Shown in pieces: positions 1-64,000 of a DNA stretch of 64,000 bases. The DNA lies in contig NZ_CP042968.1 in assembly GCF_001693515.2 (NCBI RefSeq), positions 4,898,001-4,962,000 of the forward strand, in the 5' to 3' direction. Source of the stretch: Bradyrhizobium paxllaeri (lineage in GTDB: Bacteria; Pseudomonadota; Alphaproteobacteria; Rhizobiales; Xanthobacteraceae). The notes under the pieces are model-generated. The model ran no database searches. It was not told where the DNA came from and saw only the letters and a list, made by a program, of their open reading frames with translations. The position numbers and the translations under genes were made by a program. Numbering within the stretch: position 1 is the stretch's first letter; each line of letters begins with the position of its first letter.

Positions 1-2
1 TT

Positions 3-233
3 GCCGGCGATCCTGAGCGGCTCGGTCTTTTCCTGGCCGAAACCGGCATCGGTCCGGAGACGCTGCGCACCGCCGCGGCCGACCCGCAATTTCTGGCCTC
101 CGTGCTGGATTTCGTGCTGCGGGACGACGCCACCGTGCAAGCATTTGCGAGCGCCTCGCAACTGCACCCGACCAATATCGCCGCCGCCCGTCAGGTGCTG
201 GGTGACCCGCACTGGGAGCGCGATGTGCCGTGA
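3..233 (+). CDS. DUF3572 family protein, 3' part
   Basis: This is the C-terminal part of a gene that begins before the window; reading frame 3 is open from the first base to a TGA at 231. The 76 visible residues (AGDPERLGLFLAETGIGP near the start, ending HWERDVP) match the small DUF3572 family of alphaproteobacteria, whose function is unknown. The stop overlaps the GTG start of the DNA polymerase IV gene by four bases (GTGA), so the two are probably co-transcribed and translationally coupled. The other frame over this interval is open too, but has the Arg/Pro-rich composition of a shadow. Family assignment is from sequence pattern only. Confidence 0.75.
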   Translation, partial: AGDPERLGLFLAETGIGPETLRTAAADPQFLASVLDFVLRDDATVQAFASASQLHPTNIAAARQVLGDPHWERDVP

Positions 234-1534
234 GCGCGTCAGCGGCCTCGTTTGACGGTCCGCGCGCTTTCTGCCGGGATTGCCTCGGCGACCTCGATAT
301 CAAATTGAGGCGATGCGGCATCTGCGGTTCCCCGCGCCTCGTTCGACACCCCGCCCTGCCCTCGCTCACGCTCGCGCATATCGATTGCGACGCATTCTAC
401 GCTACCGTGGAGAAGCGCGACAATCCCGAACTTGCCGACAGGCCCGTGATCATCGGCGGCGGCAAGCGCGGCGTGGTGTCGGCTGCCTGCTACGTCTCGC
501 GGACCTATGGCGTGCGCTCGGCGATGCCGATGTTCAAGGCGCTGGAGCTCTGCCCGCAGGCGGCCGTGATCCCGCCCGACATGGCGAAATATGTCCGCGT
601 CGGCCGCGAGGTGCGCCACGCCATGCAGACGCTGACGCCGCTGGTGGAACCGCTATCGATCGACGAGGCGTTCCTGGACCTCGCCGGCACCCAGCGCGTC
701 CACGGCATGATCCCCGCAAAGGTGCTGGCCCGCTTTGCCCGCGACGTCGAGCGCGACATCGGCATCACGGTGTCGGTCGGCCTGTCCTGCAACAAGTTTC
801 TGGCCAAGATTGCCTCCGATCTCGACAAGCCGCGCGGCTTTGCCGCCCTCGACCAGATCGAGGCCCGCGAGATGCTGGCGGACAAGCCGGTCGGCTTCAT
901 CTACGGTGTCGGCCCTGCCACCCAGGAAAAGCTGCTGCAGCGGGGTTTTCGCACCATTGCGGACCTGCAGCGCGCCGACGAGGTCGAGTTGATGAAGCAG
1001 TTCGGCGGCGAAGGCCGCCGGCTGTGGCGGCTGGCGCGCGGCATCGACGACCGCAGCGTGGTGCCGGACCGCGGCGCCAAGACCATATCGAGCGAAACCA
1101 CGTTCGAAAACGACATCAGGGATTTCGCCACGCTGGAACGGCTGTTGTGGCGGCTGTCGGAGAAAGTGTCGTCACGGCTGAAGAACAGCAATCTGGCCGG
1201 CTGCACCATCACGCTGAAGCTGAAGACCGCTGATTTCCGCCAGCGCACCCGCTCGCAATCGATCCAGGCGCCGACCCAGCTCGCCGCGAAGATTTTTGCC
1301 GTGTCGCGCGAGATGCTGGCGAGGGAGATCGACGGCACCGCCTTCCGCCTGATGGGCACCGGCGTCAGCGCGCTGCGCGAGGGATCGCAAGGCGACGACA
1401 GCGACATGCTCGACCGCCGCTCCGCCCATGCCGAGCGCGCGATGGATGATTTGCGCAAGAAGTTCGGCAATGCCGCGGTGATCCGGGGCATTGCGTACAA
1501 GGGGCCGGCGAAGGAAGAGGACGAGGAGGAGTAA
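230..1534 (+). CDS. dinB: DNA polymerase IV (Y-family translesion polymerase)
   Basis: 434-residue Y-family polymerase that copies past damaged template bases at low fidelity. The catalytic palm motifs are visible: IDCDAFYA with D52 and D54, and SIDEAFLD with D145 and E146, the carboxylates that bind two metal ions. The C-terminal half has the helix-hairpin-helix thumb (YGVGPATQEKL) and a little-finger domain. The first 45 residues are an extra segment carrying CRDC (C15, C18) and CGIC (C29, C32), which looks like a small zinc ribbon and lies before the usual polymerase start. The GTG start overlaps the DUF3572 stop. E. coli DinB is about 350 residues, so this is the longer rhizobial form. 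No LexA box was identified. Confidence 0.93.
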   Translation: MSASAASFDGPRAFCRDCLGDLDIKLRRCGICGSPRLVRHPALPSLTLAHIDCDAFYATVEKRDNPELADRPVIIGGGKRGVVSAACYVSRTYGVRSAMPMFKALELCPQAAVIPPDMAKYVRVGREVRHAMQTLTPLVEPLSIDEAFLDLAGTQRVHGMIPAKVLARFARDVERDIGITVSVGLSCNKFLAKIASDLDKPRGFAALDQIEAREMLADKPVGFIYGVGPATQEKLLQRGFRTIADLQRADEVELMKQFGGEGRRLWRLARGIDDRSVVPDRGAKTISSETTFENDIRDFATLERLLWRLSEKVSSRLKNSNLAGCTITLKLKTADFRQRTRSQSIQAPTQLAAKIFAVSREMLAREIDGTAFRLMGTGVSALREGSQGDDSDMLDRRSAHAERAMDDLRKKFGNAAVIRGIAYKGPAKEEDEEE

Positions 1535-1549
1535 CGCACCGCTCTTTTC

Positions 1550-1635
1550 CGTCATTGCGAGCGCGAGCGAAGCAATCCATCGCGCGGCATAACGGATAGA
1601 TGGATTGCTTCGTCGCTTCGCTCCTCGCAATGACG
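1550..1635. repeat. Rhizobial palindromic intergenic repeat (GTCATTGCGAG type)
   Basis: An 86-base imperfect palindrome. The left arm CGTCATTGCGAGCGCGAGCG and right arm CGCTTCGCTCCTCGCAATGACG are nearly complementary, with an inner pair AGCAATCCAT/ATGGATTGCT. I recognise this as an abundant Bradyrhizobium/Rhodopseudomonas intergenic palindrome. It lies between the convergent dinB and ridA genes, where it could act as a bidirectional transcription stop. Confidence 0.85.
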
Positions 1636-1674
1636 GAGGAGAACACGCAGCAGGAGTGACTGCGGTGAAAGTTC

Positions 1675-2076
1675 TCAATCGACGACGGCCACCGCCTCGA
1701 TCTCGATCAGCCATTCCGGGGCCGCGAGCGCCGTGACGCCGATGAGCGTACTCGCCGGCGGCTCCATGCCTTCAAAGAAGACCGAGCGTGCCTTGCCGAT
1801 GATCGGACGGAGCTCCGGCCTGTAGCCCACGACGAAGGTGGTGATCTTCACGATATCGGAATAACTCGCACCGGCGGATTTCAGCGCGAGGCCGATATTG
1901 TGCATCACCTGCGTCGTCTGCGCGGCGAGATCACCCTCGGCGACCACCCGCCCCTCCTCGTCGGTGGAGACCTGCCCCGCGATATAGATCGTGCGCGCAC
2001 CTGACGCGACGACGACGTGGGAATAAGCCGAGTTGTGGTGAAGACCGCTTGGCCGAAGTTTTTCGAGCTTGCTCAT
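1675..2076 (-). CDS. RidA family protein (YjgF/YER057c/UK114)
   Basis: 133-residue protein of the RidA superfamily, whose archetype hydrolyses reactive enamine/imine intermediates made by PLP enzymes. Visible family features are IYIAGQVSTDEEGRVV, the QTTQVMHNIGLALKSAGAS helix, and the C-terminal LIEIEAVAVV strand. The archetypal R105 position in a CRV-type motif is not evident; the segment reads PPASTLIGVTALA, so this may be one of the Rid subfamilies of unknown activity. The ATG is preceded by GGGAGG on the minus strand, which supports this start. A second, diverged RidA lies at 10064-10531. Confidence 0.88.
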   Translation of the reverse strand: MSKLEKLRPSGLHHNSAYSHVVVASGARTIYIAGQVSTDEEGRVVAEGDLAAQTTQVMHNIGLALKSAGASYSDIVKITTFVVGYRPELRPIIGKARSVFFEGMEPPASTLIGVTALAAPEWLIEIEAVAVVD

Positions 2077-2273
2077 GTCTGTGCCTCCCTGATGTGCATG
2101 ATTGGGCCAAAGCGTATCCGGGTCAGGCGCGCTCGACCATCCCTCAAGGAAAATACCCGCCCTGTGCGGTCTTGAACCGGCAAGGAATGATCAGATTTCT
2201 ATCAAGTCTCCAATTTGGATGGGGCGCATAGGTCCGGATACCTTCCACGGACCTTACGCAAAAGGAGCGGAAG

Positions 2274-2624
2274 ATGGCCTTTTTGAAGCGGGAATTGCAT
2301 CGACAGGTCAAAGGGCCGGAAGTCACGGAACTGGATTTCTGGAACCTGGTCTTCGACACCGACACCAAGCGCTTGTACGTCGAACACGAGTGGACCTACC
2401 TGGATTCGCGGACCCGCGGGGCTGCGGATTATCGAACCGACGTCATGGATATCGCGGCGTATCTGACGCAAGGCGGTCAAACCGCGGGCCACCGAGAACT
2501 CTGGCGGTTGCTGCGAGGGATCTTCAAGGAACAGTTCGAGCCCGAGACATACGACCACGAGGTACCATTTTCGGGACAGGCCCCGGTTCGGGACATCGAG
2601 CAGCAGGCGCCAAATCGTCCGTGA
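2274..2624 (+). CDS. Conserved hypothetical protein
   Basis: 116-residue acidic/aromatic protein with no signal peptide or membrane segment. The ATG has a strong ribosome site (AAAGGAGCGGAAG) directly upstream, which fixes the start. The sequence opens MAFLKRELHRQVKG and contains YLDSRTRGAADYRTDVMDIAAYLTQ; I do not recognise a named domain. It is convergent with the GYD protein at 2635, with only ten bases between the stops. The composition is typical of Bradyrhizobium conserved unknowns. Function cannot be inferred. Confidence 0.7.
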   Translation: MAFLKRELHRQVKGPEVTELDFWNLVFDTDTKRLYVEHEWTYLDSRTRGAADYRTDVMDIAAYLTQGGQTAGHRELWRLLRGIFKEQFEPETYDHEVPFSGQAPVRDIEQQAPNRP

Positions 2625-2634
2625 CGAGCGGCAG

Positions 2635-2928
2635 TCAGAGCATCTTGTCGACAACCTTGGTCATGTCCGCCGCCGAAAAGGCTCGCAACGACTCGGTGCG
2701 AACATTGCCCAGTGCGCCAAGACTCAAGCTAAGCGACATGGCGGAAAACTCGTCCGGCGCATCGAGGATTGTGACAACATCATATCTTCCCTGCGTCCAG
2801 AACAGCTCCTTTACGGTCACGCCGAAGGTCTCGGCGGTCTTCTTGAAGGCCTCGGCCCGCTTCGGCGAATCCTTGGCATTGCGGATTCCCTGGTCGGTGA
2901 AATTGCCAAGCACGACATACGTTACCAT
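2635..2928 (-). CDS. GYD domain protein
   Basis: 97-residue protein of the GYD family, small ferredoxin-fold alpha/beta proteins of unknown role that are related to dimeric alpha-beta barrel proteins. The naming motif is visible as TQGRYDVVTILDAPDEFSAM, where GRYD corresponds to the conserved GxYD. The start ATG follows GGGAGAG on the minus strand. A longer relative is encoded at 24281-24652. No partner gene is evident. Confidence 0.85.
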   Translation of the reverse strand: MVTYVVLGNFTDQGIRNAKDSPKRAEAFKKTAETFGVTVKELFWTQGRYDVVTILDAPDEFSAMSLSLSLGALGNVRTESLRAFSAADMTKVVDKML

Positions 2929-3056
2929 CGTGGCTCTCCCTGGTTGTCGGATGCAACCGAACCTTCCAGCCGAATGCTCGGCGGCATCGATTGATCAGTA
3001 CTTCCAAGCCTTCCGTCGCAGGCATGCGAACGGCCTGTTGCCGGCAACGACCACAG

Positions 3057-3821
3057 TCACGTCGCTTCCCTCCGCCCTCCCGTCACATGGCCGAGCAGAT
3101 CCATCGGCAGCGGAAACACCACGGTCGAGGATCGCTCGCCGGCAATGTCGTGCAGCGCCGCGAAATAGCGCAACTGCATCGCCTGCGGCTCCCGCGCCAG
3201 CGTTCGGCCGGCCTCGACGAGCTTCTCGGCGGCCTGCTGCTCGCCCATTGCATTGATCACCTTGGCGCGCCGCAGCCGCTCCGCCTCGGCCTGCTTGGCG
3301 ATCGCACGCACCATGGTTTCATTGATATCGATATCCTTGATCTCGACGGTGGTAACCTTGATGCCCCAGACGTCGGTCTGCTGGTCGAGAATTTCCTGGA
3401 CGTCGGCATTGAGCCGGTCCCGTTCGGCGAGCATCTCGTCCAGCTCGTGCTTGCCGAGCACCGAGCGCAGCGTGGTCTGCGCGAGCTGGCTGGTCGCGGC
3501 CATATAATCGCCGACCTTGATGATCGCGCGCTCGGGATCGATGATGCGGAAGTAGAGAACGGCGTTGACCTTGACCGAAACGTTATCGCGCGAAATCACG
3601 TCCTGCGGCGGCACGACCTGGACCATCACCCGCAGATCGACCTTCACTATCTGCTGCACGACGGGAATCAGGATGATGAATCCGGGACCTTTCACGCCGG
3701 TGAAGCGGCCGAGCGTAAACACGACGCCTCGCTCGTATTCTCGCAGGATGCGAATGGCCGAGGACAGAAACAGAACCACGAGCACCGCGAGCGTCGCATA
3801 AGTCAAATAATCGAGCATCAT
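3057..3821 (-). CDS. Slipin family protein (stomatin/SPFH domain)
   Basis: 254-residue membrane-associated SPFH-domain protein. One N-terminal membrane helix (about residues 3-22, [19 protein letters not shown]) precedes the stomatin core with [38 protein letters not shown] and the [21 protein letters not shown] helix. Slipins oligomerise and scaffold membrane microdomains. The ATG overlaps the TGA of the upstream nfeD gene by one base (TGATG), so the two are translationally coupled. The frame stays open far upstream inside nfeD, but that stretch is Arg-rich shadow. NfeD-slipin pairing is a classic bacterial operon in which the protease cleaves the slipin C-terminus; here the slipin has a short tail. 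Confidence 0.95.
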
Positions 3822-5224
3822 CACATACCTCCTTCGCCGGTGGTCAGCGCCGGCCGGCGCCGTACCACGAGCGTCAAATCCACGACGTTGGCCACCTCGA
3901 CCACCTCTCCGGGCTTGAAGGCTTCGCTGCCGCGCGCCTGCCAGCGCTCGCCGTGGGTGAAGACGTGGCCTTCGCGCTCGGACCAGTCGAGGATTTCGGC
4001 CGATAGCCCGCGCATCGCTTGCGCGCCGAGCCGCACGGGGCCTTTTCGGGCTCGTTGAAGCGAACCGAGGACAACCAGGATCAGGCCGATAAAGATCGCC
4101 GCCGCGATGCCGATCACCGGCCATGACAGCCGGAATCCAGGCTCCTCGATCTCGAACAGCATCACCGCTCCGAGCACGAATGCGATGACCCCGCCGAGAC
4201 CGATCACGACGGTCGGGTTGAAGACCTCGATGACCAGGAGTGTGATCCCGAGCAGGATCAGGCCGAGGCCCGCATAGTTGATGGGCAGCATATTGAGCGC
4301 ATAGAGGCCGAGCAGCAAACAGATCGTGCCGATCACGCCGGGCGCGACCGCGCCGGGCGAAGAAAGCTCGAAAATCAGGCCGTAGATGCCGATCAGCATG
4401 AGAATGAAGGCGATGTTGGGATCGGTGATCACCCTTAAGAATTGCACGATCCATCCAGGGTCGAGCGCTTCACGCGCGGCTTCGCTGGTCGCCAGATGCC
4501 GCGTCTCGCCGCCCGCAACCTCGACCGCGCGACCATCGATTTGTCTGAGCAGTTCGGCCTGGTCACGTGCGACGAGATCGATGACTTTCGCCTGCAAGGC
4601 GGCATTGGCGGAAAGGCTTTCGGCCTCCCGCACCGCCTTCTCCGCCCAATCGGCATTGCGGCCGCGCAGTTCGGCGAGACTGCGGATCAAGGCGACGGCG
4701 TCGTTGGTCGCCTTCGCCGTCATGGCATCCCTGGTCTTCGGCTTCTGGTCGCTGCCCTCCTTCTTGTCCTTGTCGCCCTTGTCAGGGGTAGAATCCGGCA
4801 GACCCGGCAGCGGCCGGCCAATCTGCACCGGCGTCGCCGCGCCGAGATTGGTGCCAGGCGCCATGGCCGCGATATGGGTGGCGTAGAGGATATAGGTTCC
4901 GGCGCTGGCCGCATGGGCTCCGGAGGGCGCAACGTAACCGACGACGGGCACGCGCGACGCCAGCACGTCTGCGATGATCTCGCGCATGCTGGTTGAAAGT
5001 CCGCCCGGTGTATTCATGCGCAGAATGACGACCTCGGCGCGGCGTTCGCTTGCCTTGGTCAGCGCGTCCTTCACGTAGCGGGCCGTCGCCGGGCCGATCG
5101 CTCCGTCGACCGAGACGGTCAGCGCAACCTTGCTGCTGTTCTCCCCCGCCGAGGCGGCAAGGGGAGAAACCAGAAGGGCAACGGCCGCAGCGGCCGCAAC
5201 AAGAGTCGCCTGTACGGTCTGCAC
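3821..5224 (-). CDS. NfeD family membrane serine protease (ClpP-like)
   Basis: 467-residue long-form NfeD. A signal peptide (about residues 1-26, ending PLAASAG) is followed by a ClpP/crotonase-like protease domain with RMNTPGGL and [11 protein letters not shown]107 is the likely nucleophile, and K171 in AMTAKATN is the likely dyad base. Four or five membrane helices follow (about residues 265-395), then a C-terminal OB-fold domain near residues 405-455. In the family the protease faces the periplasm and cuts partner slipins; the slipin gene overlaps its stop codon. An acidic/Lys linker ([20 protein letters not shown]) interrupts the protease domain between the dyad residues, as in several rhizobial members. 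Confidence 0.93.
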
Positions 5225-5309
5225 AGCAAGGACTCCCTTATCGGTAGGATATGGGGGTCTCCTGGTCGGATCTCAATATGCCCATAGGGAGGCTCTGCGC
5301 ACAGCCGTC

Positions 5310-6410
5310 TCACGAAATCTGCTCAAGATCCGCTTTGAGTGCCACCAGGAAGCGAGCGGCTTCGCCTCCCGTCACCACGCGATGGTCAAAGGTGAGCGAC
5401 AATGGCAGCACGCGCCTCACCGCCGGCTGGCCCCGATAAGCGACCACCCCTTGGGTAATCCGGCCGGCGCCGATGATCGCCACTTGTGGCGGTACGACGA
5501 TCAGGCTGGCGAAACGGCCTCCAATCATTCCGAAATTCGACAGCGTAATCGTGGCTCCCCTCAGCTCTCCAGGAGGTATCGCGCGCGCGACGGCGTCAGC
5601 CCGCATCCGGTCAAGCCCGGTTCGCAAATCCGATACGTCCCGCTCCGCGACATTGCGCAACACGGGAACGATAAGGCCGCCCCCGGTATCGACGGCGATG
5701 CCGAGATCGATGCGGTCGAACAGACGCCGCTCACCCGCGCTGGAATTATACCAGCAATTGAGCGCAGGCTCGGCCTTGCAGGCGACAGCGATCGCTCGCA
5801 CCAGCCGGATCGTCACGTCCTCACCGGTTGGCCAGTCGTCGATATCGGCCTCATCGGTGACACTCGCGGGGACGATTTCGGCGTGAGCCACCGTCATGCG
5901 TTGCGCCATCGCGCGCCGCAAGCCGCGCAGGAGTTCGGCAGGTCCGCTTTGGGGTAGACTCCTGGCCGCGCGTTCCACATCCGCACGCGTGATGGTGCCG
6001 TCGGGTCCCGTGGCTTCGACGAGATCGAGATCGACCTCGAGCTTGCGGGCAAGTGCGCGCACGGCCGGAAAAACCTGCCCCTTCTCTCCGGCCGTTCGCC
6101 TGGAAAGTGTTGCTGCTGCAGCCGCTGGCTCGCTGGGGCCAAGTTCGCCGACAATTGTGCCGGTGTCCTGTTCGGGGCCTTCGGCGAACTCGACGAGCGG
6201 CGCGCCGACTTTCACCACATCTCCCTTGGCGCCGAACAAATGAAGGATGCGTCCGCTCGATGGCGACGGCACCTCGACGACGGCCTTGTCAGTCTCGACC
6301 GATACCAGCGGCTGATCGGTGACGACATGATCGCCTTCATTGACATACCAGTTCACAATCTCCGCCTCTTCGAGGCCCTCTCCCAGATCCGGCAATACGA
6401 ACTGGCGCAT
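5310..6410 (-). CDS. 2-oxoacid dehydrogenase E2 (dihydrolipoamide acyltransferase)
   Basis: 366-residue acyl-carrier/transferase core of a 2-oxoacid dehydrogenase complex. The N-terminal lipoyl domain has VETDKAVVEVPSPSSG with K42 as lipoylation site. An E3-binding domain follows (PAVRALARKLEVDLDLVEATG), then the catalytic CoA-dependent acyltransferase domain. The catalytic motif reads DHRVVTGG, with Thr where most E2 enzymes have Asp (HRxxDG); I believe a subfamily shares this change. The ATG at 6410 is chosen because it gives the usual MRQFVLPDLGEG start; an in-frame TTG six codons earlier abuts the E1-beta stop. It is the last gene of the E1alpha-E1beta-E2 run. Branched-chain or acetoin substrates are both possible. 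Confidence 0.9.
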   Translation of the reverse strand: MRQFVLPDLGEGLEEAEIVNWYVNEGDHVVTDQPLVSVETDKAVVEVPSPSSGRILHLFGAKGDVVKVGAPLVEFAEGPEQDTGTIVGELGPSEPAAAAATLSRRTAGEKGQVFPAVRALARKLEVDLDLVEATGPDGTITRADVERAARSLPQSGPAELLRGLRRAMAQRMTVAHAEIVPASVTDEADIDDWPTGEDVTIRLVRAIAVACKAEPALNCWYNSSAGERRLFDRIDLGIAVDTGGGLIVPVLRNVAERDVSDLRTGLDRMRADAVARAIPPGELRGATITLSNFGMIGGRFASLIVVPPQVAIIGAGRITQGVVAYRGQPAVRRVLPLSLTFDHRVVTGGEAARFLVALKADLEQIS

Positions 6411-6428
6411 GGGGTAAGTCCGCTGCAA

Positions 6429-7409
6429 TCAACTGAACTGGCACGCCCGGCGCGCGGCCGTCACGATACGATCGACCGATGGCATCATATGCTGCTCGAG
6501 CCGCGCCATCGGAATGACCGTGTCGTAGCCGGTGACGCGGGCCACAGGCGCGAGCAGCGAAGTCAGGCCGCGCTCGGCGATCAGCGCGGCGATCTCGGCT
6601 CCGAATCCGCCGGTACGCGTCGCCTCGTGCACGATGACACAACGCCCGGTTTTTGCGACCGAACCGAGCACCGTCGCCTCATCGTAGGGCTTGAGCGTGG
6701 CGAGATCGATCACTTCGGCGGCGACACCCTCGGCCGCCAGCGCATCGGCCGCCGCCATGGTTTCCTTCAGCATCGCACCCCAGCTGATCAGCGTGACGTC
6801 GCGGCCCTGGCGCAGGACAAAGGCGACATCCAGCGGCAAGGCTTCACCGTTGTCTTCCACCTCGCCTTTCGCCGCGCGGTAGATGCGCGTCGGCTCCAGA
6901 AACACCACCGGATCAGGATCGCGGATCGCGGCAAGCAGCAGCCCATATGCGCGTTCCGGCGACGAGGGAATGACAACGCGCAGGCCGGGGATATGGGCGA
7001 GCATCGCCTCGGTGCTTTCGGAATGATGCTCGGGCGCGCGAATGCCGGCGCCATGCGGCGTGCGCAGAACCATTGGACAGGTGATCCGCCCCCGGGTGCG
7101 GTTGCGAATTCGGGAGGCGTGGTTCACCAGTTGGTCGATGCAGGGATACAGAAATCCCATGAACTGGATCTCGCCGACGGGCTTCAACCCCTGCGCCGCC
7201 ATGCCGACGCAGAGTCCGCTGATCAGGAGTTCTGCAAGTGGCGTGTCGAGGACGCGCTCGGAGCCGAAACGCGCTTGCAGCCCGACGGTCGCGCGGAAGA
7301 CGCCACCATTGATGCCGACATCTTCGCCAAGCACGACGACATCAGGATCATCCTCCATCGCGCGGGCGAGCGCCAGGTTGACGGCTTCGACCAACGTCAT
7401 TTCAGGCAT
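6429..7409 (-). CDS. 2-oxoacid dehydrogenase E1, beta subunit
   Basis: 326-residue TPP-dependent dehydrogenase beta subunit. Visible are the N-terminal MTLVEAVNLALARAMEDDPDVVVLGEDVG, the VLDTPLAE segment and the C-terminal transketolase domain around DVTLISWGAMLKE and ATLKPYDEATV. It pairs with the alpha subunit encoded just upstream: its ATG lies inside the alpha gene, overlapping its stop by eight bases. The longer open frame upstream of 7409 is out-of-frame reading of the alpha gene. Together with E2 it decarboxylates a 2-oxoacid and passes the acyl group to the lipoyl arm. Confidence 0.93.
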   Translation of the reverse strand: MPEMTLVEAVNLALARAMEDDPDVVVLGEDVGINGGVFRATVGLQARFGSERVLDTPLAELLISGLCVGMAAQGLKPVGEIQFMGFLYPCIDQLVNHASRIRNRTRGRITCPMVLRTPHGAGIRAPEHHSESTEAMLAHIPGLRVVIPSSPERAYGLLLAAIRDPDPVVFLEPTRIYRAAKGEVEDNGEALPLDVAFVLRQGRDVTLISWGAMLKETMAAADALAAEGVAAEVIDLATLKPYDEATVLGSVAKTGRCVIVHEATRTGGFGAEIAALIAERGLTSLLAPVARVTGYDTVIPMARLEQHMMPSVDRIVTAARRACQFS

Positions 7410-8502
7410 CGCCCTCTCCCGCGAGTTCGCGGCGCTGCGCGGCATAGACGCCGGGCAGATCGGCATAGAGATGGTCGAACATGGATTCAGGCCGGCGCGG
7501 CTCCGTTGCCAAATAGCGCTCGACCGCCGCCTCGACGCGTTCATGGCACTCCGCGGCAAGCTGTTCTTCCTCCGCCTTGCTCCACATCTTTTGACCGACG
7601 AGATAGCTCCTCAGGCGCGCAATCGGCTCTTCCTTCCAGCGGGCCTGGACTTCCTCGGCCGAACGATAGCGTAACGCGTCATCGGAGGTCGTATGATCGC
7701 CGAGCCGGTAGGTGACCGCTTCGATGAAGCGCGGGCCCCGGCCGTCACGGGCGGCGGAGATGGCGTCCTCAGCCGCGGCGCGCATCGCCACAACATCGCT
7801 GCCGTCCACCTGCTCGCCGATGAAGCCGGCGGCGATGGCTTTCTGCGCCAATGTTTCGCAGCCGGTCTGCAGCCGCAGCGGGACGGAAATAGCCCATTGA
7901 TTGTTGGTGGCGACGAACACGACGGGCAATTTGTGCACCCCGGCAAAATTCATCGCCTCGTAGACGTCCCCCTTCGAGGTGGCGCCATCGCCGAACATGC
8001 AAACGGCGACGCGCGGCTGCTTGCGCAGCTTGAAGGCATAGGCAACGCCGGCGGAATGCGGCGCCTGCGATCCCACGGGAACGCAAAACGGGAAATCCTC
8101 GATCGGTCCGGAGAAGTGATTGCCCCGCTCGTCCCCTCCCCAGAACAGCAGAATTTCCTCCAGCTTGACGCCACGCCAGATCAGCGCGCCATTGTCGCGA
8201 TAGGAGGGCAACAGGACATCCTCAGCGCGCATCGCACTGGCGATCCCGACCGACACCGCCTCCTGGCCGAGCGAGACAGCGTAGGTCCCGAGCCGCCCGG
8301 TGCGCTGCAATGCGACAGCCTTTCGGTCAAAGTTGCGCAGCAGCATCATCGCCCGATAGAGCGCGGTGAGGAGGTCGGCATCGGAGGCGAATGCAGGGAG
8401 CGGCCGGTTGATCGAGCCGTCTGGCGCGAGGTAGTTGCGATGGCGCACATCAAAGCGCGCGACGACCGGAAGCCCTCCGTCTGCCATTTTTTTGCTGGCC
8501 AC
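7402..8502 (-). CDS. 2-oxoacid dehydrogenase E1, alpha subunit
   Basis: About 366-residue TPP-binding subunit. The TPP motif runs from GDGATSKGDVYEA to VATNNQWA, and the phosphorylation-loop region includes YRLGDHTTSDDALRYR. The start is uncertain: GTG at 8502 has GGGAG seven bases before it, ATG at 8487 lacks good spacing, and ATG at 8529 has no clear ribosome site. No E3 (lipoamide dehydrogenase) gene is in the cluster, so the complex probably borrows a housekeeping E3. The family also includes acetoin dehydrogenases, so branched-chain specificity is only the more likely guess. Confidence 0.9.
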   Translation of the reverse strand: MASKKMADGGLPVVARFDVRHRNYLAPDGSINRPLPAFASDADLLTALYRAMMLLRNFDRKAVALQRTGRLGTYAVSLGQEAVSVGIASAMRAEDVLLPSYRDNGALIWRGVKLEEILLFWGGDERGNHFSGPIEDFPFCVPVGSQAPHSAGVAYAFKLRKQPRVAVCMFGDGATSKGDVYEAMNFAGVHKLPVVFVATNNQWAISVPLRLQTGCETLAQKAIAAGFIGEQVDGSDVVAMRAAAEDAISAARDGRGPRFIEAVTYRLGDHTTSDDALRYRSAEEVQARWKEEPIARLRSYLVGQKMWSKAEEEQLAAECHERVEAAVERYLATEPRRPESMFDHLYADLPGVYAAQRRELAGEGDA

Positions 8503-8669
8503 GTCCTCGCTCCCAGAGCGATTCTGCATCCCACAGTTCGTAATTGGTGCTGCTCTGGAACAATACAAGATGGGTACGCCCATCCAGCATGGCCGTTGCT
8601 GCACCGCGGGCTCGCGGGGGCTGCCGTCACCTTCGTGGAAACGGCACCGCGCCAGTGCTATATCAAGGC

Positions 8670-8888
8670 ATGGCAAATGGTCAGGTTGTCCTCGTAACAA
8701 CTGAACCGTTGGGAGGCGGTGCGCCCGTTCGCTCGGTCTACTATGTGGCTGAACAGGATCCGGCAAAGGCCGAAGCGATTATCGCAACCATGATGGCCCC
8801 GAACGAAAGGGTCGAAGCCCTGGGCCCGCTTCCGGAGCCGGCCGTCAAAGCGCTCGGACTGAAGCCCGGCGACTTCACCCACGGATGA
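8670..8888 (+). CDS. Small conserved hypothetical protein
   Basis: 72-residue protein beginning MANGQVVLVTTEPLGGG and ending KPGDFTHG. The ATG at 8670 is preferred over earlier in-frame starts because residues upstream are a low-information Arg-rich stretch. The segment YYVAEQDPAKAEAIIATMMAPNERVEALGP suggests a compact alpha/beta protein. I recognise no domain. It is divergent from the E1-alpha gene and convergent with eipB. Moderate confidence that it is coding, from composition only. Confidence 0.55.
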   Translation: MANGQVVLVTTEPLGGGAPVRSVYYVAEQDPAKAEAIIATMMAPNERVEALGPLPEPAVKALGLKPGDFTHG

Positions 8889-8940
8889 ATTCAAGCGAAG
8901 GTTCGAGATACCCGCGCGCCGGACCAGCGCGACCGAACCG

Positions 8941-9807
8941 TCACTTGCACGGCTTGGAATCCCTGACGTCAAACTTGCCCATCGCGCCCGCAATCACGAA
9001 ATCATTGTAATCGAGCACCAGCGCGCGGGAGACGCCGTTCTCGAACAGCTCGAACGACATGGCGTAAACCGGCGTCTGCTCGCCTTCCTTGGTCTTGGCG
9101 TCGCGGTCGTAATAGCTGACGGTCACCGGCCAGCGGGTCAGCGCCTTCATCTGGTCGTTGGCGGTCGCGGGATCGGGCGTCGCGATGCTGCGGGTGCCCG
9201 GGATCGGCTGCCCGATCACCGACAGCGTATTGTAGACCTTCTCGCCATTGTCGGAGCCATCGTAGACCATCAGTTCCAGCACCGACTTGCCCTCACGGGC
9301 GGCCGCGATGATGTGCTGGATCTGCTCGGTCGGGAATACCACCTTGCCGTCGAGCTCGAATGTCTTCGCAACAGGCTGCTTCAGCTTGACCGAGATGCGG
9401 TCGCCGACCCGCTCCGCCATACCATCGATCGGAGCGGAATCGGCATCGTTCATCCGGCTATTGATCTTGAAGCGATAGCTCTTGCCGGCGCCGTCCTCCC
9501 AGGAATGCGAGCGCAGATCGCTCAGCGTCAGCTTACCCTCGCCGCTGTCGAGTTCCGACACCTGGCGGAAGTCGGAGGTGTAGCCCTCGCAGGCGCTCCC
9601 TGAGAAATTGTAGAGAATGCGTCCGCGCGCGCCCGAGATCGCATTGGTCCCGCGCGACTTGACCAGCTTCAATTCATACAGCGCCTGATGGGAAAGAAAC
9701 GGCCCGCTGGCGCCCGCCAGCGCCGGTCCGTTCGAAAAGCCGGATAGCAGGGTCGCGGCAACCGAGAACGCCAACGCACGAACCGGAATCGGGAACGAGC
9801 TAGCCAT
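8941..9807 (-). CDS. eipB: Cell envelope integrity protein EipB (DUF1849)
   Basis: 288-residue periplasmic protein of the DUF1849/EipB family, beta-spiral proteins needed for envelope stability in Brucella. A signal peptide (about residues 1-31, ending PALAGA) precedes the conserved HQALYELKLVKSRG start of the mature domain. Two cysteines, C73 (SACEGY) and C287 (SKPCK), sit where the family has its structural disulfide. The length agrees with the family. It is a single gene on the minus strand with about 250 non-coding bases upstream. Confidence 0.92.
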   Translation of the reverse strand: MASSFPIPVRALAFSVAATLLSGFSNGPALAGASGPFLSHQALYELKLVKSRGTNAISGARGRILYNFSGSACEGYTSDFRQVSELDSGEGKLTLSDLRSHSWEDGAGKSYRFKINSRMNDADSAPIDGMAERVGDRISVKLKQPVAKTFELDGKVVFPTEQIQHIIAAAREGKSVLELMVYDGSDNGEKVYNTLSVIGQPIPGTRSIATPDPATANDQMKALTRWPVTVSYYDRDAKTKEGEQTPVYAMSFELFENGVSRALVLDYNDFVIAGAMGKFDVRDSKPCK

Positions 9808-10063
9808 GTCCAGTTTTTTCCTCGAAGGGAGATTCGGTTACATTAGTGATGGCTCCATTGCGTCGCAACTAGGGCGGGGTTACGAAAACGTAAGAATTGG
9901 AGACCGAAGCGCCCTGTTTTTCGATGTTTTCGGGCAGGATCTGCGCTCGATCACGGCAGAGGACGCCGAGCCGCCGTCGCTTGCAACTAGAGGCGCGATG
10001 CGCGAAACAATGCGCGCCTGATAGAAGTCAGGGCATAGTCACAACAAGCGGGGACACAAAAAC

Positions 10064-10531
10064 ATGGCGAGCACGGTCGAACAGAAGCTGGCGGCACAAG
10101 GTATCGTCCTGAACGAGCCCCGCACCCCGATGGCGAACTATGTCGGCTTCGTGCGCACGGGCAATCTGCTGTTCGTCTCCGGCCAGGTCTGCGCCAATGC
10201 GGAAGGCAAGCTGATCGCCAAGGGCAAGCTCGGCGCCGGCGTCACCATCGAACAGGGCTACGCCGCGGCGCAGGGCTGTGGGGTCAACCTGCTGGCCCAG
10301 GTCAAGGCCGCGCTCGGCGATCTCGACAAGGTGGTCCGCGTCGTCAGGCTTGGCGGCTTCATCAATTCCGCGCCTGATTTCCTCGACGGACCCAAGGTGC
10401 TCAACGGCGCCTCCGACCTGATGGTGACGGCCTTCGGCGACAAGGGCCGCCATGCCCGCACCACCGTCGGCGTGGCTTCGCTGCCCTCGGACGCCGCCGT
10501 CGAGGTCGACGCCATCTTCGAAGTGTCCTGA
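10064..10531 (+). CDS. RidA family protein
   Basis: 155-residue RidA/YjgF-superfamily protein of the longer type, with NYVGFVRTGNLLFVSGQVCANAEGKL at the front and ARTTVGVASLPSDAAVEVDAIFEV at the end; the latter corresponds to the archetypal catalytic-Arg strand (HARTTVGV). It probably hydrolyses imine-type intermediates. The glycerophosphodiesterase gene begins 15 bases downstream on the same strand, so the two likely form an operon. Confidence 0.9.
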   Translation: MASTVEQKLAAQGIVLNEPRTPMANYVGFVRTGNLLFVSGQVCANAEGKLIAKGKLGAGVTIEQGYAAAQGCGVNLLAQVKAALGDLDKVVRVVRLGGFINSAPDFLDGPKVLNGASDLMVTAFGDKGRHARTTVGVASLPSDAAVEVDAIFEVS

Positions 10532-10546
10532 GCGGAGAGCTCTCTC

Positions 10547-11299
10547 GTGCGTGCCCCGGACTGGCTGACGGCGCGGCCGGTCGCTCATCGCGGCCTGCAT
10601 GATATTGCGCGCGGCATCGTCGAAAACATGCCGGCGGCCGCGCAGGCCGCCGTCGACGGTAATTTCGCCATCGAATGCGATATCCAGCTTTCGTCCGATG
10701 GCGAGGCGATGGTGCATCATGATAACGCGCTTGGCCGCCTCACCGAGGGTTCTGGTGCGTTGCTGGGCAAGACCGCGGCCGAACTCAAGGCGATCACGTT
10801 CAAGAACACGCCGGAGCGGATGATGACGCTCGGCGATCTCTGTTCGCTCGTCGCCGGCCGTGTGCCGCTGGTGATCGAAGTGAAAAGCCATTTCGATGGC
10901 GACCGCCGGCTGGTGAAGCGAATGGCGGAGGTGCTCGCCTCCTATGACGGCCCCGCGGTCGGCATGTCCTTCGATCCGGATCAGGTGTTGGCGCTGCGCG
11001 AACTGATCCCCGGCCGCGCCCGCGGCATCGTCGCCGAACGCAAGTATACCGCCGAAGAATGGCCGGAAGCATCAGTGGAACAGCGTCGCGGCATGACGCA
11101 TCTGCGCCACTCCTTCTGGAGCCGGCCGGATTTCGTCGCCTATTGGGTCAACGAACTGCCCGCGGCCGCCCCCTGGATCGCCCGCAACATCTTCGGCCTG
11201 CCGCTGCTCGCCTGGACGGTACGCACACCCGAGCAGCGCGCCCGTGCTGCACGCTACGCCGACCAGATGATCTTCGAGGAGTTCCTGCCGGGAACCTGA
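10547..11299 (+). CDS. Glycerophosphodiester phosphodiesterase family protein
   Basis: 250-residue GDPD-family hydrolase that splits glycerophosphodiesters into glycerol-3-phosphate and an alcohol. The metal and acid-base residues are visible: AHRG (H14, R15), VEN (E26, N27), ECDIQ (E43, D45) and VHHD (H57/H58). A GTG start follows AGCGGAGAGC, a fair ribosome site, 15 bases after ridA. No signal peptide is seen, so it is probably cytoplasmic (UgpQ-like). Confidence 0.92.
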   Translation: MRAPDWLTARPVAHRGLHDIARGIVENMPAAAQAAVDGNFAIECDIQLSSDGEAMVHHDNALGRLTEGSGALLGKTAAELKAITFKNTPERMMTLGDLCSLVAGRVPLVIEVKSHFDGDRRLVKRMAEVLASYDGPAVGMSFDPDQVLALRELIPGRARGIVAERKYTAEEWPEASVEQRRGMTHLRHSFWSRPDFVAYWVNELPAAAPWIARNIFGLPLLAWTVRTPEQRARAARYADQMIFEEFLPGT

Positions 11300-11402
11300 T
11301 CCGCGCCGTGCGGCCTTGAAGTCGTCGTTGCAATGCACGATCTTTGGGGTGGTCACCATGGGCGATGGCTGATCGCATCATGGGACCGGTCCGATTTTCT
11401 AG

Positions 11403-12641
11403 ATGGCATCATCCGAAATCACCCTCGAAGCCGTCCCCTCCGTCAGCGACATCAAGGCTGCGGAATGGGACGCCTGCGCCAATCCGGCAGGCGATCCGAA
11501 CAGCCTTGAACATCTCGACACGCTGGCCCCGCGCAGCGGCTCCTGTGCCCTTGCAAAGCCGCCCTATAACCCCTTCGTTTCGCACGCGTTTTTCGCCGCC
11601 GTGGAGGCGTCCGGCTCGGCCTGCGCCCGCACCGGCTGGGGCCCGCGCCATCTGCTGGCCCGGCTCGACGGCGAGATCGCCGGCGTCGTGCCCTGCTATC
11701 TGAAATCGCATTCGCAAGGCGAATATGTCTTCGACCGCGGCTGGGCCGACGCCTATGAACGTGCAGGCGGACGTTATTATCCGAAACTGCAGGTCTCGGT
11801 GCCGTTCACGCCCGCCACTGGGCCGCGGCTGTTGATCCGCGACGGCGTCGACCGCGAGCTGATCGGCTCGGCGCTGGCACGCGGACTGATGGCGCTCTGC
11901 AACGCGACCGGCGCCTCCTCCGTGCATGTGACCTTTGCCCGCGAGGCGGAAGCAAAATTGCTGGGCAAGCACGGCTTCCTGCAGCGGAACGACCAGCAGT
12001 TTCACTGGCACAACGAAGGCTACGGCACTTTCGACGATTTCCTGAATTCGCTGAACTCACGCCACCGCAAGTCGATCAAGCGCGAGCGCCGCGAAGCGGT
12101 GGCCACCGGGGTCACCATCCACCGTCTGACCGGCGCCGACATCACCGAGGAGGCCTGGGACGCGTTCTTCGCGTTCTACATGGAGACCGGCTCGCGCAAA
12201 TGGGGCCGCCCCTATCTCACCCGCAAATTCTTCTCGCTGATCGGCGAGAGCATGAGCCGCGACGTGATGCTGGTGATGGCCAAGCGCAACGGCCGCTGGA
12301 TTGCAGGCGCGATCAACTTTGTCGGGTCCGATACGCTGTTCGGCCGCAACTGGGGCGCGATCGAGCATCACCCGTTCCTGCATTTCGAGGTCTGCTACTA
12401 TCAGGCCATCGATTTTGCGATCGAGCGCGGCCTGAAAATCGTCGAAGCCGGCGCGCAGGGCGAGCACAAGCTGGCGCGCGGCTACCTGCCGCAAACCACC
12501 TACTCCGCGCATTTCATCGCCGATCCTGATTTGCGCCGGGCGATCGCAGACTACCTGAAGCGCGAGCGCGCCTATGTGGCGGAGGTCGGGCGCGAGTTAA
12601 CGGAAGCCGGCCCGTTCCGCAAGGCCGCCGACGAGGCTTGA
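11403..12641 (+). CDS. GNAT-like N-acyltransferase (COG3146, FemAB-related)
   Basis: 412-residue protein of the family annotated as peptidogalycan biosynthesis or predicted N-acyltransferase. Characteristic segments are PYNPFVSHAFFAAVEASGSA near residue 60, LNSRHRKSIKRERREA in the middle, and GRNWGAIEHHPFLHFEVCYYQAIDFAIERG in the second GNAT-like half. The substrate is unknown. No membrane helix is evident. It is followed 50 bases later by the HIT gene. Confidence 0.85.
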   Translation: MASSEITLEAVPSVSDIKAAEWDACANPAGDPNSLEHLDTLAPRSGSCALAKPPYNPFVSHAFFAAVEASGSACARTGWGPRHLLARLDGEIAGVVPCYLKSHSQGEYVFDRGWADAYERAGGRYYPKLQVSVPFTPATGPRLLIRDGVDRELIGSALARGLMALCNATGASSVHVTFAREAEAKLLGKHGFLQRNDQQFHWHNEGYGTFDDFLNSLNSRHRKSIKRERREAVATGVTIHRLTGADITEEAWDAFFAFYMETGSRKWGRPYLTRKFFSLIGESMSRDVMLVMAKRNGRWIAGAINFVGSDTLFGRNWGAIEHHPFLHFEVCYYQAIDFAIERGLKIVEAGAQGEHKLARGYLPQTTYSAHFIADPDLRRAIADYLKRERAYVAEVGRELTEAGPFRKAADEA

Positions 12642-12691
12642 CCTGTTCGGCTGCCGACGTGAAATTGAAATCAAACCTCGAGGGAAAAGCC

Positions 12692-13114
12692 ATGCCCGCC
12701 TATGACACCAACAACCCCTTCGCAAAAATCCTGCGCGGCGAGTTTCCCTGCCATAAGGTCTACGAAGATGACCATGTGCTGGCGTTCCTCGACATCATGC
12801 CGCGCTCGCCCGGCCACACGCTGGTGATCCCGAAAACCCCTGCCCGCAACATTCTCGACATCACCCCCGACGATTACGCCCATGTCGCGCGCGCCGCCCA
12901 CAAGATCGCCGCCGCTGCGATGAAGGCGTTCAAGGCCGACGGCATCACCGTGCAGCAATTCAACGAGCCCGCCGGCGGACAGGTCGTGTTCCACCTGCAC
13001 ATGCACGTGATGCCGCGCCATGACGGCGTGGCGCTATTGCCGCCCGCGAGCCGCAAGGAGGATGTGACGGTGCTGGAGGACAACGCGACCAAGCTGATGG
13101 CGGCGTTGGGTTGA
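12692..13114 (+). CDS. HIT family protein (histidine triad hydrolase)
   Basis: 140-residue HIT protein, a nucleotide-phosphoramidate hydrolase or transferase. The catalytic histidine triad is HLHMHVMPR at about residues 105-113. The front has NPFAKILRGEFPCHKVYEDDHVLAFLDI and PGHTLVIPK, as in the Hint branch. The ATG at 12692 has GAGGGAAAAGCC upstream; an in-frame ATG at 12638 overlaps the preceding gene and would add an atypical 18-residue lead. Confidence 0.93.
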   Translation: MPAYDTNNPFAKILRGEFPCHKVYEDDHVLAFLDIMPRSPGHTLVIPKTPARNILDITPDDYAHVARAAHKIAAAAMKAFKADGITVQQFNEPAGGQVVFHLHMHVMPRHDGVALLPPASRKEDVTVLEDNATKLMAALG

Positions 13115-13117
13115 ATC

Positions 13118-13282
13118 TTATCCTCCCCTTGAGGGAAGGATCGGTTCGCATGCAATGCGAACCGAGGTGGGGTGACGGTCTCTCCACCTCCAACAGTGTT
13201 CGTGTTGATAGACCGTCACCCCGCCCCGTCACGCATCTTGCGATGCGTGACGACCCGCCCCCTCAAGGGGCGGGTGAAGCAC
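13118..13282. repeat. Multi-hairpin rhizobial intergenic repeat
   Basis: A compound element of nested inverted repeats: GGTTCGCATTGCATG-type arms around 13142-13166, GGTGACGGTCT (13171-) against AGACCGTCACC (13210-), a GTCACGCATCTTGCGATGCGTGAC hairpin near 13228-13251, and outer arms CCTCCCCTTGAGG and CCCTCAAGGGGCGGG. I recognise the layout from Bradyrhizobium intergenic spaces. It sits between the convergent HIT and trmO genes. Confidence 0.8.
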
Positions 13283-13284
13283 AC

Positions 13285-13776
13285 CTACTCCCCCTCCACA
13301 TCCCCGCTCTTCTGTGCCGCCAGCGGCGAGAATTCGCAGCGGTCCGGCTTGACGTCGAGCAGCGGCGTCTCGTCGAGACAGTCGAGGCCGCGCACCAGGA
13401 TCGTGTTGCCCTCGACGCCAACGAACTTCACGATCGATGTGCCGATCGGATTCGGTCGCACCGGCGAGCGCAGCGAGAAGGTGCCGCGGGTTTTCTGGTT
13501 GTTCTTCGGGCTTTGCAGCACCAGGTCGCGGCGCGACTGGTGCAGCCAATAGATCACTTCGAGATTTTCGTAGAAATCGACGCCCTTGATCGCGGGCACC
13601 CAGGGCTCGAAGATTTCGAGCCGGCAGACCGGGCCGTCCTGGCGGCCTTGCCGCGGCGTCTCCAGTCGCGATTTCCAGGGCGTGCGGATGCGGCCGACAA
13701 AGACGAGCCCAGCATCGCGGGCCGGCGGCACATCGACGGTGAGTTCGCCCTCGCGGATTTCGTTTTCTCGAACCAT
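13285..13776 (-). CDS. trmO: tRNA (N6-threonylcarbamoyladenosine37-N6)-methyltransferase
   Basis: 163-residue TrmO/TsaA (UPF0066) protein, which methylates t6A37 in some threonine tRNAs using SAM. The signature RSPVRPNPIGTS is visible, preceded by KTRGTFSL and the GVDFYENLEVIYWLHQSRRD region. The length fits short bacterial TrmO lacking the C-terminal extra domain. It starts three bases after the inferred original stop of the broken binding-protein gene upstream. Confidence 0.92.
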   Translation of the reverse strand: MVRENEIREGELTVDVPPARDAGLVFVGRIRTPWKSRLETPRQGRQDGPVCRLEIFEPWVPAIKGVDFYENLEVIYWLHQSRRDLVLQSPKNNQKTRGTFSLRSPVRPNPIGTSIVKFVGVEGNTILVRGLDCLDETPLLDVKPDRCEFSPLAAQKSGDVEGE

Positions 13777-13779
13777 TTT

Positions 13780-14750
13780 CTAATCCAGTGAAATGTTGAG
13801 CGCCTTTATCACACCTGCCCATCGCGCGCGATCGGTCGCGACGAATTTATCGATCTCGGCCTGGCTTTTGGGCCGCAGCGGCGGGAAACCGACCTTGTCG
13901 AGCGAGGCGCGGAACGCGTCATCGTCAGCGCCTTGTTCAAACTGGCGGTGAGCTTTTGTGCGACATCGTCGGGCAATTTGGCGGGCGCGGAGACGCCATA
14001 CCAGACGCTGACGCCATAATCCGGATAGCCGCTTTCGGCCATGGTCGGCACGTCAGGCAGATCGGGGATGCGCTGCGCGGAACTCACGGCCAGCGGCCGC
14101 AGCAAGCCGCCCTTGACCGGCGGCAAGGCCGTACCGAGCGTATCGAACATCAACTGGATATTGCCTGACAGCAGGTCCGTCAGCGCCGGGCCTGCGCCCT
14201 TGTAGGCGACGTGGACCATGTCGACGCCGGCCATCTGCTTGAACATCTCGCCGGCGAGGTGAATCGTACCGCCGGTTCCGGCCGAGCCGAAATTGAGATT
14301 TCCCGGATTCTGCTTCGCATAGGCCACGAACTCCGCGACCGTCTTGGCGGGTACGGAAGGATGCACCTCCATCACCACAGGGAGATCCGTGACCAGCGTG
14401 AGCAGGCGGAAATCCTTCTGGGGATCATAGGGCAGCTTCTTGTAGAGCAGCGGGTTGAGCACGAAAATCGACGCCGCCGTGAAGAACAGCGTGTAGCCGT
14501 CGGGCTCGGAGCGCGCCGCGGCTTCCGCGCCGATCGCGCCTTGGGCGCCGGCCTTGTTCTCGACCACCACCGCCTGCTTCAGGTCACGCGCCAGATATTC
14601 GCCGACCATGCGTCCCAGCACATCGGTCGGGCCGCCCGCGGCATAGGGCACGATCAGCTTGATCGGGCGGACCGGATATTCCGCTGCTTGGGCTTGCGGC
14701 ACGGCAAAGATCAGCGCGCAGGCCAGCGCCGGCAGTTTCAGCCAGTTCAT
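13780..14750 (-). pseudogene. Bug/TctC-type solute-binding protein, frameshifted near 3' end
   Basis: Periplasmic receptor of the tripartite tricarboxylate family. A signal peptide (to about residue 22, PQAQAA) precedes EYPVRPIKLIVPYAAGGPTD and PDGYTLFF, both typical. The open frame ends at 13809, but after ASLNKALT the sequence turns into MTRSAPRSTRSVS, unlike the family. One base before GATGACGCG (around 13921-13926) seems lost: the neighbouring frame then continues DDAFRASLDKVGFPPLRP to a TAG at 13780, the usual family ending. The length 971 is one short of a multiple of three, in agreement. It is either a real pseudogene or a single-base sequence error. No TctA/TctB genes are nearby, as is usual for Bug proteins. 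Confidence 0.85.
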
Positions 14751-14809
14751 TTTTGTTTCCCCGACGTTTCTTATACGCCGGAGAGTAGCGGATTATCGGC
14801 GGCCTGCAA

Positions 14810-15154
14810 TCAACCGAGCCACCATTTCCCAACCACGAGGACGATCTCACCGGAGACCACGCCGGCAAAGATCGAGCGCCGCGTCAGCATGAACACCGCA
14901 AAGCCGGCGGCGACCGCACCATAGCGCAGCCAGTCCGGTACGCCCGCCAGCACGCCCGGCGGCTGCACCAGGATTTGCGCGATGACGCCGGCGAGGATCG
15001 CGGTCGCCACCGCCCTCACCCACACCAGAACTTCCGAGCCCTCGTCGACACCGGCGCCAAACCACAGCCCCGCCATCCGCCAGATCTCATTGGGCAGGAA
15101 GCCGGCGAGCACCAGGATCAACAGCGCCTGCGGGCTGCCGAAGAACTCACTCAT
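14810..15154 (-). CDS. AzlD family branched-chain amino acid exporter subunit
   Basis: 114-residue small membrane protein with about four hydrophobic segments (ALLILVLAGFLPNEIWR, VWVRAVATAILAGVIAQIL, WLRYGAVAAGFAVFML, SIFAGVVSGEIVLVVGKWW). AzlD proteins form a two-part exporter with AzlC. The ATG overlaps the azlC stop by four bases (ATGA), the standard arrangement. The longer open frame upstream of 15154 is shadow of azlC. Confidence 0.9.
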   Translation of the reverse strand: MSEFFGSPQALLILVLAGFLPNEIWRMAGLWFGAGVDEGSEVLVWVRAVATAILAGVIAQILVQPPGVLAGVPDWLRYGAVAAGFAVFMLTRRSIFAGVVSGEIVLVVGKWWLG

Positions 15155-15894
15155 GCGCGCGCCCTCTCCCGCCACCAGTGAAAACCGTAGGCGATGGAGC
15201 CGGCCATGATGCCGCTGATGAGAATATCGACGCCGGTATGCAGCATCGAGATCAACGGAAACAGCGCGAGCCCGAGCACCAGCGCCAGCACGTCGGAGAT
15301 ATGCCGGCAATTGCGCGCGGTCGACAGCAGGAACGCCAGCGGCGTCAGCAGCAGGATCGCCGCGCCGAACAGCGGCGGCAGCTTGGCAGCCAGACCATAG
15401 CCGAGCGTGGTCGCGATCATGCACACGGTAACGAGCCCGCAGCCGAGCCCATGTGTGAACGCAATGCGCCGCTCGCGCGGCACTTTTGGCAACAGCCGGT
15501 AGCATTCGACCCACAGGGTGACGGCGATGAAATGCGTGACCAGTACGAGGTGACGGCGCCTGGTCTTGGGCGTTTTCATCAGCGGCAACACCGACACCAC
15601 CATCGGAAACAGCCTGATGGCGCTGACGGTGACCGCAATCGCCGCCTGCACCGCGGTCGCGCCGGAGCCGAGCGTCGAAATCAGGATGATCTGCGCCGGC
15701 CCCGCCCAGACCAGGATCGTACTGCCGAGCACCCAGCCCAGGCTGAACCCGCTGTCATGGGCCAGCGCGCCGATGCCGAGATAGGTCGCAAACAGCACCA
15801 GCGTCAGTACCGTGGATGCAACCGAGCTCATACCCCATGCGAAGGCGCGGAGCGGGCTTTTCCATTGGAGAGAGTCGAGCGGAGGTAGTGCCAC
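15151..15894 (-). CDS. AzlC family branched-chain amino acid exporter subunit
   Basis: About 247-residue inner-membrane protein of the AzlC/YgaZ family. Conserved segments are FATYLGIGALAHDSGFSLGWVLGSTILVWAGPAQIIL and SAIRLFPMVVSVLPLMK, with a second bundle after WVECYRLLP. The start is taken as GTG at 15894, giving a short cytoplasmic lead (VALPPLDSLQWKSPLRAFAWG); ATG at 15828 would cut into the first helix. It is coupled to azlD. Substrates cannot be predicted beyond branched-chain or other hydrophobic amino acids. Confidence 0.87.
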   Translation of the reverse strand: MALPPLDSLQWKSPLRAFAWGMSSVASTVLTLVLFATYLGIGALAHDSGFSLGWVLGSTILVWAGPAQIILISTLGSGATAVQAAIAVTVSAIRLFPMVVSVLPLMKTPKTRRRHLVLVTHFIAVTLWVECYRLLPKVPRERRIAFTHGLGCGLVTVCMIATTLGYGLAAKLPPLFGAAILLLTPLAFLLSTARNCRHISDVLALVLGLALFPLISMLHTGVDILISGIMAGSIAYGFHWWRERARA

Positions 15895-15973
15895 GGGTGA
15901 CCGGTGAGGTTGAGTTCGCTGGGCATAGGGCTGGCGAAAGCAGCCCGCGTCAAGCAAGCGAGGCTCAGGGCGG

Positions 15974-16477
15974 CTATGCAATCCGCAGCGGTGACGCGCG
16001 GCTGGCTTTGTCAAAGGCGACAACCCAGTCACGCTGCTCCTCGGTGTCCGGCACGATCACGCCGCGGGCCGCTCTGATCAACGCAAGCGCTTCCTCGGCC
16101 TCAATACCCGAACAGATCATTGCGCAAGCAGCGATAATGGACGATCGGCCAATCCCTGCCCGACAGTGAACCGCAATCGAACGACCGCTGGCAATACCGT
16201 CAGCTATCGAACGGGCCACCTCCAACGTTCGCTCGGCTTCCGGCACGCCACGATCCGGAATCGGAAAAGAGATGAACTCGATTCCGCTCGCCCGGCAAAG
16301 CTCGGATTCCCGCTGCAATCCAAGTTCAGAGACCTCCTCCCGTTCGAGAAGACTTACGACCAGATCGACGCCCGAAGTCTTCCATCCAGTGATGTCCACC
16401 TCCAACCAATCATCGGCGCGAGGACGGGCCATAATGGCGAGCCGACCTGGCATCTCTATCCAGTGCAATCGGGACAT
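15974..16477 (-). CDS. Dual-specificity/tyrosine phosphatase-like protein
   Basis: 167-residue cysteine phosphatase. The P-loop HCRAGIGRS gives nucleophile C105 and R111, and PIPDRGVPE supplies a likely general acid D75. The opening LHWIEMPGRLAIMARPRADDWLE and the VVSLL..EEVSELGL region are typical of a bacterial DUSP-like family. The protein lacks a signal peptide. The substrate is unknown. It is followed downstream by azlC on the same strand, about 80 bases away. Confidence 0.9.
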   Translation of the reverse strand: MSRLHWIEMPGRLAIMARPRADDWLEVDITGWKTSGVDLVVSLLEREEVSELGLQRESELCRASGIEFISFPIPDRGVPEAERTLEVARSIADGIASGRSIAVHCRAGIGRSSIIAACAMICSGIEAEEALALIRAARGVIVPDTEEQRDWVVAFDKASRASPLRIA

Positions 16478-16528
16478 TCGAGCCTCGACCTATCCAGCAA
16501 GGAGCTTACGCTGTCCGGAGTTGGCGCG

Positions 16529-17065
16529 TTAACGCCAGCCAATCCCGGGATAGACTGCATCGAACAGCCCAACCCATACCATCATCGCGCAGGCGCCAAG
16601 CGTCATCGCGGAGGCAATTCTCACCTGCGTCTGCACGAACGCCCTCTTCGTCCATATCACGTAGGCCAAAACCGCGGATATGAGTACCGGGGCGACGACA
16701 ACCCACACTATTGCGAAAAGAAAATGTTTCACAACACCCCACAGGTAGGGAATGCTGTCGATGTTGAGCTTCAAGACGGCATCAACGACTTGTATGAGCA
16801 AAACACTCACCAACAGCGCAATAATCGCGCGTGCGGCCATGCCGTAGCGGTAGACATAGAACAGGAACACCGAGAAGCTCCAGGCGAGGCACAGAGCAAC
16901 CTTCTCCCATCTGACGGTGCTACTTATCCAGTAGCCAGGGCTCGGGGCTTTAACGGCCCACAACAATGCATTTTGCCAATCCGCATCCAGCGAAAGCCAC
17001 AGCACCAGGCTCCCTGCACATAAAATCCAATGAGCGAGACGCTCTACAAATCCAGGCCGATTCAC
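16529..17065 (-). CDS. Hypothetical multi-pass membrane protein
   Basis: 178-residue protein with five likely membrane helices: ILCAGSLVLWLSL, KVALCLAWSFSVFLFYVY, AIIALLVSVLLIQVVDAVL, FLFAIVWVVVAPVLISAVLAYVIW and IASAMTLGACAMMVWVGLF. I do not recognise a family. It lies about 50 bases upstream of the phosphatase gene on the same strand, so the two may be co-transcribed. Composition and helix regularity support coding. Confidence 0.7.
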   Translation of the reverse strand: MNRPGFVERLAHWILCAGSLVLWLSLDADWQNALLWAVKAPSPGYWISSTVRWEKVALCLAWSFSVFLFYVYRYGMAARAIIALLVSVLLIQVVDAVLKLNIDSIPYLWGVVKHFLFAIVWVVVAPVLISAVLAYVIWTKRAFVQTQVRIASAMTLGACAMMVWVGLFDAVYPGIGWR

Positions 17066-17209
17066 AATTGTCAGTTCGCTTGCGGGAAGTTTCCGACAAG
17101 CTACGCAAGCGGCTCAAATAAACAAAGAACAATCGGAGATTGATTCCCGGACATCGCGGAGCTCGCATCGGGCGCGCATTCGCGCGCCCGATGGCTCATC
17201 CGCGCTACT

Positions 17210-18190
17210 TCACCCCGGCACGCCTCTATTCCTCAGCACAAAACACGCACCGCCCGCCTTGCGGATGCTGTTGCAGAGGCCGTCGGCTTCGCCGCGCGTG
17301 TCGGCGCCGAAGCGCACCTGGTAGAACGTGGCCGGGCCGCGGCTGCGCAGGCGCGAGGTGAGGATAGAGGGGTCGCGATTGCCAATCACGCTCGAAAGGC
17401 GCGAGACCGCGCGTCCATACATCGCGAGCGCCTTGTCGCGGGAAAAGCCGGCGGCGAGCTGCACGCCCCATTGCTTCGCGGCGGCGAGCTTCACGCGCTC
17501 CTCCAGACCGGCGACGAAGGGATTGGGCGCCTGTTTCAGGAGCGCCATCAATGCGCGGCAGCTCGAAGCCGGGATTCGTTCGGGCTGTTTGCCGCCCTTT
17601 CCCGCTCTTGCCCAATCTTCCACCGTGGAGCCGGTAATGGCGAGCACGTAGTTGCGCGTCTCCTGCGGCATCGGACCGGTGCCGGCAAGCCACTCCTGCA
17701 CCCGGCGCGGACCGGCATTGTAGGCGGCAGCCGCGAGCCCCAGATTGCCGAACTGCTCGCGCAGTTCGGCGAGGAACTCCGCCGACTTCGGCAGCGCCTG
17801 CACCGGATTGAAGGGGTCGAGCAGGCCGCGATCGTTCGCGGTGCCCGGCATGAATTGCGCAATGCCCTGCGCGCGCTCGCCGCTACGCGTCACCGGCCCT
17901 ACCGCGCCCGGCTGAAAGCGGCTCTCCTGCCAGATCACGCGCGCGAAAAATTCCAACGGCAGGTTCGACTCCCGCGCCGCCGATTCAATCATCAGGCACA
18001 TCGCCTCACGCGCCTCGCTTTCGCGCGCCGGGGCGTCCGCCTTCCGGATCGCGGTCGCGCTCGACCGGGTGGCCTCACCCGCATCCTCGGCGCCGGCGCT
18101 CGCAAACGAGGCCAACAGCAATACCGTGCACCATAGGGCGCGAAGAAACCGACCTCTTGGCATGGCAGCTCGCAATCCGGGGAAGCGCAT
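17210..18190 (-). CDS. Lytic murein transglycosylase (SLT family) with SPOR-like C-terminus
   Basis: 326-residue secreted peptidoglycan-cleaving enzyme. A signal peptide (about residues 1-34, ending FASAGA) is followed by a lysozyme-like SLT domain with FFARVIWQESRFQPGA, where E89 is the catalytic acid, then ERAQGIAQFMPGTA and LAAAAYNAGPRRV. The last 75 residues (FYQVRFGADTRGEADGLCNSIRKAGGACFVL) look like a SPOR-type peptidoglycan-binding domain with its two cysteines. An alternative ATG at 18163 gives a shorter leader. Confidence 0.92.
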   Translation of the reverse strand: MRFPGLRAAMPRGRFLRALWCTVLLLASFASAGAEDAGEATRSSATAIRKADAPARESEAREAMCLMIESAARESNLPLEFFARVIWQESRFQPGAVGPVTRSGERAQGIAQFMPGTANDRGLLDPFNPVQALPKSAEFLAELREQFGNLGLAAAAYNAGPRRVQEWLAGTGPMPQETRNYVLAITGSTVEDWARAGKGGKQPERIPASSCRALMALLKQAPNPFVAGLEERVKLAAAKQWGVQLAAGFSRDKALAMYGRAVSRLSSVIGNRDPSILTSRLRSRGPATFYQVRFGADTRGEADGLCNSIRKAGGACFVLRNRGVPG

Positions 18191-18369
18191 TGCAGGAAAA
18201 CGTTAAGTCAAACGATCATGGCTTGCAGGTGGATCCACCGTTCCAGTGCCGTCCACGGCCTTTTTGCACTGCAATTGCGCGGAAATCCCTGCTTTCGGAA
18301 CCGCCGTTAGTTTACGTTAATGCCGCATTTTGCGCCGGGCGGACTTCTGCGGGGAGCAAAGCGGGGTAA

Positions 18370-18395
18370 AAGTCTCCCTGTTTGCTGGGAGACTT
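18370..18395 (+). promoter_or_regulatory. Hairpin sequestering the pilZ gene ribosome site
   Basis: AAGTCTCCC (18370-18378) and GGGAGACTT (18387-18395) are perfect 9-base complementary arms with an 8-base loop. The right arm contains GGGAGA, the only good ribosome site for the ATG at 18399. In mRNA the hairpin would hide it, so translation may depend on melting or on a trans-acting factor. Confidence 0.6.
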
Positions 18396-18398
18396 TCA

Positions 18399-18755
18399 AT
18401 GCAGGATCGACGCGAGAGCGTGCGCGATAAAGTGATGTATGGCGGCGTCGCCGAGATCGGCGAGCGTGGCGCGACGCGCGAATGCATCGTCCGCAACATC
18501 TCCGATCGCGGTGCGACCATCGAGTTCAGCAATGACGTCCAGTTGCCAAAGGAACAGCTCTCGCTGCGGATCGCGCGCAAGGGCCGCTCCTTCCTCGCCA
18601 AAGTGATCTGGTGGCGCGATAATTTCGTCGGGGTCGCATTCCGCGCGGAAAGCCCGGCCGAGCCGGTCTCCGATATCGAGGAGCGGCTGCGCAAAAGCGA
18701 GATCAAGAAGCGGCAACTCCAGCGCCAGATCGACGAACTGCTCGGCGAACGCTGA
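18399..18755 (+). CDS. PilZ domain protein
   Basis: 118-residue single-domain PilZ protein, a likely cyclic-di-GMP receptor. Both ligand motifs are present: RxxxR as R5-ESV-R9 and the N/DxSxxG motif as N33-I-S35-D-R-G38. The beta-barrel strand KGRSFLAKVIWWRDNFVGVAF follows, and the last 35 residues form a charged helix (DIEERLRKSEIKKRQLQRQIDELL). The ATG at 18399 has GGGAGA six bases upstream, inside a hairpin. The role (motility, exopolysaccharide or development) cannot be told. Confidence 0.92.
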   Translation: MQDRRESVRDKVMYGGVAEIGERGATRECIVRNISDRGATIEFSNDVQLPKEQLSLRIARKGRSFLAKVIWWRDNFVGVAFRAESPAEPVSDIEERLRKSEIKKRQLQRQIDELLGER

Positions 18756-18832
18756 AGGCTCGCAGGGCCTTACGCACCACGATAGACAACCTATAGTGCA
18801 GCACAGCCCACCACGGTCTTGTTGGAGGTAAC

Positions 18833-19018
18833 ATGTCTCCAAAACCGCCAGACGACCTGCCCGTCTATCGCCTCCTGACCGGCAGGGACGACGCGGCGTT
18901 CTGCCGGCGCGTTTCCGAAGCCATTGAGCTCGGATACGTGCTGTATGGCTCGCCTTCCCTGACATTCAACGGCGAATATGTCGTGGCCGCCCAGGCGGTG
19001 GTTTGGCCGGGCAGCTAA
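18833..19018 (+). CDS. DUF1737 domain protein
   Basis: 61-residue protein matching the DUF1737 family: YRLLTGRDDAAFCRRVSEAIELGYVLYGSPSLTFNG is the complete domain. The start is supported by GGAGGTAAC just before the ATG. The function is unknown; such proteins are small, soluble and widespread in Proteobacteria. The stop is followed directly by a dispersed repeat element. Confidence 0.85.
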   Translation: MSPKPPDDLPVYRLLTGRDDAAFCRRVSEAIELGYVLYGSPSLTFNGEYVVAAQAVVWPGS

Positions 19019-19117
19019 AGCGTTTTCCAGCAAAGTGGAAGCCGGTTCGCGTCAAGAAAACGCGTCAACTCAAGAATCTAGAGTCCCGTTCCGATTCAAT
19101 CGGAACGGGGCTCTAGG
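19019..19117 (+). repeat. Dispersed rhizobial element (GCGTTTTC...GAAAACGCG)
   Basis: AAGCGTTTTCCAGCAAAGTGG followed by CCGGTTCGCGTCAAGAAAACGCGTCA is a common Bradyrhizobium-type intergenic element. It is followed by CTAGAGTCCCGTTCCGAT, which pairs with ATCGGAACGGGGCTCTAG (19101-19117) to make a long hairpin. Partial copies occur at 39568-39609 and, inverted, at 40025-40071. Confidence 0.75.
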
Positions 19118-19121
19118 CATC

Positions 19122-19157
19122 AAAAAGCCGGCGGGTCCTGCGACACGCCGGCTCTTT
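19122..19157 (-). terminator. Rho-independent terminator of clpA
   Basis: On the minus strand AGCCGGCG and CGCCGGCT (19153-19146 and 19133-19126) pair around a 12-base loop and are followed by TTTTTG. It lies just past the clpA stop at 19176. Confidence 0.75.
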
Positions 19158-19175
19158 GTTTCAGATGTGAGGCCG

Positions 19176-21581
19176 CTACACCTTGACCAGCGGGCCCTTC
19201 GAGGCCGGCCCCTTGGAGCCGCCGCCGCCCCCATTGGGGCCGCCCGGCTTCGGCTTGCGCTTGCGCGACACCGGCAGCTTTTCCGGCTTCGGCGTGACCG
19301 GTCCCTCGACGAACTCGAAGCCGATCTTGTCCTTGTCCTCGGCGTCCTTGACCAGCACGACGCGGACATGGCCGCCGCCCTTGAGCTGACCGAACAGCAC
19401 CTCGTCCGCCAGCGGCTTCTTGATGTGCTCCTGGATCACACGGGCCATCGGCCGCGCGCCCATCTGCTCGTCATAGCCATGCTCGATCAGCCAGGCCTTG
19501 GCGGGCTCCGACAGCTCGATGGTGACGTCGCGGTCGGCGAGCTGCGCCTCGAGCTGCAGTACGAACTTCTCGACCACCATGCCGATGACGTCGGCATTGA
19601 GATGGGCGAACGAGACGATCGCGTCCAGCCGGTTGCGGAATTCCGGCGCGAACTGGCGGTTGATCGCCTCGTGGTCGTCGCCCTCCCGCTTGTTGCGCGT
19701 GAAACCGAAGGCCTGGCGCGCGAGATCCGCGGCGCCCGCGTTCGTGGTCATGATCAGGATCACGTTGCGGAAGTTCACCTGCTTGCCGTTGTGGTCGGTC
19801 AAGCGGCCGTGGTCCATGATCTGCAGCAGCACGTTGTAGAGATCCGGATGCGCCTTCTCGATTTCGTCGAGCAGCACCACGCAATGCGGATGCTGATCCA
19901 CGCCGTCGGTCAACAGGCCGCCCTGGTCGAAGCCGACATAGCCGGGAGGCGCGCCGATCAGGCGCGACACCGTGTGCCGCTCCATATATTCGGACATGTC
20001 GAAGCGCAGCAGCTCGACGCCGAGCGAGGCCGCCAGCTGTTTTGCAACTTCGGTCTTGCCGACGCCGGTGGGGCCGGAGAACAGGTAGGAGCCGATCGGC
20101 TTCTCCGGCTCGCGCAAGCCGGCGCGCGCCAGCTTGATCGAGGCCGACAGCGACTCGATCGCCTTGTCCTGGCCGAACACCACGCGCTTCAAGGTCTGCT
20201 CGAGATGCTTCAGCACCTCGGCATCGTCCTTCGACACGCTCTTGGGCGGAATCCGCGCCATGGTTGCGATCGTGGTCTCGATTTCCTTGATGCCGATGGT
20301 CTTCTTGCGCCGATTCTCGGCGACCAGCATCTGCGCCGCGCCCGACTCGTCGATCACGTCGATCGCCTTGTCCGGCAGCTTGCGGTCGTGGATGTAGCGC
20401 GACGACAATTGCACCGCCGCCTCGATCGCCTCGTTGGTGTATTTCAGCCGATGATAATCCTCGAAATAGGGCTTCAAGCCCTTGAGGATCGCAATCGCGT
20501 CTTCCACCGTCGGCTCGTTGACGTCGATCTTCTGGAAGCGCCGCACCAGCGCGCGGTCCTTCTCGAAATGCTGGCGGTATTCCTTGTAGGTCGTCGAACC
20601 CATGCAGCGGATCGTGCCGGAGGCGAGTGCCGGCTTGAGCAGGTTGGACGCATCCATCGCGCCGCCGGAGGTGGCGCCTGCCCCGATCACGGTGTGAATT
20701 TCATCGATGAACAGGATGGCATTCGGATGCGCCTCCAGTTCCTTCAGCACCTGCTTCAAGCGCTCCTCGAAATCGCCGCGGTAGCGCGTGCCGGCGAGCA
20801 GCGTGCCCATGTCGAGCGAGAACACGGTGGCGGCCGCCAGCACTTCCGGCACTTCGGAATCGACGATGCGCTTGGCGAGCCCTTCCGCAATCGCGGTCTT
20901 GCCGACGCCGGCTTCGCCGACGAACAGCGGGTTGTTCTTCTGGCGGCGGCACAGCACCTGGATCGCGCGGTTGATCTCGGAATTGCGTCCGATCACCGGA
21001 TCGATCTTGCCGTCGCGCGCCTTCTTGTTGAGATTGACGCAATAGGTCTCGAGCGCCTCGCCCTTCTTCTTGGCGTCCTCGTTACCCTTGGTCTCGGTCT
21101 CCTCGTCGACGCCGCGAACGGGGCGCGCTTCGGAGACGCCCGGCCGCTTGGCGATGCCGTGGCTGATGTAGTTGACCGCGTCATACCGCGTCATGTCCTG
21201 CTCCTGCAGGAAGTACGCGGCGTGGCTTTCGCGCTCCGCGAAGATCGCGATCAGCACGTTGGCGCCGGTCACTTCCTCGCGACCGGAGGACTGGACGTGA
21301 ATCACCGCGCGCTGGATGACGCGCTGGAATCCTGCGGTCGGCTTGGCGTCGTCGGCGCCATCAGTCACCAGATTTTCGAATTCGGTCTCGAGATAGTTGA
21401 CGAGGCTGGTGCGCAGCTTGTCGAGATCGACGCTGCAGGCACGCATCACCGCGGCCGCATCCGAGTCATCGATCAGCGACAGCAGAAGATGTTCGAGCGT
21501 CGCATACTGATGGTGACGCTCGTTTGCAATCGCCAGCGCACGATGCAGGGATTGTTCAAGGCTTTGGGAAAAAGTTGGCAT
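19176..21581 (-). CDS. clpA: ATP-dependent Clp protease ATP-binding subunit ClpA
   Basis: 801-residue AAA+ unfoldase that feeds substrates to ClpP. The N-terminal repeat domain ([33 protein letters not shown]) is the ClpS docking region. D1 has Walker [14 protein letters not shown] and Walker [17 protein letters not shown]2 has [13 protein letters not shown] and [12 protein letters not shown]. The tail (residues about 755-801) is a Lys/Pro/Gly-rich extension ending GPLVKV, longer than in E. coli (758 residues) and usual in rhizobia. clpS lies 279 bases upstream on the same strand. The long frame on the opposite strand is a shadow. Confidence 0.97.
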
Positions 21582-21860
21582 TCTCGTCCTCTATGGCCCC
21601 TCGGTCATCATGATCGCCATTACCCGGTCAGGCAACAACAACCTTCGTCATCCCCTGTCACATAGTGTCATATAGTTACGCACGATCGTGGCGAAAGACC
21701 GGTTCCGCAAGCGTGGTTTTCCTCTAAATTTGCGCGCCACGGCTGCACCCCTCCCCCGAAAAACTACCGGGAAACGATCAGCACCGAACTCTGGCTTCCG
21801 TCAGCACCGAACAATGCAAGACCCGTTCCTTTGTTCAGCCGGGTCGAGCGCCACGCGCGG

Positions 21861-22193
21861 CTATTTTTTTTCCATCACGCATTGCAGGGGATGCTGGTGC
21901 TTGCGCGCAAAATCCATGACCTGCGTCACTTTGGTCTCGGCAATCTCGTAAGTGAACACGCCGCACTCACCGATCCCGTGGTGATGGACATGGAGCATGA
22001 TCTTGGTGGCCGCCTCGGCGTCCTTCTGGAAGAACTTCTCCAGCACGTGAACGACGAACTCCATCGGGGTGTAGTCGTCGTTCAGAATGAGGACGCGATA
22101 GAGGTTCGGACGCTTGGTCTTGGGCTTGACCTTGGTGATGACCGACGTCGACGGCCCGTTGGTTCCGGCGTTGCGGTTCTCGTCATTGCCCAT
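21861..22193 (-). CDS. clpS: ATP-dependent Clp protease adaptor ClpS
   Basis: 110-residue N-end-rule adaptor that delivers substrates to ClpA. The binding pocket motif [15 protein letters not shown] (N38, D39, D40) and [22 protein letters not shown] are present. A disordered 28-residue lead precedes the core, needed for delivery in the family. ATG at 22193 is preferred over an in-frame start at 22259, which would add a Ser/Pro-rich stretch. It lies upstream of clpA on the same strand. Confidence 0.95.
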
Positions 22194-22680
22194 TCGGGGA
22201 GCTGAAGCAGATGACGTTGCCGGCACGGGCGAACAAGCTTTGGAGGATGACTGCAACATGGCTCAGGGCGTTCGAAATTCCACAGGGGTGATGACCGGAA
22301 AGCGCATCCTGGCTCGCTCGCGATCGGCTCTGGCATGAGCCACCGCCTCGTACCCAGCAACGCATTTTCCAGATCGCCGCTCCCGGTCCGACCCGTTGAC
22401 CGGATCGGCATCTGGAATATGGGTCCGCCGCCGGATCACCGCAAGCGCATTGATGCTGCCCTGGCGCGACCCGCGACCGGCCCGATTCCCGGCTCGGCTA
22501 TCCGAACCAAGGTTAATCGTTTCTGCCGGATTTGACAAAGGACCGTAGTGGGCCGTTTAGCCGCCGTTGACGATACCGGGCTGTGCACGGGCTTTGACCC
22601 GTTTTTTGCGGAACCGGTTTACCGCCTGTTCAGCGGCTCGGGCGGAAATGCCCGGTAGAAACCACATTTGCGGTGAGGCC
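22194..22680. other. 487-base divergent intergenic region
   Basis: This space separates clpS (minus) from the TadG-like gene (plus). It should hold both promoters. A TTGACA at 22532-22537 is the only clear -35-like hexamer I see, with no convincing -10. Open frames here are low-information and were not called. Confidence 0.5.
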
Positions 22681-24042
22681 ATGCTCGATACAGTCGTATT
22701 CCGTCGCATTCGCACGGCTGCACGCCGGTTCGCCGGCGCCAAGGACGGCAACATCGCGATCCTGTTCGGGATCGCGGTCATCCCGATCATCAGCTTCGTC
22801 GGCGCGGCGGTCGACTACACCCGCGCCAACAGTGCCCGCTCCTCGATGCAGGCCGCGCTCGATTCGACCGCCCTGATGCTGTCGAAGGACCTGACCGAGG
22901 GCACGATTACCGCCTCCCAGATCTCGGCGAAGGCAGACTCGTATTTCAAGGCCCTCTACACCAACAATGAAGCCAAATCGATCTCGATCACCGCGACCTA
23001 CACCCAAGCCACCGGCAACGGTTCGACCATCCTGGTCAAGGGCTCGGGCTCCATAGATACCGGTTTCATGCGGGTTGTCGGCTTCCCGACCATGGACTTC
23101 AATACCAGTTCCACCTCGGTCTGGGGCAACGTGCGCATGCGGGTCGCGCTGGCGCTCGACGTGACGGGGTCGATGAACGACGACGGCAAGATGACCGCCA
23201 TGAAGCCGGCCGCCAAGGCCCTGATCGACCAGATCGCGGCCCTCGCCAAGAACCCCGGCGATGTCTACATTTCGCTGATCCCGTTTGCCAAGGATGTCAA
23301 TGTCGGCGCCAGCAACTACAACGAAAGCTGGATCAATTGGACCGACTGGGAGGCGGTAAACGGCACCTGCAGCAACAACAACTACTCGACGAAAAGCTCC
23401 TGTCTGGCCAGCAACTGGCGGACCTGGACGCCCAGGAACCACAATACCTGGAACGGTTGCGTGACGGACCGCGACGAGGACTACGACAAAACGAACACCA
23501 CGCCGAACAACAACACGTCGCTTCCGTCCACCCAGTTTTACGCCGAGCAGTACAACGCATGCCCGGCGCAACTGATGGGCCTTACCTATGATTTCACCGC
23601 CCTGAAGGCCAAAGTCGACACGCTTACTCCGAACGGCGGTACCAACCAGACGATCGGCATCGCCTGGGGATGGCAATCCCTCACTCAAGGCGTGCCGCTC
23701 AATGCGCCGGCGGAAGATTCCAACTACACCTACAAGAAGGTGCTGATCGTGATGTCCGACGGCCTGAACACGCAAGATCGCTGGCCCTCACACGGCAACG
23801 GCCAGACCCAATACAATGGTGCGATCGACGCGCGTCAGAAGATCCAGTGCGACAACATCAAGGCCCAAGGCATCGTCATCTACACGATGCACGTCAACAC
23901 CAACAATGATCCGACCTCGGCAGTTCTGAAGTATTGCGCCAGCGGTGACGACAAGTTCTCCACCGTGACGTCCTCGAGCCAGATCGCACAGGCTTTCACC
24001 GCGATCGGGACGTCGCTCTCGAAGCTGCGCGTCTATCGATAG
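22681..24042 (+). CDS. TadG-like pilus assembly protein with von Willebrand A domain
   Basis: 453-residue protein. An N-terminal TadE/TadG-type segment has a positively charged lead, GNIAILFGIAVIPIISFVGAAVDYTRA as membrane helix (residues 24-49), and the ARSSMQAALDSTALMLSKD motif. A large VWA domain follows with MIDAS DVTGSM at D160 and a second acidic site near VLIVMSDGLNT. The central insert is Asn/Thr/Trp-rich (about residues 215-310). The ATG at 22681 follows GGTGAGG. TadG-type proteins go with Flp/Tad pili, but no other tad gene is here, so it is an isolated member. A strong terminator follows. Confidence 0.9.
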   Translation: MLDTVVFRRIRTAARRFAGAKDGNIAILFGIAVIPIISFVGAAVDYTRANSARSSMQAALDSTALMLSKDLTEGTITASQISAKADSYFKALYTNNEAKSISITATYTQATGNGSTILVKGSGSIDTGFMRVVGFPTMDFNTSSTSVWGNVRMRVALALDVTGSMNDDGKMTAMKPAAKALIDQIAALAKNPGDVYISLIPFAKDVNVGASNYNESWINWTDWEAVNGTCSNNNYSTKSSCLASNWRTWTPRNHNTWNGCVTDRDEDYDKTNTTPNNNTSLPSTQFYAEQYNACPAQLMGLTYDFTALKAKVDTLTPNGGTNQTIGIAWGWQSLTQGVPLNAPAEDSNYTYKKVLIVMSDGLNTQDRWPSHGNGQTQYNGAIDARQKIQCDNIKAQGIVIYTMHVNTNNDPTSAVLKYCASGDDKFSTVTSSSQIAQAFTAIGTSLSKLRVYR

Positions 24043-24078
24043 ACCTCGACAAGCCCCGCCAAGAAAACTCAGCCAAGA

Positions 24079-24109
24079 AAAAGCCCGGCCGAAACGGCCG
24101 GGCTTTTTT
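24079..24109 (+). terminator. Rho-independent terminator after the TadG-like gene
   Basis: AAAAGCCCGGCCG and CGGCCGGGCTTTT form a 13-bp stem with an AAA loop, followed by T residues, 37 bases after the stop codon. A very similar stem is used behind the phasin gene. Confidence 0.85.
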
Positions 24110-24199
24110 GTTCCCGGTTTTCACGGCAGCCGCAGCGCTGCATTGACCAGGGGCGCCGCCGCCCCTTGATCATTGTAACCATTGGTTCGACATCCCATG

Positions 24200-24210
24200 G
24201 TGCGTCGCAC
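24200..24210. promoter_or_regulatory. Orphan GTGCGTCGCAC palindrome
   Basis: An 11-base palindrome with the same core as the 15-base palindrome upstream of the phasin gene (26166-26180), here extended only on the right (GTGCGTCGCACAA). It lies between the TadG-like gene terminator and the 3' end of the GYD gene, so no gene is clearly controlled by it. Confidence 0.35.
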
Positions 24211-24280
24211 AATTCCTCCCAGGGATCGTTGCTCCCTCGTTATGTCCGGCCCGCGTCGAAGCAGCACCGCGAATTTGTAT

Positions 24281-24652
24281 TCAAGCCTCGCTGGAATCGA
24301 TCCCTACCCCGTAGTAGTCGGCTCGGCCTGCCGATCGGAATTTCTGAGTAAGCTCGCCTGCCCGCCGGAACGCTTTCGCCGTATCACTCGCCGTGAGCGC
24401 CACGGTGGTGGTGATGTCCGAAAGGCTTCCGCCGGCCGCAGCGGCAAGCACCGCTGAAATCATCGTGGGCTCATCCGGCGCTTCCGCGATGATCAGCCAA
24501 TCGTAGGGCCCCAATGTCAGATACCAGCTGATCAGTCTACCGCCGGCGGCCGCGAACAATTCCGCCACCGCCTCGGAACGATCCTCCGGATTCGCTGACA
24601 TCCCCTTGATGGCTGCGGCGGTGTAACGCCCCTGGGAAATGTAGATCGTCAT
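24281..24652 (-). CDS. GYD domain protein
   Basis: 123-residue member of the GYD family. MTIYISQGRYTAAAIKGMSANPEDR opens the domain and LTLGPYDWLIIAEAPDEPTM carries the GxYD motif as GPYD. A 20-residue C-terminal tail (SAGRADYYGVGIDSSEA) follows. It is distinct from the 97-residue GYD protein at 2635. The biochemical role is unknown. Confidence 0.85.
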   Translation of the reverse strand: MTIYISQGRYTAAAIKGMSANPEDRSEAVAELFAAAGGRLISWYLTLGPYDWLIIAEAPDEPTMISAVLAAAAGGSLSDITTTVALTASDTAKAFRRAGELTQKFRSAGRADYYGVGIDSSEA

Positions 24653-24847
24653 GCTGGCCTCCTCTGCATTCGCCGATGGTCATTCTCCGTCATATGGCGG
24701 CGGAGGCCAACTTGTGAGCAATTGACCTCGAAGACCAGCCAAGTCTGTCAGCAATTCTGTCGGTATCTGTCCGGGATGAATGACTGCGGAAAAGCGGACT
24801 CGGCCTTTCGCATGACATGGCATATTGCTGACGTCCTTCATTCGAGG

Positions 24848-25060
24848 TCACGCTGATCGTTGCTTCGTCATCTCGTTGAGCGCGCTGAGTGCGACAGCTC
24901 TCAACCCCTCCAGGGTAATGTTTCCCCTTCTCGCGCTCAGCTTCAATTTCTGCGCGATGTAGCGACGCTGTTCATGATCGCCGCCATTGGGAAAGACGCG
25001 GCACGTTTCTTCCAAAACGAATTCCATATTTGCAATCGACCGGGCATCCAGCTTGGTCAT
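24848..25060 (-). CDS. Small conserved hypothetical protein
   Basis: 70-residue protein beginning MTKLDARSIANMEFVLEETCR, with no membrane segment. The ATG at 25060 has AGAGGAAGGGTG directly upstream. The middle (HEQRRYIAQKLKLSARRGNITLEGLRAVALSALNEM) looks helical and occurs widely among Bradyrhizobium unknowns as far as I recall. The next gene upstream on the same strand ends 36 bases before it, so the two may be one transcript. Confidence 0.65.
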   Translation of the reverse strand: MTKLDARSIANMEFVLEETCRVFPNGGDHEQRRYIAQKLKLSARRGNITLEGLRAVALSALNEMTKQRSA

Positions 25061-25096
25061 CACCCTTCCTCTCCACGAGCGCGCCAAGGATCACTT

Positions 25097-25294
25097 TCAA
25101 GTTGCAGACTTCAAACCGGGCGACGAAAGCCACCCGCTCATATGGGCGGCGGCTTCATTCTGGCTGATCCGTCGCAAGACGTGATCCCGGACAGCGCCCG
25201 GCGGCAGCATCCTGGCTTGCTCGCGCAACTGCTCCGTATCTTCGGATAACCGTTCTTCAAGCGACAATGTTTGTTTGAACCGACGGCGCTTCAT
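25097..25294 (-). CDS. Small conserved hypothetical protein
   Basis: 65-residue basic helical protein, MKRRRFKQTLSLEERLSEDT, then EQLREQARMLPPGAVRDHVL and a C-terminal SGWLSSPGLK. I recognise it as a common small rhizobial protein (family with EERL..EA..LREQA..LPPG...) of unknown function. The start at 25294 follows GGAAGGAG; an upstream in-frame start lacks a ribosome site. Confidence 0.72.
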   Translation of the reverse strand: MKRRRFKQTLSLEERLSEDTEQLREQARMLPPGAVRDHVLRRISQNEAAAHMSGWLSSPGLKSAT

Positions 25295-25724
25295 GCGCTG
25301 CTCCTTCCCCTGCCTGCTAGCGTGGAGGGCGGGAGCGCAACTGGCGTTCTCATCACCGATGGATACCCGGAGACCGCGCGGTGACATGCTCCAATGCCTG
25401 CACCTTCACCAAGTTCCTAAAAAGTGCGACAGTACAAGCAGCACAAGTTGAGTAATTGCAGCGAAATGCTCAGTTGAGGCCGTAGAACTCCGCGCCATTA
25501 TTCAGCCGCTCCTCGCTCCTGTTCAACCTTCCCGCCAGGCTAGTTCTTGGCTAATCGTTTTGGCCGCTCTCCAGCATCGTCCTTTCCACGTCGTGAGGTG
25601 CCGCGAGACGGTCGAATAACTCGCGCTCCTTTGGATCGATCGCGAGCTTTCCAATTCGCTCATGAAAAAACCCGGCCGAAACGGCCGGGCTTTCTTTTTG
25701 TCGAAGCGCGAAGTCGCGAACGGA
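25295..25724. other. Intergenic region upstream of two small genes
   Basis: 430 bases between the 65-residue unknown and the phasin gene. It holds the phasin terminator at 25664-25696 and presumably the promoter of the small minus-strand pair. No other structure or coding signal was recognised. Confidence 0.5.
25664..25696 (-). terminator. Rho-independent terminator of the phasin gene
   Basis: CCCGGCCG (25671-25678) and CGGCCGGG (25682-25689) form the stem; on the minus strand it is followed by TTTTTT. It lies about 30 bases past the phasin stop. A T-rich tract on the plus side means it may work in both directions. Confidence 0.8.
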
Positions 25725-26066
25725 TTAGTGCGAAGCCGGGTTGAACTTCGCGACCAGGCCTTCGTAGGGCTTGAAGGTCTGCTTGGCGAGATCGGTGTAG
25801 AGGCCGGCGATCTTCTGCGATTCCGCGACGAAGGTCTCGTAGGACGAGCGCGCGTATTCGGTCTGCGCTTCGATCGCCTTGTCCAGCGACTTCACGCCGG
25901 AAAGCTTTTCGACGAACGACTTGGTGTCTTCGAATGACTTCTTGGCGTAGTCGCCATAGGCGGTCGCGATCGCCTGAACGCCGCTCTGCAGGTTGCTCGC
26001 GGAGGCGGCAACCGTCTCGAGATGTTCTTTGCCGTAGTTCTGAATGTCTTCAACTTTGACCATCAT
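25725..26066 (-). CDS. Phasin family protein
   Basis: 113-residue helical phasin that coats polyhydroxybutyrate granules. Visible are the Phasin_2-type helix EHLETVAASASNLQSGVQAIATAYGDYAKKSFEDTKSF and AIEAQTEYARSSYETFVAESQKIAGLYTDLAKQTFKPYE. The start ATGATG at 26066 follows AAAGGAC. Two palindromic TGTGC boxes lie 70-115 bases upstream, consistent with control by the PHB-responsive repressor PhaR. A terminator follows the gene. PHB synthesis genes are not in the window. Confidence 0.93.
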   Translation of the reverse strand: MMVKVEDIQNYGKEHLETVAASASNLQSGVQAIATAYGDYAKKSFEDTKSFVEKLSGVKSLDKAIEAQTEYARSSYETFVAESQKIAGLYTDLAKQTFKPYEGLVAKFNPASH

Positions 26067-26136
26067 GGAGTCCTTTCCCAGACTGCAGGTGCAAACCGAT
26101 TGCCGGGAGGCCCGGCTCCCTGACACCCTCCATATA

Positions 26137-26180
26137 TGTGCACTGCACAATAAAGTCAAGGAATATTGTGCGTCGCACAA
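26137..26180 (-). promoter_or_regulatory. Paired palindromic operators upstream of phasin (PhaR-like)
   Basis: TGTGCACTGCACA (26137-26149) and TTGTGCGTCGCACAA (26166-26180) are both perfect palindromes around a single base. Their centres are 30 bases apart, about three helical turns. TGC-rich palindromes of this sort are what PhaR repressors bind in other alphaproteobacteria; assignment to PhaR is inference. Confidence 0.65.
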
Positions 26181-26462
26181 ATACGGCCAATTAGCGGAAA
26201 AGACCGGGGTCCTACGCAACGCTTAATTAATCTTTTGGAAACCCGCCCGGCCTAACCTCAATCTTGGACTTGTTCGTCTTCCGACAGACAGCCTGAAAGC
26301 TGTGTGTGAACAGCATCTTAGCTAGAACAACGACCTGATCGGCCGCCCCAGCCGCGTGTAGTGGCCGGATCGGCACCTCGAGCGGGAGAAACTCAGCGGC
26401 TGGTGGGCACAATTTCGCCTCACGGGCCGGTGATCAAGACAGAAATTGGGACGGGGAAGTAA

Positions 26463-28310
26463 ATGCTTCGTACAACCTTGGCTTCCTCGCGCGCTTTGCG
26501 CGTGTGCGCCCTCGGACTCATCACCTTCACAACCGCGATCCTGATCTCGAGCGAGAGCGCCGAAGCGCGCCGCTACAAGCAACGTCGCCACCATGTCGTG
26601 CGGGAAAGCTACAGCCCGCAATTCTCCTCGATCATCGTCGACGGCAATTCCGGTGCGGTGCTCTCCTCCAACAATCCCGACGGTATCCGGCGCCCGGCAT
26701 CGCTGACCAAGATCATGACGCTCTATCTGCTGTTCGAGCGGCTGGAATCCGGCAAGATGAAGCTCGACACCGAAATGGACGTGTCCGAGCACGCCTCCGA
26801 GCAGGCTCCCACCAAGCTCGGCCTGAAGCCCGGCCAGACGCTGAAGGTCGAGGACGCCATCAAGGGTCTCGTGACGCGCTCCGCCAACGACGCGGCCGTC
26901 GTGGTCGCCGAAGCCATTGCTGGCGATGAAGCCGAATTCGCCCGGCTGATGACGCGCAAGGCGCGCGCGCTCGGCATGAGCAAGACCACCTATCGCAACG
27001 CCTCCGGCCTGCCCAACGACGAGCAACTGACCACCGCGCGCGATCAGGCCACCCTTGGCCGCGCCATCCAGGACCGCTTCCCGCGCTACTACCGCTACTT
27101 CGCGACCTCGGTGTTCAACTATCGGGGACAAGCGATCCGCAATCACAATCGCCTGCTCGGCAATGTCGAGGGCGTCGACGGCATCAAGACCGGCTACACC
27201 CGCGCCTCCGGCTTCAACCTCGTCAGTTCGATGCGCCGCGGCAACCGCCATCTCATCGGCGTGGTGCTGGGCGGCCGCAGCGGCGGCTCGCGCGATGCCA
27301 CCATGCGCAACCTGCTGGCCGAGAACCTGGAGAAAGGCGCAACCAAGCGTACCGTCGCTGCGATCAGCGAGCGCAATCCCGCCGACGGCACCGTCGACGT
27401 AGCCGAAGCCGACACCACCTCGCGTTCAGCCGAAGCGGCTCAGCCCGCCTTCGCCGCCGAGCCGGGGCTCGCAGCCATGCAAACGACCCGCTCGATTGCG
27501 CCGGCCAAGCCGTCGCTGATGGCTGCGGCCGCCGCGGCCCTGCCCCCGCCGCCCGCCAAGGTCGAAGCGAACAAGTTCGAGCAGCAAGCCAGGCCCGAAC
27601 CCACACCGCTGACCAGCGGTGTGATCCAGACCCAGCAGATATCGGCGATCCCCGGCTCGGCCGAACCGATGAAGCCGGTCAAGGTCAAGACCGTTCAGGT
27701 CAAGGCCGGGCCGATGAAGCTGGCATCCGCCGGCCCATCGCAGCCCGCGGCGCCGCCGGTCACCAACGCCATCCCGGCCCGCCCTGAAGTCGCCGAGACC
27801 TCCAGCGCCGTCGTCGCAAAAGCCGCGGAGAGCAAGATCGAAGCTGCCAAGGAAGCCCTCCGGGCAGCCATGCCGCAGCAGCCGGCCGGCCACGGCACCG
27901 GCAACGGCGTGCTCGGCGTATTGCCCGCTTCCAGCCTGGCGCAGGCTCCCCCGCCGGCCCCGCACGCGCAGACGATGGCCTATGCCGATCCCTCGCCCCG
28001 TGCTCAGCCGCAGGCCGCGCAACAGAACGACGCCGTCAAGCCGGCCGCGCCCGCGGTGGTCCGCACCGGCTGGATCGTTCAGGTCGGCGCACTCGAAAGC
28101 GAAAGCGAAGCCAAGCAGCGGATCGATCTCGCCCGCACCAAGGCCAGCGCGCTGCTCAGCAAGGCCGATCCCTTTACCGAAACCGTCGTCGCCAAGGACA
28201 ACCGCACGCTCTACCGCGCCCGCTTCGCCGGTCTCGATCGCGATCAGGCCGAAGCGGTGTGCAAGACCCTCAAGCGCGCCGACATCTCCTGCATGACCGT
28301 TCGCAACTGA
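26463..28310 (+). CDS. D-alanyl-D-alanine carboxypeptidase with SPOR domain
   Basis: 615-residue low-molecular-weight penicillin-binding protein (PBP5/6 family) that trims the terminal D-Ala of peptidoglycan stem peptides. An N-terminal signal (about residues 1-36) leads to the serine peptidase: S80-LTK (SxxK), S140-AN (SxN) and K242-TG. A long Ala/Pro-rich linker, about residues 300-530, connects to a C-terminal SPOR domain (WIVQVGALESESEAKQRI, TLYRARFAGLDRDQAEAVCKTLKR) that binds denuded glycan at the septum. Many rhizobial family members share this fusion. The gene is divergent from the phasin and ends in a strong terminator. Confidence 0.95.
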   Translation: MLRTTLASSRALRVCALGLITFTTAILISSESAEARRYKQRRHHVVRESYSPQFSSIIVDGNSGAVLSSNNPDGIRRPASLTKIMTLYLLFERLESGKMKLDTEMDVSEHASEQAPTKLGLKPGQTLKVEDAIKGLVTRSANDAAVVVAEAIAGDEAEFARLMTRKARALGMSKTTYRNASGLPNDEQLTTARDQATLGRAIQDRFPRYYRYFATSVFNYRGQAIRNHNRLLGNVEGVDGIKTGYTRASGFNLVSSMRRGNRHLIGVVLGGRSGGSRDATMRNLLAENLEKGATKRTVAAISERNPADGTVDVAEADTTSRSAEAAQPAFAAEPGLAAMQTTRSIAPAKPSLMAAAAAALPPPPAKVEANKFEQQARPEPTPLTSGVIQTQQISAIPGSAEPMKPVKVKTVQVKAGPMKLASAGPSQPAAPPVTNAIPARPEVAETSSAVVAKAAESKIEAAKEALRAAMPQQPAGHGTGNGVLGVLPASSLAQAPPPAPHAQTMAYADPSPRAQPQAAQQNDAVKPAAPAVVRTGWIVQVGALESESEAKQRIDLARTKASALLSKADPFTETVVAKDNRTLYRARFAGLDRDQAEAVCKTLKRADISCMTVRN

Positions 28311-28332
28311 GCGGGGCGTTTCGCCGAAGTTG

Positions 28333-28370
28333 ACGAAGCCGGCGCCGCAAGCGCCGGCTTCGTTGTTTTC
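28333..28370 (+). terminator. Rho-independent terminator of the D,D-carboxypeptidase gene
   Basis: ACGAAGCCGGCGC and GCGCCGGCTTCGT form a perfect 13-bp stem with a CGCAA loop, followed by TGTTTTC. It lies 23 bases past the stop codon. Confidence 0.8.
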
Positions 28371-28569
28371 GCAGCACAGTCGCGCGGGCGCTTGCACGAT
28401 CAGGCCCAATGCTGTCAGCGAAAACTTCTCGTCAAGAATTTACGGTTAAGTTTCCCTGCAAGGAACGATCGACCACGCCGGACAACGGCGGGCGATGTGG
28501 GGCGTCAGTCAGAGAATGGCAGGCAGGCAACTCTCGGTTTGTAGCGTCGGTGGCGTGAGCCGGAGTTAG

Positions 28570-29295
28570 CTAGAGATGCGTGCGAAGAAGAGTATCCTTG
28601 GCCTCGTTTACACGGGCAGCGAGGTACGTCGAGCCCCCCTGATCGGGATGCAGTTTCTTCATCAGGGCGCGGTGCGCCCGGCTGATGTCGTCACGCCCCG
28701 CCCCCGGCTGCAGGCCAAGGATCTGATAGGCTTCCTCGTCCGTCATTTTTCCGCTCGCCGCCGTGCGGCGCTGCCCCCCTGCCGTATCGCCCTGCGCGTT
28801 CTGACGCCAAGCGGGAAACCGGCGGTCAAGATAGCTTTCAAGTAAGGCGACGCTCTCGGCGTCGAACGCCGCCATCATCGCAATCAACTGCGGCAGGTCG
28901 AATTCGCCAAGCGAGCGGCCGGCATTCGGCCCGTCCACGATCCGTCCCGACAAGTCGCCGCTGTCATGATCGAGCGTCATCTCGATGAACTGCGAGCGGA
29001 CGCGCGAGGCCTGTCCTGACGAACGCTGTGCGCCGCCGCCGAAGATCCCGCCGATATTGCTGAAGCCACCGGGGCCGAACGGCGACCAGCCGAGCAGGCC
29101 GGCGCCGAAGATGCCGAGCGGAATGGCAACCGCCAGCTCGCCGCGCAGACCGGTGAAGGCTGCGACCGCCAGCGCCACCACGCCGCCCACGATCTTGATC
29201 GTGCGCGCAAGCACGACCGGGTTCGCTGCACGAAACATCTGCAGCAGCAAATACAGAACGACAACGGCGACAACGCCGGCAATCAGGGTAGGCAT
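28570..29295 (-). CDS. J-domain membrane protein (DnaJ-like)
   Basis: 241-residue protein. Three hydrophobic N-terminal segments (TLIAGVVAVVVLYLLLQMF, IVGGVVALAVAAFTGL, ELAVAIPLGIFGAGLLGW) anchor it. A cytoplasmic middle part follows, then a C-terminal J domain (EEAYQILGLQPGAGRDDISRAHRALMKKLHPDQGG) with the HPD tripeptide that stimulates Hsp70. A C-terminal J domain behind an anchor resembles Pam18/Tim14. ATG at 29295 is chosen because it starts the first helix directly. The VWA gene lies 66 bases upstream on the same strand. Confidence 0.88.
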   Translation of the reverse strand: MPTLIAGVVAVVVLYLLLQMFRAANPVVLARTIKIVGGVVALAVAAFTGLRGELAVAIPLGIFGAGLLGWSPFGPGGFSNIGGIFGGGAQRSSGQASRVRSQFIEMTLDHDSGDLSGRIVDGPNAGRSLGEFDLPQLIAMMAAFDAESVALLESYLDRRFPAWRQNAQGDTAGGQRRTAASGKMTDEEAYQILGLQPGAGRDDISRAHRALMKKLHPDQGGSTYLAARVNEAKDTLLRTHL

Positions 29296-29361
29296 GGCTC
29301 TAATATAGCGGCACCGGCGCCGAAAAGCATGCGCCCGGCGCGGCGACAACCAAAGTCGTAA

Positions 29362-30123
29362 TCACTTCATCTGGCCGATAAGCGCGGCGGCGCCTCCGGT
29401 GGTCTTCGACAGCCGCAGCAGCGCCTCGCGGCCGCCGGCGGCGTAGGCCGCGGCGGCGCGCAGGAGCTCGCGCAACTGCGCTGCGGCGCCGGGATCGAAC
29501 TTGCACCATGCCCCGCCGGTGAGCCGCGCAATCTCGCGGAACGCCTGCTCGGCGGTGGGGTCGTGGCCTTCCTGGAACATGAACACGGGCACCTTGAGCA
29601 GGCCGAGTTCGCCGGCCTTGGCGCAGAGATCGTCGACCTGCTCCTCCATGGCGTCGCCGACGAACACGACCGCGCGCACGGCGGACGCCACCGCCTCGCG
29701 CCGCGCCTCCGACAGCACCTTGCCGATCTGGGTATTGCCGCCCTGGCAGTCGATCTTGCTCATCAGCTTCGCCAGTTGCGCGGAATCGGAGATCCATCCC
29801 GTCGCGCGGCATTCGTTGAAGCCGCGGTAATAGATCAGCCTGATGTCGAGGCTGCCGAGTGAACCCGCCTCGCGAAACATGTCGGCCTGCAGCGCGCAGG
29901 CCATGTCCCAGGTCGGCTGCCGGCTCATGGTGGCGTCGAGCGCGAACACCAGCCTGCCCCTGGCGCCCGTGCGGTGCGGCGACATCGCGCGCGCCTTCGC
30001 CACGAAGGCGGCGATGTCTTCCGATGCCGATGGCTTCTCCGGTAACGGGCCGCCCTTGCGCGCCTCGGCCTTTGCCGAGTCAACCTCGCCTGCCGATTTC
30101 GGTTTGATGGGTTCGCCGGCCAT
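29362..30123 (-). CDS. VWA domain-containing protein
   Basis: 253-residue cytoplasmic protein with a von Willebrand A fold: GRLVFALDATMSRQPTWDMAC supplies the MIDAS DxTxS-like motif, and VRAVVFVGDAMEEQVDDL is the second metal-site strand. The first 40 residues are charged and disordered (KPKSAGEVDSAKAEARKGG). It is followed by the J-domain membrane protein on the same strand, suggesting a shared role. Domain recognition is firm, function is not. Confidence 0.88.
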   Translation of the reverse strand: MAGEPIKPKSAGEVDSAKAEARKGGPLPEKPSASEDIAAFVAKARAMSPHRTGARGRLVFALDATMSRQPTWDMACALQADMFREAGSLGSLDIRLIYYRGFNECRATGWISDSAQLAKLMSKIDCQGGNTQIGKVLSEARREAVASAVRAVVFVGDAMEEQVDDLCAKAGELGLLKVPVFMFQEGHDPTAEQAFREIARLTGGAWCKFDPGAAAQLRELLRAAAAYAAGGREALLRLSKTTGGAAALIGQMK

Positions 30124-30227
30124 GAGCGCTCGCGGATAAGCAGCAAGCTCTATGTGGGATGCGCCTATGGCGGGGTCAATGCGCCGGCTCGTGACGCAGC
30201 CGCAAATTCACGGTGGCGGTCGGTCGT

Positions 30228-31127
30228 CTAGTTCGTAACCGGCTTGTTCTTCGGCGGCGAATTGCTGGCCAACGGGGTTGAGAGCGGCACCGGTCCCGGG
30301 CTGCTGCTAAGGATGTCCGGTACCTTGGTCGGCACGGGCTTCAACACGGCACTCTTGTCGGACTCGTCCAGGAACTTGTCGAGCATCTTCTCGATCGAAG
30401 ACTTGGCCGCGTCGGGCCCAGTATCGCGCATGTCGTTATGCTGGAATCCGGTGTTCACCACCGTGATACCGGCCTGCTCGCACTGTTCGTCATCAGGCAC
30501 GACGCCAGGGTCCGCCTTGAAATGCGTATCCTGGGAGCGGAACGACAGGATCTTGAACTTGCCGTCGGTCAGGAACGGCACGCGCAGATTGTCCAGCGTC
30601 ACGACCTTCTTGATCTCGTCGGGAAACTCCTTGGCGAAATACATCGAGATGTCGCCGCCCATGGAGTGGCCGACCATCGTCACCTTTTCATAGTCGGCGT
30701 TGGGCTGGACCTTCTTCATTTCGTGAATGGCGAAATGGATGTTGGCCACACCACGCTGAATCTGCGGCAGGCGGCCGACATAGGGTTCACCGACCTTGGT
30801 CACCATCGGCGGATCGGTCGGCAGATCGTGCTGCGGGCTGATCGCAAGATAGCCGCGCCAGGCGAACACGTTCGCCAGGAATGAATACTCGGTGTGCTTC
30901 ACGGTATTGCCGTGATTGAGGATCGCGACCGGCAACTTGATCAAGCCGGCATTGGCCTGCATTTCCTTGTCGCGGCGGACGGCGATGTTGACCGCCACCA
31001 GGCGGTCGTCACGGTCGCGATCGTGGAATGCGATCGTCTCATGCCGGATCGCCCATTTGCTCGCGGTAAAATACGCGACCGCGACCAGCACGGAGAGTGA
31101 AAGCAGAACGAGAATTCCACGTTTCAT
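30228..31127 (-). CDS. Alpha/beta hydrolase with N-terminal membrane anchor
   Basis: 299-residue hydrolase. One N-terminal hydrophobic segment (GILVLLSLSVLVAVAYFTASKWA) is either a signal anchor or a signal peptide. The nucleophile elbow is GHSMGG, preceded by the oxyanion-side LNHGNTVKHTEYSFLANVFAWRGYLAISPQHD. The last 45 residues are Pro/Ser-rich (VPLSTPLASNSPPKNKPVTN). Substrate unknown. Upstream lie a 22-base palindrome (31193-31214) and a TTGTGCGATGCAC site resembling the phasin boxes, so expression is probably regulated. Confidence 0.85.
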   Translation of the reverse strand: MKRGILVLLSLSVLVAVAYFTASKWAIRHETIAFHDRDRDDRLVAVNIAVRRDKEMQANAGLIKLPVAILNHGNTVKHTEYSFLANVFAWRGYLAISPQHDLPTDPPMVTKVGEPYVGRLPQIQRGVANIHFAIHEMKKVQPNADYEKVTMVGHSMGGDISMYFAKEFPDEIKKVVTLDNLRVPFLTDGKFKILSFRSQDTHFKADPGVVPDDEQCEQAGITVVNTGFQHNDMRDTGPDAAKSSIEKMLDKFLDESDKSAVLKPVPTKVPDILSSSPGPVPLSTPLASNSPPKNKPVTN

Positions 31128-31192
31128 ATTCGTCCTCGCGCCCCGCTAAGGGCCAACCCTGTTTGAGACTCTTCGGTCCCTTGTTGATGATA

Positions 31193-31214
31193 TATGTCAC
31201 GATGGCGTGACATA
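31193..31214. promoter_or_regulatory. Palindromic operator-like site upstream of hydrolase
   Basis: TATGTCAC (31193-31200) and GTGACATA (31207-31214) are perfect 8-base arms with a 6-base spacer, 66-87 bases upstream of the hydrolase ATG. The size suits a dimeric helix-turn-helix regulator; which one is unknown. Confidence 0.55.
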
Positions 31215-31247
31215 AAGGCCAAATGTTGTGTACCGAACGCCTGATCA

Positions 31248-31260
31248 TTGTGCGATGCAC
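31248..31260. promoter_or_regulatory. TTGTGCGATGCAC site upstream of hydrolase
   Basis: GTGC-GAT-GCAC is palindromic and shares the left part TTGTGCG with the phasin box at 26166-26180. It is about 120 bases upstream of the hydrolase start. Possible PhaR site, weaker than the phasin pair. Confidence 0.35.
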
Positions 31261-31724
31261 CTATCCATTGTGCAGCCGCTCAATTCCCACAAATTTGACC
31301 CGCTTTTCCTTACGTTGCCTCCCATCAAGCTTTGGTTCGAGGGTTGGATAAAAGTCTAGTGAAAACGCGGAAAGATAGGGATTGTTCCTGAAACGGAACC
31401 CGATACCTCCGCAGGTGTATAAGTACCGGTAATTCGCAGAGTGTCTTAGACCGTTGCGTAGCCAACGAACTTCAGGCCGGGTCGTTATGGGCCTGGAAGC
31501 TTCAATACTCCAGTTTGAGCCGGCTCTCTTGGGATGGGTCAAGGATTTCAGTCCTGTCGCGACGCCGCTGACGTCATGGGCTTCCCACCCAGGCTGTGCC
31601 CGCCGCTTGGCGGCGGATGGTGCTGTGCTGATGGGCGGCGTCGGGATGCTCATGCCGGTGGCGGCGGCCCGTTCAGGATGACGGTCATCCAGCCGCGATA
31701 GGCCAAGCCGGCCGTCGATGGCGG

Positions 31725-32660
31725 TCAGGCGCTGAGGATGTCGCCAATGATGTCGTGGACTTCGAGCGGCTTGTCGACCTGGGTGAACCATTCGGCGCGG
31801 TTGGCGGCGCGGCGGCGGCCGCGCTCGTCGAGCGGCAGCTTGAGCTGGCGCAACAGGCTGGTCACCTCCTCGCGCGCCGTGACATGGCCCATGCTGGGCC
31901 GGGTGCCGAGCGTGGCCTCGTCGATGTCGTCGAGGGCCGTCAGTCCGCGCGGGAAGAATTCGCGGTAGACCACCCGCTCGGCAAACCCGTCGATGGAACG
32001 GAAGCCGAGCCGCATCGAGAGGTCCTTCAGGCTGTCGGCGACGAGCTGCTTGTTCCGCGAGCCGATCATCGACAGGCGATTGCGCACCACGATCCAGTCG
32101 GTGCTGGCGCCGTCGAGTTGCCGGCGCTTGCGCCTGGTGTCACGGACCATTTCCGCATAGTGGCTCTCGCCGGTCACCGAATAAGTGGCGGGATCGACGG
32201 TGCCGAGCACGTCGAAATCGAGGAAGCTGTCGTTGATCGGGGTCACCAGCGTGTCGGCCATCGAATGCGCCAGCCGCATCAAATAGGAGTCCGAACCCGG
32301 CGTATCGATGACGATGAAGTCGAAGGCGCGCTCGACCGTGCCGACCGCCTCGGCGAACTGCTGGAACTCGGAGTTTTCATTGTCGGCGATCTGCATCGTC
32401 TCGCCGAGCTTGATGCAGTAATGCACGGGGATTTCGAGATCGAGACCGGTGCGGCGCGCCCACGCGCTCCGGTTGGCGATGTAGCGGGTGAAACTCTTCT
32501 GGCGGCAGTCGAGGTCGATGGTGGCGACGCGCTGCCCGGCCTTCATCAGGGCAACAGCGATGTGCAGGGCGGTGGTTGATTTTCCGGAACCGCCCTTCTC
32601 ATTGCCGAGCACGACGACATGCGCCGACCCGAATTGTCCCTGGCTCGCCTGAAGCAACAT
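31725..32660 (-). CDS. mipZ: Division-plane positioning ATPase MipZ
   Basis: 311-residue ParA-like ATPase that forms a polar gradient and inhibits FtsZ away from midcell. The deviant Walker A is EKGGSGKSTTALHIA (residues 21-35), and the DLDCRQKSFTRYIANR and FIVIDTPGSDSYLMRLAHSMADTLVTPINDSF segments are MipZ-specific. Length and sequence match the alphaproteobacterial family closely. It is divergent from panC, an arrangement I know from related genomes. Confidence 0.96.
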   Translation of the reverse strand: MLLQASQGQFGSAHVVVLGNEKGGSGKSTTALHIAVALMKAGQRVATIDLDCRQKSFTRYIANRSAWARRTGLDLEIPVHYCIKLGETMQIADNENSEFQQFAEAVGTVERAFDFIVIDTPGSDSYLMRLAHSMADTLVTPINDSFLDFDVLGTVDPATYSVTGESHYAEMVRDTRRKRRQLDGASTDWIVVRNRLSMIGSRNKQLVADSLKDLSMRLGFRSIDGFAERVVYREFFPRGLTALDDIDEATLGTRPSMGHVTAREEVTSLLRQLKLPLDERGRRRAANRAEWFTQVDKPLEVHDIIGDILSA

Positions 32661-32983
32661 GACTCAACCCCCGCACGATATCTTCAAATCACGCACGACT
32701 GCCCGTCAAGTGAAATGCGCGACGACGCATTCAAATCAGTCGCGGTGTGTCTTTAATCATGAATCCCGATGGTGCGGATTTCGTTCCGGTGCCGCGATCA
32801 GTCCAGAAACTTTTCAACCGGCGGGCGCGCGCGTCCGACTTTGGCGTTGAACTGCCGCAGCCTTGCCATTCCCGAGTAACCTTGGCGGCAAAGCTCTGGC
32901 CTTATAAGGTCGGCGCGCCCGCCAAACGGCGTGGAGCCGCCAGCCCCTCACCCCGTTCACAAGCAGCAAGAGATCTAGGCCCG

Positions 32984-33835
32984 ATGTCGCGAAGTCCCAT
33001 GGTCGTCCGTACCGTTCCTGCATTGCGCCGCGCCGTCGAGGCGTTGCGTGCCCGCAAGGCCGCCGTCGCGCTGGTGCCGACCATGGGTGCGCTCCATGAC
33101 GGGCATGTGTCGCTGGTGCGGCTCGCCAGGCAACGCGCCCAGAAGGTCGTCGTCTCGATCTTCGTCAACCCGACTCAGTTCGCGCCGTCAGAAGATTTCG
33201 GCTCGTACCCGCGCACCTGGAAAGCTGACCTCGCCAGGCTGACCGCAGAGAAGGTCGACCTGATCTGGAATCCGGACGTCAAGGCGATGTACCCGGAGGG
33301 CTTCGCCACCAGGATTGTGCCGGAAGGTCCGGCTACCGCGGGCCTCGAGGATCGTTTCCGGCCGCATTTCTTCGGCGGCGTCGCCACCGTGGTCGGCAAG
33401 CTGTTCACCCAATGCCGGCCTGATGTCGCGATCTTCGGCGAGAAGGATTTTCAGCAATTGCGGGTGGTGACCCAGATGGCCGCCGATCTCGACCTCGGCG
33501 TCAAGGTGATCGGCTCGCGCACCGTGCGCGAGCGCGACGGGCTCGCGATGTCCTCGCGCAACGTCTACCTGTCGGCGGAGGAACGGCAGACCGCGCCGAC
33601 GCTCCATCGCGCCATGAAGGAAAGCGCCAAGCGGCTGAAGGCCGGCGAGGATTTCGAGACCGCGATGGCAGCCGGCCGCGACCTGATCACCGCCGCCGGT
33701 TTCGCGCTGGACTATTTCGAGGCCCGGCACGCTGCAACGCTGGCGCCGATTGCGTCGGTCAAGGAAGGACCGGTGCGGATCCTCGTCGCCGCAAAACTCG
33801 GCAAGACACGCCTGATTGATAACATCGGGGTGTAA
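32984..33835 (+). CDS. panC: Pantoate-beta-alanine ligase
   Basis: 283-residue enzyme of the last pantothenate step, joining pantoate and beta-alanine with ATP. The HxGH-type motif is [15 protein letters not shown] (residues 31-45); [27 protein letters not shown] and the KMSKS-like [12 protein letters not shown] are all present. The ATG at 32984 gives the family length; the frame remains open upstream without family similarity. Divergent from mipZ. Confidence 0.97.
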
Positions 33836-33852
33836 GCCGAGGGCCGACCGGC

Positions 33853-34293
33853 TCAGAGCAGCCCCAGATCGCGCAATTCGCGACGCATCGGTTCCGGCAT
33901 CGCGGCCACGCTGGCGGCGGAGGATTTGGTGAGGTCCGGGGGTGCAGCGTCCTCGGTCAGATAGCGCCAGCCCTGGAACGGGCGCATCGGCCGCGGCGAG
34001 ACCGCAAAAACCTTGGGCTGCATCACCAGGCGGCACCGCCCGATGCCGTCCTTGTCGCGGAACGGCTCGATGGCGATGATCTTTTCGCGGGCGGCGATTT
34101 CGCCCTTGATCACCCAGTAGAGTGAGCCGCCGGCGAGGATCTCGCCGTCGCGCTTCGGCGTCATCCGCGTGACGTGGACGTGACGGAGCGGCAAGCCCTT
34201 TTTCTTGGCGGTCGCCATGCGTTCGGCAACCCAGCCTTTGAGTTCTTTGACCGACTCGCAGCCAACGGCAAGCTTGATGAGATGAAGCGGCAT
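33853..34293 (-). CDS. DUF1489 family protein
   Basis: 146-residue protein of the DUF1489 family. Characteristic features are MPLHLIKLAVGCESVKELKGW at the start, HVTRMTPKRDGEILAGGSLYWVIKG in the middle and PFQGWRYL near the end. Function is unknown; the family is almost limited to alphaproteobacteria. ATG at 34293 is used because it begins the family domain. It is convergent with panC. Confidence 0.9.
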   Translation of the reverse strand: MPLHLIKLAVGCESVKELKGWVAERMATAKKKGLPLRHVHVTRMTPKRDGEILAGGSLYWVIKGEIAAREKIIAIEPFRDKDGIGRCRLVMQPKVFAVSPRPMRPFQGWRYLTEDAAPPDLTKSSAASVAAMPEPMRRELRDLGLL

Positions 34294-34349
34294 GATCCCG
34301 CCGATGTAGCGGCCCGTGTGCGCTTTGAAAAGATCACTCCCTGTGGAGA

Positions 34350-35324
34350 TCACTGCTCATTGTCGGCAGTCCCCGAACCCGACGGCGCAAGTTGGACCGG
34401 TGCCGCTGTGGACGGCCGTTTCGGCGGCGCCGGCGGCTTCTTGGCGGCGGCCAGCGCCGGTGAGGGCGACGCTGACGGTGCCGGCGATGGCGCAGCGGCG
34501 GGACGCGGTGCCGCTGGCGGCGCAGCCGCGGCCGGTGGCGACGGCTTCACCGGCGGCTCGGGATTCATGATGCTGACCGGCGGAGTGGAGGCCGAGGTCG
34601 GGAATTCGGCATTGGTGGGCTTGCCCGTGGGCATGGACGGCGGCAGCGCCGCCATCATGCCGGCCGCAGTCTGGGTGGGCGCGTTCCACGACGCCGCGTA
34701 GCGCATGATCAGGTTTTCGTAGAGTCGCTCTTCCATGTTGGCCGCGATCTGGCGCGTGTCGGTCAGCGAACGGAACGCGCGGCAGGCCGCGGGCGTGCAG
34801 CGGTCGCGGATCATCAGCACATAGGCCATCAACCCGTAGCGGTCGCGCTCCACGGCCCGGCGCAGCGCCTGCAAGTCAGAGCCAGCTCCCTTGTTCGCGG
34901 TGGCGACATCGCCGAGCGAGGTCAAGAGCGTGATCTGCGAGGCTGCATAGCCCACGGCCGCGGCCACTGACTCGGCCGAACCGAACAGTGTCTTCTCGCA
35001 CGCCGAGAGAACGGCATCCCCGGCCAGTTCGTCGATACAGGAAAGCTGCGGCAAGGCGGCGGTGGCGGTCGGGACTGGCCGAGGCGCCTCCGCCGACTGA
35101 ACCGGGCCGGCCGTGCCGACGCTGCGGAAGGTCACGACTCCCCCAATGCCGATCGCAAGCAGCGTGATCAGCGCCAGCACGCCGTTGGCTACGGATCTCT
35201 CCGAGCGCAGCAGCGTGATCAGAACAATAATCCCGACAAATCCGGCGGTCGCCAGCGTCAGGTACAATGGAAGGTTCGGCGAGTGCCAGATCTGATCCAG
35301 CGAAGCATCCCATGCCCAGTTCAT
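34350..35324 (-). CDS. Hypothetical membrane protein with Pro/Ala-rich tail
   Basis: 324-residue protein. Two membrane helices (LYLTLATAGFVGIIVLITLL, VLALITLLAIGIGGVVTF) lead to a periplasmic-type domain with four cysteines (LSCIDELAGDAVLSACEK, RDRCTPAACRAFRSL). From about residue 240 it is a Pro/Ala/Ser-rich low-complexity tail. The cysteine-rich middle, with CTPAACRAF, recurs in Bradyrhizobium unknowns. The function cannot be named. The start is the first ATG and gives a plausible short N-terminus. Confidence 0.78.
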   Translation of the reverse strand: MNWAWDASLDQIWHSPNLPLYLTLATAGFVGIIVLITLLRSERSVANGVLALITLLAIGIGGVVTFRSVGTAGPVQSAEAPRPVPTATAALPQLSCIDELAGDAVLSACEKTLFGSAESVAAAVGYAASQITLLTSLGDVATANKGAGSDLQALRRAVERDRYGLMAYVLMIRDRCTPAACRAFRSLTDTRQIAANMEERLYENLIMRYAASWNAPTQTAAGMMAALPPSMPTGKPTNAEFPTSASTPPVSIMNPEPPVKPSPPAAAAPPAAPRPAAAPSPAPSASPSPALAAAKKPPAPPKRPSTAAPVQLAPSGSGTADNEQ

Positions 35325-35475
35325 GCGCGGTGTCCCTCAACGCAGCATCAAGCGCGATCGAAAGACGAATGCGTCTTTGTCGCATTCGCTTTTCGGCAGA
35401 ATGGTTCTGCGAACGGGGCCTTTTGACGGCGGCGGTAATGGAACCCCGTCAGCCGGCTGATTGCACACAACTGTT

Positions 35476-35679
35476 TCAGGAAATCGCGAGCTGGCTTTCC
35501 TTGGCTACCCGTTCGAAAGCTTCGGTCGAGCTTTTGATGCGATACTGACAGTCGTCGCCATCGGTCGGCAGCAGCCTGATCACCTCATAGGTGCCGCTGG
35601 CGGCCGGACGGGCAACGTTGCTGGCAGTAAAATAGACAGTCTCTCCAACGGAGTACTTATGCTTCAACGCCCTCTCCAT
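35476..35679 (-). CDS. Small conserved hypothetical protein
   Basis: 67-residue protein, MERALKHKYSVGETVYFTASNVARPAASGTYEVIRLLPTDGDDCQYRIKS and a short tail. The pattern of a short beta barrel (VGETVYF...GTYEVIRLLP...QYRIKS) is common among rhizobial unknowns. No membrane segment. The gene stands alone. Confidence 0.72.
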   Translation of the reverse strand: MERALKHKYSVGETVYFTASNVARPAASGTYEVIRLLPTDGDDCQYRIKSSTEAFERVAKESQLAIS

Positions 35680-35956
35680 TACGCAAGAACGCCGGCCGCG
35701 CTCACGGTCCCGCTAGCTTTCGGCCGACTTGAGAACCCTGCGGCAACCTAGCACAGCCGCCTGCCTAAAAGCCAGCGGCTTCGAGGCATGGCCAATACGC
35801 TAATTCGGCATGTTTTTCAGGGCGATAACCGGCAATCCCAAGGGTTCCCCAAGGGAAACCCGCTTCCCGGCATCGAGGCCGCCTTTCCCATTATAGGACA
35901 GCGAGCGTCAGATTAATCGAATACCGCAAGCCCCCGGCCCCTACCCACACCCGAAA

Positions 35957-36613
35957 TCAGACCGTCTCGAACCGCTCGATGACAAGCGTTTCGGCAAGGC
36001 CGGCGCGGGTCCATTCCTGAAACGCCGGCAGCGACATCATCGCATCGAAATAATGCCGCGCATCGCCCTTCACCTCGATCGCATAGGTACGGAAGCGATG
36101 CACCACCGGTGCGAACATCGCGTCCGCGCCGCCGAAGGCGCCGAACAGGAACGGTCCTTCGTTGCCGTAGCGGCGATGGCAATCAGCCCAGATCTCCTGA
36201 ACGCGCGCCACATTGGCGCGCGCGTCATCAGACAGATCGACGGCGCCGACCGGACGGTGCAGGTTCATGCCGCATTCATTGCGCAACGGCATGAAGCCGG
36301 AATGCATCTCCGCCGAAATCGAACGCGCATGCGCCCGGCGGGCGCGGTCGTCCGGCCACAGCATCGCGTGCGGGTATTTCTCGGCGAGATATTCGATGAT
36401 CGAAAGTGAATCCCACACCGTGAGGTCGCCGTCGATCAGCGCCGGCACCTTGCCCGCCTTCGAAAAGCTGAGGATCCGGTCCTTGTCCGCCTTGTCGTCG
36501 GTATAGAGCGGGATGAACACTTCCTCGAACGGGATGTCGTTGGCGCGCAACGCGAGCCACGGCCGCATCGACCATGACGAGTAGTTCTTGTTGCCGATGA
36601 CCAGTTTCAACAT
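35957..36613 (-). CDS. Glutathione S-transferase family protein
   Basis: 218-residue GST. The thioredoxin-like front LVIGNKNYSSWSMRPWLALRA contains the probable catalytic Ser/Tyr region, and VPALIDGDLTVWDSLSIIEYLAEKYP holds the cis-Pro and the glutathione-contacting DS. The all-helical C-terminal domain follows. ATG at 36613 is chosen since it starts the first beta strand; an earlier ATG adds 15 atypical residues. Divergent from the DUF599 gene. Substrate unknown. Confidence 0.92.
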   Translation of the reverse strand: MLKLVIGNKNYSSWSMRPWLALRANDIPFEEVFIPLYTDDKADKDRILSFSKAGKVPALIDGDLTVWDSLSIIEYLAEKYPHAMLWPDDRARRAHARSISAEMHSGFMPLRNECGMNLHRPVGAVDLSDDARANVARVQEIWADCHRRYGNEGPFLFGAFGGADAMFAPVVHRFRTYAIEVKGDARHYFDAMMSLPAFQEWTRAGLAETLVIERFETV

Positions 36614-36715
36614 TTGCCGGAAAAATCCTGTTGGGGCCGGCATCTTGCCATAGTGCACCGCACGCGTTCAACCTGTACATCACGATGCCGCAAGCATGAT
36701 CGGAGATGCCGCCAC

Positions 36716-37393
36716 ATGGGCGCCTATTGGGTCGATATCGCCGCCGTCGCCTTCTTCGTCGTCGAATGGCTGGCCTACGGCTTCACGCTCGAGCACACGG
36801 CGTACGGCCGCAACAGCCTGTCGGCGCGCATGAATGCCTATCGGGAGGTCTGGGTGCGCAACATGCTCGACCGCGAGGCGCGGATGGTCGACATGCAGAT
36901 CATGGCCTCGTTGCAGAATGGCACCGCCTTCTTCGCCTCCACCAGCCTGATCGCGATCGGCGGCGGGCTGGCGCTGTTGCGCGCGACCAACGATGCGCTC
37001 GCCGTGCTGCGCGAGCTGCCGGTCGACCTCACCCCCTCGCCCGCGCTGTGGGAGATCAAATGCGTCGGGCTGATCCTGATCTTCATCTATGCCTTCTTCA
37101 AATTCGCCTGGTCGTATCGCCTGTTCAACTATGTCGCGATCCTGCTCGGCGCGATGCCGCCCTCTTCGCAGCGCGACACTGCGGAAGCGGAAGCCCATGT
37201 GATGCGCACGACGCGCCTGTTCGAGGCGGCGGGCCGACATTTCAACCGCGGCCAGCGCGCGTTCTTCTTCGCGCTCGGCTATCTCGGCTGGTTCGTCAGC
37301 CCCTGGCTGTTGCTGTTGACGACCGCGCTCGTCGTCGTCGTTACCTGGCGGCGGCAGTTCGCATCAAACGCCTGGCGGGCGATGGGGAGCTAG
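36716..37393 (+). CDS. DUF599 family membrane protein
   Basis: 225-residue integral membrane protein. Hydrophobic segments: VDIAAVAFFVVEWLAYGFTL, TAFFASTSLIAIGGGLALL, IKCVGLILIFIYAFFKFAWSYRLFNYVAILLGAM and FFFALGYLGWFVSPWLLLLTTALVVVV. RMNAYREVWVRNMLDREARMVDMQIMASLQN is the DUF599 signature. The role is unknown. ATG at 36716 is preferred because residues before it are out of pattern. Confidence 0.9.
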   Translation: MGAYWVDIAAVAFFVVEWLAYGFTLEHTAYGRNSLSARMNAYREVWVRNMLDREARMVDMQIMASLQNGTAFFASTSLIAIGGGLALLRATNDALAVLRELPVDLTPSPALWEIKCVGLILIFIYAFFKFAWSYRLFNYVAILLGAMPPSSQRDTAEAEAHVMRTTRLFEAAGRHFNRGQRAFFFALGYLGWFVSPWLLLLTTALVVVVTWRRQFASNAWRAMGS

Positions 37394-37407
37394 TGTGGTG
37401 TCAAAAT

Positions 37408-37641
37408 TCAGATCGTGGCTCCGGCGAGCAGGAAAGCGGCGCCGAGCGCGAGCAGCGCAAGACCGGGCCAGTTCGACTTGAGATCAAAGCCGCCACCTGG
37501 TCTTTCAGGTTCCAGGGTGTCGCCGGGTTGCCCGGCGCGAAGTCGCCTTCTGCCGCTTAGCCGGCCGTGCCAGATCGGCTGAAACACCATCTGCAACACC
37601 CCGCCGAAAACAAGAAGCACACCAAGCCATATGAGTGTCAT
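37408..37641 (-). CDS. Small hypothetical membrane protein
   Basis: 77-residue protein with two membrane helices, LIWLGVLLVFGGVLQMVF at the front and WPGLALLALGAAFLLAGATI at the very end, joined by an Arg/Gly-rich loop. No family recognised. It is convergent with the DUF599 gene with a short gap. Confidence 0.65.
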   Translation of the reverse strand: MTLIWLGVLLVFGGVLQMVFQPIWHGRLSGRRRLRAGQPGDTLEPERPGGGFDLKSNWPGLALLALGAAFLLAGATI

Positions 37642-37806
37642 GCTCGTCTCCCGCCAGTGAATGGCCGCGAGCTGCCGCCGGCCGAAGGTCCGACGTCTCT
37701 TGGTCGATTATCAACGTCCGGCCGGTGCTCTCGTTTCGCCGATCGAAGTTCCATTTGCCCCCAAGAGAGCGACCTTCGCCTCTCCCGGGGCCGGGATGAG
37801 CGCGCG

Positions 37807-38622
37807 CTAGGAGGCGCTAAAATCCTTCGGCGTAAAGCTGAGGTCGAGCACCTTCCATTCACCGTAGCGATCCGTCGGCAGCATGGCGTAGGGCTGACAG
37901 GCCTGCAGCGCGCGGACTGCTTCCTGCATCAGCGACAGGGCCTTCATCGAGGCCTTGCCTTCGATGGGGACCGGGGCGGCGGCGAGCCTGCCGTCCGGCG
38001 TCATCAGCACACGCAGCTTGACCTCGACGTTGTCGGCCTCCGACAGCGAGGCCGGCAGCTTCGAGCAGGTCTTGAGGTGCCGCCGGAATTCCGCAATCAG
38101 CGAGCTCGCGATTTTGGCGCCCTCGATCGCCGGCCCGTCAAAATCGTCATCGCCCCTGCTGCGCCCGGGCGCGGTGGCCGAGGGCAGCGGCGAAAGATCG
38201 GGCGGCAGGCCGAGCAGCACCTGGTACTTGATGGTGACGTCCGGCTCGGGCGGCTTGTAGGACGGCGCTGCCGGCTGTGATTGCGGTGGAGCCGCCGGCT
38301 GCACCAGCGCGGCCTGCCGTTGCGGTTGCGGCTGTAGCTGTCCTGACGGCGGCGGCGTGCCGGCAGCGGCGGTCCTGTCCGGCACCAGGGGATCAGGTCT
38401 TGGAATTGGCGCAGGTTCGGGCTTGGTCTCGGTGACGGCCTGTTCGGCCGGCTTCGGCTGCTCGAGAATATCCTGCGGCGTCACGATCTCGACCGGGATC
38501 TGCTCGGCGGTCACCGTGCCGAACGGATGCACCTCCGAAAAAAGCAGCAGAAGCGTCAGCAGCGACACATGTGCGATCGCCGACGCCGTGATGTCAGAAG
38601 GTATGACCCGCCGCAGGTCCAT
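37807..38622 (-). CDS. TonB/TolA-like envelope protein
   Basis: 271-residue protein. A cytoplasmic lead and one membrane helix (ITASAIAHVSLLTLLLLFSEV) are followed by a Pro-rich periplasmic spacer (residues 45-130, with EQPKPAEQAVTETKPEPAP) and a C-terminal globular domain (IASSLIAEFRRHLKTCSKLPASL... VKLRVLMTPDGRLAAAP... ACQPYAMLP). This architecture resembles TolA/TonB, but the C-terminal domain lacks the TonB YP motif. No ExbB/ExbD or TolQ/R genes are adjacent. Likely an envelope-spanning protein. Confidence 0.82.
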   Translation of the reverse strand: MDLRRVIPSDITASAIAHVSLLTLLLLFSEVHPFGTVTAEQIPVEIVTPQDILEQPKPAEQAVTETKPEPAPIPRPDPLVPDRTAAAGTPPPSGQLQPQPQRQAALVQPAAPPQSQPAAPSYKPPEPDVTIKYQVLLGLPPDLSPLPSATAPGRSRGDDDFDGPAIEGAKIASSLIAEFRRHLKTCSKLPASLSEADNVEVKLRVLMTPDGRLAAAPVPIEGKASMKALSLMQEAVRALQACQPYAMLPTDRYGEWKVLDLSFTPKDFSAS

Positions 38623-38687
38623 CGGATCGAAACGATGCCAGCTATTCCCCTAATTTCCGCCAGCATAGCGTCGGGCGGCGCCGCCGC

Positions 38688-39506
38688 TCAATCCCATTTC
38701 GGTGCGAAACCGAAATCCGTGAGCCGACCGCTGGCGCTGCCCAGGGCGGAAATCTCCTGCATGTCCTCGTCCGACAACTCGAAATCGAAGATCTCGATAT
38801 TCTCCGAGAGCCGCTCGAGTTTCGAGGTGCGCGGGATCGCCGCCACGCCCTGCTGCACCAGCCAGCGCAGGCAGATCTGTGCCGCCGTCTTGCGGTAGCG
38901 CTCGCCGATCCGCCGCAGCGCGCGGTCGCTCTTGATGCGGCCTTTGGCGACCGGACTATAAGCCACCAGCGCCATGCCGTGACGCGCGCAGGCTTCCCTC
39001 ACCTTGGTCTGGTCGAGATAGGGGTGATACTCGACCTGGTCGCAGGCCAGCGGCTCCGGGCAGGCGGCCACCGCCTCCTCGATCAGGGCCACCGTGAAAT
39101 TGGATATGCCGATATGGCGGGCGAGCCCCTGCTGCCTGACGCGTGCCAGCGCGCCCAGCGTTTCCACCAGCGGCACCTGCGGGTTCGGCCAATGCAGCAG
39201 CAACAGGTCGACCTCGGTCAGGCGCAGCCGCACCAGGCTCTCCTTGGCGGAGCGCTCCAGATCATGGGGCGCGAAATGCGATGGCCAGATCTTGGTGGTG
39301 AGGAAAACCTGATCGCGCTTCACGCCCGCCGCGCGCAGCCCCTCACCGACCTCGCGTTCGTTGTCGTACATCTGCGCGGTGTCGATGTGGCGGTAGCCGA
39401 GCCGCAGCGCCTGCTCGACAAGCCGCGTGCAGGTGCGTCCGCGCAATTCCCAGGTGCCCAGCCCGATCGCCGGGATTTTTGCGCCATTGGCTTCGACAAA
39501 CAGCAT
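38688..39506 (-). CDS. Aldo/keto reductase
   Basis: 272-residue NADPH-dependent reductase of the AKR superfamily. The catalytic tetrad is visible: D42 (HIDTAQ), Y47 (MYDNE), K72 (TTKIW) and H105 (LLLHWPNP). The cofactor region AIPRTSKLERLSENIEIFDFELS is near the C-terminus. Length agrees with the DkgA-like branch. ATG at 39506 begins the conserved LFVEANGAKIPAIGLGTWE. Substrate not predictable. Confidence 0.94.
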   Translation of the reverse strand: MLFVEANGAKIPAIGLGTWELRGRTCTRLVEQALRLGYRHIDTAQMYDNEREVGEGLRAAGVKRDQVFLTTKIWPSHFAPHDLERSAKESLVRLRLTEVDLLLLHWPNPQVPLVETLGALARVRQQGLARHIGISNFTVALIEEAVAACPEPLACDQVEYHPYLDQTKVREACARHGMALVAYSPVAKGRIKSDRALRRIGERYRKTAAQICLRWLVQQGVAAIPRTSKLERLSENIEIFDFELSDEDMQEISALGSASGRLTDFGFAPKWD

Positions 39507-39567
39507 TGGTTGTATCCGCGGACCGGCCCCATTATGGGCTGCGGGAAAAGCCGTGCCAACAGATAGC

Positions 39568-39609
39568 ATTTCGAAGCGAAGGGCTTCGCGCAGGAAAACG
39601 CGTCAAAAT
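39568..39609 (+). repeat. Partial copy of GCGTTTTC...GAAAACGCG element
   Basis: CGAAGCGAAGGGCTTCGCGC followed by AGGAAAACGCGTCAAAAT resembles the second half of the element at 19019. With the inverted copy at 40025 it brackets the XRE gene. Confidence 0.5.
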
Positions 39610-39615
39610 GAAGGA

Positions 39616-39978
39616 CTAGGCGGGCGACGGCTCCGTGGCCAGCGCGGCGAAAACGGTGTCCGGCGAATGCGCGATCACGGCGAGCAACGCCCGCGCCGGT
39701 CCCCGCGGCGCACGCTTGCCCTGCTCCCAATTCCGGATGGTTTCGACGGGCACGCCAAGCCTTGCCGCGAATTCGAGCTGGGTCAGTTGGGCACGGCGGC
39801 GCAGATCACGCACCGCCGGCAGCGGCGCCGTCTCGTTCGCCCCAGGGACGGCAGGCGCAGTCTCGAGCCCGGGCATCGAAGGCGCGAGCGGGAACTCCTG
39901 CCCGTCCCGCAGCTCGACAATCCGTCCGTCCGCTTTAAGCCGCAAGCGCTGCATGTTGACCTCGTGGGCCACCATCAT
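39616..39978 (-). CDS. XRE-type helix-turn-helix protein
   Basis: 120-residue DNA-binding protein. The C-terminal half is a Cro/CI-type helix-turn-helix (LRRRAQLTQLEFAARLGVPVETIRNWEQGKRAPRGPARALLAVIAHSP). The N-terminal half (MQRLRLKADGRIVELRDGQEFPLAP) may sense or dimerise. The layout with a Trp-Glu-Gln-Gly-Lys-Arg loop resembles HigA/MqsA-type antitoxins, but no toxin gene is adjacent. Alternative starts exist at the second Met and at residue 9. Confidence 0.85.
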   Translation of the reverse strand: MMVAHEVNMQRLRLKADGRIVELRDGQEFPLAPSMPGLETAPAVPGANETAPLPAVRDLRRRAQLTQLEFAARLGVPVETIRNWEQGKRAPRGPARALLAVIAHSPDTVFAALATEPSPA

Positions 39979-40024
39979 CGGCCAAGCGCCTTAAGGTCCA
40001 CTTAACGATAAATGCGGCGCTCGC

Positions 40025-40071
40025 CTGACGCGTTTTCTTCACGCGCGCCGGCAGCCGTTTGAAAACGCTAA
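40025..40071 (-). repeat. Inverted partial copy of GCGTTTTC...GAAAACGCG element
   Basis: TGACGCGTTTTCTTCACGCG then CCGTTTGAAAACGCTAAG, i.e. the element at 19019 in opposite orientation and internally shortened. It lies between the XRE gene and mgtE. Confidence 0.6.
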
Positions 40072-40072
40072 G

Positions 40073-41509
40073 CTACTTCAGCCCGAACCACAGCGTGGCG
40101 ATGCCGAGAAACGAGAAAAAGCCGACCACGTCGGTGATGGTGGTGACGAAGGTCCCCGACGCCACCGCCGGATCGGCGCGCACCCGTTCCAGCACCATCG
40201 GGATCAGGATGCCGCCGAGCGCGCCGGCCACCAGATTGCAGATGATGGCGAGGCCAATCACGATGCCGAGCCCCGGGATCTTGAACCACGCCACCGCGGC
40301 GACGCCAGTGATGACGGCAAAGGCGAGCCCGTTGACGAGGCCGACCATCGCCTCGCGCATGACGACGCGGAACGCGTTGTTGGAGCCGAGCTCGCGGGTC
40401 GCCAGCGCCCGCACCGCCACCGTCATGGTCTGGGTCGCGGCGTTGCCACCCTGGCTCGCCACGATCGGCGCCAGCACCGCGAGCGCCACCATCTTCTCGA
40501 GCTGGCCCTCGAACAGGCCGAGCACCGAGGATGCCAGGAATGCGGTCGCGAGGTTGACCAGCAGCCAGTTGAAGCGGCCGCGCGCAATGGTCCAGACATT
40601 GTCGGACAATTCTTCGTCGCTGGTGACGCCGCCGAGCGCCTTCAGGTCCTCGTCGGCCTCTTCCTCGATGACGTCGACGACGTCGTCGATGGTGATGACG
40701 CCGACCAGCCGGTTGGTGGTGTCGACGACGGGCGCGGCGACCAGATTGTACTTGCCGAACATCCGCGCGACCTCTTCCTGGTCGTCGAGCACCGAGACGC
40801 GGCGGCGGTCCTCCTCGATCAGTTCGGAAAGCTGTACCGGCCGGCGCGCCCGCAGCAGCGTGTCGAGCGGGACCGCGCCCTGCCAGTGCTTGTCGGCATC
40901 GACCGCATAGATCTCATAGAACCGGTCGGGCAGATCGGGGGTATCGCGCATGTAGTCGATGGCCTGGCCGACGGTCCAGTCTGGCGGCACCGCGATAAAT
41001 TCCGACTGCATCCGCCGGCCCGCGGAATTCTCCGGGTAAAGCAGGCTGCGCTCCAGCGGCTCGCGCTCGGCCGGCGGCAATTTTTCAAGGATTTCTTCCT
41101 TGTCCTCCTGGTCGAGACCTTCGAGCAGTTGGACTGCGTCGTCGGACTCCAGCTCGCGGACGCCCTCCGCGACCGTCTCCGGCTCGAGTTCCTCGAGGAT
41201 CTCCTCGCGGACGGCGTCGTCGACCTCGTTGAGCGCCGAGAAGTCGAAATCGGTGCCGGTGATCTCGACGAGGGTGACGCGGTCCTCGGGTTCGAGGGCC
41301 GCGATCAAATCGCCGAGATCGGCCTCGTGCAGCTCCGCCACCACCTCGCACAGCAGCGGCCGGTCGGCGGCATGAATGGCGCGCGCGATCTCCTCGACGA
41401 ATTCGTGGCGGAGCTGCCCCTCCTCATCCCGCATCGGGAGATGGTCGAGCGCCGAGCCTTCCGTGAGCCGCGCTTCGGCGGCTTGGGCAATGTCGATATT
41501 CTCGGCCAT
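40073..41509 (-). CDS. mgtE: Magnesium transporter MgtE
   Basis: 478-residue Mg2+ channel. The N-terminal superhelical domain (HEADLGDLIAALEPEDRVTLVEITG, ELESDDAVQLLEGLDQEDKEEIL) and paired CBS domains (VPPDWTVGQAIDYMRDTPDLPDRFYEIYAVD and RLVGVITIDDVVDVIEEEADED) are the Mg2+-sensing gate. The C-terminal pore domain has five helices with the conserved VLAPIVASQGGNAATQT. The ATG at 41509 begins MAENIDIAQAAEARL; the longer frame upstream is not family-like. No M-box riboswitch was recognised in the short leader. Confidence 0.95.
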   Translation of the reverse strand: MAENIDIAQAAEARLTEGSALDHLPMRDEEGQLRHEFVEEIARAIHAADRPLLCEVVAELHEADLGDLIAALEPEDRVTLVEITGTDFDFSALNEVDDAVREEILEELEPETVAEGVRELESDDAVQLLEGLDQEDKEEILEKLPPAEREPLERSLLYPENSAGRRMQSEFIAVPPDWTVGQAIDYMRDTPDLPDRFYEIYAVDADKHWQGAVPLDTLLRARRPVQLSELIEEDRRRVSVLDDQEEVARMFGKYNLVAAPVVDTTNRLVGVITIDDVVDVIEEEADEDLKALGGVTSDEELSDNVWTIARGRFNWLLVNLATAFLASSVLGLFEGQLEKMVALAVLAPIVASQGGNAATQTMTVAVRALATRELGSNNAFRVVMREAMVGLVNGLAFAVITGVAAVAWFKIPGLGIVIGLAIICNLVAGALGGILIPMVLERVRADPAVASGTFVTTITDVVGFFSFLGIATLWFGLK

Positions 41510-41584
41510 GCCGCGCCCTCGCCGGTTTGACAGAATGAGAGAAATGTCTGAGCTATCGCCCCGCATTACCCAATCGGCTGCGCC

Positions 41585-42409
41585 ATGCGCAATGCCAAAT
41601 ATCGCCAACCGCAAATGATGCGAAATTTTAGCGCGGCGCTGTGCGCGGCAGTCGCGACATTGATGACCTTCGTTGCAGCGGCGCCGGCTGCCGAATGCCC
41701 CCGCAAGGATGCGCTCGGCACCTCGCGCGTCCTTGCGGTGGACGCCACCACCCACCCGCGCGTGGGCCTCAAGAGCTTTCCGCAGACGCTGCCGCTGGGT
41801 GACCGCGAGGTGGTGCTGACCTTCGACGACGGGCCATGGCCTGCAACGGACCACAAGATCCTGGCGGCGCTGGCGCAGGAATGCGTGCGCGCCACCTTCT
41901 TCCTGATCGGAAGGTCGGCCTCAGCCTATCCCGGATGGGTGCGAAGAATGGCGGCGGAGGGCCACACCGTCGCCCACCACACCTGGAGCCACCGCAATCT
42001 GAAATACATGAAGCCGGAGGCGGCCATCGGCGAGATCGACAAGGGTATCGCCGCTGTCGAAGCGGCGCTGCACGGGACGGCCACCACGATCCCGAGCACA
42101 CCGTTCTTTCGCTTCCCCTATTTTGCAATGTCGCCCGCCACGCTGGAGACCTTGCAAAAGCGCGGCATCGCCGTGTTCGGCGCCGACGTCTGGGCCAGCG
42201 ACTGGAATCCGATGACGCCGGCGCAGCAGTTGAAACTGCTCACCGAGCGGCTGCAGGTCGCCCGCAAGGGCATCATCCTGCTGCACGATCCGAAGGGGCA
42301 GACCGCTGCCATGCTGCCGGCCTTCCTGCGCTATCTCCGCGACAACCATTACCGCGTGGTTCACCTGGTTCCGGCAGATGCCAAAACCGTGTCCGGCAAA
42401 GCACAATAG
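41585..42409 (+). CDS. Polysaccharide deacetylase family protein
   Basis: 274-residue NodB-homology (CE4) enzyme, secreted. A signal peptide ends near VAAAPAAE; ATGs at residues 11-12 are alternative starts. Metal and catalytic motifs are TFDDGP (D81, D82) and HTVAHHTWSH (H127, H131/H132), with PFFRFPYF and ILLHD as later family motifs. It likely deacetylates N-acetylglucosamine in a polymer or removes related acyl groups. The next gene is a tandem paralogue. Confidence 0.93.
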   Translation: MRNAKYRQPQMMRNFSAALCAAVATLMTFVAAAPAAECPRKDALGTSRVLAVDATTHPRVGLKSFPQTLPLGDREVVLTFDDGPWPATDHKILAALAQECVRATFFLIGRSASAYPGWVRRMAAEGHTVAHHTWSHRNLKYMKPEAAIGEIDKGIAAVEAALHGTATTIPSTPFFRFPYFAMSPATLETLQKRGIAVFGADVWASDWNPMTPAQQLKLLTERLQVARKGIILLHDPKGQTAAMLPAFLRYLRDNHYRVVHLVPADAKTVSGKAQ

Positions 42410-42552
42410 ATCACGATCTGTTTGGCCGGCGCGGTTCTTGCGCCCGGATCGGGTGCCAGGGCCAAATTAAGTCTGGAATTCAGATGATTAAGACGGCATT
42501 CATGATGCCAGTTGTAAGCCGTTGCGTGCTCTTGGAATGAAGCCGGGGTTCA

Positions 42553-43851
42553 ATGATCGCTAGCGTATTTGGGGAGCTGCGGTGGTCGTGGACCGCCTTG
42601 TGCGTGGGCCTCGTAACCTCTGTCGCCGCACAGGCTGCGTCGGCCGCCGATTGCCCGGGCCATCCCGACGCCATCGGCACGTCGCGCACCATCGTGGTCG
42701 ATCCGCGCGCCTACCCCATCATCGGCACCATGCAATATGGCAAGACCCTGCCGCTGCAGGACCGTGAGGTCGTGCTGACCTTCGATGATGGCCCGCTGCC
42801 GAAATACAGCAACCTGATCCTCGACATTCTGGCCGCGCATTGCGCGAAGGCGACCTTCTTCATGGTCGGGAGCCAGGCCAGCGCCAATCCGGCAGGCGTG
42901 CGCAAGGTACGCGATGCCGGCCACACGGTGGCAACCCACACCCAGAACCATCCAGGCGGCATGGACCGTCTGCCGTTCGACCGCTCCAAACAAGAGATCG
43001 AACAAGGCATCGCATCGGTGACCGCGGCGCTCGGCGACGGCACCGCGCCGGCGCCGTTCCTGCGCATTCCCGGCTTGCGCCGCACCGACGAGATCGAGGC
43101 ATACGCCGCTTCCAAGGGGCTTCAGCTCTGGAGCGCCGATTTCCCGGCCGACGACTGGCGCGACGTCTCTGCCAGTCGCGTATATGAGCTTGCGATGCAG
43201 CGGCTGGAGCGAAAGGGCAAAGGCATCCTGCTGCTGCACGACATTCAGCCGCGCACGGTCACGGCGCTGCCGAGAATCCTGCACGAAATGAAGGTGCGCG
43301 GCTATCGCATCGTCCATGTCGTGCCGGCGACGCCAGGGCGGCCGGCGACGCCGACCGAGCCGCAGCAATGGCTGCTGCATCCGCCGTCCGAGACGGTGGC
43401 GATTTCGCGCTGGCCGAAGGTTCCGAAGTTCGCTGCGGCCGGCCCGGCCGCGCTTCCTGTCCCGGCCTTGTCCGATCTTGACTGGCGCAATCCGGATGCC
43501 GCGACGCGTGCACAGCGGCGCGGACGCGCTGTACCCTTGCCGCTGATAGCGCTGTGGCCACGGCAGATTGCCTTGCCGCCGAGCGGCGTGCTGGCCGCGC
43601 TGCCGGTGCCGGCCGCGAGCGTTTTCAGGATTCCGGATCCGTTGATGCTGACCTCGCCCGGGCGCCGCATCGACACGGCCAATGCCCGTGCCACCGAAGT
43701 CTCCGCCAAGCTGGCCGGCAAGTCGCGCCGGCCGCAGACATCAGCCACCCAGACCGCTCCAAAGCCCGAGGGTGCCGGTGCAGCCCCCAAGCCGACGGAT
43801 TCAAGAAAGAACGGGCGCTCGGTCCGGGTGGCCGGCTTGAAGAAGCGCTGA
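42553..43851 (+). CDS. Polysaccharide deacetylase family protein, with long C-terminal tail
   Basis: 432-residue paralogue of the preceding gene. After a signal peptide (to about QAASAAD), the domain carries TFDDGP (D78, D79) and HTVATHTQNH (H124, H129), then FLRIPGL and LLLHD. The shared DALGTSR/DAIGTSR and PLGDREVVLTFDDGP/PLQDREVVLTFDDGP show tandem duplication. Residues about 270-432 are an Ala/Pro/Lys-rich tail absent from the neighbour, with a basic end (RSVRVAGLKKR) that may bind the envelope. The 140 bases between the two genes show no terminator. Confidence 0.93.
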   Translation: MIASVFGELRWSWTALCVGLVTSVAAQAASAADCPGHPDAIGTSRTIVVDPRAYPIIGTMQYGKTLPLQDREVVLTFDDGPLPKYSNLILDILAAHCAKATFFMVGSQASANPAGVRKVRDAGHTVATHTQNHPGGMDRLPFDRSKQEIEQGIASVTAALGDGTAPAPFLRIPGLRRTDEIEAYAASKGLQLWSADFPADDWRDVSASRVYELAMQRLERKGKGILLLHDIQPRTVTALPRILHEMKVRGYRIVHVVPATPGRPATPTEPQQWLLHPPSETVAISRWPKVPKFAAAGPAALPVPALSDLDWRNPDAATRAQRRGRAVPLPLIALWPRQIALPPSGVLAALPVPAASVFRIPDPLMLTSPGRRIDTANARATEVSAKLAGKSRRPQTSATQTAPKPEGAGAAPKPTDSRKNGRSVRVAGLKKR

Positions 43852-43952
43852 TCGGCCGGTTCTGATCGAATGGATCAGGACCGTGCTCCGATCATTTGTC
43901 TTGATGCATTTTCCTGACGCCTGCTCTTCGTTCAGCTGCCGATCAAGCCGAC

Positions 43953-44327
43953 TCAGTTCGTCACGATCTTGGCGAGGCAGAGCAGGATGACGATGGCGAG
44001 AAATAGCAGGTCGATATAGGCCTTTATCTCGCCGGCATGGCGGAGCCCGCTGACCTCGGAGATGACCTGCTTGCGCGTCGACGTCGAGTTAGGCCCCTCG
44101 CCCAGCGCCGCCACCAGACGGCGCGCCTCCAGCTCCAGCCGCTCGATGCGCTGGAAGAAGTGAAACGAGCGCAGCGCGGACGCCGCATGCATGCCGGCAT
44201 AGACCAGCACGAGAACCGCGACGACCACGCGATGCTGATATTTTTCGAGGAAGTTCAGAGCGAGATAGACCAGCGCCAGGAACACGAAGTTGGAGAGGAA
44301 TCGATAGGCATAGCTCAGAAACAGCAT
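43953..44327 (-). CDS. Hypothetical membrane protein
   Basis: 124-residue protein with three hydrophobic segments: FLSNFVFLALVYLALNFL, VVVAVLVLVYAGMHAASAL and the C-terminal AYIDLLFLAIVILLCLAKIV. Between them lies a charged amphipathic stretch (FFQRIERLELEARRLVAAL). No domain recognised. Confidence 0.7.
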   Translation of the reverse strand: MLFLSYAYRFLSNFVFLALVYLALNFLEKYQHRVVVAVLVLVYAGMHAASALRSFHFFQRIERLELEARRLVAALGEGPNSTSTRKQVISEVSGLRHAGEIKAYIDLLFLAIVILLCLAKIVTN

Positions 44328-44786
44328 GGAGATGCTCCGGGTGGTCTCACGTAGCGCGAACTCTTGGAAGCGCCGAACTGCGGCAGGCGCGCGGATCCGG
44401 AATCACCGGCCGGCGGGCTGGCGCACTCTACGCGAACGGTGCGACGGTAGGGCATCCAACCCGCCCCCGCCTCCAAAGGAATTGCGCGCCGTGTCATTGT
44501 GGACACGCACGGGCCTCGCTGCGGATTGCATGAGGCCAGCGTCACAACTCTTGATACGGATACGGTTCTGCCAATCAGGGGCTACGGCTACCGCAGCGGC
44601 ACTCGGCGACTGCCTGACGTCACAAAAGAGAACCCGCCATTTGCGACGGGTGCAGGTCTAGGGAGGACTACAAACTAAGCTGATTCGCGGCGCGGACGTG
44701 TACCGCAATTCACACACGCTATTGGAAACTGATGGCCCCCCGTCGGGACGGCAAATCTGATCGATGTTTTTGATATCTCACGGCGG
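44328..44786. other. 459-base intergenic region
   Basis: I see no gene, tRNA, long palindrome or repeat here that I can support. It is non-coding by composition, and a 111-codon plus frame lacks a ribosome site. Confidence 0.45.
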
Positions 44787-45212
44787 CTACAATTTGCCGT
44801 CGATCATCTTGAGCTTGACGGTCTCGCAGGTCTTGCGCACCTGCTCGGTAAAGATCGAGCATTCCTCGATGCGCTTGAAAATCTTCTTGGCTTCCTCGCG
44901 GTACGACGTTGCGGTATCGCGCATGAAGGCAATGGCATTATGCACTTCAGCGGTCATTGCCTCGCATCGCTTCGCCGCGTTGATCAGCTCGGCGCCCATT
45001 GCTTCGATTTCCTTTGCGGCGGCTTCATAGTCGCGGACCACGGCTTCGGCCGAGAGCGCGCCGACGCGCGTAACGCCCTCTTCATGCTCGACGTAGTCAG
45101 GCATCGGTCCTGATGGAGCCGCCCTGATCGCGGGATGGCTCCCTACGACATCTTCCTCAAGCTTGGCTAAGTCCAGCGGCGCAGTTCTGTGTAGTCGTTC
45201 GACACTCGCCAT
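44787..45212 (-). CDS. Hypothetical coiled-coil protein
   Basis: 141-residue soluble protein. The first 55 residues are disordered and charged; residues 60-135 are predicted helical with heptad-like spacing (VRDYEAAAKEIEAMGAELINAAKRCEAMTAEVHNAIAFMRDTATSYREEAKKIFKRIEEC). Three cysteines. Similar small helical proteins accompany mobile or symbiotic regions in rhizobia, but I cannot name the family. Confidence 0.7.
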   Translation of the reverse strand: MASVERLHRTAPLDLAKLEEDVVGSHPAIRAAPSGPMPDYVEHEEGVTRVGALSAEAVVRDYEAAAKEIEAMGAELINAAKRCEAMTAEVHNAIAFMRDTATSYREEAKKIFKRIEECSIFTEQVRKTCETVKLKMIDGKL

Positions 45213-45529
45213 CGGTCATTCTCCATAACTCAATGAACAACCCCCAACGCGTGAGCATAGCGACCGATTCGTGGCGGAAACCTGAATCAAAGAAAGCAAC
45301 TAAAAGGCGAACGTGTGAATGCGCGAGCCATGACGTCGTGCCGGAGCGTCTCTGTTCACGCAAAGCCATCCCGCCTCTCGCATGACCAGGCAGTCGCCCT
45401 CGGCAATGCGCGCGGCCCACGCTTAAGGGGCGATTAAGAGTTTTGCTTCATTGATTGAGGCTCCAGCGCAACATCCTTCAAAGCCGCAAGAATTGCGGGG
45501 CCGCACTCAACCTCTTTCAGGAGGATCGA
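45213..45529. other. 317-base divergent intergenic region
   Basis: Between the coiled-coil gene (minus) and the lipoprotein gene (plus). It must contain both promoters; no specific motif was identified beyond the AGGAGGATCGA ribosome site at its right edge. Confidence 0.4.
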
Positions 45530-46324
45530 TTGAGGACGCTTTTTGTTTGCGCAGTGACTACGATCCTGGTCGGCTGCAGTAGCCAACAACCACCCCAGCC
45601 ATCATGCGTTGGACTGAACCCGCTGGCCTGCCTGACCGCGGTTCATGTGCCAATTGAGCCTGAAGCGCCTGACAGCGATGTTGCCGCAATCAGACCGGTG
45701 CCAGCCGTCGCCTCGCGCGGCGATACGCCGCCGCGATCCCATGCGCATCATGAAGTCCGTCGGACACCGAGGCCAATCAAGGTCGCGGCGAAAGCGGCTT
45801 CTCGCATTCCGATACCGCTTCCTTCTCCGCAAACAAGCCAGCAGACGACGGGCAACGCCATTGCCGCACAAGCGACACCAGCAAGTGCCACCGATCCGCA
45901 CTCAACGACCGACGTTCCGCAGACCAGAACGACGGAAGAGCAGGTGGCGGCTGCCTCTGCGGTTGCGGAGGGAATGACGGTCCCGACGCTGGATGCGTCG
46001 CTGGACTCTCTCGTGGCCGTCCTCGTGGCTGATACGAACGTCAAGTCGGTCTCCGACCTCACAGGCAAGACCATTGCGATCGACGATCGATATTCGGAGT
46101 CGTCGATCGGCCGTGTCAGAACTGCGATGGTGGCGGCCGGCGCGCCCGATATTCAACTGAGCAAAGGTCAGGCCACGGCGATCAATCGGCTGGTCAGCAA
46201 GGAAGTCCCGGCTGCGGTCGTCGGGTTAGTCTCTGCCAGCGCCGCGGATAGTTTTCCTGAGATCGCGCGGTTCAGGACCTTTCGAGTCCCGCTCAAACCT
46301 CGATCAAGTCAGGCCAAGCCGTGA
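45530..46324 (+). CDS. Lipoprotein with periplasmic-binding-protein-like C-terminal domain
   Basis: 264-residue putative lipoprotein. A TTG start at 45530 is chosen because AGGAGGATCGA immediately precedes it and it gives MRTLFVCAVTTILVGCSSQ with a lipobox ending at C16; an ATG 25 codons earlier has no such leader. Residues 20-150 are Pro/Thr/Ala-rich. The C-terminal 120 residues (LVAVLVADTNVKSVSDLTGKTIAIDDRYSESSIGRVRTAMVAAGAP) match one lobe of an NMT1/PhnD-type binding fold, where DLTGKTIAI is typical. A single lobe suggests a truncated or sensor-like protein. Confidence 0.75.
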   Translation: MRTLFVCAVTTILVGCSSQQPPQPSCVGLNPLACLTAVHVPIEPEAPDSDVAAIRPVPAVASRGDTPPRSHAHHEVRRTPRPIKVAAKAASRIPIPLPSPQTSQQTTGNAIAAQATPASATDPHSTTDVPQTRTTEEQVAAASAVAEGMTVPTLDASLDSLVAVLVADTNVKSVSDLTGKTIAIDDRYSESSIGRVRTAMVAAGAPDIQLSKGQATAINRLVSKEVPAAVVGLVSASAADSFPEIARFRTFRVPLKPRSSQAKP

Positions 46325-46558
46325 CATATCTGCCCCTCGGAGATTCAATAGCCCGCGACGGGATGCGGGCGGAGCCAAAAACCCAACAAGAACAAGGCTG
46401 ATCTCCGGGGGGCTCGGCGGGAGAGCTTTACGCCCAGATCGACGACGCAACCCTGGAGGCAATGGCCTCCAACGGCATTGCTCGCCGCAGACGCGCTGAT
46501 GCGGTCAACGTGCACTTTGAATCGATCGGCGCTGACAAAGGTAGGTTGTCTGTCCCAA

Positions 46559-47062
46559 TCAAGCCGGCGGATGCAGTCGGGTATCGAGCTCGAACGGCTC
46601 CTGGAAGCGCATTTCGTAGGCCCCTTCTGCCCGCGATCCAATGAAGATCAAATTCCAGCTGTATTTCGAAACGGCGCTTGGAATGGCGACGAACTTGTAA
46701 TTCTCCAGAAGCTCATCACCATATTTTTGTTGCCCTGCACTTGGGACACCGGGGCGAAGCCACGCCTGATTTGGAACTGAGACTGGATCGACGATGTGAA
46801 CGGCAGACGGCTCCAGGATGGTGACCGCAGTCAGAACATGAGGAACCGTATCAAGAACTCGAAAGGTCTTATGGACCGCAACTTCAAGAATCGCAGTCGA
46901 TGCGTCGAGAGCGCAATAGATCGCTCGCGTGCCTTTCGAATTCCACCGCCCTCCTACCCTGTATGCGCCCTCGCCGCTGCCCCAGGTTGGCGCGAAGACC
47001 TTGGAGTCCAGACGCCATGCGACTAACTCGCTCCCTCCAATCGGCGATGGCAGCGACGTCAC
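46559..47062 (-). CDS. RES family toxin
   Basis: 167-residue RES-domain toxin, a family that depletes NAD+ by phosphorolysis or ADP-ribosylates. Conserved features are AWRLDSKVFAPTWGSGEGAYRVGGRWNSKGTRAIYCALDASTAILEVAVHK, including the R, Y and E positions, and the C-terminal SWNLIFIGS. The ATG overlaps the stop of the antitoxin gene upstream by four bases. Antitoxin-first order is the normal RES-Xre layout. Confidence 0.93.
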   Translation of the reverse strand: MTSLPSPIGGSELVAWRLDSKVFAPTWGSGEGAYRVGGRWNSKGTRAIYCALDASTAILEVAVHKTFRVLDTVPHVLTAVTILEPSAVHIVDPVSVPNQAWLRPGVPSAGQQKYGDELLENYKFVAIPSAVSKYSWNLIFIGSRAEGAYEMRFQEPFELDTRLHPPA

Positions 47063-47577
47063 GCATAAACACCGTAAGCGAGACGCTCCAGATAATCCTC
47101 AACGATCTTTACGCCGGCGGGCGTGGTCAAAAGATCGATAGGACGCTTTTGGTTTAACCCGATAGCCGGACGCTCGAACCATTGCTCAGCTTCCTCTTGC
47201 GTGCCGAAAACGGCTGTTGCCTTTGTCAGCAGCTCCGCAAATTGCCACGCTCGACCAGCTTGCTCATGACTCAACAGACCCAACGGTTTCTTTTCCTTCC
47301 GTTGAAGGGTGCGCAAGCTCATCCCGATAGCTTGTTCAAGTGAATCCTGTCCCATCACTTTCAAGCAACCAGCGAGGTGATCGATGGCCCGATTCGGAAT
47401 TCCACCCTCCAGCAGGAAATGAGCACCAAGCGGGTCGGTCCCGACAGACCGTCCAACGGCCTCGATGCCCAGCAAACCAGCCACACGTCGATGCAGTTGC
47501 TCCCAGTTCTGGAGCACATCGATCTCGGCAACGGTCGATTTTTGAGATCGTCTGGAAGCGGTAGCCTTTTGGGCCAT
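47059..47577 (-). CDS. Xre/MbcA/ParS-type antitoxin of a RES toxin
   Basis: 172-residue antitoxin. The N-terminal half holds an atypical helix-turn-helix (AIGMSLRTLQRKEKKPLGLLSHEQAGRAWQFAELLTKATAVFG), and the C-terminal MbcA/ParS toxin-binding domain contains EEAEQWFERPAIGLNQKRPIDLLTTPAGVKIVEDYLERLAYGVYA. It blocks the RES active site and probably represses the operon. The start follows AGGAGGG. A palindromic region overlies the promoter. Confidence 0.93.
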   Translation of the reverse strand: MAQKATASRRSQKSTVAEIDVLQNWEQLHRRVAGLLGIEAVGRSVGTDPLGAHFLLEGGIPNRAIDHLAGCLKVMGQDSLEQAIGMSLRTLQRKEKKPLGLLSHEQAGRAWQFAELLTKATAVFGTQEEAEQWFERPAIGLNQKRPIDLLTTPAGVKIVEDYLERLAYGVYA

Positions 47578-47586
47578 GGAGCCCTC

Positions 47587-47619
47587 CTGTCACGTGTCGC
47601 TAAATATATGACAGCTGTC
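47587..47619 (-). promoter_or_regulatory. Probable operator of the RES-Xre pair
   Basis: CTGTCA (47587-47592) and TGACAG (47608-47613) are inverted with 15 bases between, and the latter is embedded in the palindrome GACAGCTGTC (47610-47619). It is 10-42 bases upstream of the antitoxin ATG, fitting autoregulation. Confidence 0.5.
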
Positions 47620-47849
47620 GCCGCCCCGCAACCGGGGCTCCCAGTGATTTCCGGCCATAAAGCCTCTCAATCCGGCGTTTTGGACCGGAAATGACATCCC
47701 TATCGAGAGAGCGCGTCACGCGTGTCTGCGTCATGAAGGCTGAGCGATTTCTGCCGGATCTTGCGATACTTTCCCGTGCAGCGTAACTTTCAACTACACG
47801 TAGCTCGTTCGAAAGCAATCCACCTGGTTCGGCCTGGCGGGACAGAGCG

Positions 47850-48479
47850 ATGGCGGACGTCCCATGGCACCTTTCCGGTGACTACTTTGAGAACTGCAGT
47901 TGCAGCATCGTGTGTCCCTGCCTCGTGTCGGCGGCCCCACCGTTAACCGCGCGGCCGACCGAGGGCTTCTGTAACGTTCCACTGATCTTCCATGTCGAAA
48001 GTGGTCGCTATGGCGACATCGCGCTCGATGGTCTCAATGTCCTGGTGATCCTCCACGCGCCTGGGGTCATGGCAGATGGAGATTGGTCGGTGGCCGCCTA
48101 TATCGATCAGCGCGCCGACGACAAGCAGACCGAGGCCCTGGCTGCGATCTTCACCGGCGCCGCCGGTGGGCCGATGGCCGCATTCACGCCGTTGATCAGC
48201 AAGAACCTCGGAGTGCGCAAGGTCCCGATCACATTCCAAATCGACGGCAAGACGCGGTCCGCCGAAATCCCTGGCATTCTGCACATGTCCGTCGAGCCGT
48301 TGCCGACGATGCATCCGAGCGGGGAAATGTGGGCGAACATCGGCCATCCGGTTAGCCCCGACAACATGGTGATGGCGGTCGGCGCCGCGGGCAATACGTT
48401 CAGCGATCATGGCATGCGCTGGGATAATTCCGGCAAGAACGGCCTCTATGCGCCGATCCGCTGGTCGAACCAGGCGTGA
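47850..48479 (+). CDS. DUF1326 domain protein
   Basis: 209-residue protein of the DUF1326 family. The start WHLSGDYFENCSCSIVCPCL supplies the conserved Cys cluster (NCSCS..CPC) that suggests metal binding. Later features are GVMADGDWSVAAYIDQRADDKQTEALAAIFTG and GKNGLYAPIRWSNQ, all typical. The role is unknown. The DUF2182 gene follows after 49 bases on the same strand; these two families often pair. Confidence 0.93.
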   Translation: MADVPWHLSGDYFENCSCSIVCPCLVSAAPPLTARPTEGFCNVPLIFHVESGRYGDIALDGLNVLVILHAPGVMADGDWSVAAYIDQRADDKQTEALAAIFTGAAGGPMAAFTPLISKNLGVRKVPITFQIDGKTRSAEIPGILHMSVEPLPTMHPSGEMWANIGHPVSPDNMVMAVGAAGNTFSDHGMRWDNSGKNGLYAPIRWSNQA

Positions 48480-48528
48480 CGCAGCCCCTGATACGGCCCT
48501 GCACCAAGGCCGGTAACGTCAATCGCAA

Positions 48529-49344
48529 ATGACCGACAGCCCCCTGGAAACCGTGCTGCGCCGCGATCGGTGGATCGTCGGCGGCGCGATCGGGATCATT
48601 GCCGCGCTGGCATGGGGCTATGTGCTCTGGCTCGCCAACGACATGGACATGGGCGGCATGGACATGACCGGCTTCCGCATGGCCGGGATCGGAATCATGT
48701 TGCCGGCCAACGAGCCATGGCGAGCGACCGAGTTCGCCTATGTGTTCCTGATGTGGGCGGTGATGATGGTCGGAATGATGGCGCCCTCGGCCGCGCCCAT
48801 GATTCTCATGTACGCCCGCGTGGGTCGACAGGCGAGAACGCAGGGCAAGCCATTCGCCGCGACCGGCTGGTTTGCGGCCGGCTACCTCCTCGCCTGGAGC
48901 GGCTTTTCGCTGGCAGCCACTTTTCTCCAATGGGTGATCGAGCGGACAGCCCTGCTGGACTCCCGGATGGCGATCGCCAGCAACCTGCTCGGCGCAATCG
49001 TGCTGATCGCGGCGGGTGTCTATCAATGGACACCGCTCAAGGACGCCTGTCTCGCCCAATGCCAGTCGCCATTTCTGTTCCTGATGCGCCACGGCGGTTT
49101 TCGCGACGACCGGCGAGGCTGCCTGCTGCTGGGGCTTCGGCACGGAGGCTATTGTGTCGGCTGCTGCTGGCTTTTGATGGCGCTTTTGTTCGTCAGCGGA
49201 GTCATGAACGTGCTTTGGATTGCGCTTTTGTCTCTGCTTGTCCTTTTGGAGAAGCTTACGCCGGCCGGACGATGGATCGCACGCGCCGCCGGCATTGCAT
49301 GTGTAGCTGCGGGCGCCTGGCTGCTGGTGTCCTTGCCGCAGTGA
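48529..49344 (+). CDS. DUF2182 family membrane protein
   Basis: 271-residue protein with about seven membrane helices, including FAYVFLMWAVMMVGMMAPSAAPMILMY, WFAAGYLLAWSGFSLAATFLQW and HGGYCVGCCWLLMALLFVSGVMNVLWIALLSLLVLLEK. The Met-rich first loop (NDMDMGGMDMTGFRM) and the CxxCC and HGG motifs suggest a copper-like metal, though that is inference. It is co-directional with the DUF1326 gene. Confidence 0.92.
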   Translation: MTDSPLETVLRRDRWIVGGAIGIIAALAWGYVLWLANDMDMGGMDMTGFRMAGIGIMLPANEPWRATEFAYVFLMWAVMMVGMMAPSAAPMILMYARVGRQARTQGKPFAATGWFAAGYLLAWSGFSLAATFLQWVIERTALLDSRMAIASNLLGAIVLIAAGVYQWTPLKDACLAQCQSPFLFLMRHGGFRDDRRGCLLLGLRHGGYCVGCCWLLMALLFVSGVMNVLWIALLSLLVLLEKLTPAGRWIARAAGIACVAAGAWLLVSLPQ

Positions 49345-49684
49345 TGGGCGAGCTACTTACGACTACGAGAGCAAACGCTCTGCCGCATTCCAGAATTCGC
49401 TGCGAGCAACAACGCGGGAATAAAGATCGCGAAAACATTTTCGCCGTCAATGGTTTGTGCCTTGGGCCGGTGTACCCCATGGATCGGGGCGCTTGAGCGA
49501 GGCGCGCTTGACCTTGGCTTTTCCGCCAATACGGCGCAATGCGAAGCGCTGATGGACCAAACCGGCGACGTCGTCATTCCACAGCCTGCGACCTACAGCA
49601 TCGCCATATTCCGTTGCACCAATCGCCATTGACCCGGCGCGCCCGTCTTGCCATGTTGACCGCCCCGACAATCCAGAGTCGTGC
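49345..49684. other. 340-base region before the retron operon
   Basis: Non-coding space that should contain the promoter of the operon starting at 49685. No clear -35/-10 pair, palindrome or ribosome site was recognised. Short open frames in both strands look like shadows. Confidence 0.4.
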
Positions 49685-52600
49685 ATGAAAGTCGTTCGTT
49701 CCGTTCGCCTCTGGATGAAGGAGGGCAGTTCAGACAAACTCTATGAAGTCGATCTGGTCGATCTCGAACGCCCAGACGTCGACGCACGCTATCTCGTCAA
49801 TTTCAGGTATGGCCGTCGCGGCACGTCGTTAAGGGATGGAACGAAGACTTCGTCGCCGGTCATCCGCGCGAACGCCGACAAGCTATTCGACAGTGTCGTG
49901 GTGTCCAAGATCAACGGCGGTTATCGCCGCGTCGACGGCGACGCACCACCGCTGACGGTTCGCGACACCGGCGTCGCTGCCAACGGACGCGACACGGAGC
50001 TACTCAAGAAGCTCGCGATCTGTGCGCGCAGTGCATGGCCCGACAACGAACGCGACCGCCTGTTCTGGCGCCTCGGCGTGATCCGGCTGGCCCCCGCCTA
50101 CCCCCAACTCGCTGCCATCGCCGAGAATATCGGCGCGGCGAACGCAAGTTACAGCCTCGTGTATGCGCTGGCGCGCTGCGGCGGTGCTGATGCCGCCGAT
50201 CTGCTGCGCAGCTGCGCGGACGCCAATGTCAGTCTCGTGACACGCGACTACGCGGCCTATGCCCTCGCCAGCGAACTGATGGGCGCGCGGCGACCGCCGC
50301 CACGCCTGTCGTTGCCGCGAACGACGGATGCTGCGGCGACACGCGACATCGAGATGGCGCTGACGAACGGCGACGGCGCGGGGCTGCTGCAGGCCTTGCT
50401 GGCGGCAAGCTCGGCACATCCGGGCTTCGCCAATCAGTTCCTCATCGCGCTTGCCCACCATGCGCTCGCCGACGGCGCGGCGCGCAAGACGCTGCTCGCG
50501 GCGGTGCGCGCGATGAGTCCACGCCCGCCCTATGTTCAGGTGCTGCGGCGCCTGTTCAAGTATGCCGATCTCACCGACGACGGTCCGCTGTTCGCCGCAA
50601 CGGCGCGGCAGTTCGAGCTGGCGACACCGATGTACCGTCGCGGCCGCGTCTATAATGACCGCGTCTGGGTGCCCGGTTCGCGCCAGGCGCTGAAGCTCAG
50701 CGAGGAACTGCGGAGCACGGCTCCGCGCATCGCGCTGTCCGACCAGACCCTGCTCTATTTCAAGCGGCGCGCCTGGCGCATGCTGCGCAAGCGCGCCGAG
50801 CTCGGACAGGACACCTTCACGGCGATGGCGAGTGAGCTCCTCCTCGCCTTCACCGACGCCGACGGCATCAAGCCGGCGACGTGGACCGAGTATGTCCGCA
50901 TCGATGGCCGCTTCCAGCCCGCCCCCCATGCCACCGAGGCGCTGAGCCGGGTCTGGAGCGTCAGCCACCTGCTGCATGAAGCGGCCGAGACCAGCCGCTT
51001 CAATCCCAACGCGCTCACGCATCGCCACGTCGGCGCGCATGCGCCTGACCAGCGCGAGGAAGCGTTCCCCGCGCTGTGGGATGCCCAGCCGCAACGGCTG
51101 CTGCACATCGCGACATTGGCGCGCAATCATGCGGCGGCGCGCTTCGCGGCCGAGGCGCTGCGGCAGGGCCCGCCACGGCCCGAGATGATGGACGCGGCCG
51201 CGATCGGCGGCCTGCTAGCCTCGCCATATCCGGAGGTCACCGCGCTCGCGGCATCGATCGCGCGGCGGCTGATCGATGCCGGCAAGGTCGAGGCAGCCTT
51301 GATCGCCGCACTGCTCGAGTCGGCCGTACAGGAAATGCGCGACCTCGCCATCCGCGCCATCGACGACCGCGCCGACTGGCCGTGGGCCGACCCCACCCTC
51401 GCCCGCACGGCCCTGACCAGCCCGCACGAGCACGTGCAGGGCCGGACGCGCGGCTGGCTGCGCGACCGCGCGCCCTCGCGGGACCAACGCGCCCGCGCGA
51501 CGGAAGCGTTCGCGGCGTGGCTCGCGCAGTTGCCGTCAGAACTGGACGACATGCAGCGCGCCAGCCTCACGGCCGCCCTCGCGCTGCTGCCACAGCTATG
51601 GCCCGATCGCGACTGCCCGCTGCAACCGGAAATCATCGAAAGCCTGACCGGCCACGCCAGCCCCGACGTCCAGGCAGCCAGCATCCAGCTTATTGCCGTT
51701 ACCCCAACGCGGCCCGATGACCTGCCGGCAGAGTTTTGGCAGGCCATCCTGCAGGCGGATGCACCGGAAATCCGCATTGCCTCGATGGCCCTGCTGGCAC
51801 GGCTCGACGACACCGCCCTTGCGGAGTATCGCGACGGCATCACGCTGGCGGCCACCGGCGCCCATGCCGGGCTGCGCGCGGCGGCGCGGCCGCTGGTCGC
51901 GCGCCTTGCGGCGACCGACGAAGCTTATGCCATCCGGTTGCGCGACATGCTGATGGCCGGCTTCTTCCGCGCCGAACCGGTCGAAGGCCATGCCGCCGAC
52001 ATGGTCACACTCTTCGCCGATGCCTTGCCGCGGGCAGCGGCCGCCATTGACGACGGCACGCTGTGGCGGCTGCTGCAGGCACGCGCGTCCGGCGCGCGCA
52101 TGATGGGCGCAAAGCTGCTGGAGAGCCGCGACCTGCAGCGCTTCTCTGTCCGCCAGCTTGCCCGCCTCGGCAACCATCCGTTCGCTGCCGTCCGCCGCTT
52201 CGCGCTTCAGGCGTTTGCGGCCGACGAGGCCCGCTTCCGCGCCGACCCGCAGAATGCCGTGCTGCTGGTCGAGAGCGAGTGGGACGACGTACGAGCCACC
52301 GCGGTGAACCGCCTCACCGCATGGCCCAGCGACGCGCTGCCGGCGGCGGCGCTGGCGGTCATGGCGGACTCGACCGTGCCGGCGGTGCAGGACGGCGCCC
52401 GCCTGCTGCTTCGGCGCAGCCTCGCCGACGGCGACGTCGCCGAGGTGCTGGGGCGCGTGCTGGAGCACCCCTCTGGCAGCTTTCACCTCTTCGTCACCGA
52501 GCTGATAACCGGCGATTCGCTGGCGGATGCGGCGGTCTTCGCCAAATTCCTCACCCAGGCCCGCATCATCCTGATGCAGATCAACCGCGGGCGCATCGCC

Positions 52601-52843
52601 AAGGACCGCATCTTCACGGCATTGCGCAACGAGGCGCTGGCGCACAGGGAGCGTGCCGCAGCGATCGCGCAGTTGCTGCACGACTTTACGCTCAGCGTGA
52701 CCCTTCGCGATAAGGCGCCGGCGCTGATGATCCTGCGCGACATAGCCCGGGCCTGGCCGGATCTCACTCTGCCTGTCACCGTGGCCCGTGCCGGCCGCAC
52801 GCCGTCGGGCGGCAACTCGCAAGCCAGCGGAAGCGCCGCATGA
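49685..52843 (+). CDS. WGR domain plus ARM/HEAT-repeat protein (retron partner)
   Basis: 1052-residue accessory protein. Residues about 1-85 form a WGR-type domain (RSVRLWMKEGSSDKLYEVDLVD, YLVNFRYGRRG, ending VVSKINGGYRRV). From about 110 to 1035 the sequence is a long alpha-solenoid of HEAT/ARM-like repeats rich in Ala/Leu/Arg, with repeated ALxxLLxSPxPEVxxLAAxxA-type units (for example GGLLASPYPEVTALAASIARRL). The stop overlaps the SWIM gene start by four bases (ATGA), and the RT gene follows. As I recall, ARM-repeat and winged-helix/SWIM proteins accompany type XIII retrons. WGR plus SWIM proteins also co-occur with MoxR-type ATPases (molR/yeh loci), but no ATPase is here. Confidence 0.9.
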   Translation: MKVVRSVRLWMKEGSSDKLYEVDLVDLERPDVDARYLVNFRYGRRGTSLRDGTKTSSPVIRANADKLFDSVVVSKINGGYRRVDGDAPPLTVRDTGVAANGRDTELLKKLAICARSAWPDNERDRLFWRLGVIRLAPAYPQLAAIAENIGAANASYSLVYALARCGGADAADLLRSCADANVSLVTRDYAAYALASELMGARRPPPRLSLPRTTDAAATRDIEMALTNGDGAGLLQALLAASSAHPGFANQFLIALAHHALADGAARKTLLAAVRAMSPRPPYVQVLRRLFKYADLTDDGPLFAATARQFELATPMYRRGRVYNDRVWVPGSRQALKLSEELRSTAPRIALSDQTLLYFKRRAWRMLRKRAELGQDTFTAMASELLLAFTDADGIKPATWTEYVRIDGRFQPAPHATEALSRVWSVSHLLHEAAETSRFNPNALTHRHVGAHAPDQREEAFPALWDAQPQRLLHIATLARNHAAARFAAEALRQGPPRPEMMDAAAIGGLLASPYPEVTALAASIARRLIDAGKVEAALIAALLESAVQEMRDLAIRAIDDRADWPWADPTLARTALTSPHEHVQGRTRGWLRDRAPSRDQRARATEAFAAWLAQLPSELDDMQRASLTAALALLPQLWPDRDCPLQPEIIESLTGHASPDVQAASIQLIAVTPTRPDDLPAEFWQAILQADAPEIRIASMALLARLDDTALAEYRDGITLAATGAHAGLRAAARPLVARLAATDEAYAIRLRDMLMAGFFRAEPVEGHAADMVTLFADALPRAAAAIDDGTLWRLLQARASGARMMGAKLLESRDLQRFSVRQLARLGNHPFAAVRRFALQAFAADEARFRADPQNAVLLVESEWDDVRATAVNRLTAWPSDALPAAALAVMADSTVPAVQDGARLLLRRSLADGDVAEVLGRVLEHPSGSFHLFVTELITGDSLADAAVFAKFLTQARIILMQINRGRIAKDRIFTALRNEALAHRERAAAIAQLLHDFTLSVTLRDKAPALMILRDIARAWPDLTLPVTVARAGRTPSGGNSQASGSAA

Positions 52844-54510
52844 ATTTCGCATATCGATTTCTCGGCAGCACCAGCGCCTCGTCCGACGCCGCCTCGTCGT
52901 CGTTCGCCTTCGCGCCGGACACGCTGCGCCAACCGACCTTCTTCACCGGCAAGGTCGCGCGCCACCTCGCGTTCCGCGAGGCGATCTCGGCGCTGCATCA
53001 TGTCGTCGTGTCGGACCTGCGCTTCAAGCCGCGCGACCGTACCGCCTACTTCGAGTGGCTGAAGCAGAACGAGGCCAACTTCCTCGCCGAAGCGACGAAG
53101 CAGTCCGCGGCGCTCAAGCCGCGCATCGCGGAATTGCAGGACCGCATCCGCGGCCTCGACCGCGCGCGCGATCGGCTGATGAAGCCGTTCTGGACGGCGC
53201 GGCAGGCCTATTTCAACTACCTCTACAAGGAGAACCGCGACGCCTGGATCGTGCTCGATCCTGTCATCACCGTGCATCCGGACGAGATCTTCTTCGAGTG
53301 CTTCAGCCTCGACGAATCGAGCTACGGGCGGCTGTCATGCGACCACGACGTGTTCGAGAGCCTCGGCGAGATGGCATTCGGCACCACCAACATCGACTAC
53401 AGCCACGCCCTCTACGACGAATTCCAGAAGATCCGCTCCTATCGCGACACCACGCTCACCATCGATCCCTCCGGCTTCGAGGTGCAGACCGGCGACGACC
53501 TCGACTTCCGCGAGGAGAAGATCGACCTGCCGGATAGCTGGGTGCGCGGCTTCCTGCAGGTGTCGAGCGCCATGACCCTCCGGGCGCATGTGTTCGACCT
53601 GCATCCGGTGGACATGGCCAACATTCTCACCCGCCTCGCGCAGAAAAAGGAAAAGGCCGGTCCACGCTCGCTGCGCTTTGTGCTGAAGCCCGATGCGCCC
53701 GTGGAGGTGATCATCGAACCGTGGCACGACAGGCTCACTTTCCGCCGCTCGATCTATCGCGGCAAGGCCCCTGCCGAGATCCGCATCTGGGGCCGGCGAA
53801 GGCTTGCGATCCTCGGGCGGGCGCTGCCGCTGGCGCGGTCGGTGCGGGTCCATCTGACCCAGAGCGGCCTGCCATCGTTCTTCGTCGTCGATTTCGGCGG
53901 GCTACGATTTACGCTCGGCCTGTCCGGGTGGACGGCGAACGACTGGTCGTCCGCCGGGCAGTTCGACCTGCTCGCGCCGCGCCACAAGGTCGACAGCGAC
54001 ACCGCCCAACGCATTTTCGCGGCGCTCGGCAAATCCCACGCGGCGACCGCCGCGGAGTTGTCGCGCTGGACTGGCGTTGACCAGACGCTCGTGCATGCGG
54101 CGCTCACGGGCTACACCCAGGCCGGACGCGTCATGTTCGACCTCGACAAGTCGCTCTACCGCCTGCGCGAACTGACGCGCGAGCCGCTGTCGCCGGCGCA
54201 GTTGCGCTTCGCGAGCCCGCAGGAGGAGAAGGCCGACCGCCTGATCGACGCCAACCTCGTGACGATCGGCAACATTGATCGCAACCAGGGCGCTCGCGCC
54301 GTCAACGGCAGCGTGCTCGACAACGCCCGCACCGAGCAGGTGAGCCTTGTCATCGACGACGACGACCGTCTCGTCGAGGCGCGATGCAGCTGTCATTTCT
54401 ACGGCCACAACAAGATGGCGCGCGGCCCTTGCGAACACATGCTGGCGTTGCGCCGGATCTTCCATGCCCAGGTCGAGGGCGTCGCCCAGGACGGACGCGC
54501 CATCGCATGA
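52840..54510 (+). CDS. SWIM zinc-finger protein (retron partner)
   Basis: 556-residue protein. A charged helical segment (residues about 80-120) precedes a middle beta-rich region with WVRGFLQVSSAMTLRAHVFDLHPVDMANIL. A winged-helix-like part follows (SDTAQRIFAALGKSHAATAAELSRWTGVDQTLVHAALTGYTQAGRVMFDLDKSLYRLR). The C-terminal SWIM finger has C516-x-C518 and C531-x-H533. The ATG overlaps the stop of the ARM protein. Winged-helix followed by SWIM fits the WHSWIM partner of type XIII retrons. DNA or msDNA binding is a plausible role. Confidence 0.9.
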   Translation: MNFAYRFLGSTSASSDAASSSFAFAPDTLRQPTFFTGKVARHLAFREAISALHHVVVSDLRFKPRDRTAYFEWLKQNEANFLAEATKQSAALKPRIAELQDRIRGLDRARDRLMKPFWTARQAYFNYLYKENRDAWIVLDPVITVHPDEIFFECFSLDESSYGRLSCDHDVFESLGEMAFGTTNIDYSHALYDEFQKIRSYRDTTLTIDPSGFEVQTGDDLDFREEKIDLPDSWVRGFLQVSSAMTLRAHVFDLHPVDMANILTRLAQKKEKAGPRSLRFVLKPDAPVEVIIEPWHDRLTFRRSIYRGKAPAEIRIWGRRRLAILGRALPLARSVRVHLTQSGLPSFFVVDFGGLRFTLGLSGWTANDWSSAGQFDLLAPRHKVDSDTAQRIFAALGKSHAATAAELSRWTGVDQTLVHAALTGYTQAGRVMFDLDKSLYRLRELTREPLSPAQLRFASPQEEKADRLIDANLVTIGNIDRNQGARAVNGSVLDNARTEQVSLVIDDDDRLVEARCSCHFYGHNKMARGPCEHMLALRRIFHAQVEGVAQDGRAIA

Positions 54511-54862
54511 GTGACATGAAAGCTGCCATTTGCAGACCCGGCTTGAACCGGACACGACAATTCGCGTATCACCGTATTCGGAAGGGCGCAGGCCGGTCAG
54601 GACCTTGCAACCCGGGCGGCGTATCGCCGTCCTTGCACCATGACCATGCATGCGTCACTGGCCCGATCTTCACTGGGCCGGGGCAGTCCACCCATCCGCA
54701 ATCGCAGAATGGGTTCCTTGAACCCAATTGCGGATGGGTGGACGCCCCGGCGTCGAGTGGATCGATCCAGTTCTTGGATGAGACGAAGGCAATCCGGCCT
54801 GCGCCCTTTCCGATCTCTCTCCCCCCCGTGGCCGCCACCTTCCTGACCGGAGGGCTGGCCGC
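54511..54862 (+). other. 352-base gap holding the retron RNA
   Basis: Apart from the predicted msr-msd RNA, the first 67 bases after the SWIM stop are unassigned and may hold a promoter for the RNA. The last 49 bases contain GACCGGAGGG, the RT ribosome site. Confidence 0.6.
54578..54813 (+). ncRNA. Predicted retron msr-msd non-coding RNA
   Basis: Retron-type template RNA immediately before the RT gene. a1 is TCGGAAGGGCGCAGGCCGG (54578-54596) and a2 is CCGGCCTGCGCCCTTTCCGA (54794-54813), complementary over 19 pairs with one bulged base. Candidate branching guanosines follow a1 (54600-54601). msr: GGGCGGCG-TAT-CGCCGTCC stem-loop (54614-54632) and a shorter GGCCC/GGGCC pair. msd: a 25-bp stem with one bulged A (54677-54702 with 54727-54751), topped by GGGTTC-CTT-GAACCC. 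The RT starts 50 bases past a2. End points of the mature msDNA are inferred from known retrons. Confidence 0.85.
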
Positions 54863-56731
54863 GTGACCGACACCGTTTCTCCCGGCACGCTGACGCGCCA
54901 GGAACTCTACGACCGTATCCGCCAGTCGTCGAAGGACGAGGTCATCCTCGAGGAGATGATCCGCCTCGGTTTTTGGCCCGACGGCGAAAACGAGCCGGCG
55001 CCTGCTGCGGACGCGATCCGCGCGCGCGGAGAGGCGATGCGCGAGCTCAGCGAATTGCAGCGCCAGAATGCCGCCCTCGGCGATCCCGTGCGCGCGCTCA
55101 AGGAAATGCACAAGCGCCGCAAGGCCGAAGCGATGGCGCGGCGGCAGGAGACCAAGCGTCGCAACGCCGAGGCCCGACAGACGCGGGCGTTTGCCTGGTA
55201 CGAACGCCGCAAGCGCGATGTGCTCTACCTCGGCGAGGACGTCTCGCCCGGCCTTCACAGCCGCACGACCACCATGCCGTTGCGCGACGGCTTGCCACCG
55301 CTCGCCGATGCCAAGGCGCTCGCTGACGCGATGGGCATCCCGCTGGGCGAGCTGCGCTTCCTCGCGTTCAACAGAAAGGTGGCGTCGGTCAATCACTATC
55401 AGCGCTTCACGATCCCCAAGAAGAGCGGTGGCGAGCGGTTGATCTCGGCGCCGATGCCGCGCCTCAAGCGCGCGCAGTATTGGGTTCTGGACAACATCCT
55501 CGCACGCGCGCCGCTGCATGATGCCGCGCACGGCTTCGCGCCTGAGCGTTCGATCCTGACCAATGCGCGCAACCATGTCGGCCGCGACGTGGTGATCAAT
55601 CTCGACCTCAAGGATTTCTTCCCGACCCTGACCTACGCCCGCGTCAAGGGTCTGTTCGAGGCGCTGGGCTATACTGAGGCGGTCGCGATCCCGCTCGCGC
55701 TGTTGTGCACCGAGCCAATGGTTGATGAAGTGACGCTCGACGGCGAGCGCCACTTCATCGCCGACGGCCCGCGGACGCTCGACGGCGAGCGCCACTTCAT
55801 CGCCGACGGCCCGCGGCTGCTGCCGCAGGGCGCGCCGACCAGCCCGGCGATCACCAACCTGATCTGCCGCAGGCTCGACCGCCGCGTGATGGGGCTCGCC
55901 CGCACGCTCGGCTTTGTCTACAGCCGCTATGCCGACGATTTGACCTTCTCCGGCTCGGGCGAAGCGGTGAAAAAGATCGGCACCTTGCTCAAGGCCGTGC
56001 ACGTCATTGTCGAGGCCGAAGGGTTCAAGATTCATCCGGACAAGACGCGCGTGATGCGCCGGTCGACGCGCCAGGAGGTCACCGGCCTCACGGTCAACGA
56101 AGCCGTGGCCGTGCCGCGCGACCTGCTGCGCCGTTACCGCGCGGTGCTGCAGCAGGTCGAGCGCCACGGGCCTGATGGCAAGCACTTCGGCCCCGGCAAG
56201 GACGTGATCCGGTCGCTGCTCGGCTTCGGCCAATTCGCCAAGATGGTCGATCCAGAGAGCGGCGCGCCCTTGCTGCAGCGAGCGCAGCGCCTTGCCGCGC
56301 ATTACGCGCCCACCCGCTCCGCGCGGCGCCCGACCCGCGCCGCATTCCGCAAGGCTGCGGCCGCCGGCCAGACGCCGCCGGGCCGGCAATGGAATCCCGC
56401 GGAGCGGCCGCCACCAGCGCCGGACCCGGTGCTGGTTGCGCTGGCGCGGCAGGAAGAAAAGAAGCGGGCCGCCCAAGCGCGCACCGCAACTCCCGGCGTG
56501 TCACGCCCGCCCAACGTCCCCCCATCGCCGTGGGGCACGCCGCGCGCCGCCGGCCCGCAGGCGGCTCCCACGGCGGGACCGGCGACAGCACCCAAAAAGA
56601 GACAGCCGTGGTACGTCACGGCGATGGTGATCCTGCTGGCGGTGATCCTCGCGCTCGCGATCAGGCCTGGCGGCGCCGTGATCGCCGGCGCGCTGCTGTT
56701 TGCCTATTTCAGGTGGTGGTGGAAGCGTTGA
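54863..56731 (+). CDS. Retron reverse transcriptase with C-terminal membrane hairpin
   Basis: 622-residue RT. Retron hallmarks: NARNH at 234-238 (NAxxH of region X), DLKDFF at 248-253 (motif A), QGAPTSP at 322-328 (motif B), YADD at 356-359 (catalytic), HPDKTRVM near 391 and VTG at 406-408 (region Y). The first 160 residues are charged and helical (KEMHKRRKAEAMARRQETKRRNAEARQ), longer than in most retron RTs. After about 490 comes a Pro/Ala-rich linker, then two helices (VTAMVILLAVILALAI, GAVIAGALLFAYF) ending WWWKR. TLDGERHFIADGPR occurs twice in a row (291-318). GTG start with GGAGGG upstream. Its template RNA lies just before it. Confidence 0.92.
   Translation: MTDTVSPGTLTRQELYDRIRQSSKDEVILEEMIRLGFWPDGENEPAPAADAIRARGEAMRELSELQRQNAALGDPVRALKEMHKRRKAEAMARRQETKRRNAEARQTRAFAWYERRKRDVLYLGEDVSPGLHSRTTTMPLRDGLPPLADAKALADAMGIPLGELRFLAFNRKVASVNHYQRFTIPKKSGGERLISAPMPRLKRAQYWVLDNILARAPLHDAAHGFAPERSILTNARNHVGRDVVINLDLKDFFPTLTYARVKGLFEALGYTEAVAIPLALLCTEPMVDEVTLDGERHFIADGPRTLDGERHFIADGPRLLPQGAPTSPAITNLICRRLDRRVMGLARTLGFVYSRYADDLTFSGSGEAVKKIGTLLKAVHVIVEAEGFKIHPDKTRVMRRSTRQEVTGLTVNEAVAVPRDLLRRYRAVLQQVERHGPDGKHFGPGKDVIRSLLGFGQFAKMVDPESGAPLLQRAQRLAAHYAPTRSARRPTRAAFRKAAAAGQTPPGRQWNPAERPPPAPDPVLVALARQEEKKRAAQARTATPGVSRPPNVPPSPWGTPRAAGPQAAPTAGPATAPKKRQPWYVTAMVILLAVILALAIRPGGAVIAGALLFAYFRWWWKR
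55733..55816 (+). repeat. Exact 42-base tandem duplication in the RT gene
   Basis: Two perfect copies, 55733-55774 and 55775-55816, encode TLDGERHFIADGPR twice, in frame, between RT motifs A and B. Identity at every base points to a recent event such as slippage. Confidence 0.97.
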
Positions 56732-56888
56732 AGCACCGTCCGGTCTAACCCAACCCGAGAAAGACCTCTTTTCACTGGCAAATTCCCTTCGGAACCGCGC
56801 AGCCCTACCGGTTAGTTCAGCCGGTTATCTGGCCATGGCGAGCCATCGCTCGGCAGGTCCGTTCGACCGATTCGAAGATATTTGGGCT

Positions 56889-57335
56889 GGTGCGCTCGGA
56901 GGTAGCAGAAGCATTCTCGCAGCCGCAGCTTCGCCGCGAATGAAGGATTATCTCAATGATATCAAACTTCGCGAACACTTCCGGCCGGTGGCACCGATAT
57001 GCCTGGAGGATCGTGCGCCGGATATTTTCAGTCCTGGAACGCCGGACCCTTACATGCTTTTCGATCACCAGACTCGAGCAGAATGGTGCGAAAAGATCCC
57101 AGCTGTTGTACATCTCGACCGATCTGCGCGATTGCAGACCGTTTGCAGAACCTCTCAGCACAAAATCGCAGAACTTCTCATAGAATACGAAAAACTCTCG
57201 GGCATTCCGCTGCTTTGCAATACAAGTGCTAACCTCCATGGACGTGGGTTTTTCCCGGATGCCGCAGCCGCCTGCGAATGGGGACAGGTTGCGCACGTAT
57301 GGTGCGATGGCATGCTATGGACGAAAACTCCGTAA
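56889..57335 (+). pseudogene. Carbamoyltransferase (NodU/HypF-like family) C-terminal fragment
   Basis: About 148 codons ending at a TAA at 57333. The reading matches the C-terminal domain of NodU-type O-carbamoyltransferases: ALGGSRSILAAAASPRMKDYLN, then EHFRPVAPICLEDRAP, VVHLDRSARLQTV and SGIPLLCNTSANLHGRGFFPD. The family protein is about 550-600 residues, so the front three quarters are missing. The frame is open farther upstream (to 56700) without family similarity. It lies downstream of the RT and is probably a recombination scar. Carbamoyltransferases are widespread and this alone does not imply nodulation. Confidence 0.75.
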
Positions 57336-57819
57336 GCGCAGTGTCGCACCGATATGTCGTCACTTTCGATGCATTTGGGGACACCGTCAGCGCAAAGCTG
57401 GTGGTGCGTGAGAAGGACGAGGAGCGCAACAGCTGCATCTTTACTGCCACGCGGTCACCAACCAGAACGGCTCTGTCGTGGCGTCAAGCAGCACTTCCTG
57501 AAGGACTTTTGACGCAAACAGCTGACCGTGGCGGCCTGGTCAAGCCTTGTCATACCGAAAGCAATGCGGATCGGCAGCCGGCGTGCCAGGCGCCCTCGAT
57601 CAACCTGGCAAGCAAGCGCTGGTGCGTGCGGCCGGCCGAAGCCAGTCTCCTTAGTCGAATTCCCCGTTAAACAGGACAATTTGCGGGGATCCTCGGAATA
57701 CGGGAGCCGAACTAACCCATCTATTCGGTTGTCCGCTTCAGATAGTGCAATTCGAAGAAAAATTCGCCGGAGAGGCCCCCCCCGGCGAATCGTCCCTGTC
57801 GGGTGCTTGTGACTGGGGC
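57336..57819. other. 484-base region with no supported gene
   Basis: Lies between the carbamoyltransferase fragment and the molybdenum hydroxylase gene. A plus frame from 57317 to 57670 (MDENSVSAVSHRYVVTFDAFG...) has a plausible beginning but decays into Arg/Ala-rich shadow. It may be decayed coding DNA. No repeat or RNA structure recognised. Confidence 0.4.
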
Positions 57820-60093
57820 TTACGCCTTCATCGCGCCCTTCACGGCTTCCGGCGTGATCGGCAATGCGCGGACGCGGGCGCCAGAGGCATTGAAGATGGC
57901 GTTGCCGAGCGCGGGCGCCACAACCGTCACCGCCGGCTCGCCGACGCCGGTCGGCTTGTCGCCGTTGGCGATGACATTGACGGCGACTTCCGGCGTCTGG
58001 CTCATCCGCAAGGGTGTGTAGGTATCGAAATTGGTCTGCTCGATACCGCCATCCTTCAGCGTCGCCTTCTCATACATCGCGAGCGAAAGGCCCCACAGCG
58101 CCGCGCCCTCGACCTGGGCACGGATGTTGTCGGGATGCACCTGCATGCCGACGTCGGTGGCGACGGTCAGTTTCTTGACCTTGACCTCGCCGGACTGCGA
58201 CACCGCAACATGGGCCACACAGGCGGTCCAGCTTGCGGTCGCGCGCTCCTGCGAGGAGACGCAGGCGATGCCCATGCCCTCGCCCTTCGGCAGCTTGGTG
58301 GTGCCGTAGCCGGCCATGCCCATCGCCGCCAGCAGCGTGTTGCGCAGGCGTTGCGCGCCGCCGTCATTCTTGCCTTTGCCGTCCAGCAGCGCAATGCGAT
58401 ACTGCGCGGGATCCTGGCCGGCCTCGTGCGCGAGCTCGTCGATCATGCTTTCGACCGCCCAGAACGTCCAGCCCGGCGCCACCGAGCGCAGCGGACCGGA
58501 CGGCGTGGCCGTGTGCGCCATCTCGTTCTTGATCGCTCGCACATTGTGATTGGGCACGGAATAGAAGAAGTCCGCGCCATTCACCGTGAACGAGTCCAGC
58601 GGTCCCTTCTTGTCGACCGAAGGCGTCAGGAAATCGGGGATTCCCCACCGCGCGGTCGGCCACGCACTGACCACGTCGTGGTTGAGCGCGATAAGCTTGC
58701 CATCGCCATCGAGACCCGCCTTGACCTTCTGGAAGGTCAGCGGGCGCGAATAGTCCATGGTCATGTCGTTTTCGCGGCTGTAGATCACCTTGACCGGCTT
58801 GCCGACCGCCTTCGCCGCCTGCACGGCAGGCACCATCATGTCGGCATCGAGCCGCCGGCCAAAGCCGCCGCCCAGCCACATCTGGTGCATCACGACAAAC
58901 TTGGGATCGATCCCGGCCGCTCCCGCCGCGATCGCGCCGGAGCGTGTCGCGAACTGGTTGCCGGAGTAGATGTGCAGGATGTCGCCCTTGAACTCGGCGG
59001 TCGCGTTCATCGGCTCCAGCGGCGCATGGATGTTGATGCTGGTGGTGTATTCCGCCTCCATCACCTTCGCCGCGGTCCCGAAGGCCGCCGCCGTATCGCC
59101 GTCCTTGACGAAGAATTGCCCGGAATCGTCGAGCGCCTGCAGCCGCTTGGCCTCGTCGATCAACGACTGGCTCGACAGCTTGGCGTTCGGGCCGTTGTCA
59201 TAGCTGATCTTCAGCGCATCCGCCGCCTTGCGGGCATTGGCATAGGTATTGGCGACCGCCACCACCCATCCGGACGTGCTGCCGGTCTTGTCGTCGAGCG
59301 TTACGGCCTTGATGAAGCCCGGCACCTTCTTCGCTGCGCTATCGTCGACCGATTTCACCGTGGCGCCGAAACGCACCGGCGGAGTGACGACCTTGCCATA
59401 GGCCATGCCCGGCAGCATGACGTCGATGCCGTATTTGGCCGTGCCGTTGATCTTGGGCGGGATATCGAGCTGCGGTACCGAGACGCCGATCATGGTGTAC
59501 TGGTCGGGCGTCTTGAGCTTGATCGCCTTCAGCTCATCCGGGGTGAAGGTCTTGGTGATCTTGCCGCTCTTGACGATGTCGGCAAAACTCATCTGCTTCT
59601 TCGACTTGGTGTGCGCGACGGCGGAGTTGCGCACCACCAGCTCGCCGGCCGGCACGCCCATGATGCCGGCTGCTGCTTCCGTCAACGCGATACGGCCGGC
59701 GGCGCCCGCGCGGCTCATCGCGTCGAAGTTCATCATCGTGCTCCAGCTACCGCCGGTAATTTGCGCGCCGAGCACGGGATCGTTGAACTTCGGATCGTTG
59801 GACGCGAGTTGCACCCGCATGTCCTTCCAGCTCGAACCGAGTTCTTCGGAAACGATCTGCGCCATCGTCGAGGCGATGTGCTGGCCCATGTCGGCCTTGC
59901 CGCACGTGACGGTTACGAGTCCGTCGGGACCGATCGAGTACCACACGCTGGGTTCGAAAGCGGAAGGCGCGGCCAAAGCCTGATCGATACCTGGAACGGC
60001 GGCATAGCCGAGCACGAGGCCCGTAGCGGCAGAGCCGACCAGGAACGAACGGCGGCTGAGATCAGTGGATGGGATTTTCACGTGCGTATTCAT
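57820..60093 (-). CDS. Molybdopterin-binding subunit of an Ior-like aldehyde/isoquinoline dehydrogenase
   Basis: 757-residue large subunit of a two-subunit xanthine-oxidase-family enzyme. A Tat signal ([19 protein letters not shown]) directs export, typical of the IorB branch. Motifs for the pyranopterin and Mo site: [44 protein letters not shown] and the C-terminal GVGEP with the catalytic Glu. The ATG at 60093 overlaps the iron-sulfur subunit stop by four bases. No FAD subunit exists, so electrons probably go to cytochromes. Aldehydes are the likely substrates given the neighbouring alcohol dehydrogenase. Confidence 0.93.
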
Positions 60094-60581
60094 GTGGCCC
60101 TCCGCTCGGTGCCGGCGTTGGAGGCGGTACGCATTTCGGATGCGGCGCGCATGATCGCCTTTTGAATACGCGAATAGGTCATGCAACGGCAGAGATTGCC
60201 GTCCATATGCGCGACCACTTCATCCCTGGTCGGGTTGGAATTCTTCGACAGCAGCGCCGCCGCTTGCATGATTTGCCCGGACTGGCAGTAGCCGCATTGC
60301 GGGACCTGCTCGGCGATCCAGGCCTTCTGCAAGGGATGATCGCCCTTGGCGGACAGACCTTCGATGGTGGTGATCTTCTTGCCGACGGCGTCGCTCACCA
60401 TGGTCTGGCAGGAACGGACGGCTTCCCCATTGACGTGAACCGTGCAGGCGCCGCAAAGACCTGCGCCGCAGCCGAACTTCGTACCGGTCATCTGCAATTG
60501 CTCGCGGATGACCCAGAGCAACGGCGTATCGTGTGCCGCATCCACGGAGAGATCTCTGCCGTTGATGTTTAACTTTGCCAT
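60090..60581 (-). CDS. (2Fe-2S)-binding subunit (IorA-like) of the molybdenum hydroxylase
   Basis: 163-residue iron-sulfur subunit. Cluster II has C38, C43, C46 ([16 protein letters not shown]) and C58; cluster I has C96, C99 ([11 protein letters not shown]) and C131, C133 (LCRC). It passes electrons from the Mo site to an acceptor. The stop overlaps the start of the large subunit. The previous gene on this strand, pqqA, ends about 100 bases before it. Confidence 0.95.
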
Positions 60582-60678
60582 TTGCCAAAAACCTTCTTAC
60601 GGGACGAATTCGAGGCGATTGAACTGACTGCATTCCGGTGAAAACGAGTGGCAGCATCGCAGCTGCGCTAACCCACAA

Positions 60679-60843
60679 TTACGGCACCCGCCCGCCGCTG
60701 ACCTGCACCGGGCCGATCGGGCAACAAGCGAAATACCTCAAACGAAGCCTATCGTCCGGGATACCGACCGCGCTGGCACAGGCGTACATGTTGATTTCCA
60801 TGCCGACCGGCAGTTCTATGATCTTCGGCGCGTTCCACTTCAT
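60679..60843 (-). CDS. pqqA: PQQ precursor peptide PqqA, extended form
   Basis: 54-residue peptide whose first 23 residues match PqqA: MKWNAPKIIELPVGMEINMYACA with the cross-linked pair E16 and Y20 at the exact spacing (W3, P6, E10, G14). PqqA usually stops soon after Tyr at 23-29 residues; here the frame runs on for 31 more, ending VSGGRVP, with CC in FACCP. AGGAAAC precedes the ATG at 60843, which fixes the start. No pqqBCDE in the window, so it is an orphan, lying between a PQQ-dependent dehydrogenase operon and the Ior-like pair. The extension could be a natural variant or reflect a lost stop or a frameshift. Confidence 0.85.
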   Translation of the reverse strand: MKWNAPKIIELPVGMEINMYACASAVGIPDDRLRLRYFACCPIGPVQVSGGRVP

Positions 60844-60978
60844 CTCTTGTTTCCTGGAGAGGCTGAGCTTGGCCTGCGCATCGAGCACACGCCCTCTTGC
60901 ATCCTCGGCAACTCTCCAAGCCCGATGACGCAAGTTGAAGAAGTGGAAACCACAAGGTACCGGCTCGGCAGAGAAGCC

Positions 60979-61611
60979 CTATTGCATCTTCCGGGTAATC
61001 CGAACATACGTCCGATCAACGAAGTCCCTCAGGTCTCGGCCGGCTCGTCTGAACAAGTTGCGCTCGACGGCGAGCAACCGGTCCGGCAGTGACTTTCTGC
61101 ATGTGTCGCGGATGAAAACACCGCCGACCGGTTGCTCGTCGGCTTGCGCCTTCGCTTCGGTACATGTCCACCCTTCGCCGCCGTAACGAGACCTGACCTG
61201 CGCAGCGAGTAGAAAGGCCTTCTTCCGAGCATACAGTCTTGCATTCGGATCGGTTTCTATATCGAGGCCCGATACGATGCCCTTGCCGTCAATGAAGACG
61301 GTCAAAAGCACCGGATGACCTGCAATTAGCGTGCCTTCTCGGCTTGTCTCAGGATCGAACTCGAAGTGAATTGCTCGCAACCCATCGCGCTCGGCCGGGC
61401 ACTCATCCCACGCGGACCAAGCTGGCAGCTTGGCCTTTGGATCCCTGGCGCAGCACAGATTCGCGTAGCCAACGTCCGATACTATATGGACGGGCCTGCC
61501 AACGGTGATATCGCGAACATCATATTCGGGCTCGACCTGCGCGACAGCGGCTTGCATCCCAACGGCAAGAACGATCCCAACCGACATCACGGCGCGACGT
61601 GCCGATTTCAT
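60979..61611 (-). CDS. Hypothetical periplasmic protein of the PQQ-dehydrogenase operon
   Basis: 210-residue secreted protein. A signal peptide (MKSARRAVMSVGIVLAVGMQAAVAQ) is followed by a mature domain with cysteines in YANLCCARDPKAKLPAW, WDECPAERDG, EGWTCTEAK and IRDTCRKS, suggesting disulfides. The ATG overlaps the stop of the cytochrome gene by four bases, so it is part of the alcohol dehydrogenase operon. I do not recognise a domain. Confidence 0.8.
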   Translation of the reverse strand: MKSARRAVMSVGIVLAVGMQAAVAQVEPEYDVRDITVGRPVHIVSDVGYANLCCARDPKAKLPAWSAWDECPAERDGLRAIHFEFDPETSREGTLIAGHPVLLTVFIDGKGIVSGLDIETDPNARLYARKKAFLLAAQVRSRYGGEGWTCTEAKAQADEQPVGGVFIRDTCRKSLPDRLLAVERNLFRRAGRDLRDFVDRTYVRITRKMQ

Positions 61612-62174
61612 TTCGAGCCCTCAGTCCCCGTCTTGCTGGATGATTCCGCACCCGCCTTGTAGATGTCACATACGCGCGACGTGTTGCCAAAGAAGGTCGT
61701 ACATTGAGCGTAGGTCGGCTCGCCCGCACCCTTGACGTGGACGATCAAATAGTCAGCAACCGCTGCGATATCGTTCGGTCGCAGAAACGTGCCGCCCTCG
61801 GGCGGCATGCGTTCACCGACATCCTGCCGGGTCATGTCGTAGCAGCTGGTTGTGTCATAGGCGCCTCGCACGAAGAACGGCATGCCCGTCCCGGGCCGGC
61901 CGCAAGCCACGGTCTCGATGATCTGCTCCTTGGTCAGCACGGTCTTGCGCAGCGACAGCGCATCACCGCCGTAGCCGCCGCCGCCATCGCCGTGCCATTT
62001 GTGGCAGCCCATGCAATTGGCCCTGCTGAATACGGCCTTGCCGGCATTAGTCGGGTCCGACACTGCTGCTTGCGCCGCCTGACCATAGGCGAGGCCTGAC
62101 ATCGAAAGATTCAGCGCGACGACGCTCACGAGCAGGATACTCGTCGCCACCGGGGATGCCTTGAAAGCCATCAT
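61608..62174 (-). CDS. c-type cytochrome, electron acceptor of the PQQ dehydrogenase
   Basis: 188-residue secreted monohaem cytochrome. A signal peptide precedes ANCMGCHKWHGDGGGGYGGDALSL with the CxxCH haem site (C54, C57, H58). MPFFVRG and ERMPPEGGTFL offer the likely Met ligand. XoxG/MoxG-like proteins accept electrons from PQQ dehydrogenases; the gene starts 60 bases after the dehydrogenase stop and overlaps the following unknown, supporting one operon. Confidence 0.92.
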   Translation of the reverse strand: MMAFKASPVATSILLVSVVALNLSMSGLAYGQAAQAAVSDPTNAGKAVFSRANCMGCHKWHGDGGGGYGGDALSLRKTVLTKEQIIETVACGRPGTGMPFFVRGAYDTTSCYDMTRQDVGERMPPEGGTFLRPNDIAAVADYLIVHVKGAGEPTYAQCTTFFGNTSRVCDIYKAGAESSSKTGTEGSK

Positions 62175-62234
62175 CGCGTCTCTTTTCGAAAAGGTTGGAG
62201 GGTCCGGACTAACGGACCCTCCTTTGCGGGCAGG

Positions 62235-64000
62235 TCAGAGCGCGAATACGTAGAGCATCGATCCCGGCTGTATCTTCTTGAGCTCGCGCGTCGAATCGAT
62301 GAACCATTTGTCCCAGGCGCCGCCCAGGCCGACCAGGATCGCGACATACTGCTTGCCTTCCACGGTGAAGGTCATGGGCGGCGCGTTAACGCCGCCGCCG
62401 GTATTAAACTCCCAAAGCTTCTGCAGCGACTTGGCGTCAAGGGCCATCACTTCGCCGGACGGCTGACCAGTGAAGACGAGGTCGGGAGTGGCCAACATGC
62501 CACCCAGATTGGGGAACGGCGTTTCCATTTTTTGGGCAATCTTGCCGGTCGTCACATCGATCGCGGTCACGCTGCCGGTGATCTTGAACGGTTGGCTCGT
62601 GCCGCCGCCGGTCCAGAACTCACGCGGCTTCAGTTTCTCCGGCGTCATCACCTCGACCTTGACGCGATTGCAGCTCTCGATCACTGGGACGTACCAAAGT
62701 TTCAGGTCGGGATTATAGGCCGTGGGCGGCCAGTTCTTGCCGCCCATGTTGCCGGGGCAGATGTCGGTTTCCATGTTGGTGCGGCTCGGCGTCACCGATG
62801 CGATGTAGGTCTGCACGGGCTTGTTCGGATCGTACTCGATCGGCTTGCCGGTCTCCGCGTCGAGCCCCTTGGTCCAAGTGACCTTTTTAACGAACGGCAC
62901 CCCCCACACGAACTTGCCGGTGGTGCGATCGATCGCGTAGGCGAAGCCGTTGCGGTCCGCTTCGAGCGCGAGCTTGCGCGGGCCACTCGGTCCGGGTATG
63001 TCGACCAGCACGTTCTCTGCCACGCTGTCGTAGTCATAGGGATCGTTCGGCGTGTGCTGATAGTGCCACTTGATCTTGCCGGTCGTGGCATCAAGGGCGA
63101 GCGAGCTGTCGGTGTAGAGGTTGTCGCCCGGCCGATAGGCGCTGTCCCAGTCAGGCCCGGGATTACCGACGCCCCAGATGATGGTGTCCGTGGCGGGATC
63201 GTAGCTGCCGGTAACCCAAGTCGAACCGCCGCCGGAGGCGGCCGCGTTGTTGCTGTCTTTCCAGGTCTCGCTGCCGGGCTCGCCCTTGCCCGGGATTGTG
63301 TAGGTGCGCCAGACCTCCTTCTGGGTCGCGAGATCGGTGGCGGCGAGCCAGCCTCGAATGCCGTACTCCGCGCCGGCAACTCCCGTGATCGCCATGTTCT
63401 TGACGATCAGTGCCGCGCCGGTGATGACCTCGCCCTTGTCCGGATCGGCCACAGTCCGTTGCCACGCAACCTGGCCGGTTTCCTTGTTGGTCGCGATCAG
63501 CCGGCCATCGAGCGTATGAGAAATGACGAGATCACCCCACAGCGCGACGCCGCGATTGTCGACGCCGCAGCACGCCACAGCACCAGCCCAGTCACGGTCC
63601 GTCTTGGGATCCATCTTCCAGACCAGCACGCCACGGCCACCATGAGCATCGATCTTGTAGACCGAGCCCCAGCCATCAGTCACATACAGGAATCCGTTCT
63701 CGGCAATGGGAGTGCCTTCCAGCCCGCCATGGCTCCAGATCCCACCGCCTTCGACCCCGCCGAGGTGCATGGTCCAGGCGACCTTCAGGTTCTTCACGTT
63801 GTCGCGGTTGATCTCCTTTAGAGTAGAGAACCGGTGAGCCGAATAATTCTGATGATGATGAAGCCAATTGCCCGGCTCCTTGCCGACATTGAGCAGCCGT
63901 TCCTGAGTGACCTCATCCGCGGCACAGACCTGCGCTGCAGCCAGCATGCCTCCCGCGGCGATTGCAGCCGCAACCAGCCGCGCTCGCGTCGATATTCTTG
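62235..64000 (-). CDS. PQQ-dependent alcohol dehydrogenase (methanol/ethanol family), 5' end outside the window
   Basis: Periplasmic quinoprotein, 588 codons visible. The frame is open through the last base, and residues before the first ATG (at 63947) continue a signal peptide (RLVAAAIAAGGMLAAAQVCAA), so the true start lies beyond 64000. Numbering from that ATG: vicinal disulfide C126-C127 (AVACCGVD), and D305-Y-D307 (NDPYDYDS). The second Asp two residues on is the extra ligand seen in lanthanide-using XoxF/PedH-type enzymes; calcium enzymes have Ala or Ser. Other features are the beta-propeller Trp motifs (TTGKIKWHYQHTPND). Substrate: primary alcohol; methanol or ethanol cannot be distinguished. 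Confidence 0.93.
   Translation of the reverse strand, partial: RISTRARLVAAAIAAGGMLAAAQVCAADEVTQERLLNVGKEPGNWLHHHQNYSAHRFSTLKEINRDNVKNLKVAWTMHLGGVEGGGIWSHGGLEGTPIAENGFLYVTDGWGSVYKIDAHGGRGVLVWKMDPKTDRDWAGAVACCGVDNRGVALWGDLVISHTLDGRLIATNKETGQVAWQRTVADPDKGEVITGAALIVKNMAITGVAGAEYGIRGWLAATDLATQKEVWRTYTIPGKGEPGSETWKDSNNAAASGGGSTWVTGSYDPATDTIIWGVGNPGPDWDSAYRPGDNLYTDSSLALDATTGKIKWHYQHTPNDPYDYDSVAENVLVDIPGPSGPRKLALEADRNGFAYAIDRTTGKFVWGVPFVKKVTWTKGLDAETGKPIEYDPNKPVQTYIASVTPSRTNMETDICPGNMGGKNWPPTAYNPDLKLWYVPVIESCNRVKVEVMTPEKLKPREFWTGGGTSQPFKITGSVTAIDVTTGKIAQKMETPFPNLGGMLATPDLVFTGQPSGEVMALDAKSLQKLWEFNTGGGVNAPPMTFTVEGKQYVAILVGLGGAWDKWFIDSTRELKKIQPGSMLYVFAL

Follow-up and report, generated by a model that had tools for sequence, protein, structure and literature searches.

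A type XIII retron of Bradyrhizobium type with a covarying template RNA and a predicted clamp-like fold in its SWIM partner

Based on comparison of its genes and RNA with curated models and related loci, we confirm that the three-gene and RNA cassette at positions 49685–56731 of the window (the whole 64,000-nucleotide stretch of DNA that was analysed), which is of Bradyrhizobium type, is a type XIII retron. The class, reportedly named by Mestre et al. in 2020, is a known but barely studied anti-virus class. The type had been proposed in a preliminary description of this DNA, and the proposal is borne out by three curated PADLOC models, by a conserved RNA and by the fact that 73 of 80 related loci carry all three genes together. 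In a search against retron-type models, suggested there as a check, PADLOC type XIII models came first for all three genes with near-full model coverage: WGR_XIII (E 1.1e-255), SWIM_XIII (1.4e-223) and RT_XIII (4.1e-179). The coordinates of the three open reading frames also stand as first given (Table 1), as does the ATGA overlap between the first and the second. New relative to that description are a 42-bp duplication in the reverse transcriptase (RT) gene, a hydrophobic RT C-terminus and the clamp-like fold predicted for gene 2.

Table 1. Features of the retron locus, in window positions
Feature	Positions	Strand	Basis
Gene 1, WGR + HEAT/ARM alpha-solenoid protein, 1052 aa	49685..52843	+	PADLOC WGR_XIII over residues 1-1035
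WGR-type domain, about residues 1-80	49685..49924	+	Homologue alignment; Pfam WGR in relatives; modelled strands 2-53
Gene 2, SWIM_XIII protein, 556 aa	52840..54510	+	PADLOC SWIM_XIII over residues 1-543; Pfam SWIM
PCNA-like clamp region (predicted), residues 34-365, helical insert about 68-131	52939..53934	+	Predicted model
Winged-helix region, residues 386-442	53995..54165	+	Secondary structure of predicted model, read by eye
SWIM zinc finger, residues 505-537	54352..54450	+	Pfam SWIM and alignment
ncRNA arm a1	54580..54596	+	15-nt perfect inverted repeat; helix 1 of covarying structure
msr part, stem-loop 54614-54632, conserved CTTGC motif	54598..54668	+	Covariance model R1; alignments A2, A3
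Long msd-type hairpin, arms 54669-54702 / 54727-54761, apical hairpin 54710-54726	54669..54761	+	Helices 7, 8
ncRNA arm a2	54794..54810	+	Inverted repeat; covarying structure
Gene 3, retron RT (RT_XIII), 622 aa, GTG start	54863..56731	+	PADLOC RT_XIII; Pfam RVT_1 184-411
42-bp tandem duplication, exact, in-frame, 14 residues twice, just before LPQGAPTSP motif	55732..55816	+	TRF: 2.0 copies, 100% matches
RT C-terminal hydrophobic stretch, residues 584-616, then RWWWKR	56612..56710	+	Hydropathy

The RT scored 594 bits with RT_XIII as compared with 331 bits for the next PADLOC model. Against NCBIfam, the best retron model gave 225 bits and a group II intron model 56, both below their own cut-offs, and among 17 matches to PDB sequences, 12 were named retron RTs, the eight highest-ranking ones included, with a group II intron entry second to last. 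Assignment of the protein to group II introns or another RT class was rejected, as the scores were far lower. NAxxH, YADD and VTG are hallmark motifs of retron RTs; hallmark motifs had been noted previously, and these three were found in that order, and the relatives were examined likewise.

The related loci are the best 80 of 491 relatives, a sample which favours close kin. The order WGR-SWIM-RT occurs in 57 of the loci carrying all three genes and RT-WGR-SWIM in 16; in six of the seven incomplete loci the contig stops a short way off, and the seventh (L065) shows no RT in the 19.6 kb of sequence available. That the locus is a rhizobial member, as first supposed, agrees with 12 of the 80 loci being from Bradyrhizobium, with the position of the window RT as sister to the B. 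lablabi RT (support 100/94 in a tree within type XIII) and with a nodU fragment nearby. The fragment, from the C-terminal part of nodU, is located just downstream of the locus. Carriage as prophage cargo was rejected, since no RT or SWIM relative was confirmed in viral_contigs by pattern scans of limited reach; likewise, none of the SWIM protein was confirmed in the phage records searched. A tRNA-site island was rejected as well, there being no tRNA in the window.

An RNA of msr-msd type that carries a1/a2 repeats and adjoins the RT gene, as is generally expected of a retron, lies between genes 2 and 3. The retron-like RNA previously placed upstream of the RT gene proved to be a structured, covarying RNA at 54580–54810, in which a perfect 15-nt inverted repeat (54582–54596/54794–54808) encloses a long hairpin; the fold z of the region was -8.2. 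In an 18-locus alignment, from which the structure itself was predicted, 98.1% of cells were paired and 31 of 83 pairs changed on both sides, and none of 500 shuffles reached as high on any of five measures. Within the long hairpin, 99.7% of cells in helix 7 and 99.2% in helix 8 were paired, with two-sided changes in 21 of 32 helix 7 pairs, counts which lean towards pairing because the two alignments used, A2 with 18 loci and A3 with 39 of 70, were placed by pairing score; both were hand-chosen to thin near-copies. A shuffle control, a slid-partner control and an msr-only model bear on this bias. Of 70 loci in the shuffle control, 67 scored above each of the 20 shuffles made from their own sequence and 57 above the full set of 1400, on which ground chance RNA structure was rejected; the failures were L061, L073 and L091, of which the last two, but not L061, were subsequently found by the msr model to have the RNA.

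This msr covariance model (R1) matched the window with 94.8 bits (E 5e-27), the window being in its training set, and matched 71 of the 80 related loci across five phyla, 31 of the 72 matched sources having also served for training. The RNA is 5' of the RT in both gene orders, and in six loci two or three copies precede one RT; the three loci L065, L012 and L013, which lack an RT gene, yielded no copy of it. Over 31 loci, divergence was 0.34 in the inner msd stem, 0.14 in the msr and 0.53 in the 5' flank. The stem thus varies in sequence at roughly double the level of the msr with its pairing kept, and we do not claim positive selection on it because it evolves faster than the msr but slower than the 5' flank. 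A search of the RNA's own genome covered 150 of 1514 first-look candidates. With Rfam 15, the stretch 54400–55000 gave a single match at E<=1, which at 20.9 bits was far below its cut-off of 100 bits, and the present alignments could seed a curated family.

An exact tandem repeat of 10–20 residues was found only in the window RT and in none of the other 72 RT ORFs (n=73). The exactness of the duplication suggests that it is recent, and as it may impair the enzyme, the activity of the window RT is uncertain. By pattern match, the stretch before motif B is 37 residues long in the window RT, 23 in 58 of the 73 RT ORFs, 26 in five and 39 in three, with no match in six. At the other end of the protein, the best 19-residue hydropathy within the last 115 residues is 2.43, and the hydrophobic stretch is probably a membrane hairpin or otherwise membrane-spanning. 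Such a tail occurs in all 31 alphaproteobacterial RTs examined and in 41 of 70 RTs overall, with L036 assigned to this class by hand on a tail hydropathy of 2.04; the 70 were counted after setting aside L008 (same species as L040), the frameshifted L029, the fragment L060 and the contig-cut L014 and L017. The tails of the 39 non-alphaproteobacterial RTs are hydrophobic in 10 cases and aromatic or NIL-MFRK in 22, and a Trp-containing C-terminal motif, in some cases polybasic, ends 16 of the 70. Where the tail is short, aromatic or of NIL-MF type and follows a long linker, it resembles clamp-binding peptides. Two cyanobacterial RTs among the 70 have no tail and that of L066 is not hydrophobic, indicating that the tail is not essential everywhere.

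The make-up first read in gene 1, a WGR domain plus an alpha-solenoid, recurs among the members of its alignment (WGR in 24 of 37, HEAT_2 in 17 of 37) and in the AF2 model, a helical solenoid with pLDDT 87, for which the fold search returned generic HEAT and karyopherin-type proteins. The window's own protein gave no Pfam match at E<=0.01, and its WGR-type domain has YGRRG where the WGR signature would stand. Two of 37 homologues matched DNA_alkylation, a family of enzymes made up of HEAT-like repeats, which we take provisionally as repeat similarity.

The winged-helix/SWIM character originally ascribed to gene 2 is upheld by the SWIM_XIII match, by a Pfam SWIM score just above the cut-off (20.1 vs. 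19.6 bits) and by a winged helix in the secondary structure of the model. Residues C516, C518, C531 and H533 of the SWIM finger are invariant in 33 aligned sequences, and DprA_WH and MarR_2 were each matched by one of the 33. In addition, residues 34–365 are predicted to adopt the two-lobed, PCNA-like fold of replication sliding clamps. The basis is one predicted model (pLDDT 73, pTM 0.74) with a loose Foldseek superposition, the top match having TM 0.28 by query and 0.60 by target at rmsd 9.1. By sequence, none of the 33 alignment members matched PCNA in Pfam at E<=0.01, and gene 2 had no match among PDB sequences at E<=0.1. Conserved basic positions were enriched in four putative pore helices, assigned after seeing the model with ranges read by eye from its secondary structure (7 of 19 in helices that make up 48 of 332 clamp-region positions; P 0.011), and conserved acidic positions were not enriched in this way (P 0.63, for helices chosen slightly differently). 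No description of a clamp-like fold in a type XIII SWIM partner was found in the literature searched.

That the locus protects against phages by abortive infection, as first suggested, we infer soundly from other retron types. In these, an msDNA latch is released by phage SSB, methylation or degradation (PMC13158370), and in the type IX retron Kva2 a winged-helix protein lies on the msDNA stem, which the D5 protein of phage T5 mimics (PMC13405049). For type XIII itself, no paper on mechanism was found by title and abstract opening in a search outside which most subscription literature lies. We propose a sensor-latch mechanism, which taken as a whole we judge somewhat likelier to be right than wrong. 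The RT would prime on the RNA and produce msDNA, the duplex stem of which would be the sensor, held by gene 2 through its winged-helix, clamp-like and SWIM regions, and gene 1 with its WGR/HEAT solenoid would keep the remaining parts together so that the complex rests inactive. In the alphaproteobacterial clade, the hydrophobic stretch would anchor the RT to the inner membrane. Binding, modification or degradation of the msDNA stem by a phage protein would open the latch, and the cell would then be stopped or killed and the population protected. The clamp fold, winged helix, SWIM and WGR are families known for nucleic-acid binding. For the killing step, the least certain, our preference is for the gene 1-gene 2 pair acting on DNA, given that the parts recognised come from such families and that no obvious toxin domain came to light; Pfam found no killing-enzyme domain in genes 1 and 2 of the window.

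Several other readings, compatible with one another and with the sensor-latch proposal, have to be weighed. The RT tail might itself be the effector, freed upon triggering to permeabilise the inner membrane, with genes 1 and 2 serving as sensor and lock. We regard this as unlikely: the constancy of the hydrophobic stretch in the alphaproteobacterial RTs, the Trp-containing and partly polybasic ends, and the transmembrane effectors named for other retrons (PMC13158370) speak for it, but the RT ends of Bacteroidota and Campylobacterota are too short to span a membrane and the two cyanobacterial RTs lack a tail. Gene 2 could alternatively be a true sliding clamp ringing the msDNA duplex or phage forks in a 9-1-1-like inspection of replication, the short tails of many non-alphaproteobacterial RTs being docking peptides. 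Although the predicted fold, the basic but not acidic enrichment in the putative pore and the resemblance of these tails to clamp-binding peptides are consistent with this, the helical insert in lobe 1, about 70 residues long, and the hydrophobic tails of the alphaproteobacterial RTs are not readily accommodated, and we give it a low probability.

Two further readings concern the history of the locus. Genes 1 and 2 may be a free-standing two-gene system captured by some retrons, with RT-msDNA merely the control unit, as might be suggested by SWIM_XIII-related proteins that adjoin DUF6493/HEAT proteins in Diaphorobacter and Streptomyces with no RT gene annotated in 19-kb stretches, and by the WGR-SWIM pair of L065. 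The RT is, however, present in 73 of the 80 close relatives, with six of the other seven cut by contig ends, and the plasmid SWIM proteins are just 25–27% identical, so that we hold this origin to be rather improbable. Equally, we think there is little chance that the window copy is a relic whose RT the duplication has inactivated. Recency of the duplication, broken RT or WGR frames in three relatives (L019, L023 and L029) and the adjoining nodU fragment would fit a dying locus, but all three frames are open, neither the catalytic motifs nor the RNA is damaged, and the length before motif B varies among relatives too.

Cumulatively, the combination in type XIII retrons of a putative dedicated PCNA-type clamp, winged helix and SWIM finger with a presumed RT C-terminal tether (a membrane stretch or a clamp-docking peptide), variable paired msDNA stems and sometimes two to three templates per RT could amount to a replication-inspecting, multi-bait, 9-1-1-like sensor, an idea that we offer as doubtful yet worth entertaining. 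If the clamp-like fold of gene 2 is true, a way of sensing viruses becomes testable. The parts open to test are the binding partner of the clamp-like protein, the msd stem as a possible determinant of phage specificity and the production of several msDNAs per RT, on the grounds of the PCNA-like fold, the RNA in five phyla and the multi-template loci.

Compared with retron type XIII as modelled in PADLOC (RT_XIII, WGR_XIII, SWIM_XIII, HEAT-ARM_XIII), the locus is alike in the best models of all three genes and in the RNA before the RT, and its RT is set apart by the hydrophobic C-terminal stretch and the 42-bp duplication. In contrast to PCNA and 9-1-1 clamps, to which it is only 8–13% identical among the 50 rows listed, gene 2 has the helical insert in lobe 1 and a single chain that also includes a winged helix and a SWIM finger, and a ring is conjecture for it. 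The SWIM + DUF6493 pairs likewise place a relative of the SWIM protein next to a large protein, with HEAT-type repeats in one case, but are without an annotated RT gene nearby and without retron RNA, and DUF6493 replaces the WGR solenoid. The best PDB sequence matches of the window RT are those of Ec86 (E 1e-40) and Ec67 (3e-37), the latter presumably the same as Eco2; the matched Ec86 chains have 320–349 residues, whereas the window RT, extended at both its N- and C-terminus, has 622. Where Ec67 has a Toprim effector domain (PMC12405507), the window RT has a hydrophobic tail. Retron-Kva2 (type IX) shares a winged-helix protein on the RT-msDNA stem, which we propose as an analogue, and its toxin (PMC13405049) is a HEPN RNase, none such being seen here; the winged helix of the window, unlike that of Kva2, sits within a larger, predicted clamp-like protein.

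The preliminary description placed three genes in a row here, and all three were recovered at the given coordinates as head-to-tail open reading frames of the forward strand, with an ATGA overlap between genes 1 and 2. Its assignment of the locus to the type XIII retrons was borne out as well, as the top PADLOC model for each gene is that of type XIII, spanning most of the protein length. Pfam supports the RT domain and recovers the SWIM finger only at a weak score; among the 37 members of the gene 1 alignment, 24 match WGR and 17 HEAT_2, while DNA_alkylation is also matched by two.

Coordinates of the features, in the window or in the related locus named
Feature	Position	Strand	Remarks
Gene 1, WGR/HEAT solenoid protein	49685-52843	+	
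Gene 2, SWIM protein	52840-54510	+	
Retron RNA	54580-54810	+	
Gene 3, RT	54863-56731	+	
Exact tandem repeat in RT	55732-55816	+	14 residues, 42 bp, directly ahead of motif B
RES/Xre (ParT/ParS) toxin-antitoxin pair	46559-47577	-	about 2 kb upstream of retron
NodU (nodulation carbamoyltransferase) C-terminal fragment	56892-57329	+	E 1.8e-91, profile 411-555 of 556
WGR-SWIM pair	L065:5684-10614		gammaproteobacterial MAG
SWIM_XIII-related protein with DUF6493	L012:8752-15085		
SWIM_XIII-related protein with DUF6493	L013:8770-13009		

In the stretch between genes 2 and 3, the two halves of a perfect 15-nt repeat (a1/a2) flank an msr stem-loop and a long hairpin, the tip of which carries a small capped hairpin. 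In an alignment of 18 alphaproteobacterial loci, pairing is kept in 98.1% of 1494 cells and two-sided changes occur at 31 of the 83 pairs of the structure; none of 500 shuffles attains the observed value on any of five measures, and in a control in which the partner was shifted by 1-3 columns, pairing falls to 36-46%. Further, RNAalifold predicts 35 pairs on 39 loci, with at least one compensatory change in 30; the a1/a2 helix is absent from the pairs predicted on this alignment.

The covariance model built from the msr portion matches in the window and in 71 of 80 loci (the best 80 of 491 relatives), 31 of the 72 matched sources having been in its training set. At seven of the nine loci without a match (L049, L050, L051, L058, L060, L083, L090), the contig ends short of the RT start; L061 has an RT and no match, and L065 shows neither RT nor match in its 19.6-kb stretch. 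The loci span Pseudomonadota, Campylobacterota, Bacteroidota, Myxococcota and Cyanobacteriota by record titles and tree labels, and the retron RNA is single-copy in the host genome according to a model search that scored 150 of 1514 first-look candidates. At L012 and L013, plasmids of Diaphorobacter and Streptomyces, the SWIM_XIII-related protein adjoins one or two DUF6493 proteins; the annotated stretches hold no RT gene and the msr model has no match there. RT or WGR gene frames are broken at L019, L023 and L029 (two Bradyrhizobium loci and a Chenggangzhangella locus), either by decay or by sequencing error.

In pairwise comparison of 31 alphaproteobacterial loci, the fraction of differing sites is 0.35 in one arm of the inner msd stem and 0.34 in the other. 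The corresponding fractions are 0.14 in the msr, 0.16-0.17 in the outer stem, 0.17 in the apical part, 0.21-0.24 in a2 and a1, and 0.53 in the 5' flank. When the comparison is confined to 13 Bradyrhizobium loci, they are 0.07 in the inner stem, 0.04 in the msr, 0.03 in the apical part and 0.15 in the flank. The inner stem is therefore freer in sequence than the remaining RNA, with pairing retained. At six loci several RNA copies precede one RT (msr model, E≤0.1), two each at L044, L085, L091 and L092 and three each at L062 and L069. The long hairpin folds in every copy at five of them, the exception being L092, where one copy (score 8.3) lacks it; one L062 copy matches the msr model weakly (E 0.033), yet its hairpin is good. 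Stems of tandem copies at these six loci are mostly unlike one another: the copies of L044 share 89% of positions across 300 nt with different stem cores, and those of L069 share 85-96% across 206 nt, two of the three stems being nearly identical.

The distribution of the SWIM family is sparse and patchy: it occurs in 4 of 41 genomes of the relatives' sample (one a partial match), in 2 of 289 genomes from the class and in 5 of 398 from the phylum (one weak), the own genome counted each time. The SWIM_XIII model also matches in Methanosarcina acetivorans, an archaeal control genome. Of the Bradyrhizobium loci, nine include a left flank, and in six of these (L016, L018-L022) the retron block, at roughly 49.6-56.7 kb in the window, follows genes matching window 39.6-44.3 kb; of the other three, L025 has only a short match to that region, and L023 and L024 have none. 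The window thus carries about 5 kb of additional DNA ahead of the retron. The RES/Xre pair lies inside this additional DNA, and its stretch has no blastn match in Bradyrhizobium loci with the same outer left flank. The NodU fragment directly follows the RT, scoring 308 bits (cut-off 1000), and the remainder of nodU is absent from its ORF.

A hydrophobic C-terminal stretch (best 19-residue mean at least 1.6) is present in 41 of the 70 RTs whose end could be read, comprising all 31 alphaproteobacterial RTs and 10 of the 39 others; such tails are probably membrane-spanning. The other ends carry a Trp-containing motif (16), NIL-MFRK (6), another tail (5; L056, L059, L068 and L074 amphipathic by eye, L066 not) or no tail (2). 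The hydrophobic tail requires three changes on the 70-RT tree, where the B. lablabi RT is sister to that of the window (100/94). No exact tandem repeat of 10-20 aa like that of the window RT was found in the remaining 72 of 73 RT ORFs.

In titles and abstract openings of the matches listed, we found no paper on retrons with WGR, none on the subject of retrons with SWIM or type XIII, and none on retrons with PCNA/sliding clamp, SWIM/WGR/MoxR or several templates; subscription literature was mostly outside reach, and an earlier description is possible. The terms XIII, WGR and SWIM are absent from PMC12548924, PMC8867640 and PMC8934634, SWIM, WGR and PCNA from PMC7159879, and XIII from PMC13405049.

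Beyond the genes, the RNA, the gene association and the conservation, which are direct observations, we propose a mechanism by analogy with other retrons, as described in PMC13405049 and PMC13158370: the msDNA would act as sensor and latch, and phage action would release the latch, leading to abortive infection. The msd duplex may be handled by the winged-helix, clamp-like and SWIM parts of gene 2, with the HEAT solenoid of gene 1 as a probable scaffold and the RT presumably tethered by its C-terminal tail. The closest matches of the RT among known structures are retron RTs (Ec86, E 1e-40); compared with the solved Ec86-type chains, the window RT is extended at the N terminus and has, at the C terminus, a long linker that carries a tail.
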